Positions 1-36,808 of a DNA stretch of 36,808 bases are shown in pieces. The position numbers and the translations under genes are program-made. The notes below the pieces were generated by a model. The model was not told the origin of the DNA. It saw nothing but the letters and a program-made list of their open reading frames with translations, and made no database searches. The stretch covers positions 1 to 36,808 of IMG/VR virus record IMGVR_UViG_3300038566_000123. One strand, given 5' to 3'. Position 1 is the first letter of the stretch. Each line of letters starts with the position of its first letter. The DNA is from a virus.

Positions 1-21
1 GTTTCCCAGTCACGATCGGGT
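1..21. other. Library primer tag (not phage DNA)
   Basis: The first 17 bases, GTTTCCCAGTCACGATC, are the fixed part of the widely used random-amplification (SISPA, round A/B) primer. The next four bases do not match the circular continuation of the genome, as expected where a random 3' primer tail has mis-annealed. Real phage sequence resumes at 22, where the 77-bp match to the right end begins. This is a technical remnant and should be trimmed. Confidence 0.9.
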
Positions 22-98
22 ACGTCCGATCGGCATTAAACAACCGAGCTAAGCAGCGACTTTATCAATACATATCAGGCCATAAAGACGGGGCAATT
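22..98. repeat. Left copy of 77-bp terminal overlap
   Basis: This stretch is identical to 36732-36808. The copies lie inside one open reading frame and are in phase with it, so joining them restores a continuous gene. That marks the overlap of a circular assembly. It need not be a physical terminal repeat of the virion DNA. P22-like phages package headful, circularly permuted DNA, which naturally assembles this way. Confidence 0.93.
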
Positions 99-1982
99 TT
101 TGCAACCAAGATAGCGCCGGACTCTAAGCCTGTTCAGGTTTACGCTGATGAAATGCAAGCCAAGATCAGCAAGGTGCTTGAGGCTAACGGAATTGAGATA
201 GAAGGTGATCTTGATTTAGCCAGTAAAGAGCTACTTACTTTCTGGCAACACGGCGTTGCGCCTCGCGTTAATGAGTCGGGCAATATCGTTGACTCAGTGA
301 TCATCAATGGCAAGCCGAAGTATTACGAAGTTCAAGATCCATTACTTCAAGAAATGCTTATGTCAATGAACCCTGAAAGCTACAGCTCGTTTATGAATGT
401 GATGTTCGGGGTTAAGAACTTCTTTACCCGTACCATTACATTAGGGATTGAGTTTACCGGGGCTAACCTGGTGCGCGATACTGTTGGCGCAACATTCCTA
501 AGCAAGAACAACTTTAAGCCGCTTATCAGTTCATTCCAGGGTATGTATTCGTTTTTAGCTAAAGACAAATATTACCAGGACTTCATTCGCTCTGGTGGTG
601 GTCACTCTAGCCGTCTTGAAGGTGCCACTCGTGACAGCCAGGCAAGGCGAAGAGTTAAGCTTGATGAGTTTGGCGTAATGACTGGTCCTGAAAGATTACT
701 AAGCAGCATTGATAGCTTAGCTAGTGCTTTTGAATATGGCACTCGTATTGGTGAATACAGACTTGCCAAGAAAAATATGAAGTCTGATATGGATGCTGGT
801 TTTGATGCGAGAGAAATCTCAACTGACTTTAGTGTTCTTGGTGCTAACAGGTTCCTGACTGGCTACATTCGCACAGTTCCGTTCCTAAACGCGATGGTTC
901 AATCACAGGATCGTGTATTTAGAGAAGCGGCAGTAAGCAAGCGTTATGACGGAAACCCTACGGCTATGGCTATGAAGGCGTTTCTTGGTATTACGGTGCC
1001 GACTCTGATCCTTTATTTGGTGAATAAAGATGACGAAGATTACAAAGCAATACCGGATTACGAAAAAAGAACTAACTGGCATATTAAAATCGGTGACGGT
1101 CAGTTCGTTAAAATTCCTCGTCCTTATGATGTTGGTTTTGTTTATGCAACGATGCCTGAACTATTTGCAAAGTATGTAGAGGATGACAAGGGAAAGGAGT
1201 TTGCTGACGGCATGTTATGGACCATGACGCAGATGTACGGTATTGATGGAACTCCGGCAATGATGACGGGATGGTGGGATCTAGTTCGCAATGAGAAATG
1301 GACAGGTGCGCCAGTTGTGCCGCAATCTCTTTCTGATGTTGAAGCACCTGAACAGTACACATCAAACACAAGTGAAACCTTTGTTCGTATGGGTGAGGCA
1401 TTAGGAGTTAGCCCTATTAAGGCTGAGCACATGTTTAAGGCGTACACTGGCTATCTTGGTGGATACTTAATGGCTGGCACTGATCATCTTCTTTGGGATG
1501 AATCAAAGTTTGGAGAAAAACCAGATCGCAAGTTGTCAGAAAACGTATTCTTGCGCCGCTTCTTAACTCCTGACGTTCGCCCGGCAACCGCTAATATGGA
1601 GAAGTTTTTTAACCTTAAAGAACAGTCTGATAAAATAGTATCTACCTTTAAGCAAACCGTTGACGTTCGCCGACAAATAAAAGGTCAAGGCGGCACTGGT
1701 AAGTTTAAAGATGATAATTTTTATGGGTTATCAGGCAAAGAGAAAGAAGTTCTATTTGGCCTTAATGATTCTATGAATCAATTAATTAAACTAATGTATG
1801 GTAAGGAAGGGATTAAAACCGCTGAGCTTAAAATTAAATATGACAAAAATTTGTCTGGTAAAGAAAAGCGTGAGCAGATGGATAAGCTATGGCTTGCTCG
1901 CAATAAAGCATTTGAAACGTACTATAACCAAGCTAATCAGGCTTTACAGAAGGCCAAACGAGAAGCAAAACAGGAGAAATAA
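24..1982 (+). CDS. Giant polyvalent ejection-type protein, C-terminal part (continues from 36808)
   Basis: This is the last 652 or so codons of the giant gene that begins at 30464. The frame is open from the first codon after the primer tag and matches the frame at the right end, so the ATG at 153 is an internal Met and not a start. The segment starts around residue 2091 of the joined protein. It contains a region resembling the large polyvalent protein-associated domain LPD38 (motif GIEFTGANLVRDTVGATF), a hydrophobic helix followed by LYLVNKDDED, and a lysine-rich helical tail. The gene ends with TAA at 1980-1982, one base before the tailspike ATG. LPD38-type regions are typical C-termini of phage polyvalent proteins. 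The domain name is from pattern recognition and not from a profile search. Confidence 0.88.
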   Translation, partial: VRSALNNRAKQRLYQYISGHKDGAIFATKIAPDSKPVQVYADEMQAKISKVLEANGIEIEGDLDLASKELLTFWQHGVAPRVNESGNIVDSVIINGKPKYYEVQDPLLQEMLMSMNPESYSSFMNVMFGVKNFFTRTITLGIEFTGANLVRDTVGATFLSKNNFKPLISSFQGMYSFLAKDKYYQDFIRSGGGHSSRLEGATRDSQARRRVKLDEFGVMTGPERLLSSIDSLASAFEYGTRIGEYRLAKKNMKSDMDAGFDAREISTDFSVLGANRFLTGYIRTVPFLNAMVQSQDRVFREAAVSKRYDGNPTAMAMKAFLGITVPTLILYLVNKDDEDYKAIPDYEKRTNWHIKIGDGQFVKIPRPYDVGFVYATMPELFAKYVEDDKGKEFADGMLWTMTQMYGIDGTPAMMTGWWDLVRNEKWTGAPVVPQSLSDVEAPEQYTSNTSETFVRMGEALGVSPIKAEHMFKAYTGYLGGYLMAGTDHLLWDESKFGEKPDRKLSENVFLRRFLTPDVRPATANMEKFFNLKEQSDKIVSTFKQTVDVRRQIKGQGGTGKFKDDNFYGLSGKEKEVLFGLNDSMNQLIKLMYGKEGIKTAELKIKYDKNLSGKEKREQMDKLWLARNKAFETYYNQANQALQKAKREAKQEK

Positions 1983-1983
1983 C

Positions 1984-4266
1984 ATGGCAGTATCAATGAT
2001 TGGCCCTAAGTTTTACGCTTGGGACCGCGACGGAAAACCTCTGGCCTTCGGTAAGCTTTACACTTACCAGGCTAGAACAAACACACCTAAACCAACTTAC
2101 CAGTCAGAAGATCAGGTTGTTGAAAATACAAATCCTGTAATATTGAATGGTGAGGGTTATGCTAACGTTTATCTTGATGGTGCCTATAAAATGGTACTTA
2201 AAGATGATAAAGAAAATGAAATATGGAGTGCTGACCCGGTAACATCAAACAAGGTCGATGAATGGGTTAATTGTTTTACAGTGACATACGCCAGTTCATC
2301 TTCATTTAAAATTGGTGGCAATGTAACAACTGAATATGAAATAGGGCGAAGAGTAAGGATTGACAACAATACATCTAACTATTCTTACTCAACAATACAG
2401 ACGTCTTCTTATGTTGCTGGTGAAACAACTGTTGTTGTTGGTGATCCAGTTGTAACTACTGGCGTTGTTGGGGCTTGTACTTCTATCGTTGGGCCAGAGT
2501 CTTTGAGTATATCCAATTCCGTTATTTATTTTGACGATGTTGAAGAGGCAATAAATAGCACTAGGCTTAGTGTTCTTGGAGGTCAAGTTTTAAATATTGG
2601 TGGGTATGAAAGCAAAGGCGATTCAGGAAAGGCTACTTGGTACACCGTTCTCGTTGGCACAATATCAGATAACGGCGTAAATAAAAGGGCTTGTGTTGGC
2701 GTTCCAGGATTAGCTATTGTTCGCAGAGAAACCATAGATATAAACCCTAAAATCTCATTTGTTTTTGATGATGCTTGGAATTCAACTTTAGGTGATTTAA
2801 AAACATTGTTTGACGCAAGAGGCTATAAACTTGCTGCTGCTATTCCTATTGGGAGCCTTGGTAACCCTAACAGACTCAAAATAAACGACATACCTAAGCT
2901 ACAACAAGCAGGGTTTGAGGTTATTAATCATAATGTTTCTGGTGATGTTGCGAACACAGCTAGTTACGGACAAGCCAAAATAAGAGCAGAAGTACAAACG
3001 TGTAATTCAGCATTAAATGCCGTTGGTGTTGATCCTGTTGGTTTTCAAGCGCCAAGCTCTACTATGAATGACGAGTATTTAAACGAGGTTGCTCGCGTTT
3101 GTCCGTTTGCATTTACTGTTGATTCAAAATTAACACCGATAATCAAAGGGCAAAATCCGCTAAAATTGCATAGATATTCGATAGAGGGTAACACAGAACA
3201 AGCGTGTTCTGATGCGGTAGATCTTGTTGCTAAGGTTGGTGGAACTATTGTTTTTTACGCTCACGATATAGCAACTGATGACTCAAACTATGACAAGATA
3301 GTTGCCATTATGGATAGAGCCGAAGAATTAGCGGTTGTTGATATTGTTTCTGTATCTGAAAGTATTAAAGCGGTTACAGAAGTGCCACAAAAAGCACAGC
3401 ATTGGTTTAGTGGGGATTTAATCGATAACGACCCGAATGTATTTAAGGCTAGCGGTGACTCAACAATAAGTGTTAGTAATGTGAGTGACGTTTATGTTAC
3501 CGCTAATGTGGTTCAGCAAACGCTAGTACAAGCGACCTTTGATTTACCAAGTGATATAACCAATGGTGAATTAATCACATTCAGCGCAGCACTAAGATCT
3601 ATATCAGGAACCTTCGGAACTAATAACACTATAGGCATTCAGCTAAAAGATGCAGGTAACACAGTTTTATATTCTGACGAAATAGTAGGTGGAACATTAA
3701 ACACTGCTTATCCACGTTACAATGTATCAGCAGTCATGGTGAATGCTGCGGTGAAAGCTACTGTATTTATGCGGGTAGATGCTACCAGCATAGGTGCTCA
3801 AGCTTTAATTAGGAACCCTGTTTTGAGGTTTGGGAATGACGTTAACTATGAAGTATTTACTTCTGAATCAATGTCCATAACAACAAGTATAATTCCAGCT
3901 CAAACTTTAGCTCACAGCTCACAGCAAACGCTAACGCTAACAGATGAAGTTGATAACGGAAGATACAAGATAGAAAGCAATCAACTAATAATAACTAGCG
4001 ATTGGGAAGGTAGCTTGCATGGTACTCTGTCTGGCGTTCAACAAGATACATCGGGTGGTTATATCGCTTGGTTACTTTCTGGTGGTGGCGGTGGATCTGT
4101 AGCCATTGCAACACTAAACACCAATAACGGGACAAGTTACGGGTGTTCATCTATCGCTGGTAAATTTATAAAAGGCGCTTCATTCACTCTTATTTGCCAA
4201 CCTTACGCTGTTGATTTTAATGTATCATCGTCAATAGCTAGAATAACGTCATTAGGTAAGGCTTAA
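1984..4266 (+). CDS. Tailspike with NodB-like polysaccharide deacetylase domain
   Basis: This 760-residue receptor-binding protein probably recognises and modifies surface polysaccharide. The ATG at 1984 follows GGAG with good spacing; the open frame further upstream only overlaps the giant gene. Residues 1-90 (KFYAWDRDGKPLAFGKLYTY, then NTNPVILNGEGYANVYLDG) match the conserved virion-attachment module of podovirus spikes. Residues about 255-450 look like a carbohydrate esterase 4 (NodB) fold: FDDAW at 261-265, NH at 315-316, QAP at 355-357 and YAHD at 425-428. The usual second metal-binding His of the H-x3-H motif appears to be missing (HNVSG). The C-terminal 300 residues are beta-rich and Ser/Thr/Val-rich, probably trimerisation or carbohydrate binding. 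The last 15 bases overlap the end of the convergent NinG gene. Confidence 0.85.
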   Translation: MAVSMIGPKFYAWDRDGKPLAFGKLYTYQARTNTPKPTYQSEDQVVENTNPVILNGEGYANVYLDGAYKMVLKDDKENEIWSADPVTSNKVDEWVNCFTVTYASSSSFKIGGNVTTEYEIGRRVRIDNNTSNYSYSTIQTSSYVAGETTVVVGDPVVTTGVVGACTSIVGPESLSISNSVIYFDDVEEAINSTRLSVLGGQVLNIGGYESKGDSGKATWYTVLVGTISDNGVNKRACVGVPGLAIVRRETIDINPKISFVFDDAWNSTLGDLKTLFDARGYKLAAAIPIGSLGNPNRLKINDIPKLQQAGFEVINHNVSGDVANTASYGQAKIRAEVQTCNSALNAVGVDPVGFQAPSSTMNDEYLNEVARVCPFAFTVDSKLTPIIKGQNPLKLHRYSIEGNTEQACSDAVDLVAKVGGTIVFYAHDIATDDSNYDKIVAIMDRAEELAVVDIVSVSESIKAVTEVPQKAQHWFSGDLIDNDPNVFKASGDSTISVSNVSDVYVTANVVQQTLVQATFDLPSDITNGELITFSAALRSISGTFGTNNTIGIQLKDAGNTVLYSDEIVGGTLNTAYPRYNVSAVMVNAAVKATVFMRVDATSIGAQALIRNPVLRFGNDVNYEVFTSESMSITTSIIPAQTLAHSSQQTLTLTDEVDNGRYKIESNQLIITSDWEGSLHGTLSGVQQDTSGGYIAWLLSGGGGGSVAIATLNTNNGTSYGCSSIAGKFIKGASFTLICQPYAVDFNVSSSIARITSLGKA

Positions 4267-4923
4267 CCTTTTAGCATAATGCCGGGCGCGTCTTGAGAAT
4301 ATTTTCTTGACGCGCTTTAGGTATTCAATATCTCCCTTCTTTAGATCAATGTCATTGTTGCTTTCAAGATATTCGACTTTAACAATGCCAATTTTTTCAA
4401 TTAAGTTTATTCGATAGTTAGCGTCAACGGTTGCCGCTTTAGCTGAAAACCTACCGCCACCACCGTTACAAGATTTACATTGCTTGTGCACGTTAAACAA
4501 AACAAACCTGAGCTGACCTTTAGCGCCTCGCGTCATAAAGTGACCAGCGTCCCAACAACCGCCAACTTTCCATCCTTGTTCAGCCTCAATTAATTCCCTT
4601 GGCTTTAAGCACGATATACAAGGCTGATCATAATCTCTAAGGCGAATGTATTTGTTAAAAGCCGCTTGAGCTTCAGACAACCATTTTGACTTAGGCTTTA
4701 TTGCTTCCTTCTGCTCCCTGTGAAGCTTTCTAGCGTCCTTTTCTTTTTTGACTTGCGATTGCTTAGCTTTTGTTATTTGCTTTTGTTTATGCTTCGCCTG
4801 CTTATCCTGAGCAAATAAAACAGCGTGATCATGACAACAAAACCACGCCAAAGGTGTTTTAATGCCTTCTTCAGCAAGTTTGTATTCACCGCAATGCTTA
4901 CACTTCCGTTTTGAATTTGCCAT
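4252..4923 (-). CDS. ninG: NinG/Rap-family recombination endonuclease
   Basis: This 223-residue protein is related to lambda NinG (Rap), a structure-specific nuclease that resolves D-loops and Holliday junctions in phage recombination. An N-terminal zinc knuckle (CKHC at 8-11, then CC at 29-30) is followed by a Lys/Gln-rich helical linker. The core contains CISC (102-105), GHFMTRGA (127-134) and QCKSCN (148-153), the HNH-like metal-binding pattern of the family. It is the promoter-distal gene of the leftward operon and converges with the tailspike, overlapping it by 15 bp. Together with the Erf and exonuclease genes of the rightward unit it completes a lambdoid-style recombination set. Family assignment is confident; the biochemical role is inferred from the family. 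Confidence 0.88.
   Translation of the reverse strand: MANSKRKCKHCGEYKLAEEGIKTPLAWFCCHDHAVLFAQDKQAKHKQKQITKAKQSQVKKEKDARKLHREQKEAIKPKSKWLSEAQAAFNKYIRLRDYDQPCISCLKPRELIEAEQGWKVGGCWDAGHFMTRGAKGQLRFVLFNVHKQCKSCNGGGGRFSAKAATVDANYRINLIEKIGIVKVEYLESNNDIDLKKGDIEYLKRVKKIFSRRARHYAKRLSLT
4286..4320 (+). terminator. Hairpin after tailspike, inside ninG codons (candidate late terminator)
   Basis: GCGCGTC (4286-4292) pairs with GACGCGC (4309-4315), and inner GAGAA/TTCTT pairing extends the stem. A short TTTA follows on the plus strand. It begins 20 bases after the tailspike stop and lies within sense codons of the convergent ninG. The U tract is weak, so termination is possible but not established. Confidence 0.4.
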
Positions 4924-4925
4924 AG

Positions 4926-5498
4926 TTACACCAATTTTTCATAAAGATTTGTAGAGAACAATACTAGCAAGCTGTTCGATACTCTTTCGTCACTTTGTAG
5001 CGCAGCATATTTCCTTGCTAGATGATCTTTCTTAGCTAACCAGGCTTGATGTGCGTCTTCTTCGCTATCAAACATTCCAATATGAGGTGATGATTCTTTG
5101 TTAAACGGATCTCTACATTCGGCTATAAACCTTTCACCTCTAACACCTGTAACGCCAATTTTATACTTTCCTCTTTTGGATCTTCTGTTTGTCAGGAAGT
5201 AGTTAAGCTCTTTTGATATAAAGCAGCAATTATCAGGGCTATAAACCTTATTTCCAGGATTTATAATATCTTTGTCTAGTTGGTTGCCATTCCAATCCTG
5301 CTGTTTCATCCATCGCTTGAAGTTGCTGAATGTCAGCCATTCTTTGCAAACGGTACAGTTTTTATATGTGGGAAATTTGGAGTGGTATTTTTCGCTATAG
5401 CATCTAGTAAGCATAGAGATCCACTTTCTGTAGAAAGGGCATAGCCTTACTTTGTAGTCTGCGTCATTAATTCCAACGCCATAGATTAGATTTTTCAT
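4926..5498 (-). CDS. HNH/AP2-type mobile endonuclease
   Basis: This 190-residue protein is of a type common as stand-alone selfish genes in phages. The N-terminal part shows the conserved series FYRKWISMLTRCYS (22-35), KFPTYKNC (41-48), CKEWLTFSNFKRW (51-63), LDKDIINPGNKVYSPDNC (74-91). The C-terminal part (about 112-165, GVTGVRGERF then SEEDAHQAWL) resembles an AP2-like DNA-binding domain. It uses ATG after AGAGG. It sits between DUF1367 and ninG, in an operon that is otherwise tightly packed, with a 103-bp non-coding gap upstream, as expected of an inserted mobile gene. Nuclease subtype (HNH or Vsr-like EDxHD) cannot be settled by eye. Confidence 0.72.
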   Translation of the reverse strand: MKNLIYGVGINDADYKVRLCPFYRKWISMLTRCYSEKYHSKFPTYKNCTVCKEWLTFSNFKRWMKQQDWNGNQLDKDIINPGNKVYSPDNCCFISKELNYFLTNRRSKRGKYKIGVTGVRGERFIAECRDPFNKESSPHIGMFDSEEDAHQAWLAKKDHLARKYAALQSDERVSNSLLVLFSTNLYEKLV

Positions 5499-5601
5499 AT
5501 CAACCTCTCAATCATAGGTTATCAATCTTGAAGTGGTGCGCCAGTGGGTGATTGAAGTCCACGTTCAGCCGCTAAACCTAGGCGCAATTAAAGTATACAA
5601 C
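5499..5601. other. Non-coding gap upstream of mobile endonuclease, possible gene remnant
   Basis: This is one of the longer gaps in the leftward operon, where neighbouring genes otherwise overlap or abut. On the minus strand one frame stays open for about 20 codons (roughly 5526-5588) reading LAAERGLQSPTGAPLQD, which looks protein-like but lacks a start and ribosome-binding site. It may be a fragment left by insertion of the adjacent endonuclease, or structured untranslated RNA. No promoter is recognisable. Confidence 0.3.
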
Positions 5602-6039
5602 TCAAAAGAAACTTAGCAACTGGTTGTATGTATTTTGATCTGCCGTCTTGAATATGTGCTTCATAGCAGCATTAATCAAAGAGCTGTAGCAATGCTCGAA
5701 CTCTTCTTGTGACATTGAAGAGAACGAAAGTGATTTAGCCTCAATCCTGATCTCGCCGTGAATATTGGCGTGTTGTTCATAGAACCCGGCCAGTACAGTT
5801 AAGTGATTGCGAAAAACATCGAACTGCTTAGTCTCGCTTTGAAATTCGTTATCGCCTTTCCAGTAGTTAAAACAAAAATTGAAGAATGCGAAAACTTTAC
5901 GGTGAAACTTTGGGTTTCTGGTTAGCTTGATCTCAATGGTGTACTGCTCGCCCGTTTTGAATTTATTAAGCTTTTCCAGTTCCATATCTGAAGCCGGGCA
6001 AAGAACGCCGCCCGGTTGCTTTATCATTTCAACTTTCAT
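5602..6039 (-). CDS. DUF1367 family phage protein
   Basis: This small lambdoid-operon protein of unknown function is about 145 residues long. Family hallmarks are IKQPGGVLCPAS near the N-terminus, RNPKFHRKVFAFFNFCF, LAGFYEQ, the EIRIEAKSLSFSSMSQEEFE stretch, and a helical C-terminus with HIFKTAD. DUF1367 genes usually lie among ninB/ninG-type genes next to replication genes, as here. The ATG at 6039 is preferred because AGG lies 8 bases upstream; a GTG at 6048 and an ATG at 6045 in the same frame are alternatives. The 5' end overlaps the upstream gene, suggesting translational coupling. Confidence 0.78.
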   Translation of the reverse strand: MKVEMIKQPGGVLCPASDMELEKLNKFKTGEQYTIEIKLTRNPKFHRKVFAFFNFCFNYWKGDNEFQSETKQFDVFRNHLTVLAGFYEQHANIHGEIRIEAKSLSFSSMSQEEFEHCYSSLINAAMKHIFKTADQNTYNQLLSFF

Positions 6040-6271
6040 CTTCATCACCTAGCTGTTCAATTAGGCTGTCACCGATAAGCTCAAGCATCCAAGAGCAATC
6101 ATTGCCTTCAACCACTAACTTAATGAGCTCGTACTCTTCCGGCTCGCATGGATAGCAATCTTCTGGCGGTCCACTATAGAAACCTGGTGAAAATGGTGTA
6201 TGATTAAACGTAAGTTCAGCTTCTACTTCTGAACCGTTAATATCGAGTGTCACCGTTTTTGTGTATTGCAT
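6029..6271 (-). CDS. Small acidic protein of unknown function
   Basis: This 80-residue protein begins MQYTKTVTLDINGSEVEAEL, a beta hairpin-like start, followed by a Pro/Glu-rich centre (PPEDCYPCEPEEYEL) and an acidic tail ending GDEDES. The start is supported by AAGGAAG upstream on the minus strand. It overlaps the DUF1367 gene at its 3' end. I recognise no domain; similar short acidic proteins occur in the nin-like regions of many gammaproteobacterial phages. Confidence 0.65.
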   Translation of the reverse strand: MQYTKTVTLDINGSEVEAELTFNHTPFSPGFYSGPPEDCYPCEPEEYELIKLVVEGNDCSWMLELIGDSLIEQLGDEDES

Positions 6272-6299
6272 GTTATTACTTCCTTTTCTACTTTGAACT

Positions 6300-6331
6300 A
6301 ACCCTAAGTGTATTGCTTAGGGTTCTTTTTT
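6300..6331 (+). terminator. Rho-independent terminator acting rightward, antisense to the early operon
   Basis: AACCCTAAG (6300-6308) and CTTAGGGTT (6316-6324) form a perfect 9-bp stem with a 7-base loop, followed on the plus strand by CTTTTTT (6325-6331). On the minus strand the hairpin is not followed by a U tract. It lies between two leftward genes, so it would stop rightward transcripts that read through from the tailspike, not the operon itself. Confidence 0.75.
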
Positions 6332-6875
6332 ATGCGCCGTATAATTCGGATTTCTTAACATAGCTCGTTACCTGTGCGCCTATCTTGAATGGATTAAACA
6401 CAAGCACAAACTGAGGCTTGTTATTGCCTGGTATCGGTTTGCCTTCACCATCTAGGAAAGCAATTCGCCCGGTCGAATACTCGCGCTTACCTTCTGGCGT
6501 AACATCGGCAACTATGTGACGGATCTCGCTAACACCTTTCAGTGCTTCAGCAAACCAACCAACGCTAGTGTCATCGTTAAGCAGCATAACAACACCAAGG
6601 CCACCAGCTTGAGCTTCAAGCGCTTTCTTTACCCACGGCATAGGATTGCTATAAGGGCAGTTAAGCCATACATAACAAGCGCCATTTGGTAGGTCTTCGC
6701 CCATCACGCACTCAATTGTGTATTTCCAATCGAAAGAAAGTGAGTCTTCTTCTTCGGTGAAGAATGTTTCACAAAGTGCGTTGTGTTTACTAGCCGCCAT
6801 ATCAGCGACAAAGCCAAATTCACGGTTTAGAGTGTTAAACACTTCTGGCGGTGTTCGCCATAAATCATTAGCCAT
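6330..6875 (-). CDS. Phage N-6-adenine DNA methyltransferase (Dam type)
   Basis: This 181-residue protein is of the phage Dam-like family. It starts with the characteristic WRTPPEVFNTLNREFGF (6-22) and ADMAASKHNALC, shows the catalytic-loop region YVWLNCPYSNPMPWVKKA (68-85), a VVMLLNDDTSVGWF strand-turn and a C-terminal GRIAFLDGEG...FVLVF segment. It would methylate adenines in phage DNA, plausibly to avoid host restriction. The catalytic motif reads N-C-P-Y where the family normally has N-P-P-Y, which may affect activity. Start and upstream stop overlap by one base (TAATG). Confidence 0.85.
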   Translation of the reverse strand: MANDLWRTPPEVFNTLNREFGFVADMAASKHNALCETFFTEEEDSLSFDWKYTIECVMGEDLPNGACYVWLNCPYSNPMPWVKKALEAQAGGLGVVMLLNDDTSVGWFAEALKGVSEIRHIVADVTPEGKREYSTGRIAFLDGEGKPIPGNNKPQFVLVFNPFKIGAQVTSYVKKSELYGA

Positions 6876-7093
6876 TATTCCTCACCCTCACAGTGATTTA
6901 AATCAAAGCACCACTCGCAAAATTTGCCGTCATCATTCATTGTTAGCTCGCCTTCTTCGGAAGAGTAATCACCGCAATCGTCACATTGATATTTGTCGGC
7001 GCACTCATCACAAAGCATTGTGCCTGAAACGTTAACCATTTCGTTGAACTCTACAATTTCCATGCATTCTGGGCATGGTGTTGGCATATTCAT
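6875..7093 (-). CDS. Small zinc-ribbon protein
   Basis: This 72-residue protein begins MNMPTPCPECMEIV. The start at 7093 is chosen because AAGGAG precedes it; the frame is open further upstream but overlaps the preceding gene. CPEC, CDEC, CDDC and CEWC give four CxxC pairs, enough for two zinc-binding knuckles, and the rest is acidic (ending NHCEGEE). It may act as a small DNA- or protein-binding factor in the replication operon. I know no function for it. Confidence 0.7.
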   Translation of the reverse strand: MNMPTPCPECMEIVEFNEMVNVSGTMLCDECADKYQCDDCGDYSSEEGELTMNDDGKFCEWCFDLNHCEGEE

Positions 7094-7103
7094 AATTAAC
7101 TCC

Positions 7104-7466
7104 TTAGTGGTTACAGCGACAATCATCACAAAGAGGACGGCCGCAAACAAATTGCCCGGCGTGACTACATCCATGAGTTGCGACTTTTCCACAACTGCAT
7201 TTTTCTTGGTGCTTCTCACACTGTCCGTTATCAAGGATCTTGGTAGAGCCACATTCACCCTGCCAAGGGGCGCAATAAGTACAAGCTGGCTCTGGCATCT
7301 TGTGATCTTGCTTTTGCTGCGCTAACTCTTCAGTGATGATCTTCAACTGCTTCTTTCGGATAAGTCCGGCGAACTCAATTGAATAACCAACCTTGCCAAG
7401 TACCATTTTGAAAGCGGCATTAAAGCCTTGCTGGTAGCCTTTTTTAAAGCCTTTTGAATAACTCAT
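7104..7466 (-). CDS. Cys-rich zinc-binding protein of unknown function
   Basis: This 120-residue protein has two parts. The N-terminus is basic, aromatic and repetitive (SKGFKKGYQQGFNAAF), then helical (KKQLKIITEELAQQK). The C-terminal half holds many Cys and His residues (CTYC, CGS, CEKHQEKCSCGK, HGCSH, CDDCRCNH), suggesting one or two treble-clef or ribbon zinc sites. The start ATGA overlaps the stop of the upstream gene by four bases, indicating translational coupling. Function unknown. Confidence 0.68.
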   Translation of the reverse strand: MSYSKGFKKGYQQGFNAAFKMVLGKVGYSIEFAGLIRKKQLKIITEELAQQKQDHKMPEPACTYCAPWQGECGSTKILDNGQCEKHQEKCSCGKVATHGCSHAGQFVCGRPLCDDCRCNH

Positions 7467-8053
7467 TTTTGTTCAATCCCTTTTCTGTTTCGGTATTCGT
7501 TCAAACCATCCATTAAGGACTTAACGCCTTGCTGAGATTCGGCCTTGTGTTCTGATAGCTCAATTAAACCAGGCAACTTACTTGGCAAAGCTTCCAAAGG
7601 TGTGCGCTCGTAGCAGTCGTAAGAACTAACAAATTCCTTCTTCTTCCAAACAAGTTGATCATAGGTACACATACAAAGCGCTCGCCAGCCACCGATAGCT
7701 TTAACGGCCGCAATAGCTTGCTTGTCTTCCAGTTCAAGAGTGCCATAGCTACCAATGCGGCTAATTTCTCTCTCAATGCAAGCCCAGGCTATTTCTGCGC
7801 GATCTTCAACAAGTTGTTGCTGATCTTTGCTGGTGCCATTAATGAATTTCATTAAGTTGGCTGGTTTAGGTGAGAACATGCCAGCGTCAGGGCAAGCGAT
7901 ATGTGCATAAAGCGCCTGCTCAAAAGTTTCAATTGGGTAAGGCTTAAAAAGGTTCCACCAAAGTTTTAGCTTTGCCGGGGTAAACTCTTCACCGTAAGTC
8001 TCAGACATAACAGTGATCAGCTCTTTAAATTTGTTCTGATCTTGGCTATTCAT
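7463..8053 (-). CDS. DUF6475-like replication-operon protein, possible helicase-loader analogue
   Basis: This 196-residue protein resembles a family found directly after O-like initiators in many phages: ETYGEEFTPAKLKLWWNLFKPYPIETFEQAL (19-49), then PDAGMFSPKPANLMKFI (57-73). The C-terminal half is helical with a GGWRALC motif. Its place right behind the DUF1376 protein is that of lambda P, which loads host DnaB at the origin. The role as helicase loader is inferred from position, since no P signature is visible. It overlaps the downstream Cys-rich gene by four bases. Confidence 0.68.
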   Translation of the reverse strand: MNSQDQNKFKELITVMSETYGEEFTPAKLKLWWNLFKPYPIETFEQALYAHIACPDAGMFSPKPANLMKFINGTSKDQQQLVEDRAEIAWACIEREISRIGSYGTLELEDKQAIAAVKAIGGWRALCMCTYDQLVWKKKEFVSSYDCYERTPLEALPSKLPGLIELSEHKAESQQGVKSLMDGLNEYRNRKGIEQK

Positions 8054-8054
8054 A

Positions 8055-8864
8055 TTAATCTAACTCCACATCAATGATGTTGTTGAATGTTCTTTCTGTT
8101 GCCTTGCTCATTTGTCTAGGCTGAGCTTGCTGGCCTACGTTGTCCCTAAACTGCTCAAATTTATCAGGGCGACATATCAACTCAATATCGTTGTACTTGG
8201 TTTGATTGTCGTTTTGTCCCATATGGAAAGGAGACATAGAGCAATTGAAGATCGCGGTTTTAAACTCGTCTACCTGGTAGCCTTCTTTCAGTCGATCAGA
8301 GATAAGCTTTTCACGTTTCTTGTTTAGCCTGGTGGTGCCTCCTTTTTTCATAACCTCCTTCCAGTAGTTGAAGATTTCAAGAACGTCATTGCCTGCTTTA
8401 GCTGGCGAAGTCTTTTTTAATTGGTTAGTGGTTAATGGTTCTTGGTTAGTGGTTAATGGTTCTTGGTTAGGTGGCGCTTCGTTAACGGTTTGTTTTTCTT
8501 TCGTGCTAGGTTCGTTCACGCTATTAGCACGGTTCGTGCGTTTTTTCTTACGCTTCGCCTCTCTTTCTATGGCGATCCGTTGGTTTGTCTTCGCATTTCG
8601 GTGGTACTTTTCAATCTCATCTTCAATGCGATCTTGTATGTAAACGCCATTATCAAGGGTGAAAAACCTACCAAGAACGAACTTAACCGCTTCAACTTCT
8701 TCAGTTGTGGAAGCCCAAACCCATTCGATAGCCTGTTCAAGCGTGGGAAATTCTTCACGGTCATAGCACGAGTCCATGAGAAGCGTGTACGCACCGTGCT
8801 GAAGCATGGTTAAGCGTCCGGCTTTCTTGTGGTAATCGCCTATGTTCTTCTTGTAGTAGTGCAT
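8055..8864 (-). CDS. DUF1376 (YdaU-like) replication protein, O-like
   Basis: This 269-residue protein has an N-terminal DUF1376 domain (MHYYKKNIGDYHKKAGRLTM and LQHGAYTLLMDSCYDREEFP, about 1-100), a basic segment (REAKRKKKRTNR), a flexible linker with a repeated NQEPLTT unit (about 132-147), and a C-terminal region (about 163-241, FNYWKEVMKKGG ... DIELICRPDKF) like the conserved C-terminus of phage O-type initiators. This arrangement is that of a replication initiator: DNA-binding N-terminus, linker and partner-binding C-terminus. It follows the XRE regulator with TAATG overlap and a strong AGGGGG upstream. No polymerase or helicase gene is present, so it presumably recruits the host replisome. 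Confidence 0.78.
   Translation of the reverse strand: MHYYKKNIGDYHKKAGRLTMLQHGAYTLLMDSCYDREEFPTLEQAIEWVWASTTEEVEAVKFVLGRFFTLDNGVYIQDRIEDEIEKYHRNAKTNQRIAIEREAKRKKKRTNRANSVNEPSTKEKQTVNEAPPNQEPLTTNQEPLTTNQLKKTSPAKAGNDVLEIFNYWKEVMKKGGTTRLNKKREKLISDRLKEGYQVDEFKTAIFNCSMSPFHMGQNDNQTKYNDIELICRPDKFEQFRDNVGQQAQPRQMSKATERTFNNIIDVELD
8421..8470. repeat. 21-bp tandem repeats in the O-like gene, candidate replication origin
   Basis: Two exact copies of a 21-bp unit (8421-8441 and 8442-8462) are followed by the first eight bases of a third. They encode the NQEPLTT repeat of the initiator linker. An AT-rich TTTTTTAATT flanks them. In lambda the origin iterons likewise lie within the O gene. Simple slippage in a disordered linker is the alternative. 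Confidence 0.6.
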
Positions 8865-9067
8865 TAATCCCCCTCACCAAGGGCGATAAACTCACTGACT
8901 TCCATATCTAAAGCTTTCGATAGATTTGTTAGGGTTTCAGGATTTACGCGCTTTTGGTTCTGCATTGCGTAAAGTCTTGCGCGACTAACGCCAAGCTTTT
9001 CAGCAAACTCACCTTTCTTAATGCCCTTTTTAGCCAGGGCAATGTTCAAAGACTTTTTGATATTCAT
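8864..9067 (-). CDS. XRE-family (Cro/CI-like) DNA-binding regulator
   Basis: This 67-residue protein is one helix-turn-helix domain and nothing else: KKGEFAEKLGVSRARLYAMQNQKRVNPETLTNLSKALDMEVSEFIAL matches the HTH_3 pattern with the recognition helix near SRARLYAMQ. Small size and first place in the leftward operon fit a Cro-like regulator that acts on the adjacent divergent promoters. It lacks a dimerisation or RecA-cleavable domain, so it is not a CI-type repressor by itself. It is likely autoregulated through the GTGTTGA sites upstream. Confidence 0.85.
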   Translation of the reverse strand: MNIKKSLNIALAKKGIKKGEFAEKLGVSRARLYAMQNQKRVNPETLTNLSKALDMEVSEFIALGEGD

Positions 9068-9096
9068 GTTAACCTCTCATTGTGTTGATGTAGTAG

Positions 9097-9125
9097 ATAG
9101 TAAGTGATATTTTTTTCATTGTAAA
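9097..9125 (-). promoter_or_regulatory. Leftward early promoter
   Basis: Read on the minus strand, TTTACA (complement of 9120-9125) is followed 17 bases later by TACTAT (complement of 9097-9102). This sigma70-like pair lies 30 bases upstream of the XRE start codon and would drive the replication operon. Confidence 0.6.
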
Positions 9126-9128
9126 GTG

Positions 9129-9157
9129 TTGACATTAATTTTTGTCACTGCTAAAGT
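9129..9157 (+). promoter_or_regulatory. Rightward early promoter
   Basis: A perfect -35 TTGACA (9129-9134) and a -10 TAAAGT (9152-9157) are separated by 17 bases. They precede the first rightward gene by 25 bases. The -35 overlaps one GTGTTGA site and the TGACA/TGTCA inverted repeat (9130-9147), so repressor binding would block it. Confidence 0.75.
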
Positions 9158-9182
9158 TCAATCATCAACACGGAAGCACAAC

Positions 9183-9365
9183 ATGAAGAAGGCAAGCATG
9201 AAGGTTTTAGCAGTAATAGCAGCGGTGGCGCTTTTCGGTCTTGTAGGTCAAATGGACTATGAAGACGCAGTAAACGCAGAAAATCACTATTGCGATATGG
9301 TTGAAGCTGGTAACTGGCCTGCTTACCGTGATGATATTGTTTGTTCAAAAGTAGAAGGCAAATAA
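9183..9365 (+). CDS. Small exported or membrane-anchored early protein
   Basis: This 60-residue protein is the first gene of the rightward unit. The ATG at 9183 is preferred over the upstream in-frame ATG at 9126, because the latter lies inside the promoter. Residues 2-21 (KKASMKVLAVIAAVALFGLV) form a basic start plus hydrophobic helix, like a signal peptide or anchor. The remaining part is acidic with two Cys (YCDMVEAGNWPAYRDDIVC) that could form a disulfide in the periplasm. Comparable short Cys-containing proteins are frequent in phage early regions; function unknown. A superinfection-exclusion role would fit location and topology but is speculation. Confidence 0.65.
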   Translation: MKKASMKVLAVIAAVALFGLVGQMDYEDAVNAENHYCDMVEAGNWPAYRDDIVCSKVEGK

Positions 9366-9366
9366 C

Positions 9367-9690
9367 ATGAAAACTGAAAATAAAAAAGTATTCGTATATG
9401 TCCGTGAATATAACGGAAAAACGTCAGTAGGGGTTTCATCTTCACATTTCGATTCAACTTACTGCTGTGATATTACTCGCACTGTAAGCGCTCCGCTTTG
9501 TGAAATTGAAATTGAAGTCCCATCAATCTCAAGTGGTGAAGCTCAAAAGGTTTTATCTGGTGCGCTTCTTGAAAACTTGATTGAAGAACGCGAAAAGTTA
9601 CGCGCTGACTTTCACGTTAAGTTAAATAGTTTAAGTGGTCGCATTGAAGAGCTTCAAGCTATCGAGTTCAAAGGTGATACCAATGAGTAA
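9367..9690 (+). CDS. Hypothetical protein upstream of Erf
   Basis: This 107-residue protein begins MKTENKKVFVYVREYNG. The N-terminal 60 residues look beta-rich with two adjacent Cys (YCCDI), and the C-terminal half is a charged helix (LLENLIEEREKLRADFHVKL). It lies one base after the previous stop, and its end overlaps the Erf start by eight bases, so it is part of the recombination operon. No family recognised. Confidence 0.62.
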   Translation: MKTENKKVFVYVREYNGKTSVGVSSSHFDSTYCCDITRTVSAPLCEIEIEVPSISSGEAQKVLSGALLENLIEEREKLRADFHVKLNSLSGRIEELQAIEFKGDTNE

Positions 9691-10438
9691 CGGCGAATTG
9701 GTTACAAGTGATCAGCAATCATCACTTCCGGTTATGGCACAGCCGCACATGCGCCTAATTGAAATTGCAGTGAATAACGGTGCTGACATTACGCAACTTG
9801 AAAAGCTTATGGATCTTCAAGAGCGTTATGAAGCAAACCAGGCTAAGAAAGAGTTCAACGCTGCAATGTCTAAGTTTCAGGCAATGCTTCCGGTAATTGA
9901 AAAGCTTGGCATTGTTGATTACACAACTTCAAAAGGTCGCACGTTCTACCAGTACGCCAAGATTGAAGATATTGCTAAGGCAATTCAGCCAGCGTTAAAA
10001 GAAACAGGCCTGTCTTACCGATTTACGCAAAGTCAGGACAACGGAATCATCACTGTTCGCTGTATCGTTACGCACCAAAGCGGCCATTCAGAATACAGTG
10101 AGTTGGTATCTTCTCCTGATATTAGCGGCGGCAAGGACCAGCTTAAAAGTATCGCTTCGGCAATCTCATACCTTCGCCGTTATACACTGACTGGTATCTT
10201 GGGGATTGTTGTCGGTGGTGAAGACGATGACGGCGATTCTGTTCAGTACGATAACCAGGAACAGCAAAAGCCTGTTAACTGCTACCCGGATGAAGAGTTT
10301 AATAAAAACTTTCCGGCCTGGTCTAAAAAAATAACTGACGGCAAGCACACAGTTGACTCGCTACACCAATTCTTGACTAAGAAGAACATTATCCTTAGCC
10401 AAGACCAATACACAAAATTACAACAAGTAGGAAAGTAG
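9683..10438 (+). CDS. erf: ERF-family single-strand annealing recombinase
   Basis: This 251-residue protein is of the P22 Erf superfamily, which anneals complementary single strands in phage recombination and genome circularisation. The core (about 30-180) shows IEIAVNNGADITQLEKLMDLQERYEANQAKKEFNAAMSKFQ, the YAKIEDIAKAIQPAL segment, and SAISYLRRYTLTGILGIV, all typical. A disordered linker leads to a small C-terminal helical domain. The start at 9683 overlaps the preceding gene; an earlier in-frame ATG at 9635 lies well inside it. The exonuclease gene follows after one base, giving an annealase-exonuclease pair like lambda beta/exo. Confidence 0.9.
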   Translation: MSNGELVTSDQQSSLPVMAQPHMRLIEIAVNNGADITQLEKLMDLQERYEANQAKKEFNAAMSKFQAMLPVIEKLGIVDYTTSKGRTFYQYAKIEDIAKAIQPALKETGLSYRFTQSQDNGIITVRCIVTHQSGHSEYSELVSSPDISGGKDQLKSIASAISYLRRYTLTGILGIVVGGEDDDGDSVQYDNQEQQKPVNCYPDEEFNKNFPAWSKKITDGKHTVDSLHQFLTKKNIILSQDQYTKLQQVGK

Positions 10439-10439
10439 A

Positions 10440-12299
10440 ATGCAATTATTCAAAGTAGAACAAGGTACACCTGAATGGCACGAACTTCGTGACACTCACC
10501 TAACCGCTTCTGATGCTTCGGCAATGATGGGCGCAAGCAAGTACAAAAGCCGCACTCAGCTAATGAAAGAAAAGAAGTTTGGTGTTAAGGAGAAAATCAC
10601 TCCGGCTAAACAAGCGCTTTTCGATAAGGGCCACGCAGCAGAAGACGCAGCTCGCGATCTTCTTGAAGTTGATATGCTTGAGTCATTCGCTCCGGTTGTT
10701 GGTGGTATCGAGATTGACGGATTAAAGCTACTCGCTTCACTGGATGGTCTATCAGAAGATCAGCAAATGGTATTCGAGCACAAACTTTGGAATGAAACGC
10801 TTGCTGAAAATGTTCGCAATAACGTACTTGAAGAAACTCACTACTGGCAGTTAGAGCACCAGCTTCTTGTATCCGGCGCTGAAAATTCTTTGTTTATGAC
10901 TTCAGACGGCACAGCAGATAAACGCGAATACATGCACTACATTTCAATCCCTGAGCGCCGTGAGCAGTTGATTGCTGGATGGAAGCAGTTCAATAAAGAT
11001 CTCGAGTCTTTTGAAATGGAAGCTAAGAAAGAAGTTGTTGTTGCTGAAAAAACTACCTTGCCAGCTATTTCATACAGCGTAACAGGCACAGAAATCAGCA
11101 CTAACATTGCTATGTGCCTTGACCAAATCAAGACAATGGCAAGTGAAGAAATGAGCAAGATCCTGGAAACAGATCAGGACTTCGCCGACAAGGACCAACT
11201 TAACAAAGATGTTAAGAAGGCTCGCGCCGGGCTCAAAGATATGATTAGCAAGGTTCGCGGTGAATTTGTTAGTTACTCACAGTTTGAAGAAATCGCTCAA
11301 GAAATGGATGGTGTTCTTCAGCAAATGCAAAGCCACGGCGAGAAGCAAGTTAAACAGGCCAAAGAAGCTAAGAAACAAGCTATCTGGACTGAAGCAAACA
11401 ACGACCTTCTTAACCATATCCAAGAAGCTAACGGTAAAATTTCACCTATGGGCCTTATGTCAATCATGGGTGAAATTCGTCCTGATTGGACTGGCGCAAT
11501 GAAGAACAAGCGCACTATTGAAAGCCTAACTAATTCCGTATCTGAAGAGCTGGCTAAGTGGAAGGTTGAGATTAATCAGGTAATGGACCGTGTTGTTCCT
11601 AACCTTCAATACCTTCGTGACCATGCAGCGGATTACAAATTTTTATTCTCTGATGCTCAGCAGCTAGTTAACCAGGACGCTGAACCATTCCAGGCAATAA
11701 TCAAATCACGCATTGCTGATCACAAACAGGCTGAAGAAGAGCGCCTTGAAGCTGAACGCAAACGCATTCAGGAAGAGGAAGAGCGCAAGGCCAAAGAAAA
11801 GGCAGAGCGTGAAGCTGAAGCCAAAGCAGAGGCCGAGCGTGAACGTATCCGCAAGGAAGAACGCGCCAAGGCTCAAGCTGAAGAACAGGCTAAGCGTGAG
11901 CAGGAAGAAGCTGAACGTTTACAGCGCGAAGAAGAAGAGAAGGCTAAGCAGCCAGAGCCTAATCTAATCAGTGAGGAAGATGAAGCTATATTTAATGATT
12001 GCGTTGCTGATGCTAAGGCGGTTGAGGTTGATACCACACATAAGCAAGTGGAATCGCTATCTGAAGGCCGTTCTCAAGCAATGCGTAACGCTGAGCCCAC
12101 TCAAGAGTCTTATGATGAAGTGTTTAACGATGGTGAAAACGTAGCACTTATAACTTACGAAGATTTGCCAGATGAGGGTTTAATAAATATTTTCGTAAAA
12201 GGTGAATTTTTTACAGCTTGCTCATACGAAGATGATGCTGAACAGGCGTTCTCATGGTGCCGAGATTTGTTTATGGCCGGATATAACGCAGCAAATTAA
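10440..12299 (+). CDS. YqaJ/lambda-exonuclease family recombinase with long charged C-terminal extension
   Basis: The first 200 or so of 619 residues are a YqaJ-type 5'-3' exonuclease: GTPEWHELRDTHLTASDASAMMG (9-31), GHAAED (64-69), D102, the E-x-K pair E113/K115, and YWQLEHQLLVSG (135-146), matching the catalytic D, E and K of lambda exonuclease. It would resect double-strand ends to feed the adjacent Erf. Family members are usually 200-350 residues. Here the remainder is largely helical (about 200-430), then a highly charged Glu/Lys/Arg/Ala coiled coil (about 431-505, AERKRIQEEEERKAKEKAER) and a small acidic C-terminal domain. The middle resembles DUF1351-like regions found beside phage recombinases, so this may be a fusion. 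Confidence 0.85.
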   Translation: MQLFKVEQGTPEWHELRDTHLTASDASAMMGASKYKSRTQLMKEKKFGVKEKITPAKQALFDKGHAAEDAARDLLEVDMLESFAPVVGGIEIDGLKLLASLDGLSEDQQMVFEHKLWNETLAENVRNNVLEETHYWQLEHQLLVSGAENSLFMTSDGTADKREYMHYISIPERREQLIAGWKQFNKDLESFEMEAKKEVVVAEKTTLPAISYSVTGTEISTNIAMCLDQIKTMASEEMSKILETDQDFADKDQLNKDVKKARAGLKDMISKVRGEFVSYSQFEEIAQEMDGVLQQMQSHGEKQVKQAKEAKKQAIWTEANNDLLNHIQEANGKISPMGLMSIMGEIRPDWTGAMKNKRTIESLTNSVSEELAKWKVEINQVMDRVVPNLQYLRDHAADYKFLFSDAQQLVNQDAEPFQAIIKSRIADHKQAEEERLEAERKRIQEEEERKAKEKAEREAEAKAEAERERIRKEERAKAQAEEQAKREQEEAERLQREEEEKAKQPEPNLISEEDEAIFNDCVADAKAVEVDTTHKQVESLSEGRSQAMRNAEPTQESYDEVFNDGENVALITYEDLPDEGLINIFVKGEFFTACSYEDDAEQAFSWCRDLFMAGYNAAN

Positions 12300-12305
12300 T
12301 TAACA

Positions 12306-12323
12306 GGCGGTGTAACAGCCGCC
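12306..12323 (+). other. Intergenic GC-rich hairpin
   Basis: GGCGG (12306-12310) pairs with CCGCC (12319-12323) over an 8-base loop. There is no U tract, so it is more likely an mRNA-stability or processing element than a terminator. Confidence 0.35.
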
Positions 12324-12351
12324 ACCACTTAAACCAAAGTAGAGATATAAC

Positions 12352-12909
12352 ATGAAAACGATTTTTACATACGACACTGAAACAACTGGCCTACCTAACT
12401 GGAAAGTGCCAAGCGATTCAGAAGAGCAACCTCACTTAGTTCAATTGGCTGGTGTTCTTTCTAACGCTGAAACTGGTGAAGAAATTCAATCAATGAACGT
12501 AATCATTAAACCGGACGGTTGGGAAATCCCTGAAGAAGTAACAGCGGTTCACGGTATTACTACTGAATACGCGCTTGAGCATGGTATCCCTGAAGGAATG
12601 GCCGTGGCAATGCTTCACATGATCCGTGGTGACGCTGAACGAGTAGCGTATAACAAGACTTTTGACCAGCGCATTATTCGTATTGCAATGAAGCGCTATA
12701 TGTCTGAAGAGTGCATTGAAAAGTGGGCGGTGAAAGACGATCACCACTGTGCAATGCGAATGGCTCAGAAAGAGCTAGGCGGCAAAAATCCAAAGCTTGT
12801 TGATGCTTACAAAGCTATTTGTGGCAAAGACTTGGTAAATGCTCATAGCGCAATGGCTGATACACTGGCAGCGCAAGAAATCTTTTTCAAACTTAACTCA
12901 GGAGAGTAA
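12352..12909 (+). CDS. DEDDh 3'-5' exonuclease (DnaQ/RNase T-like)
   Basis: This 185-residue exonuclease has all five catalytic residues: D8 and E10 in YDTETTGLP, D105 in YNKTFDQR, H165 and D170 in HSAMADTLAA. The domain fills the whole protein, so it is a free-standing nuclease without a polymerase. Placed between the YqaJ exonuclease and two unknown proteins in the recombination unit, it could trim 3' ends during strand annealing, or degrade host DNA or RNA. The ATG at 12352 follows AGAG. Fold assignment is firm; the substrate is not known. Confidence 0.88.
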   Translation: MKTIFTYDTETTGLPNWKVPSDSEEQPHLVQLAGVLSNAETGEEIQSMNVIIKPDGWEIPEEVTAVHGITTEYALEHGIPEGMAVAMLHMIRGDAERVAYNKTFDQRIIRIAMKRYMSEECIEKWAVKDDHHCAMRMAQKELGGKNPKLVDAYKAICGKDLVNAHSAMADTLAAQEIFFKLNSGE

Positions 12910-12911
12910 TC

Positions 12912-13319
12912 ATGGCAGATCGCAAAACAAACGTAGCTGACTTTATCGGTGAATGTAACGCTGGAATTATGATTGAAAAGCTTGCACTAGCTTTAAGTGA
13001 TGCGGCACTAGCTCAAATCACTCACGGTATCGGCAGCAAGAAAGCGAAGGTATCACTTGAATTTACCTTTCAACAAATGGGTGACAACGATCAGGTAATC
13101 GTTTCTCACAAGCTTTCAACCAGCAACCCAACTAAGCGCGGTAAGAAGTTTGAAGAAGATATTACTGATACAGCGTTCTTTGTTGGCAAAGGTGGCAAGC
13201 TAACTATCAACGCGCCGGAAGAAGACAACAGCGGCCAGTTCAGCCTAACACATGAAAATGTTGATAAAGAAACTGGTGAAGTACAGCAACACTCAAACGT
13301 TCGCCGCCTGGCTAACTAA
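12912..13319 (+). CDS. Conserved-looking hypothetical protein upstream of DUF2303
   Basis: This 135-residue protein begins two bases after the exonuclease stop with GGAG before the ATG. It contains a helix followed by alternating beta strands (KKAKVSLEFTFQQM, DQVIVSHKLS), a basic turn TKRGKKFEED and an Asp/Glu/Gln-rich C-terminus. Proteins of this shape and size often accompany DUF2303 in phage and plasmid recombination operons. I do not recognise a named domain. Confidence 0.62.
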   Translation: MADRKTNVADFIGECNAGIMIEKLALALSDAALAQITHGIGSKKAKVSLEFTFQQMGDNDQVIVSHKLSTSNPTKRGKKFEEDITDTAFFVGKGGKLTINAPEEDNSGQFSLTHENVDKETGEVQQHSNVRRLAN

Positions 13320-13327
13320 TTCAAACC

Positions 13328-13345
13328 GCCGGGTTAGCGCCCGGC
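13328..13345 (+). other. Intergenic GC-rich hairpin
   Basis: GCCGGG (13328-13333) pairs with CCCGGC (13340-13345) over six bases. A short TTTTTATT lies about 11 bases further on, too far for a classical terminator. It sits between the 135-residue protein and DUF2303. Confidence 0.4.
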
Positions 13346-13378
13346 AAACCTTAAATTTTTATTAGAGAGTAAATAACT

Positions 13379-14200
13379 ATGTCAATGACTAAAGAAGCAA
13401 TCCAGCACCTTGAGAAAACTGTTCTACTTGCAGGCGTAAACGCTTCACTTGCTGAAGTAAAAGCTCAATCACCACTTATCGCATTGCCTGAAGGCGTAAA
13501 GCTTTCCGATCTTGAAGGTCACATGGAGCACCGTACTTCTTACCGATTCAACTTCCAAACCAAATCAATTAAAGACTTTTGTGAATACTGCAAAGAGTTC
13601 GACAAAGAAGGCGCTAAGTGTTTTGTAAACTCTGATCGCATGTATGCAAAAACCATCTTTGACCTTGGCACAGAAGATAAACCGCTTCACCAGCGCCACG
13701 ACTCAAAACTTCAGCTTGATAAGACAGCAGCGTTTAAAGCTATCCTTTGTGTGAATGGCGATCACATGAGCCAGAAAGCAGCGGCTAACTTTGTTGAAGA
13801 CTGGGCCGACAATATCAAAGTGGTGAACAGTGATGGCGAGCCAATGACCAACAGCCAGGCAGCTAAGCAATTGCGTGAAATCACTATCGAGCAAGTTAGT
13901 AACCGTGATAGCAAGGTTGGCGACTTCGGCGAGTCTATGAGCGAGTTTGAGAAGATTGAAGCTAAGAACCAGGACAAGATCCCGGCAACGATTGAGTTTA
14001 CTTGCCAGCCTTATCACGGCTTAGCTAATCGAGCGTTTACCGTTCGTGTATCAATCCTAACTGGCGGACAGAAGCCTGAAATCTGCTTCCGTATCATCAA
14101 GCTTGAAGCGCAAGAAGAAGATATGGCTGAAGAGTTCAAAGAAATCCTGGTTGAAATGTTCAAAGACTCTGAACTAAAAACCTTCATCGGCGAAAGCTAA
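13379..14200 (+). CDS. DUF2303 (YfdQ-like) protein
   Basis: This 273-residue protein matches the YfdQ/DUF2303 pattern: an IALPEGVKLSDLEGHMEHR segment near 33-51, a central strand region (FNFQTKSIKDFCEYCKEF), AAANFVEDWADNIKVV (about 133-148) with the family's ExxxDN core, and a C-terminal beta region with PEICFRII. The family occurs in cryptic prophages and phage recombination operons and has no proven activity. The gene is preceded by AGAG and bracketed by hairpins at 13328 and 14218. Confidence 0.78.
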   Translation: MSMTKEAIQHLEKTVLLAGVNASLAEVKAQSPLIALPEGVKLSDLEGHMEHRTSYRFNFQTKSIKDFCEYCKEFDKEGAKCFVNSDRMYAKTIFDLGTEDKPLHQRHDSKLQLDKTAAFKAILCVNGDHMSQKAAANFVEDWADNIKVVNSDGEPMTNSQAAKQLREITIEQVSNRDSKVGDFGESMSEFEKIEAKNQDKIPATIEFTCQPYHGLANRAFTVRVSILTGGQKPEICFRIIKLEAQEEDMAEEFKEILVEMFKDSELKTFIGES

Positions 14201-14217
14201 GATTAACTAATCAAGTT

Positions 14218-14244
14218 GAACTGTCTGGAATTACCGGACAGTTC
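14218..14244 (+). terminator. Strong intergenic hairpin, possible leaky terminator
   Basis: GAACTGTC plus TGG (14218-14228) pairs with CCG plus GACAGTTC (14234-14244) over a five-base loop, an 11-pair stem with one G-T wobble. It is followed by ACTTTAAC, a poor U tract. Located after DUF2303, it may set a step-down between recombination and downstream genes. Confidence 0.45.
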
Positions 14245-14263
14245 ACTTTAACAAGGAAATACC

Positions 14264-14602
14264 ATGCAAAATAATGCACCAATTGATAAAGGCCGTGTTG
14301 CCGTAGTAGTTGAGAAGTACCAAACTAATCAACTTGATCCGCAAACTAATCAGCCAATTATGAAAAACCGCTATGCCACTGTAGGCCGCGCAACTCTTTG
14401 GCCTAACAAGCAGGGCTCTAACATGCCTAACATTGAAGTTGAGCTTGATACTATGCCAGTAGGTCAAGCTGGCCCGGTTAAAATGTATATCTTCTGGAGC
14501 TCTGAAGATAACCAGAACCAAGCGCCTCAACAAACTGGCGGTTATCAATCGCAGGCAGCACCACAGCAACAAGGTGGTTACGGCCAACAGCGAGGCCGAT
14601 AA
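14264..14602 (+). CDS. Small beta-rich protein with Gln/Gly-rich tail
   Basis: This 112-residue protein follows AAGGAAA. Residues 1-85 alternate strands and turns (GRVAVVVEKY, NRYATVGRATLWPNKQ, NIEVELDTMP, PVKMYIFW). The last 25 residues are a low-complexity Gln/Gly/Ala tail (GGYQSQAAPQQQGGYGQQRGR). A compact beta domain plus disordered Gln/Gly tail recalls phage single-strand-binding proteins, but the usual acidic tip is absent and no SSB motif can be shown. The stop overlaps the next start (TAATG). Confidence 0.62.
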   Translation: MQNNAPIDKGRVAVVVEKYQTNQLDPQTNQPIMKNRYATVGRATLWPNKQGSNMPNIEVELDTMPVGQAGPVKMYIFWSSEDNQNQAPQQTGGYQSQAAPQQQGGYGQQRGR

Positions 14603-14841
14603 TGGGAAAAGTTTTAGACTTACTAAGTAAAGGCGCAAGCGCTCCGGCTGGTGAAGTTACTCACGTTAACGAAGCCAAAACAGCAGAAGAAGCGCTTGCT
14701 GTACTTTCAAAAGAAGCAAGAAAGGCATTGCGTGAAACGGGACTTTGGAACCAAGAGTTTCACGGTAATGAAATTGTAGCGGTGATCGCCTGCTTTATTG
14801 CGGCGAAAGCAGAACTGGACAAGAAGAATGGAAGTAATTGA
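14602..14841 (+). CDS. Small helical hypothetical protein
   Basis: This 79-residue protein shares its start codon with the preceding stop. It has a flexible N-terminus, then helices: TAEEALAVLSKEARKALRETGLW and EIVAVIACFIAAKAELDKKNG, the latter partly hydrophobic. The 3' end overlaps the next gene by 14 bases. No family recognised. Confidence 0.58.
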   Translation: MGKVLDLLSKGASAPAGEVTHVNEAKTAEEALAVLSKEARKALRETGLWNQEFHGNEIVAVIACFIAAKAELDKKNGSN

Positions 14842-15025
14842 GCGCGATAAAAAACGTAAGTCGTGTTTTGGCTGTAAACATCTTGAAGTAAAAGATATTT
14901 GGCGTGGAATGCACGCTGCATCTTGCGGCTTAACTGACGGTCTTTTAATCCCTCACGAATGGACTGGTGAGGTTGTTGTAATAAACGGTATTGGTGACTT
15001 CTGCAAAGGAAAGGAAGTTGAATAG
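14828..15025 (+). CDS. Small Cys-containing hypothetical protein
   Basis: This 65-residue protein begins MEVIERDKKRKSCFGCKHL. The start at 14828 is chosen over an upstream in-frame ATG (14798) because that one lies deep in the previous gene. Four Cys (CFGC, C after HAAS, and C before KGKEVE) could hold one zinc ion or iron-sulfur centre. It overlaps both neighbours, as is usual in this operon. Function unknown. Confidence 0.58.
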   Translation: MEVIERDKKRKSCFGCKHLEVKDIWRGMHAASCGLTDGLLIPHEWTGEVVVINGIGDFCKGKEVE

Positions 15026-15206
15026 CGTTATCAAGGTTGTATTCATGCCTAAGCTGTTAAAGGCTCAAAGGCATGAATACTTAATTAACACCGACAACTA
15101 CAAAACCGCTGAAGAGATAGCAAGTAAGCGGTTGTTCTTTGATGGTCAAAGTAAGAAAGACTTCAAAGAGGTTGTTATGGCTCAAGTTCAAGTATTTGAT
15201 AAATAA
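15018..15206 (+). CDS. Small hypothetical protein before lysis genes
   Basis: About 62 residues if translation starts at TTG 15018, which gives a natural first beta strand (NSVIKVVFMP). ATG 15045 (MPKLLKAQRHEYLI, 53 residues) has AAGG eight bases upstream and is an equally good choice. The product is basic and helical at the centre (YKTAEEIASKRLFF). No family recognised. Confidence 0.5.
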   Translation: MNSVIKVVFMPKLLKAQRHEYLINTDNYKTAEEIASKRLFFDGQSKKDFKEVVMAQVQVFDK

Positions 15207-15213
15207 GGTATTT

Positions 15214-15768
15214 ATGAAAAAAGTAGCATTAATCATAGGCCACTCAGCTAAAAGCCCAGGGGCCACAAATAAAACTTACGGCACAAGCGAGTTTGAATTT
15301 AACGGGCCGCTTGCTCACTCGGTAGCTGAAAAGCTTATCCTGGAAGGTTACGAGCCAATCATTATTTATCGTGACTGCTCATACTCAGCACTACCAGGCA
15401 AGGTAAATCAAACTGAAGCTGATATTGCTGTTTCATTCCACTGCAACGCCTTCAATGAAGAATCAAACGGCTCAGAAACGCTTTACTACAAGCACAGCTC
15501 AAAAGGTTTCTTGCTTGCTTCGTGCATTCAAGAGCAAGTTGTTAAGTGTTTAGGACTTAAAGATCGCGGCCTTAAACCTTGCGTAGCTTCGCACAAAGGT
15601 AAAGCTGGCGATCGCGGTGGTCATCTCCTTCAGAAAACCTCAATGCCTTGTGTCATTGTCGAGCCGTTCTTTATTGATAGTGACGCATCATTAGAATTGG
15701 CTAACCACAAGTTTGAAGATCTGGCTGAAGCTTACACTAAAGGGATAGTGAACTATCTAAGGAGTTAG
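15214..15768 (+). CDS. Endolysin: N-acetylmuramoyl-L-alanine amidase (Amidase_3)
   Basis: This 184-residue zinc amidase cleaves the bond between muramic acid and the stem peptide at lysis. Family marks are ALIIGHSAKSPGA with the first zinc-binding His at 10, SEFEFN with the Glu ligand, SFHCNA with the second His, and the catalytic Glu in VIVEPFF near the C-terminus. It has no signal peptide and no separate wall-binding domain, so it is a holin-dependent, globular endolysin. The ATG at 15214 follows TAAGG; the upstream open frame overlaps the preceding gene. Two holin-like genes follow directly. Confidence 0.88.
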   Translation: MKKVALIIGHSAKSPGATNKTYGTSEFEFNGPLAHSVAEKLILEGYEPIIIYRDCSYSALPGKVNQTEADIAVSFHCNAFNEESNGSETLYYKHSSKGFLLASCIQEQVVKCLGLKDRGLKPCVASHKGKAGDRGGHLLQKTSMPCVIVEPFFIDSDASLELANHKFEDLAEAYTKGIVNYLRS

Positions 15769-15769
15769 C

Positions 15770-16180
15770 ATGGCATTAGATCCAATTAGCACTGCGTTAG
15801 AATTGGGAACGTCAGTCATCAATAAAATTTGGCCGGACCCTGTTAAGCAAGCAGAAGAGCAGCGCAAGCTTCAAGAGTTAGCCCAAAAAGGAAGCCTGGA
15901 AGAACTCAACGCTGAAGTAAAGCTTCTTGTTTCCCAAGTGGACCTAAACAAAGTGGAGGCGGCTCACAAGTCTATCTTTGTTGCTGGCTGGCGGCCTTTT
16001 GTTGGGTGGGTGTGTGGCTTTGGTCTGCTGTATAACGTGATCCTTGCTCCGTTCCTAGATATTTGGCTAACGGTGCCAGAAGTTAAAACCGATTTGCTTT
16101 ATCCGGTATTACTTGGAATGTTGGGACTAGGTGGTATGCGCTCCTTCGAAAAAGTAAAGCGCGTAAGCCGTGAAAAGTAG
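15770..16180 (+). CDS. Holin of the 3TM family
   Basis: This 136-residue protein resembles the GTA/3TM holin family: a cytoplasmic helical start with WPDPVKQAEEQRKLQEL and LVSQVDLNKVEA (about 20-65), a hydrophobic block after WRPFVGWVCGFGLLY (72-100), and a second hydrophobic segment LLYPVLLGMLGLGGMRSFEK (109-128). Such proteins permeabilise the inner membrane so that the amidase reaches the wall. AGGAG precedes the ATG, and the gene starts one base after the endolysin stop. Confidence 0.8.
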   Translation: MALDPISTALELGTSVINKIWPDPVKQAEEQRKLQELAQKGSLEELNAEVKLLVSQVDLNKVEAAHKSIFVAGWRPFVGWVCGFGLLYNVILAPFLDIWLTVPEVKTDLLYPVLLGMLGLGGMRSFEKVKRVSREK

Positions 16181-16240
16181 TGAATATTTGTTGTTAGTGA
16201 TATAGTTATGTAAATGTCAAGAGACAATTAAACCTATATT

Positions 16241-16651
16241 ATGGATAAACATATGCCGCAGGATTCTTTAAGTTTTTTACAGCGCCTACAGGAGTACGGG
16301 ATACTCGGTTATGCGTGGATACTACTCGTAAGCTTTTGGGCTGGAACTGCAAAGTACCTAACCTCACTCAATGGACAGAAGCCGACTATCTTCGGTTGGC
16401 TTTCTGAAACTTGTGTAAGTGGTTTTGTCGGTATCATTGCCGCAATGACTTGCCAGTATTACCAGTTAGACTTTCTACTCACTTCAGCAATAACAGGGAT
16501 CTGTGCTCATAACGGCACCAGGTCCCTTTATCTTATTGGTGAAATCTTAAAAAAAAACACGACAAGCCTTAACCGCATAGCTAACGAGCCGTCAATTGAT
16601 ACAGCTCGCATGGCTAAAAAGAAGGAGCAAGACAATGGCAACAATAATTGA
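16241..16651 (+). CDS. Second holin-like membrane protein (LydA/holin superfamily III type)
   Basis: This 136-residue protein has hydrophobic segments at about 19-40 (YGILGYAWILLVSFWAGTA) and 58-90 (GFVGIIAAMTCQYYQLDFLL, then AITGICAHNG), followed by a charged cytoplasmic tail rich in Lys and Asn. The NGTRSLYLIGE stretch resembles phage_holin_3 (LydA-type) proteins. It could be a second holin or an antiholin to the preceding 3TM protein. The 60-bp gap upstream, the largest in the lysis cluster, and a weak ribosome-binding site suggest lower expression. An in-frame ATG at 16253 is an alternative start. Confidence 0.72.
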   Translation: MDKHMPQDSLSFLQRLQEYGILGYAWILLVSFWAGTAKYLTSLNGQKPTIFGWLSETCVSGFVGIIAAMTCQYYQLDFLLTSAITGICAHNGTRSLYLIGEILKKNTTSLNRIANEPSIDTARMAKKKEQDNGNNN

Positions 16652-17144
16652 AACAAATGAAGAGAGAGCAACAAAGCTTGGTGTTTCCTATTTCTTTGCA
16701 GGTTCAAATATAGCGCTTGCCGATGGTGACAGTATTGATATATGTACCGATGCAATTAACGGGAGAGACTTCTTTCTACGATCAGTGATAGTTGATTCTG
16801 ACGCTAGTCTGGCAGAGTGGCAGATGTACCTAGGGCATGAGCCTCAAGAAGGAACCGGGCAAGTAATCACTCTGAACTCAAGAAACCCTGGAGCCAAACC
16901 AAAAGAGCCGCCACTTCAAGCAGTACAAGACCCAACACTTACACAGCAAGGAACTCCGTTATTCCCTGTTCCAAGAACGCTATTAGGTCAAACCGCCCCA
17001 GGAAATAACTCATTCATGTATATCGAAATACTAACTGGTGGCTATATCATCCCAAAAGGCGGGAGCGCTTTATTTAGAATTACCAATAAGTCAGGCTCAA
17101 CCAAGACGTTCTCTATCCTAATGTCAGGGCGAGAGAACATCTAA
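16635..17144 (+). CDS. Hypothetical protein, possible virion decoration or structural protein
   Basis: This 169-residue protein begins MATIIETNEERATKLG. AAGGAG before ATG 16635 decides the start; it overlaps the holin-like gene by 17 bases. It is rich in beta strands and turns, without membrane segments or Cys-pair motifs, and has a Pro-rich centre (PGAKPKEPPLQAVQDP). Sequences such as GNNSFMYIEILTGG and GGSALFRITNKSGSTKTFSI read like a small jelly-roll virion component. It lies directly before the small terminase gene. Function not established. Confidence 0.6.
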   Translation: MATIIETNEERATKLGVSYFFAGSNIALADGDSIDICTDAINGRDFFLRSVIVDSDASLAEWQMYLGHEPQEGTGQVITLNSRNPGAKPKEPPLQAVQDPTLTQQGTPLFPVPRTLLGQTAPGNNSFMYIEILTGGYIIPKGGSALFRITNKSGSTKTFSILMSGRENI

Positions 17145-17780
17145 ATGGGTGAAACAAAGCAAATTAAATTAACCGCTGAACAGTTGGAGTTAGCAAGTAA
17201 GCTTACTCCGCTTCAGCGTAAGTTTGTTATGCACCTAGTAAGTTCAAGCATGAGCCAAAGAGAGGCTTACATTGCCGCAGGAGGCAAAGCAACCACTGAA
17301 GGGGCTCAAGACGTATCAGCAAGCCGTATGCTAAGCCAAGATAAGGTGAAGGCATTCTATGACTCGTTAATGAACAGTATTGCTTCAGATTCGATTATGA
17401 CCAAGCAGGAAGCGCTTGAGAGGCTTTCTAAGTCAGCAAGGGCAACAATACACGACATTTGCACATTCGAGCTTAAACAGGTCGGTGAGGACGAAGACGG
17501 CAACCCGGTAATGCAAACAGTTTGGACCATGAAGCACTCTGAAGACATTGATCCGGTTATCGCTGCTTCAATTAAGTCAGTAACCTTCACCAAGACTGGG
17601 CCAAAGATTGAAATGTATGACAGTAACGGCTCAATCAAGATACTTTCTGATCTTCAAGGCTGGAACGCTCCACGCAAGCAAGAGATTACCGGGAAAGACG
17701 GGCAATCATTGGCAATTAAAGCTGATGTCAGTGCACCAGAAATAGCGGCTGCTTTGGCTGGTTTAATGGGTAAATTGTAA
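17145..17780 (+). CDS. Terminase small subunit
   Basis: This 211-residue protein is of the Terminase_2 family and recognises the packaging site on phage DNA and activates the large subunit. The N-terminal helix-turn-helix region carries LTPLQRKFVMHLVSSSMSQREAYIAAGGKA (21-50) and ASRMLSQDKVKAF, followed by the typical MTKQEALERLSKSAR helix. The C-terminus probably oligomerises and contacts the large subunit. It starts immediately after the previous stop. The 60-bp gap and a tiny membrane-peptide gene separate it from the large subunit. Confidence 0.86.
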   Translation: MGETKQIKLTAEQLELASKLTPLQRKFVMHLVSSSMSQREAYIAAGGKATTEGAQDVSASRMLSQDKVKAFYDSLMNSIASDSIMTKQEALERLSKSARATIHDICTFELKQVGEDEDGNPVMQTVWTMKHSEDIDPVIAASIKSVTFTKTGPKIEMYDSNGSIKILSDLQGWNAPRKQEITGKDGQSLAIKADVSAPEIAAALAGLMGKL

Positions 17781-17841
17781 TGCCTTTAAAATCAATTAGT
17801 TAGTTAACTTCTCTCAGTACGGATATAACAAGGATATGACG

Positions 17842-17931
17842 ATGAAAAGAAAACCTTTCCTATTTGCTGTGTTCTCATGCTTGTTTATGCTGATTGTTGT
17901 CGTATCGACTACCTTATGGGGCCTTATGTGA
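17842..17931 (+). CDS. 29-residue membrane peptide
   Basis: MKRKPFLFAVFSCLFMLIVV and nine more residues make a basic start plus one hydrophobic helix. AAGGAT lies eight bases before ATG 17842 (another ATG two codons earlier is in frame but too close to it). The stop is nine bases before the large-terminase start. It is too short for routine gene calling. One transmembrane helix between lysis and packaging genes suggests a minor lysis or membrane factor, but no family is recognised. Confidence 0.45.
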   Translation: MKRKPFLFAVFSCLFMLIVVVSTTLWGLM

Positions 17932-17939
17932 GTGAGATA

Positions 17940-19574
17940 ATGCAGTGGGAGACAATGACGAATGCTGAGAAGATAGCCGTCAAGGTAGCAAGTGAAGCCT
18001 CTTTTGAGGCTTTTATGCGTATATTCTTCCAGTTATTGCAAGGTCAGAAGTTTAAAAAGAACTGGCACCACACTTATGAGTGCCAACTTGCGGAAGATGT
18101 TTTCTATGGAAAGATTAAACGGGGCATTATCAACGTTGCGCCTGGTTCAACTAAAACAGAAATATGGTCAATTCACTGGCCTGTATGGTGCATTATCAAG
18201 TGTATCACTGACGGCAATCCAAGGAGCTCACGCTGGCTACCACTTTCTTACTCTGATGACCTGGTTGTTGAGAATGCCACAAGGGTTAAAGAGATCATCG
18301 ACTCTGAAGAGTTTCAACAGCTTTGGCCTATGACTCAAGCCAAAACCACCAAAGCAAAGCACAACTGGATGTACTACGATCAGAACAATAACCGCCACCG
18401 TCTTTACGGGACCAGTATCAACGGCCAGGTAACAGGCCGCCGAGCTGGTTACATGATAGAGAACTGTTTTACTGGTGCGCTTATCCTTGACGATCCGCTT
18501 CCACCGAAAGATTCAGACAGCGGCAAGCTGATGGATAAGGCCAACAAGAAGTTAAACCGTGTTGTTCGTTCCCGTCTTGCACATGACAACGTGCCTATCA
18601 TCATGGTTCAGCAGCGAATAGCTAACGGTGACAGTACCGACTTCCTTATGAGTGACAAAACGCCGGACACCTACGAAATATTTAAGGTCCCGGCTATTGT
18701 TGATCGTGAATACCTGGAAACATTGCCGCAAGAAATGAAAGAGGCTTGTATTCGTGACACTGGATTTACTTCAGGCCGTGTTAGTTACTGGACAGACAAA
18801 GAACCAACAGAAACATTACTGGCAATGGAAAAGGCAGATAACTTTATGTTTAGTGCTCAATACCAACAAAACCCTGATGATGCACTTCAAGAAGGTGTTG
18901 TTTACAAGAAAGAGCTTGAGCTACTTATTGAAGAAGGCCGCTTGTGTAATATTCCTATCGAGAAGGCATTGCCCGTTTATACCTATTGGGATCTTGGTAT
19001 CAATGACGATATGGTTTTATGGCTCATGCAGCCACACCGCAAAGAGTTACGAATGATTGCGTGTTATGCCAATCGTGATGAAGGTATGGAGCATTACATT
19101 AACTGGCTTCACGACTTCGCTGATAAGTACGGGATTCGATACAAAGAACACCTGGCACCGCATGATATTTCTGTTCGTGACCTAATGACCAGGGAAAGCC
19201 GACTTGATACCGCTAAGCGAATGGGTATTAAGTTTAAGCTGGTTGAGCGATGTAAGAGCAAGCGTGAATCAATTAACTCACTGAAGAAACTATTCCCTCG
19301 CCTATGGATTGATAAGAAACGATGCGATACAGATTCAACCGGGGCAACTGGTGATCAGGCTAAGAAAACAGGCTGGAAAGGTATCAAGGCATTGCGCCGC
19401 GAGTGGGACCATGACAATGAAGTGTTTAAGGATGCTACTGGGCCTAAGTGGGCGACTAACTTCACTGATGCTATTCAGCAAATGGGCCTTCACTACAAAG
19501 AAGAGGTTGAACGCCAGAAGCCACAAAGACGCAGACCAGGCCGAGCCACTTCCGGCGGTTGGTTGGGCTCTTAA
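17940..19574 (+). CDS. Terminase large subunit
   Basis: This packaging motor of 544 residues pumps DNA into the procapsid and cuts it. The ATPase half shows a Walker A-like APGSTKTE (67-74) and a Walker B ALILDDPL (about 180-187). The RNase H-like nuclease half begins at YTYWDLGINDD with the first catalytic Asp at 351. The C-terminus is Arg/Lys/Gly-rich (RRRPGRATSGG). ATG 17940 has a weak ribosome-binding site; ATG 17955 after GGGAG is a good alternative. The adaptation to headful packaging is inferred from the P22-like portal and coat. Stop and next start overlap (TAATG). Confidence 0.9.
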   Translation: MQWETMTNAEKIAVKVASEASFEAFMRIFFQLLQGQKFKKNWHHTYECQLAEDVFYGKIKRGIINVAPGSTKTEIWSIHWPVWCIIKCITDGNPRSSRWLPLSYSDDLVVENATRVKEIIDSEEFQQLWPMTQAKTTKAKHNWMYYDQNNNRHRLYGTSINGQVTGRRAGYMIENCFTGALILDDPLPPKDSDSGKLMDKANKKLNRVVRSRLAHDNVPIIMVQQRIANGDSTDFLMSDKTPDTYEIFKVPAIVDREYLETLPQEMKEACIRDTGFTSGRVSYWTDKEPTETLLAMEKADNFMFSAQYQQNPDDALQEGVVYKKELELLIEEGRLCNIPIEKALPVYTYWDLGINDDMVLWLMQPHRKELRMIACYANRDEGMEHYINWLHDFADKYGIRYKEHLAPHDISVRDLMTRESRLDTAKRMGIKFKLVERCKSKRESINSLKKLFPRLWIDKKRCDTDSTGATGDQAKKTGWKGIKALRREWDHDNEVFKDATGPKWATNFTDAIQQMGLHYKEEVERQKPQRRRPGRATSGGWLGS

Positions 19575-19759
19575 TGCGTAGTTATGGCGAAGTAGCTGAA
19601 GTGTGCTTTCAGCGTAAAGGCTGGAACATTTACAATCTGGCTACTGAGTATAAGATTTGGGATGGATACCGAAGTAAATCGGTTTATGTAAACACCATGC
19701 TTGAGCTCAAAGAAGAGATCAGCAAATTTATCAAAGAGGAATACCATGAAGAAAGTTAA
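19574..19759 (+). CDS. Small hypothetical protein between terminase and portal
   Basis: This 61-residue protein starts inside the terminase stop. Aromatic, mixed alpha/beta sequence (MRSYGEVAEVCFQRKGWNIY, then DGYRSKSVYVNTMLELKEEI) suggests a compact DNA-binding or nuclease-like fold fragment, but I cannot assign it. The 3' end overlaps the next tiny gene by 14 bases. Confidence 0.55.
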   Translation: MRSYGEVAEVCFQRKGWNIYNLATEYKIWDGYRSKSVYVNTMLELKEEISKFIKEEYHEES

Positions 19760-19880
19760 GTTCAAGTGTGACGGTTGTAATGTGGTTGTGAGCCGACCAA
19801 AGCAAAGGCTTGTTCAGGAACATTCTCGTAAGTATTGCTGTGAAAAATGTTTAATGAAATGGAGGCTTGCTAATGGCTAA
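19746..19880 (+). CDS. 44-residue zinc-ribbon protein
   Basis: MKKVKFKCDGCNVVVSRPKQ is followed by YCCEKCLMKWRLANG. CxxC pairs at 8-11 and near 34-37 make a classical minimal zinc ribbon. It is below routine length cut-offs but has tight coupling to both neighbours: it overlaps the 3' end of the previous gene and its last eight bases overlap the portal start. Its role is unknown. Confidence 0.55.
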   Translation: MKKVKFKCDGCNVVVSRPKQRLVQEHSRKYCCEKCLMKWRLANG

Positions 19881-22023
19881 GTCAAAAATAGAAAAGCTTT
19901 ACGCTAAACCAGTAAAGCAAAAGAAAGGTGATAAGTCTGATGACTCATTGCTTTGTACGGCCAGAAAGCGAGCTCGTGACGGTGCAACCTACTGGAAAGA
20001 AAACTGGGAAGCGGCTGAAGATGATCTGAAGTTCCTGGCTGGTGAGCAATGGCCTTCACAAGTACAAACTGAGCGAGAGCTTGAACAACGTCCTTGCTTG
20101 GTTAATAACGTATTACCTACCTTTGTTGATCAGGTTCTTGGTGATCAGCGACAAAACCGCCCGGCTATCAAGGTAAGTGCTACTGATGTGGTTCGTGTTC
20201 CTGACTCTGAAACCGGAGAAGACACAACGCTTCGCATATCTAACACTAATGGCAAGACTGACTATGAACTTGCTGAAGTGTTTACTGGGTTAATCAAGAA
20301 TATTGAATACAACTGTGATGCTGAAACAAGCTATGACATTGCTTTTCAGTCTGCGGTTGAGTCTGGTATGGGTTACTTGCGCGTTCGCTCTGATTACCTG
20401 GCAGATGATAGCTTTGAGCAAGACCTGATCATTGACCATATTGAAAACCAGTTTGCTGTAACAATGGACCCGAACGCCAAAGAACGTGACCGTTCAGATA
20501 TGAACTGGTGCCTTATTGATGACACGATGGAGAAGGAATCGTTTAAAGAGCTTTACCCTGATGCCAATGCAGATCCGGTTAACTCTGATTCAGTTGATGA
20601 TATGGGGACCTGGTATTCTGACAATTCAGTTAAGATCAGTGAATACTTTACTCGTGAGCCTTGCGTTAAAGAAGTCGCCCTTCTTAGTGATGGTCGCTCC
20701 GTGTATATGGATGAGCTAGAGCCTGTTGTTGATGAGTTGCTTGCTAAGGGTGTAAGCATTGTCCGTACCCGTAAGGTGAAAACTTATAAGGTATTCTGGC
20801 GTAAAATTACCGGGCTTAATGTTCTTGAAGGTCCCGTTGAATTGCCTTGCTCAACTATTCCGGTTGTTCCGGTTTGGGGTAAGGCGTTGGTTATTAAGAA
20901 GAAAATCATATTTCGCTCTATTATTCGTCATAGTAAAGATGCTCAACGAATGGCTAACTATTGGGATAGTGCCGCCACTGAAGCCGTTGCTCTTGCGCCT
21001 AAAGCGCCATTTATCGGTTCTGAAGGTCACACTGAAGGTTACGAACACCAATGGGAAACGGCCAACACTGTTAACCGTTCAGTATTAACCTACGTCCCAC
21101 AGTTCCAGGGCGATCCTGGTCCACGCCGTGAACAGCCTGCCGCTATTCCTGCCGCTGAAATTACTCTTGGCATGAACTCAAGCGAGAAGATTAAAGCCAC
21201 GCTTGGCATGTATGACGCATCACTTGGCGCTATGGGTAATGAAACTTCAGGCCGGGCAATCGTAGCAAGACAACGCCAGGGTGATCGCGGTTCGTTTGCC
21301 TTCATTGATAACCTAACTAAAGCTATTCGCCGTGTTGGTAAGATTATGGTTGAAATGATACCTAAGATTTACGATACCGAGCGTGTTGTTCGCTTGAAGT
21401 TCTCTGATGAAACTGAAGACTTCGTTAAGCTGAATGAGCAGATCCTTGATGAGCAAACAAACGAGTGGGTAACTATCAATGATCTGAACGTTGCCAAGTA
21501 TGACGTTGTTGTTACTACTGGCCCTGCTTACTCGACTCAACGACAAGAAGCGGCTGAATCACTTCTTCAATTTGCAACTGCAGTACCATCGGCTGCAGCA
21601 GTAATGGCCGATCTGATAGCCCAGAATATGGACTTCCCTGGTGCTGATGTTATGGCCGAACGTCTTAAAAAGATTGTTCCACCTAACGTACTGACCAATG
21701 ACGAAAGAGAGAAGCTTGCTGAAGATATGCCAGATCAGGACCAGCCAACACCTGAACAGCAATTGCAAATGAAGGAGCTTGAAGTTAGAAGCCAGGAAGC
21801 TGAAGCTAAATCGGTAACGGCTCAAGCTAATAACGAGAAGTCTGCCGCCACTATTGCTAAGGCACAGGCTGATCTTGTTCAGGCTCAGCTTGAAACGGCT
21901 GAAGCTCAAGCACAACTTCAAGCTATCCAAAGCGGTCAAGGCCAAGCTTACCAGCAAGTGCGTGAATTAGTTGCTGAAGCACTTGCTGAGTTAATGGCAA
22001 ACAATCAAAATGTCAAGGCTTAA
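19873..22023 (+). CDS. P22-like portal protein (gp1-type)
   Basis: This 716-residue protein forms the dodecameric DNA channel at one capsid vertex, docking terminase and then the tail. P22 gp1 is 725 residues, so the length fits. The N-terminal part carries WKENWEAAEDDLKFLAGEQWP, RPCLVNNVLPTFVDQVLGDQRQNRP and a GMGYLRV strand, all typical. Residues about 425-450 (GNETSGRAIVARQRQGDRG) are the conserved SGxAIxxRQxxG motif. The C-terminus is a long Gln/Ala/Glu-rich helix, equivalent to the P22 barrel. GGAGG precedes ATG 19873; a TTG two codons earlier is also in frame. Confidence 0.92.
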   Translation: MAKSKIEKLYAKPVKQKKGDKSDDSLLCTARKRARDGATYWKENWEAAEDDLKFLAGEQWPSQVQTERELEQRPCLVNNVLPTFVDQVLGDQRQNRPAIKVSATDVVRVPDSETGEDTTLRISNTNGKTDYELAEVFTGLIKNIEYNCDAETSYDIAFQSAVESGMGYLRVRSDYLADDSFEQDLIIDHIENQFAVTMDPNAKERDRSDMNWCLIDDTMEKESFKELYPDANADPVNSDSVDDMGTWYSDNSVKISEYFTREPCVKEVALLSDGRSVYMDELEPVVDELLAKGVSIVRTRKVKTYKVFWRKITGLNVLEGPVELPCSTIPVVPVWGKALVIKKKIIFRSIIRHSKDAQRMANYWDSAATEAVALAPKAPFIGSEGHTEGYEHQWETANTVNRSVLTYVPQFQGDPGPRREQPAAIPAAEITLGMNSSEKIKATLGMYDASLGAMGNETSGRAIVARQRQGDRGSFAFIDNLTKAIRRVGKIMVEMIPKIYDTERVVRLKFSDETEDFVKLNEQILDEQTNEWVTINDLNVAKYDVVVTTGPAYSTQRQEAAESLLQFATAVPSAAAVMADLIAQNMDFPGADVMAERLKKIVPPNVLTNDEREKLAEDMPDQDQPTPEQQLQMKELEVRSQEAEAKSVTAQANNEKSAATIAKAQADLVQAQLETAEAQAQLQAIQSGQGQAYQQVRELVAEALAELMANNQNVKA

Positions 22024-22068
22024 CGAGTGACTTTTTACTAAATTAAGCTTATCATTAGTTTATGGCTA

Positions 22069-22086
22069 CCAGTGGCCTAGCACTGG
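22069..22086 (+). other. Small hairpin upstream of scaffold gene
   Basis: CCAGTG (22069-22074) pairs with CACTGG (22081-22086) around GCCTAG. There is no U tract. It lies in the 90-bp gap between portal and scaffold, the longest in the head module, and may affect scaffold expression. No convincing promoter was seen there. Confidence 0.3.
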
Positions 22087-22113
22087 GCTAAAATTCGTTT
22101 CATAGGGAACGCC

Positions 22114-23031
22114 ATGAGTGTAGAAGACAACCAAGACGAAACAGCAGGTTTTGTCACAACATCGAGCGATATGCCTGAAGTTCAAACTGAACCACAGGAA
22201 GAGCAACAGCAAGAAGAACAGGCCAATTCTGAAGCTGATGCTACTGTAGGCGAAGAAGAGCAAGATCCGAAAGGTGAAGCTGAAGAACCCAAAGCAGAAG
22301 AGCAAGATGATTCCGGCAAAGATACCGCCGCCGATCACGACAAAAGCAAGAAGCCTAACCGTGTTCAAAAACGTATCGACCAGGTAGTAAGAGAGCGAGA
22401 GCAGGAGCGCCGAGAGAAAGAGGCCCTTCAGCGCCGTATTGATGAACTTGAAAGTGGTAAACAGTCGGATAAGTCAGAAAAGGAGCCTGTAGAGGATGAC
22501 TTTGAAACTTATGACGAGTACCTTGATGCTTTGGACGCTTACGATAATAAGCAGCCAAAGGGTGAAGAGAAAAAGGCTGAACCTAAACAGGATGAGCAAG
22601 AGCAACCAAGCGAATTGACTGATAGCCAGAAAACGGCAATGGCCGTGATTAAGGAGTCGGTTGGCAATGCAGATAAGCCGGAAGACTTTGAAGCAGTCGC
22701 GCTTAATCCTGAAGTTCCCGTTACTGGTGAAATGCTTGAAGCTCTGGCTGAATGTGAAGACCCGGCTAAGGTCATGTACCATTTAGGCCAGAATAAAGAT
22801 CTTGCTGCCGATATTGCTTCTGGTTCGCCAGCTCAGCAAATGCGAGCAATCGCAAAACTTGATCTGACGGTGACGAGCAAACCGCCGAAACCGACAAAAA
22901 CAACTAATGCGCCCGATCCTATTAGCCCTGTTGGTGGTAGTGATGCACAAGAGAAAGCTCCGGCTGAAATGTCTTTTGCAGAATACGAAGCCCACATGAA
23001 TAAGAAAGAACGTTCGCGCCAATCTTGGTAA
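22114..23031 (+). CDS. Scaffolding protein (P22 gp8-like)
   Basis: This 305-residue, very acidic and Gln/Glu-rich protein is almost entirely helical or disordered; P22 gp8 has 303 residues. Features are a disordered acidic N-terminus, a basic-acidic coiled coil (about 80-115, RVQKRIDQVVREREQERREK), a central helical region and a short basic C-terminal helix (HMNKKERSRQSW) like the coat-binding element of P22. It would direct coat assembly and leave the procapsid before packaging. Its place between portal and coat is the P22 order. Confidence 0.82.
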   Translation: MSVEDNQDETAGFVTTSSDMPEVQTEPQEEQQQEEQANSEADATVGEEEQDPKGEAEEPKAEEQDDSGKDTAADHDKSKKPNRVQKRIDQVVREREQERREKEALQRRIDELESGKQSDKSEKEPVEDDFETYDEYLDALDAYDNKQPKGEEKKAEPKQDEQEQPSELTDSQKTAMAVIKESVGNADKPEDFEAVALNPEVPVTGEMLEALAECEDPAKVMYHLGQNKDLAADIASGSPAQQMRAIAKLDLTVTSKPPKPTKTTNAPDPISPVGGSDAQEKAPAEMSFAEYEAHMNKKERSRQSW

Positions 23032-23050
23032 TAAATAAAGGAGCCTTCTC

Positions 23051-24301
23051 ATGGCTGTTCAAAACAACAATCTACTTACTGATGATGTAATTGCTAAAGA
23101 AGCATTGCGTCTACTTAAAAACAACTTGGTTACTGCTAAGCTGGTTTATCGCAACTATGAAAAAACGTTTGGTAAAGTCGGCGATACTATCCGCTTAAAA
23201 CTTCCTTACCGTGTTAAAGCGGCTGATGGTCGTACCTTGGTTAAGCAACCAATGGTTGATCAGACAATTCCGTTCAAGATTGACAAGCAACACCACGTTG
23301 GCCTTGAGTACACTGTTAAGGATAAGACCCTTGATATTATGGACTTCTCTGAACGTTATCTGAAGTCGGGCATGATTCAGATCGCCAACAAGATTGACCG
23401 CAATATCTTGCTCACCCTGAAGAAAGCTTTCCATACCTCCGGCACTCCTGGTGTTCGCCCTGGTAAGTTTATCGACTTTGCTAACGCTGGTGCTAAACAA
23501 ACCACTTACGCCGTTCCTCAAGATGGTATGCGTCATGCGGTCCTTGACCCGTTCACTTGTGCCTCTCTATCTGATGAAGTAACCAAGCTGTTTAAAGAAA
23601 GCATGGTTGAGCAAGCGTATAAGATGGGTTATCGCGGTAAGGTTTCTGAGTACGATACTTACGAATCGCAAAACTTGCCTAAGCATACTGTTGGTGATCA
23701 CGGTGGCACTCCTTTAGCTGGTGCTGGTGCTAACGGTTCAGTTATCACTATGACTGGCGGTACAGCTTCAACAACTGGATTTTTGAAAGTTGGTGATGTG
23801 TTTACCGTTGCTGGTGTATTCGGTGTTAACCCTCAGAACTATGAAACAACTGGCTTGCTTCAGGAGTTCGTTGTTACTGCTGACGTTGATACTGATGGCG
23901 CTGGCGCTGCTTCAATCAGTGTGTTCCCTGCATTGAATGACGGTAACGCTACTATCAATAACGCTGAAGGCGACCCAATCAGCACGAAAGCTTACCAGAA
24001 CATTACAGCCCTTCCGGTTGCTGGTGCGGCTATCACTATTGCTGGTGCGGCCAATGCAACATACGAACAAAACTACCTGTTCCACCGTGACGCTATTGCC
24101 CTTGCAATGATTGACCTTGAACTACCACAATCAGCGGTTATCAAGTCTCGTGCTGCGGATCCTGAGACTGGTCTGTCACTTACTCTTACTGGTGCTTATG
24201 ATATTAATGAGCAAACAGAGATTCACCGTATTGATGCTGTTTACGGTACCGATTTGATTTACGGTGAGCTTGCCCTTCGTATGTGGGGCGCTGCTCAGTA
24301 A
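23051..24301 (+). CDS. Major coat protein (P22 gp5-like)
   Basis: This 416-residue capsid protein is of the P22 coat family (P22 gp5 is 430 residues). Typical are the N-terminal NNLLTDDVIAKEALRLLKNNLVTAKLVYRNYE helix, the KVGDTIRLKLPYRVKAADGR strand, and SERYLKSGMIQIANKIDRNIL. The region around 215-300 is Gly/Ala/Thr-rich and could hold an inserted beta domain. A very strong AAGGAG stands before the ATG, fitting the most highly expressed virion gene. A terminator follows directly. Confidence 0.92.
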   Translation: MAVQNNNLLTDDVIAKEALRLLKNNLVTAKLVYRNYEKTFGKVGDTIRLKLPYRVKAADGRTLVKQPMVDQTIPFKIDKQHHVGLEYTVKDKTLDIMDFSERYLKSGMIQIANKIDRNILLTLKKAFHTSGTPGVRPGKFIDFANAGAKQTTYAVPQDGMRHAVLDPFTCASLSDEVTKLFKESMVEQAYKMGYRGKVSEYDTYESQNLPKHTVGDHGGTPLAGAGANGSVITMTGGTASTTGFLKVGDVFTVAGVFGVNPQNYETTGLLQEFVVTADVDTDGAGAASISVFPALNDGNATINNAEGDPISTKAYQNITALPVAGAAITIAGAANATYEQNYLFHRDAIALAMIDLELPQSAVIKSRAADPETGLSLTLTGAYDINEQTEIHRIDAVYGTDLIYGELALRMWGAAQ

Positions 24302-24313
24302 GCAACAACCGAT

Positions 24314-24338
24314 AAGGCCCAAGGACGGGCCTTTTATT
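24314..24338 (+). terminator. Terminator downstream of coat gene
   Basis: AAGGCCC (24314-24320) pairs with GGGCCTT (24327-24333) over six bases and runs into TTTTATT. This is a classical intrinsic terminator shape 13 bases after the coat stop. It probably allows partial read-through, since tail genes continue in the same direction without an obvious new promoter. Confidence 0.75.
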
Positions 24339-24362
24339 CATTAGATAGAGAGAGTAATTAAT

Positions 24363-24884
24363 ATGTCAAAATTATGGATGTATCACGCTAACTGCCCTAA
24401 AGGTGAAATTGTTAACTTGTCTCAAGCTGAACAGTTAGAGCAAGACGGTTGGGTTAAGTCTCCGGCGCTTCTTGATTTACCTAAAGAAGATAACGCCGCC
24501 AAGATGGACGCCGATCAGATTGAACGCGCACGACCTGAAGATCTAGTTGGCCTGGTTAAAACAATGGGATTTAAGGTTTTATCTGAAGTTGAATTTGAAG
24601 CTGAAATGAACAAGGCAAAGTTTAGCGCTGTACCTGTCACCATTGAATCATTCAGTGATGAAGAGCTAATTGCTGAAGCTGAACGCCGTGGCCTTAAAGA
24701 TTCTGGAAGCACTACGGATTCAATTGATGATCTGTTAAATCGGTTCAATGAAGATCCTGAGTCATTAACTAAAGCTGAGCATGTAGAGCTTGGTAATACT
24801 TTGTATAGCTTAGGCCTGCGAGAAAACATGAAGGAATCGACTTTAATTGAAAAGATTAACGCTGCTATGAACGAGGCCGCTTAA
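24363..24884 (+). CDS. Hypothetical head-region protein between coat and gp4
   Basis: This 173-residue acidic protein starts MSKLWMYHANCPKGEIVNLS. The opening with QAEQLEQDGWVKSPALL matches a motif seen in proteins that follow the coat gene in many podoviruses (a Pro-x-Gly strand, then Glu-x-DGW). The rest is helical, with SFSDEELIAEAERRGLK and a C-terminal repeat-like helix pair. It could be a minor head or assembly protein. Its 3' stop is one base before the gp4-like start. Confidence 0.65.
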   Translation: MSKLWMYHANCPKGEIVNLSQAEQLEQDGWVKSPALLDLPKEDNAAKMDADQIERARPEDLVGLVKTMGFKVLSEVEFEAEMNKAKFSAVPVTIESFSDEELIAEAERRGLKDSGSTTDSIDDLLNRFNEDPESLTKAEHVELGNTLYSLGLRENMKESTLIEKINAAMNEAA

Positions 24885-24885
24885 T

Positions 24886-25635
24886 ATGGCTACTACGGTA
24901 GGGGATATTATTCGCAGTGCTATGCGTAAAATTGGCGTTCTTGCGGCTGGTGAACCCCTACCAGCCAATGAAGGTGATGACGCTTTAAAAGTATTCGCTC
25001 AGATGGTTGATGCCTGGACCAATGAAACGTTGCTTATCCCGGTGGTTGGTGTTGTCACCTTTCAGCTTACTAACGATGTATCTGAATACACTATTGGTAT
25101 TTATCCAGAGCCTAAGCCGGATCCATTACCAATCAACCACATTGAAACAGCTAGGCCAGAAAAGATACTGGCCGCTTTCATTCGTGATCAATACGATACC
25201 GACTACACTCAAGAAGTCATTGACGTAAAGACCTTCTCACGAATTAGCCGTAAAACTAACGCTTCACGCCCTTCACGCTTCTATGTTCGCGAAGGCTGGC
25301 CGTTAAATACCATTCTATTTGAATCGACACCATACTCTTCAGAAACTCTTCACCTTGAGGTCATCCAGCCATTAAGTGAGATCCTTCCTTCGGCTTGCCT
25401 AACTGAAGTGATTAACTTGCCTCCTGGTTACGAGCGAGCGCTTATCTATAACCTTTGCCTTGATCTTGCTGATGAATGGGGCAAGCAGCCAAGTGCGGCC
25501 ATTGCTACCCATGCAGTTGAAGGTAAGAAGTGGTTGAAGCGTAATAACTACCGTGACCTTGTTCTTGGTATGGATCGCGCTGCTGCTACTCAGCGCAAAG
25601 GTATCGGAACCTATGTGATCGAACAGGGTCCGTAA
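24886..25635 (+). CDS. Tail accessory factor (P22 gp4-like head-tail adaptor)
   Basis: This 249-residue protein resembles P22 gp4, which docks on the portal as the first ring of the tail after packaging. The N-terminus TTVGDIIRSAMRKIGVLAAGE and ALKVFAQMVDAWTNETLLI are the family hallmark. The middle is beta-rich with a variable loop, and the C-terminal INLPPGYERALIYNLCLDLADEWGK is typical. P22 gp4 also has muramidase activity; whether this one does cannot be told. P22 gp4 is 166 residues, so this member is longer. Confidence 0.85.
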   Translation: MATTVGDIIRSAMRKIGVLAAGEPLPANEGDDALKVFAQMVDAWTNETLLIPVVGVVTFQLTNDVSEYTIGIYPEPKPDPLPINHIETARPEKILAAFIRDQYDTDYTQEVIDVKTFSRISRKTNASRPSRFYVREGWPLNTILFESTPYSSETLHLEVIQPLSEILPSACLTEVINLPPGYERALIYNLCLDLADEWGKQPSAAIATHAVEGKKWLKRNNYRDLVLGMDRAAATQRKGIGTYVIEQGP

Positions 25636-25701
25636 ATTATTACGGTGGTCCATGTGTTGTTTTTATGCTACTTTTTAAGTGTTTATCACAGGAGATTTAG
25701 C

Positions 25702-26241
25702 ATGAAAGATTTAACCAATAAAGATTACTTATCAGAGTGTGTAATTTACGGGAAAGAGTCAGGTCGATTTACTTGGCTAAAAAGGCCAATGCAGCACTTT
25801 AAATCTATTGGTGATTACAACACATGGAATGATAAGAATGCAGGTGAAAACGCTTGTATCATTGATACTTTAGGATATGAGCTTATCCACTTAGATGGAA
25901 AGGTTATCAAGGCTCACCATGCGGCATTCATTCTAACTGAAGGGTTTAAGCCTGAAGAAGTGGATCATGAGAATGGGATTAGGAATGATAACAGATGGTA
26001 CAATATAAGAAGTGTAACCAGACTTGAGAACACCAAAAACAGGAAGTTGAGAAGCGATAATCCAAGTGGCCACCCGGGAGTTGCTTACAGGGAAGACTCA
26101 GGAAAGTGGAGAGCGAGAATAAATTACAATGGTAAAAGAATTAACCTTGGCTCGTTCTCGACTGAACAGGCGGCCATTAATGCTAGAATTGAAGCGGAGA
26201 AAGAATATGGCTATCACGAAAATCACGGAAGGGTAATCTAA
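25702..26241 (+). CDS. HNH homing-type endonuclease with AP2 domain
   Basis: This 179-residue selfish endonuclease sits inside the tail module. The HNH part includes GYELIHLDGKVIKAHHAAFI (58-77) and EEVDHENGIRNDNRWYNIR (85-103) with His 72/73, Asp 88, His 89 and Asn 97/101 as likely catalytic and zinc residues. The C-terminal AP2-type domain (about 121-165, GHPGVAYREDSGKWRARI) binds DNA. GGAG supports ATG 25702. In P22-like phages gp4 and gp10 genes adjoin, so this is an insertion. It keeps the downstream gene translatable by a one-base stop/start overlap. Confidence 0.87.
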   Translation: MKDLTNKDYLSECVIYGKESGRFTWLKRPMQHFKSIGDYNTWNDKNAGENACIIDTLGYELIHLDGKVIKAHHAAFILTEGFKPEEVDHENGIRNDNRWYNIRSVTRLENTKNRKLRSDNPSGHPGVAYREDSGKWRARINYNGKRINLGSFSTEQAAINARIEAEKEYGYHENHGRVI

Positions 26242-27614
26242 TGCAAAGAGAGATACCGCTTGCGGCTAACACTTCAGAACAGGATATATCAGGCAATGAG
26301 TTGCTTGTTAATGTGTATCCTCGCGCCTCTACTGGTGGCAAGTATCCATTTAACCTAATCAATACACCAGGGCTCGCATTCTTTTGCGAGCTTCCTACAT
26401 TTCCGGTTCTTGGTCTTCATAATAATAAAGGTCGAGTATTTGCGGTTACGCCTTCAAAAATGTATGAGATTTTTAATAACGGCACCTTTAAAGAGCTTGG
26501 TGATGTTGATCTAAAGGGCCGGGTTGTAATGGAGGATAACGGCATTCAGGTTGTTGTTGTTGATGGGTTTAAGGGTTTTTACTATGACGCTAAAACTGGT
26601 GAGGTTAATCGGATAGAGGATCCATCATTCTATCCAGCCGCAACAGTTACATATCAAGATGGGTATTTTCTGTTTGACAGGAAAGGTACTGGGCAATTCT
26701 TCATTTCAGAACTTCTTGATGTTGCATTTGACCCATTAGACTTCGCTACTGCTGAGGGGCAGCCTGATAACTTAGTTGCAATACTAAGCGATCATCGTGA
26801 AATTTTTCTTTTTGGTGAAGACACAATTGAGGTTTGGTACAACTCAGGATCTTCAGATTTTCCGTTTGAGCGTAATCAGGGCGCATTCATTGAAAAGGGG
26901 TGTGGGGCTCGCTATTCAGTAGCAAAGCAAAATAACACTGTTTACTTTATTGGTTCTGACTTGATGGTATACCAAATGACAGGGTACACACCAGTAAGGA
27001 TAAGTAATCACGCAGTAGAGAAGACACTTAAAAATGTTGGTCTTGATGATGCGTTTGCCTACACGTATCAAGATGAAGGCCATTTATTTTATGTTCTTAC
27101 TATTCCAAGTAAAGACATTACCTGGTGCTATGACATATCAACTGGGGCCTGGCACATTCGTCAGTCTTATCAGTTTGGGAGGCACCAATCAAACAACGCG
27201 ATATTCTTTGATTCAAAGACTTTAGTGGGTGACTTTCAGAACGGTAGAATCTATCAAATGGCTGGAAACTTTTACACTGATGACGGTGAACCTGTTATTC
27301 GTGAATTTGTATTACCTACCGTTAATAATGGTCGGGAGTTCTTGACCGTTGATAGCCTAGAGTTTGATATGGGTACTGGTGTCGGACTAATCCGAGGGCA
27401 AGGTGATAACCCGGAGCTGAGAGTGTACTTCTCAAAGGATTCAGGCAAGACATACAGCGAAAGCTTTAAGCGTGGTCGAATTGGAAAGGTTGGCGAGTAT
27501 TTGACAAGAGCAAAAGTTAACCGCTTTGGCGCTGCTAGGCAGTTCACTTTTAAAGTTGAAATATCAGATCCGATACCGATTGATATTGGTGGGGCATGGG
27601 TTGAGGTTCGATAA
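26241..27614 (+). CDS. Tail hub protein (P22 gp10-like, packaged DNA stabilisation)
   Basis: This 457-residue protein is of the gp10 family (P22 gp10: 472), which plugs the portal-gp4 channel and anchors tailspikes and needle. The sequence is a string of beta strands like a propeller: the opening ELLVNVYPR, then NLINTPGLAFF, the PVLGLHNNKGRVFAV strand, FLFGEDTIEVWYNSGSSDFPFER, and a C-terminal half with QFTFKVEISDPIPIDIGGAW. The start shares a base with the endonuclease stop and the end overlaps the next start by one base. Confidence 0.87.
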   Translation: MQREIPLAANTSEQDISGNELLVNVYPRASTGGKYPFNLINTPGLAFFCELPTFPVLGLHNNKGRVFAVTPSKMYEIFNNGTFKELGDVDLKGRVVMEDNGIQVVVVDGFKGFYYDAKTGEVNRIEDPSFYPAATVTYQDGYFLFDRKGTGQFFISELLDVAFDPLDFATAEGQPDNLVAILSDHREIFLFGEDTIEVWYNSGSSDFPFERNQGAFIEKGCGARYSVAKQNNTVYFIGSDLMVYQMTGYTPVRISNHAVEKTLKNVGLDDAFAYTYQDEGHLFYVLTIPSKDITWCYDISTGAWHIRQSYQFGRHQSNNAIFFDSKTLVGDFQNGRIYQMAGNFYTDDGEPVIREFVLPTVNNGREFLTVDSLEFDMGTGVGLIRGQGDNPELRVYFSKDSGKTYSESFKRGRIGKVGEYLTRAKVNRFGAARQFTFKVEISDPIPIDIGGAWVEVR

Positions 27615-28318
27615 TGGCTGATAACAAAACTGAAAACCTGGTATCTAAGCCACCTCTTCAGGTTAAGCTTATCGACCAAAACGGTTTAATGAATCGTGCC
27701 TGGTCAGTTTGGTTTAGAGATTTATACCGAAGGGTTGCTTACAAGGGTGGAAATTCAATTGATGAAAACATTGAAGACATTGACGATCTTGTTGCTGCGG
27801 TTGAGGCCAACATAATTGCAATTGCAGCAAACAAGGACTCAATTGAAGAAAATGCCTTAGCTATTGCTCAGAATGCTGAAGACATAGCGATAAACTCAGA
27901 GGCTATTGTTCAGAATGCCTTAGCTATTGCTCAGAACACGGCAAATATTACAGCCAATGCACAAGCAATTGTTTTGTTAGCTAATAGTCTTGATAATCAC
28001 GTTAACGCTTCACAAGCTCACGGTTCTAATGGCGATGTGGTCGGCTTTAATGATCTTGCTGATGAAGCAACGGTTGGCTTGGTTAAGCGAATGGCTTCTA
28101 TTGCTGACGCTGTTGATTCAACAGTTAACATTACAACTGCTGATATTGGCTCAGCTCCGGCAACTTATGATCAGGCTTACACGCAATTAGTAACCGATTT
28201 GACTAACGAAAATAAAGCAGCAATAAATCAACTGGCTTCAGACCTTAACGATGCTATTGCGGTTCTTAACAATTTACTGGCAGAAAGCAAAGCTTCAGGC
28301 CAAATGACAACACCATAG
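27614..28318 (+). CDS. Probable tail needle (P22 gp26-like position), coiled-coil fibre
   Basis: This 234-residue protein (P22 gp26: 233) sits directly after the gp10-like gene, as in P22. An N-terminal segment (VKLIDQNGLMNRAWSVWFRD) could be the capping tip. Residues 45-130 form a long repetitive heptad region of Ile/Ala/Asn/Glu with repeated AIAQNA and similar units, expected of a trimeric coiled coil. The remainder has SQAHGSNGDVVGFNDLADEATVGLV, a module common in phage fibres, and a helical end. Sequence similarity to gp26 is not evident, so this rests on length, order and coiled coil; a short fibre is the alternative. Confidence 0.65.
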   Translation: MADNKTENLVSKPPLQVKLIDQNGLMNRAWSVWFRDLYRRVAYKGGNSIDENIEDIDDLVAAVEANIIAIAANKDSIEENALAIAQNAEDIAINSEAIVQNALAIAQNTANITANAQAIVLLANSLDNHVNASQAHGSNGDVVGFNDLADEATVGLVKRMASIADAVDSTVNITTADIGSAPATYDQAYTQLVTDLTNENKAAINQLASDLNDAIAVLNNLLAESKASGQMTTP

Positions 28319-28325
28319 GAATAAC

Positions 28326-28886
28326 ATGAACGAGACAAACACAAAGCTAGAAGAATCGCGCTCACTGGCAATTGTTGCGGCTGTATCTTCAATTGATATT
28401 GCTGAACGGCGCGGAAAGATTAACTCACTTGAACAGGCTATGCTTCAGGAAGATCAAGTTCCTATTGATGTTAACCACCGTTTTAATGGTGGCATCTATG
28501 CGCGTGAAATCACCATCCCAAAAGGCACACTATTAACTGGCCGTATCCATAAGTTTGATCACTTCGATATTATGCTTAGTGGTGACATTTCAGTTTCAAC
28601 CGATACCGGGGAAGTTAAGCGCCTTACTGGTTTGAACATTATGGAAGGAAAAGCCGGGAAGAAGCGAGCAGGATACGCTCATGAAGACACGCACTGGATC
28701 ACGTTCCATTGTGCAGAAGAGCGTAACCCTGAAGAAATGTATGAGTTTCTAACTTGTGGCTCATTTGAAGAGCTGGAAGAGTTTAACTATTTACTTGAAC
28801 AAGCAATGAAGCAAATTGAGCATGATGAAGCTGTATTAACTGAATGCGCTAAAGCTATCGTTGATAAGGGGGATTTATGTCAGTAG
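28326..28886 (+). CDS. Cupin-like protein in gp14 position
   Basis: This 186-residue protein has a helical start (ESRSLAIVAAVSSIDIAERR) and a beta-barrel core suggestive of a cupin: GGIYAREITIPKGTLLTGRIHKFDHFDIMLSGDISVSTDTG (about 55-95) and GYAHEDTHWITFHCAEE (about 120-136) with His residues at cupin metal positions. The C-terminal part is helical and acidic. In P22 this place is held by gp14, a minor head-assembly protein; sequence similarity was not seen. Similar cupin-like proteins occur in virion modules of other podoviruses, function unknown. Confidence 0.68.
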   Translation: MNETNTKLEESRSLAIVAAVSSIDIAERRGKINSLEQAMLQEDQVPIDVNHRFNGGIYAREITIPKGTLLTGRIHKFDHFDIMLSGDISVSTDTGEVKRLTGLNIMEGKAGKKRAGYAHEDTHWITFHCAEERNPEEMYEFLTCGSFEELEEFNYLLEQAMKQIEHDEAVLTECAKAIVDKGDLCQ

Positions 28887-29566
28887 TTGCGGCGGCGGTT
28901 GTAGGATCTGCTGTTGTTGGTGCTTATTCTGCTAGCAAGTCATCTAAAGCGCAGAGCAAGGCGGCACAGCAAGGAATGGACGCTGAAGAGCGTATAGCTG
29001 CGGAAAACAGAGAGCTTCAGCGTGAGCTTGCAGATCAACAGCGAGAGGACTTTGCACCTTGGCGTGATGTTGGAGAGCAAGCATTAAATAAGATGTGGTC
29101 TGGTGTTCAGTCTGGTGCATTTGAAGTTGGTGATATTGATGTAACAAAGGACCCTGGTTATCAATTCAGAATGGACCAGGGGATTGAGGCGCTTGATAAG
29201 TCGGCGGCGGCTCGTGGTCGCTTGCTTAGTGGCGCTCAGCAAAAAGGCGTTACTGACTACTCTCAGAATGTGGCAAGCCAGGAATACGCTAATGCTTATG
29301 CTCGTGAAGCTAACGAGAAGGCCAAAAAGTACAACATGCTTTCTGGCCTATCTTCAGGAGGGCAGGCTTCCGCTGCTGGCCAGGCGCAAGCAACAAGTAA
29401 TCTTGCTCAAACTGAAGGAAATATTCTTTCTAATCTAGGGCAAAGCCAGGCTTACGGATACCAACAACAAGGCCAGGCTAGAGCAGGCGCTTATCAAGGC
29501 ATGGCTCAAGCAGGAAACCAGGCGGCACAAAACTGGTTAATGTATAAAACTTTGGGGGCATCATAA
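28877..29566 (+). CDS. Ejection (DNA transfer) protein, P22 gp7-like
   Basis: At 229 residues it has the same length as P22 gp7. The N-terminus is a hydrophobic Ala/Val segment (VAAAVVGSAVVGAYSASKSS) followed by a charged helix, then the conserved podovirus motif DPGYQFRMDQGIEALDKSAAARGRLLSG (about 84-111) and NVASQEYANAYAREA. The tail is Gly/Gln/Ala-rich. Such proteins leave the capsid with the DNA and help build a channel through the cell envelope. P22 gp7 is processed at its N-terminus; a similar site cannot be defined here. It overlaps both neighbours. Confidence 0.8.
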   Translation: MSVVAAAVVGSAVVGAYSASKSSKAQSKAAQQGMDAEERIAAENRELQRELADQQREDFAPWRDVGEQALNKMWSGVQSGAFEVGDIDVTKDPGYQFRMDQGIEALDKSAAARGRLLSGAQQKGVTDYSQNVASQEYANAYAREANEKAKKYNMLSGLSSGGQASAAGQAQATSNLAQTEGNILSNLGQSQAYGYQQQGQARAGAYQGMAQAGNQAAQNWLMYKTLGAS

Positions 29567-30420
29567 TGGCGGCTAATCAATATGGTATTGATTTAGGTGA
29601 TCTATACCGAACAACCGAAGCGGTTAAAGGTGCTCGCACTCAAAACCGATTATCTCAGCTTCAGCTTGATGAGACTGAGCGAGAGATTGCAGAGCGACCA
29701 GCTAAAGAGGCGGCGGCTACTGAACGTAAAAAATTGCTTACCGGTCTACGTCAAAAAGCGGTTGGTGGTGATGTTAGTGCACAGAAACAATTATTAGCTT
29801 TGGATCCTGAAGGCGGTGCAACGTTCATTGATGCAGTCACTAAGATGGATGATCGCAAGCTCAAAGCCACTCAGCGGTCAGTTGATGAAATGGGCCAGCT
29901 TGCCGGGTACGTCCTTCAAGGTAAAACACCTGAAGAACAGGCTCGCCGTTATCAGTTAATGTACCAGGGCGTTTCTCCTGAAGTTCAATCAAAGCTACCG
30001 GAGCAATACGATCCGCAATTCATGGAGCTATCACTATCTAAAGCAATGGCAATGGATAAGCTACTTGAAAACCCTAAAGCTATTCAGGTTGGTGGTGAAG
30101 ACGTTGTTTATAAAGCTGGCCGGGAGGTTGAGCGTAAAACTCGCCCGGTTAAAACTTCCAGTAATGGTTCTGATGGTGGCGGCGTTAAGTCGGCTGATGA
30201 AAGCTTGATGTATCGCCAGGCTGCTGAACGAATGGGCGGCATGTTTGATGATGCCGGAAACCTAACAGCAATAGACCCAACTGTAAGGCCAAAGGTTCAG
30301 GCTATTGCAACAAGAGCCAGTGAGATATTCAAACAAGGCGGTGTAACTAGAAGCCGAGCGGTATCAATGGCGCATGATGAAGTTGTTGGTGCTGATAATG
30401 ACCCGTTGGGCCTAAGATGA
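29566..30420 (+). CDS. Probable ejection protein in gp20 position
   Basis: This 284-residue protein is mostly helical, beginning with a long amphipathic helix (ARTQNRLSQLQLDETEREIAER). It includes GDVSAQKQLLALDPEGGATF, which resembles internal-virion proteins of many podoviruses, and a Gly/Ser-rich hinge (SSNGSDGGGVKSAD) before a C-terminal helical domain. Position between the gp7-like gene and the giant gene suggests the gp20 role in the ejection machine. P22 gp20 is longer (471). A one-base overlap joins it to the previous gene. Confidence 0.65.
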   Translation: MAANQYGIDLGDLYRTTEAVKGARTQNRLSQLQLDETEREIAERPAKEAAATERKKLLTGLRQKAVGGDVSAQKQLLALDPEGGATFIDAVTKMDDRKLKATQRSVDEMGQLAGYVLQGKTPEEQARRYQLMYQGVSPEVQSKLPEQYDPQFMELSLSKAMAMDKLLENPKAIQVGGEDVVYKAGREVERKTRPVKTSSNGSDGGGVKSADESLMYRQAAERMGGMFDDAGNLTAIDPTVRPKVQAIATRASEIFKQGGVTRSRAVSMAHDEVVGADNDPLGLR

Positions 30421-30426
30421 TAAATT

Positions 30427-30444
30427 AGCCCTTTAATTAGGGCT
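30427..30444 (+). other. Hairpin before the giant gene
   Basis: AGCCCT (30427-30432) pairs with AGGGCT (30439-30444) over TTAATT, followed by TTAATA. This is a weak attenuator-like hairpin in the 43-bp gap upstream of the giant gene. It may lower expression of a low-copy virion protein. Confidence 0.4.
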
Positions 30445-30463
30445 TTAATACAGGAGAAGCACC

Positions 30464-33400
30464 GTGAGTGACTTCATTAAAAATTTTAGAGCAGAAAATC
30501 CAGTCTATGACGATATGCCAGATGATCAGTTGGTCACTGCGCTTCACAATAAATACTATTCAGATATTCCAGTCGAACAGTTTAATCAAAAAATTGGCTT
30601 TCAAGTCGCACCAATTGACCCGGTTGTTAGTGATCCAGTGGCAGAGCAAGAGCCTGGTTTAATCGCACAGCCAAGACCACAAGAGCCAGTTGCACCTATG
30701 ACTGGCTACGGTTCCTCTTCAGATATTCCTATCCAACAACAAGAACCAATCCCACCACAGCCTGTTGACGGCTTTACTGGTACCGCAATGAAAGCTCCTG
30801 AAGAGCAAAGCATGTTAGAGCTTGTTAGTGGCAAGCTTAAAAACTGGGGCGCTGGCGCTGGTGAGCGAGCTGGTGACGTTGGCGGCGCATTGCTTCAGAC
30901 TATTGAAACGGTTGGTTCTGGACTTGAACAGAAGTTCCCTATGGGTGGTTTGGTTTGGGAAGATGGTGACATTATCCCTTCAGTGCTTGGGCCTGAAGAG
31001 TGGGCTAAGCGAGAAGCTAAACCGATCCTAACTAAAGGTGCTGACGTTCTTAAAGGTATTGATCTTGGCTATCAAGAAAAAGTCGGATGGGAAGACGTTA
31101 AAAAGTCATTCTCTGAAGGTGGCCCGTTATCTGGTAGCGCTTACGCTGATGTTCTTGAATACGGTATTGAGCAGGGCGTTAAATCGGTCCCTGATATGGT
31201 GGCGGCTATTACTGCCTTGCCTGCTTACATCTTTGCCCGTTCTGGTGAGATTGGTGAACAGAGAGCCCAAAACAAAGGCAAGGAAAGCGCTGAGCTTGAA
31301 GATGTTCTTGAGGCTGCGCCTTTTGCCGTTGCTGCTTCATTGCTTGAGCGTATCGGAGCCAAAGGAATCACCCAGGCTGGCAAAGAAGAGATCGGCAAAG
31401 AGATCTTGAAAGCTGGCATTTTAAATTCTACCAAGCGTGTTGCTGCTGCTGGCGGTAAAGCTATGACCAAAGAAGCGGCCACTGAAGCAATTCAGGAAGG
31501 CATGATTGAATACGTTGGTGAACGTTACGGCACTGACGTTGCAATGGATTGGAAAGAGGCACTTGATCAGGCTGCGGCTGGTGCTGTTGCTGGCGGTGTA
31601 TTTGGTGGTACTGGCGGCGGTGTTATGGCTACCGCTAACGAGATCAACTATTCGCCTGAAAAGGTTATCGCTAAGCAGCTTGAAAAAGACATTGAAGCTA
31701 CTGACGTTGCAGGCACTGAGCAAGCGGCTATTGAGGCGCTATCACCTGAGCAAGCTCAAATGCAACAAGAGCAAAAACCACAGCAAAAACAAGAGCTTAG
31801 AGCGAAAGAAGTGCAAGCTAAACCTGAGGCGGTCAAGCCAGTTGTTAAACAAGAGTTTGAAATAGACAAGGCTCAAGCCACTGAGCAAGAGCCTGTTGCG
31901 CTTGAGCTTCCTGAAGAAAAGCCAGTTAAGCAACAAATCGTTGGCAAGGAAGTTGTTGAAGCACCGATTGAAGAAATAACCATTAGTGAAGACGTTCCTC
32001 AATTCAAAGAAGGCGCTAACGTTAAAGGTGTTGTTGAACCATTGGGCGGCAAGTTTGAAAGAACTGGCGCTGCTCCTGTTCAAATTTGGGTCCGTGAAGA
32101 TGGGCGTAAAGAAGTGATCAGCGGTCGCCACCGTTTAGACTTAGCTGAACGCAGTGGAGAAAAAACAATCCCGGCTCAATATCATTATGAGTCTGAAGGT
32201 TTCGGAGCAGATCAGGCGGCTGTGCTTGATGCCATGCTTAATATTCGTGAAGGTCAAGGTAAGGTAAAAGATTATGTCGATTTCATCAAAGCAACAAAAC
32301 CAAGAAAACAAGAAGCAGAGTCACAAGGAATACTGGCAAGGCAGACGGGCAAGCGGGCTTTCACAATCGCAACTGAAGGAAGTGATGCGCTCATTACCAG
32401 CCACCGAAACGATCAGCTAACTGATGAGGCCGCAACTCGCATAGCTGAAGCAGCACCACGCAATGAGGCTTTGCAAGCTGTAGGTATAAAGGCCATTCAA
32501 GAAGGTAAGACCATTGCCGTTGCTGAAAACATGGTTAAAGCCGTTAAAACCATGACAGACGAAACCGCACAGCAAAGCGGCGATCTATTTGGGTTCGATG
32601 ACTCTGCTATGGTCGAAGCTGAAAACCTGGCGAAAGCTGCGGTTAAGAAGCAAAACGAAATTCAAAAAACTTTGTCGGCTGTACAAGGCGCAGCTAAGCG
32701 GCCAGAGTTAGCCGCTAAAGAAGGCGTTGACGTTAAAAACCCTGAAGCTATTAAGGCCCGTATTGCTGAACTGAAAGAGCAAAAGCGTGATTGGCAAAAC
32801 TGGCACACTAACCCTAAGTTAACCCAAGAGCTTAAAGCTCAACCTGAAAAGGCGGTAACTGATGAGAAGCCAGCGATCACGGAAGAAGCTAAAGCACCAG
32901 CACCAGAGCAAACGGCGCAACCTTTACCTAAAGAGAAAGACACCTTTACCAATTGGAACGCTAAAGATAGTGAAGGCGGTCCTTCTGAGCAATCATTCAC
33001 TCGCGGCGAATATGCCAAAGCAGTAAAGAGTGATAGTAAAGGCACCTTCTTTGATGGTGGTGAAATTGAAGGTATTTCTCAAGCTAAGCAGCAAGCGAAG
33101 ATTAAAGGCGTATGGCATGACTTTGGATCTATCGTTAAAGCTGATAAGCCGGAGCCAGTTAAAAAGCCAACCAAGCCAATGTCTGAAGTTGTCGAGTCTG
33201 TTAGCAAGAAGAAAGGCAAAGGCTTAACTGATGCTGATAAAGTTCCGGCACCTAAAGCTGATTACGCCACTGAACCAGCGCAAGCTTATCGATCTTTCAT
33301 GGAATCGGTAGCCAATCAAACCGCTACTGTTTCCGAAATTAAAGCTGATGCTGAAAGCCTGGTTAAAAACAAAGACGCTATCATTGCCAAAATGAGTGAT

Positions 33401-36400
33401 CGCAAGTTCACCAAGGCAATGCTTCAGGAAATAACTCACTCGCCACGCTCTGATCTCAAAAAGCCACAAATGGTTAAAAGTGCGTATGAGCGTATGCTTG
33501 CGGCTCACGTTATGGGTGATGCTACGTTTACCATCTTCGGCGGCTCTAAAACCTACGAACAACAAATGATGGAGAAAATTAACAAGCAGACTCAAGCAGA
33601 TATTGACGCAGCTTACGAGAAGCAACGTGAATACCGCGCTCAAATGAAGCAGCGTAAAGACGAGTTTGTAAAATCGCTATCTAACCCTGAAACCTTGCCA
33701 GAGTTTAAAGAGTTCATCCGTGTTCGCGGCAAAGACAAAATGAGCCCTGAGCAGTTGGCCGCTTATGATGAGCTTGTTGCTGAATCAATGGCAGAAGTTA
33801 AGCCTGAAGTTATAAAAGCTGAAGCTGAAGCCGTAACCACTGAGCGAGCGCAAACCAAGCACACTAAAACAGGTGCGGATCTGTTTGTAGTAAAAATGGT
33901 TGGCCGTGTACCTAAAGAGCAATTCAGAGAGTTAAGCGGAAAGGCTAAACAGTTAGGCGGTTATTACTCTTCTTACTCAAAAGGTGACGCGATACCAGGC
34001 TTCCAATTTAAAACGGTTGAAGCGGCTGATCAGTTTGAACAGTTACTATCTGGCAAAGATGTTGATAAAAGCGACTTTGCAGAAGCCAAAGCTGAAGTTA
34101 AACAGTCAAAGAACGCTGACAAGCTTCTAAACATGGCTGAAAAGATGGAAGCCAAGGCTACAGAAGAGATTAACCGACCAAGACAATCTAACACAGCAAG
34201 GCGCGCTTCAATGGCTGCTAACGCCACTGAGAGAGCCGAGAAGCAACTAGCTTTAGCTAAGACGGTTCGCAATATCGCCGTTAAGCTTCAGGAAGGTGAA
34301 GTTAAACACTTAGGCCAAATGAGCCAGGTTACACAGCTTGAAGAGTTAATAAGCATACAAAACAGAGCAATACCGAATGATCTGTATGAGCAAGGTTCGT
34401 TTGATGGTTACTCAATTAACAGGCCATTGAAAGAGGGTGTTACTGTTGAAGATTACATTGCTAACGTTAAGTACCCGTCGCTAGAAGTTTACGGTTCAAA
34501 CATGAAATCGTTATCAGAGAAGCTATCTGGTAAGAAGGGTTTCATGCGAATTTCAAAAGAAATACTTAAACTACCAAGCGCAAAAGCTAGGGGTGATTGG
34601 AAAGTATTAACTGACGCTCAATACAAGAAGCTTTATGAAGCCGTTAAAATTGGTTTCATCAATGAGTATGATATTGGCGGTTACGCTGTTGATAGACACA
34701 AAACAATAGGCAGGCTTGAAAAGCTAGGCATCAAAACAGAAGAGCAATTACGCGCCGCTATTCGTGAGCTTGATTCTCTTCGAGTGGCTAAGCGACAAGA
34801 GGACCCAGTTAAAAAGCTTGAGCGTGATTTAGTTGGCAAGAAGATTGAAGGCTTCTTTCCTACTCCTACGCCATTAGTTGATCAGATGATTGACTATGCA
34901 GACATTAAACCAGGGCATGAGGTTTTAGAGCCTTCCGCCGGTAAAGGCAATATTGCAGATCAGATCATGGTTTCCGCGCCGGATGCCTCGCTTGACGTTG
35001 TTGAATACAACACTTCACTTGCTTCATTGCTTGAGGTTAAAGGCTATAACGTTGTTGGTAATGACTTTCTTGAATACTCCGGAAAGCAGTATGACCGTAT
35101 TGTGATGAATCCACCGTTTGAGAACTTCCAGGATATTGACCATGTAAAACATGCTTATGACCTGTTAAAGCCTGGTGGAAAACTTGTGGCTATCATGGGC
35201 GCTGGCGTGAAGAACTCGCGCAAGAAAGCAGTTGAGTTCCGTGAGTGGCTTGATGATGCTGGCAGTTACATTGAAGACTTACCAGAAGGAAGCTTTAAAG
35301 GTTCTGAGCGATCTACTGGCGTTAACACCGTGATGGTGACGATTGAGAAAAACGACACAAACACACTTAACTACAAGAAGGATGACAGCAAAGTTTCACC
35401 AACACCGAAAGACGGTGAACGTGTATTTCATGCGCCTGGTCATAACTTCATTGGCATGTTTCGTTCAACTGGGATACCTGAGCGCCGTGAGTTTGTTACC
35501 ATTGAAGGCCGCAAGGTTAAAATACCTGAGAATCCACAGCGTATTGAGCCGATCATGAGTAAGCTAATCAAGATAACAGGCCGCCGCATTTACTTTGGAA
35601 AAATCAAAGGTAAGTCTGCTGAAGGTTTCTATCGTCCTAATGTTGGTGAGATCAGAACGCGCCGCAAGAATGATGTTGAAGTATTGGCTCACGAAATGGC
35701 CCACTATCTTGATGTGTATTCAAATATCACTTTGCCTAACTTCCAGAAGCTTTATAAAGATCCGAAGTATTCTAGCGAAGTGGCTGCGCTTAGCTATACC
35801 GATGCTGATCCGAAAATTGAAAAAATTGAAGGGTTCGCTGAGTTTGTGCGTCTATGGCTAACGAATGCCAATGAAGCACAATTAAGAGCGCCTAAGTTCT
35901 ATGATGCGTTTACCAATGAGTTAGCGCGTGATCGTAAGCTTCTTAACCCTATGCGCGATATGCAAGACTTAATGCACAAGTTCTACTTCCAGGGGCCGGA
36001 TAAGTTAGGCCAAGCGTTAATTGGTCAAGATGTTTCATTTAAGCAGCGTTTTAACGAGTGGGCTTATCGGCGTGACTCTCGTATTCGTCAGCAAGTTATT
36101 GACCGTTTCCACGCAGCTAGAAAGGTTGAGCAAGAGCTAACCCGTAAAATTGGCACCGTTGAAGAGTCGGCTTGGAAGCAATTCAGAATTGCCAATGGTG
36201 GCGCTGAGGGTATCGCTGATTACATTCTTAACTATGGCACCGTTCAATTTGACGAGAAAGGCGATCTAAAGCGTAGCGGAAAAAGCTTACATGAAGTAAT
36301 GGAGCCAGTTAAAACAATCAAGCTAAAGCCTGAGCATAAAGGTGATCAGAAAATTGATTTGCTAATGCGTTACTTTGCTGGCCGCCGAGCGTTAGAGCTT

Positions 36401-36808
36401 CACCGACAGAAGCGTGAAAACCTGATCCCTAAAGAAACTGCTAAAGAATGGGCTCGACTTGGTAAAGATTACCCGGTGTTTGAGTCTATCCAGAAAGAGT
36501 ATCAGCAGTTTAATGATCGCATGATGGACTTTTACGAAGAAGCTGGAATGATTACACCTGAAGGCCGTAAAACCATGCAGTCAATGAATAAAGACTATGT
36601 TCCTTTCAACCGTATCCGTGATCAGCTTGCTGGTGGTAAAGGTGCGGCTAGTGCTGGTTTCCAAAAGCTTAAAGGTGGCACCGCTAACTTGAATGATATT
36701 TTGGTGAACATTCAGGATGGTATAACGGCCAACGTCCGATCGGCATTAAACAACCGAGCTAAGCAGCGACTTTATCAATACATATCAGGCCATAAAGACG
36801 GGGCAATT
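30464..36808 (+). CDS. Giant polyvalent ejection-type protein, N-terminal part (continues at 24-1982)
   Basis: It starts at GTG 30464, eight bases after AGGAG, and stays open to the window end. Joined over the 77-bp overlap it totals 2742 residues. Seen in order: an N-terminal motif (FIKNFRAENPVYDDMPDDQL), Gly/Ala-rich hydrophobic helices (about 120-400), a DdrB-like ParB domain with SGRHR at 553-557, charged Lys/Glu/Ala linkers, a domain with GGYYSSYSKGDAIPGFQF (about 1160-1180), a methyltransferase with VLEPSAGKG (1487-1495) and NPPF (1549-1552), a zincin-like peptidase with HEMAH (1743-1747) and downstream EGFAEFVRLWL, then an LPD38-type C-terminus. It occupies the P22 gp16 place. Phage polyvalent proteins are thought to be injected with DNA and counter host defence; that role is inferred here. 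Confidence 0.9.
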   Translation, partial: MSDFIKNFRAENPVYDDMPDDQLVTALHNKYYSDIPVEQFNQKIGFQVAPIDPVVSDPVAEQEPGLIAQPRPQEPVAPMTGYGSSSDIPIQQQEPIPPQPVDGFTGTAMKAPEEQSMLELVSGKLKNWGAGAGERAGDVGGALLQTIETVGSGLEQKFPMGGLVWEDGDIIPSVLGPEEWAKREAKPILTKGADVLKGIDLGYQEKVGWEDVKKSFSEGGPLSGSAYADVLEYGIEQGVKSVPDMVAAITALPAYIFARSGEIGEQRAQNKGKESAELEDVLEAAPFAVAASLLERIGAKGITQAGKEEIGKEILKAGILNSTKRVAAAGGKAMTKEAATEAIQEGMIEYVGERYGTDVAMDWKEALDQAAAGAVAGGVFGGTGGGVMATANEINYSPEKVIAKQLEKDIEATDVAGTEQAAIEALSPEQAQMQQEQKPQQKQELRAKEVQAKPEAVKPVVKQEFEIDKAQATEQEPVALELPEEKPVKQQIVGKEVVEAPIEEITISEDVPQFKEGANVKGVVEPLGGKFERTGAAPVQIWVREDGRKEVISGRHRLDLAERSGEKTIPAQYHYESEGFGADQAAVLDAMLNIREGQGKVKDYVDFIKATKPRKQEAESQGILARQTGKRAFTIATEGSDALITSHRNDQLTDEAATRIAEAAPRNEALQAVGIKAIQEGKTIAVAENMVKAVKTMTDETAQQSGDLFGFDDSAMVEAENLAKAAVKKQNEIQKTLSAVQGAAKRPELAAKEGVDVKNPEAIKARIAELKEQKRDWQNWHTNPKLTQELKAQPEKAVTDEKPAITEEAKAPAPEQTAQPLPKEKDTFTNWNAKDSEGGPSEQSFTRGEYAKAVKSDSKGTFFDGGEIEGISQAKQQAKIKGVWHDFGSIVKADKPEPVKKPTKPMSEVVESVSKKKGKGLTDADKVPAPKADYATEPAQAYRSFMESVANQTATVSEIKADAESLVKNKDAIIAKMSDRKFTKAMLQEITHSPRSDLKKPQMVKSAYERMLAAHVMGDATFTIFGGSKTYEQQMMEKINKQTQADIDAAYEKQREYRAQMKQRKDEFVKSLSNPETLPEFKEFIRVRGKDKMSPEQLAAYDELVAESMAEVKPEVIKAEAEAVTTERAQTKHTKTGADLFVVKMVGRVPKEQFRELSGKAKQLGGYYSSYSKGDAIPGFQFKTVEAADQFEQLLSGKDVDKSDFAEAKAEVKQSKNADKLLNMAEKMEAKATEEINRPRQSNTARRASMAANATERAEKQLALAKTVRNIAVKLQEGEVKHLGQMSQVTQLEELISIQNRAIPNDLYEQGSFDGYSINRPLKEGVTVEDYIANVKYPSLEVYGSNMKSLSEKLSGKKGFMRISKEILKLPSAKARGDWKVLTDAQYKKLYEAVKIGFINEYDIGGYAVDRHKTIGRLEKLGIKTEEQLRAAIRELDSLRVAKRQEDPVKKLERDLVGKKIEGFFPTPTPLVDQMIDYADIKPGHEVLEPSAGKGNIADQIMVSAPDASLDVVEYNTSLASLLEVKGYNVVGNDFLEYSGKQYDRIVMNPPFENFQDIDHVKHAYDLLKPGGKLVAIMGAGVKNSRKKAVEFREWLDDAGSYIEDLPEGSFKGSERSTGVNTVMVTIEKNDTNTLNYKKDDSKVSPTPKDGERVFHAPGHNFIGMFRSTGIPERREFVTIEGRKVKIPENPQRIEPIMSKLIKITGRRIYFGKIKGKSAEGFYRPNVGEIRTRRKNDVEVLAHEMAHYLDVYSNITLPNFQKLYKDPKYSSEVAALSYTDADPKIEKIEGFAEFVRLWLTNANEAQLRAPKFYDAFTNELARDRKLLNPMRDMQDLMHKFYFQGPDKLGQALIGQDVSFKQRFNEWAYRRDSRIRQQVIDRFHAARKVEQELTRKIGTVEESAWKQFRIANGGAEGIADYILNYGTVQFDEKGDLKRSGKSLHEVMEPVKTIKLKPEHKGDQKIDLLMRYFAGRRALELHRQKRENLIPKETAKEWARLGKDYPVFESIQKEYQQFNDRMMDFYEEAGMITPEGRKTMQSMNKDYVPFNRIRDQLAGGKGAASAGFQKLKGGTANLNDILVNIQDGITANVRSALNNRAKQRLYQYISGHKDGAI
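36732..36808. repeat. Right copy of 77-bp terminal overlap
   Basis: Identical to 22-98 and in the same codon phase of the giant gene. Trimming one copy together with the primer tag yields a circular genome of 36,710 bp. Confidence 0.93.

Follow-up and report, generated by a model that had tools for sequence, protein, structure and literature searches.

Genomic context

The window, by which we mean the whole viral stretch of 36,808 nucleotides analysed here, carries a tailspike gene whose neighbours occupy 30464-1982 (across the contig ends) and 4252-4923 (Table 1). In the window as in sister phages, the spike gene is flanked on one side by the gene of a giant methylase-like virion protein and on the other by NinG, which lies on the opposite strand. 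A longer open reading frame overlapping the spike gene opens at 1798. We rejected this start in favour of 1984, because the adaptor homologues begin with MAV(S/A)MIGPKFYAW, as the spike itself does when read from 1984, because the spacing to the upstream gene, a gap of a single base, is kept in most sister phages, and because a Shine-Dalgarno-like AGGAG lies ahead of the ATG.

Relatives of the N-terminal adaptor are found in Thalassomonas phage BA3, in Vibrio crassostreae phages and other Vibrio phages, and in viral contigs, and a Shewanella phage X14 protein shares 55% identity with spike residues 1-261. The adaptor also resembles the solved tail spike N-terminal domain 9vyg. Both the adaptor and the gene position are conserved with Bocovirus/BA3-type podoviral tailspikes, and most likely the protein serves as receptor-binding tailspike in a podovirus of the type represented by Bocovirus X14, Thalassomonas BA3 and Vibrio phages, a bacterial virus that is probably marine. 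The first-pass annotation, made from the letters alone, had already called it a tailspike, and adaptor and gene slot together bear this out.

The giant virion protein belongs to phrog_15406, comprises methyltransferase and LPD38 regions and is interrupted by the contig ends (30464-36808 and 3-1982). The window starts with GTTTCCCAGTCACGATC, which we take to be a random-PCR (SISPA) primer tag, and its bases from about 22 onward duplicate the final ~77 bases (1-98 and 36732-36808). Such a terminal repeat predicts an overlap between the two parts of the giant protein, which is indeed found in the phrog_15406 profile (1931 and 1906). Given the repeat, we probably have a complete genome that could be closed into a circle, its start bearing a primer artefact.

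Table 1. Features of the tailspike gene and its product, with positions in the window
Feature	Residues	Position	Strand	Basis
Tailspike gene, 760 aa		1984..4266	+	ORF translation; adaptor homologues; AGGAG before ATG
N-terminal virion adaptor	1-173	1984..2502	+	67-76% identity to Vibrio/Thalassomonas phages and viral contigs; phrog_26190
Linker/pre-catalytic domain	174-253	2503..2742	+	Partly alignable with Shewanella X14 and Vibrio 1.211.A (to 260-261)
NodB domain	about 254-465	2743..3378	+	Pfam; phage-NodB profile; fold
C-terminal region	466-760	3379..4263	+	No database match
Motif 1, FDDAW 261-265: expected general base and expected metal ligand	D262, D263	2767..2772	+	Conservation
Motif 2, NHNVSG 315-320: first His, expected metal ligand	H316	2929..2931	+	Conserved in 19/19
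Canonical second-His position of H-x3-H	G320	2941..2943	+	Translation; alignment
Candidate substitute ligand at H316+5	D321	2944..2946	+	Spacing of second His in some NodB2 proteins
Divergent motif 3, FQAPSS 354-359	A356-P357-S358-S359	3049..3060	+	Alignment
LHRYSI Arg, like LPR/LKR Arg of cellular NodB proteins	R397	3172..3174	+	Alignment
Motif 5, FYAHD (YAHD 425-428): expected general acid	H427	3262..3264	+	Conserved in 19/19

A NodB module in an exchange slot

What follows the adaptor differs between sister phages, several of which carry right-handed beta-helix/pectate-lyase-like modules, whereas Vibrio phage 1.211.A has a GDSL/SGNH esterase. This gene slot undergoes module exchange, with NodB here set against beta-helix or SGNH esterase in the sisters. 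Given the esterase of 1.211.A and the beta-helix modules of the other phages, the slot is used by polysaccharide-modifying modules, esterases included. In 1.211.A two neighbouring genes have GDSL/SGNH esterase domains, the first of them in the slot of the present spike (L064:3001-6564). In the spike itself Pfam gave no match to a GDSL/SGNH domain, and the fold is that of NodB instead.

The NodB assignment is marginal by Pfam when the whole protein is used: PF01522 matches residues 256-370 with 21.6 bits (E 2e-4), below its curated cut-off of 23.1 bits, which the domain alone exceeds with 24.3 bits. A profile built from 18 other NodB domains of phages and virus contigs, with the spike and its nearest relative left out, scores 73.9 bits on residues 256-462 (E 1.6e-21 in the set searched), whereas 2,000 shuffles reached at most 7.9 bits. 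The order of the motifs is thus far beyond chance; the first-pass annotation had listed FDDAW, NH, QAP and YAHD in CE4 order, and translation puts each of them where it had been read.

An AlphaFold2 model of residues 240-475 reached pLDDT 62 and pTM 0.59, a middling confidence that makes it usable at the level of the fold only; for the full-length spike the pLDDT was 32. Searched against the PDB with Foldseek, the domain model returned almost exclusively CE4 structures as top matches, in agreement with the NodB barrel proposed in the first-pass annotation, with fold Z scores of 13-15.8. The best was the HFTV1 turret protein (8qpg, 15.8), and others were the CE4 pseudoenzyme BA3943 (15.5), the acetylxylan esterase CtAxeA (2c71, 13.6) and PuuE (3cl6, 13.0). 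Among viral structure models, phage tail NodB proteins and HFTV1 matched the domain. Taking profile and predicted fold together, we regard the NodB identity as secure.

Searches of phages, Pfam and PHROGs with the region beyond the NodB domain (residues 466-760) found no match. The viral contigs searched contain no close relative of the whole spike that carries this NodB module, the plasmids and E. coli genomes searched contain no relatives, and the matches in 299 Listeria-phylum genomes were all weak. A DNA pattern for FDDAW[ND] matched mostly by chance, with NodB in L025, L028 and Listeria loci.

Active-site residues

Across other phage NodB domains D262 is conserved in 19/19 and D263 in 18/19, and the spike keeps both; together with H316 and H427 they are retained in spite of an identity of about 22%. 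The second motif 2 His is missing, as the first-pass annotation had pointed out from G320 at H316+4, and there is none at +5 or +7 either. With H-x3-H absent, we file the spike as a NodB-fold variant and not as a canonical CE4 enzyme; it does have the residue pattern of a dyad-metal CE4 domain, namely the DD pair, a single motif 2 His and the motif 5 His. Motif 3, where RxPxG or YPYG is expected, reads APSS, with the Pro kept and the following Gly changed to Ser.

A further candidate defect was considered at alignment column 377, where 18/19 phage domains have an Arg and the spike has Phe. We rejected it as a loss of the active-site Arg, because cellular NodB proteins have GFTT or AVTT in that column and take their Arg from LPR/LKR, which matches R397. 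This residue may supply the active-site Arg, as the LPR Arg does in cellular NodB proteins.

The second histidine in other phage NodB domains

The second His stands at +4 in the NodB proteins of Listeria, Bacillus phage G, Pseudomonas Amjad_SA and several prophages, and at +7, three residues later than usual, in Gordonia phages and Gorpy. A TM7 phage (HDTSN), two Arthrobacter phages (HHTAQ), the present spike (HNVSG) and the spike of the Manatee Spring podovirus (HSTNG) have none. By alignment, displacement or loss of this His recurs in the NodB domains of phage tails, and the spike is not unique in this respect. The H-x6-H of the Gordonia phages (L048, L049, L051-L055) is common to one clade that also includes L047 (support 99/97), and would give an unusual motif 2 loop.

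In a phylogenetic tree the spike pairs with the Manatee Spring spike (87/76), and the pair adjoins Pseudomonas phage Amjad_SA (97/98), a placement of the spike that is tentative given several long branches. Since the neighbouring Amjad_SA retains H-x3-H, the loss of the second His is probably derived and perhaps common to the pair, although the tree makes this a tentative conclusion. The Manatee Spring spike (MW202665 / L045; L004:1988-4045) combines H-x3-G with a Thr at the position of D263 and a Phe at that of D321; its motifs read VVVDTTD, HSTNG and YTHA, and there is a weak C1q-like match near its C-terminus. Its NodB domain is plausibly a binding pseudoenzyme, more decayed than the one described here.

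Discussion

How might a NodB domain short of one metal ligand serve a tailspike? We envision a scenario whereby the adaptor docks the spike to the virion, the spike would then bind an acetylated glycan on the host surface, and the NodB domain would strip acetyl groups from the surface polysaccharide while leaving the chain uncut. D262 would act as the base and H427 as the acid, and the D263-H316 dyad would hold a divalent metal, water (or D321) taking the place of the missing His in the manner of CtAxeA. A dyad of this kind should favour Co2+ or similar ions and retain Zn2+ poorly. The analysis shows the fold family, the conserved residues, the absent His and the exchange of modules in the slot; that the domain binds metal, is active and acts on this substrate, and that it is exposed on the virion, we infer. 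We assign a probability of roughly 0.5 to the reading that the spike has received, by exchange, a NodB-fold deacetylase module with a dyad-metal site.

The first-pass annotation had supposed that loss of the His would alter the metal site and might leave a domain for binding only. The His is indeed absent, but loss of the enzyme need not follow: CtAxeA is active, whereas no activity was detected for Bacteroides ovatus BoPDA, so that the missing His in itself neither abolishes nor proves function. That all other catalytic residues are kept speaks for an enzyme, and the further decay in the Manatee Spring relative favours a domain that is heading towards binding only. Against the dyad enzyme we also count the divergent motif 3 (APSS versus YPYG), the pLDDT of 62 for the domain model, the lack of detected activity in BoPDA, which has kept and lost the same residues, and the D263 to Thr change in the Manatee Spring spike.

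Several of these points lend weight to the possibility, somewhat less probable in our judgement, that the barrel is a lectin for acetylated host glycan in which acetyl hydrolysis has been lost. The closest relative (joined at 87/76) likewise lacks the second His and, in addition, the metal Asp; the presumed inactive BA0150 and the pseudoenzyme BA3943 are among the fold matches; and BoPDA, whose residue pattern is the same, was found to bind glycans while no activity could be detected (PMC11713874). Yet a fast-diverging spike has retained the base, the metal Asp and the first His of the metal site, and the acid His, and CtAxeA demonstrates that the same pattern can be active. Alternatively, the domain may be an active deacetylase whose metal is held by Asp263, His316 and Asp321. 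Histone deacetylases use Asp-His-Asp metal ligands, and the proposed site would place this ligand set on a NodB barrel. D321 lies at H316+5, where the second His stands in certain NodB2 proteins with H(T/S)X3H (PMC10967932); yadE, with HTHFLH, is an example. We consider this arrangement unlikely, as D321 is not common to the closest relative, which has Phe; no description of an Asp-His-Asp metal site on a NodB fold was found in the literature searched. Far less probable still is a metal-independent hydrolase of the PuuE allantoinase type: PuuE is a fold match (3cl6, Z 13.0) and is also without the second motif 2 His (PMC10967932), but it has neither motif 1 Asp, whereas the spike has both.

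Parts of this picture are already known. NodB domains in phage tails have been annotated (as 'glucosaminyl deacetylase' in Gordonia phages), the structure of a virion NodB domain has been solved and a dyad site has been published; a limited literature search found no description of a NodB tailspike. SGNH hydrolases rely on serine-based, metal-free chemistry. If the spike proved active, then phage spikes would use metal-dependent NodB deacetylases and not just SGNH esterases, and the three-residue metal site of the NodB fold would be loosely constrained in virion proteins. If it proved inactive, the spike and its closest relative would represent steps from an enzyme to a receptor lectin. Active or not, the domain warns that neither depolymerase nor classical CE4 enzyme is a safe annotation for such spikes.

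Comparison with known systems

Deacetylation in place of depolymerisation is an established strategy of G7C gp63.1 and Aristophanes-type spikes (PMC13123978, PMC11126041), and the present proposal shares it, on a NodB fold as opposed to the SGNH fold of G7C gp63.1. The first-pass annotation had drawn this parallel, which is fair for function and extends to nothing beyond it. An SGNH esterase is found in the same slot of Vibrio phage 1.211.A. NodB domains are likewise found in tail or virion proteins of Gordonia, Arthrobacter and TM7 phages and in gp673 of Bacillus phage G, but these do not have the adaptor in common with the spike, and their second His lies at +7 in Gordonia and at +4 in phage G. 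The HFTV1 turret head protein (8qpg), the best fold match, also has its NodB domain in a virion protein, exposed on the surface, with Zn2+ bound and proposed to modify host glycans (PMC12494034); it differs in being the capsid turret of an archaeal virus, not a tailspike, and in its occupied Zn2+ site (PMC12494034). Closest at the level of the domain is the Manatee Spring spike, which shares H-x3-G, a similarly divergent motif 3 and a C-terminal region beyond NodB, but has lost the metal Asp too, has another N-terminus and is 31% identical over the matched part.

Among cellular proteins, BoPDA is like the spike in missing the second motif 2 His, and in crystals Co2+, Ni2+, Cu2+ or Zn2+ is bound by its Asp-His dyad, with no activity found on chitin, xylan or pNPA (PMC11713874). 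On pNPA, CtAxeA is negative too (PMC11713874). BoPDA is a capsule biosynthesis protein with the CE4 domain inserted in a CBM (Pfam15421 family), unlike the spike. In CtAxeA of Clostridium thermocellum (CE4, 2C71/2C79) the second His is replaced by Tyr, and Co2+ is held by Asp and His with waters filling the vacant place; the enzyme is active on acetylxylan with Co2+ and much less so with Zn2+ (PMC6281622; see also PMC11713874). CtAxeA and the spike have in common the NodB fold, the base Asp, the metal Asp, one His and the acid His, and differ in that one is a cellulosomal acetylxylan esterase and the other a virion protein, with Tyr versus Gly at the position of the missing ligand and ~16% identity in the structural alignment.
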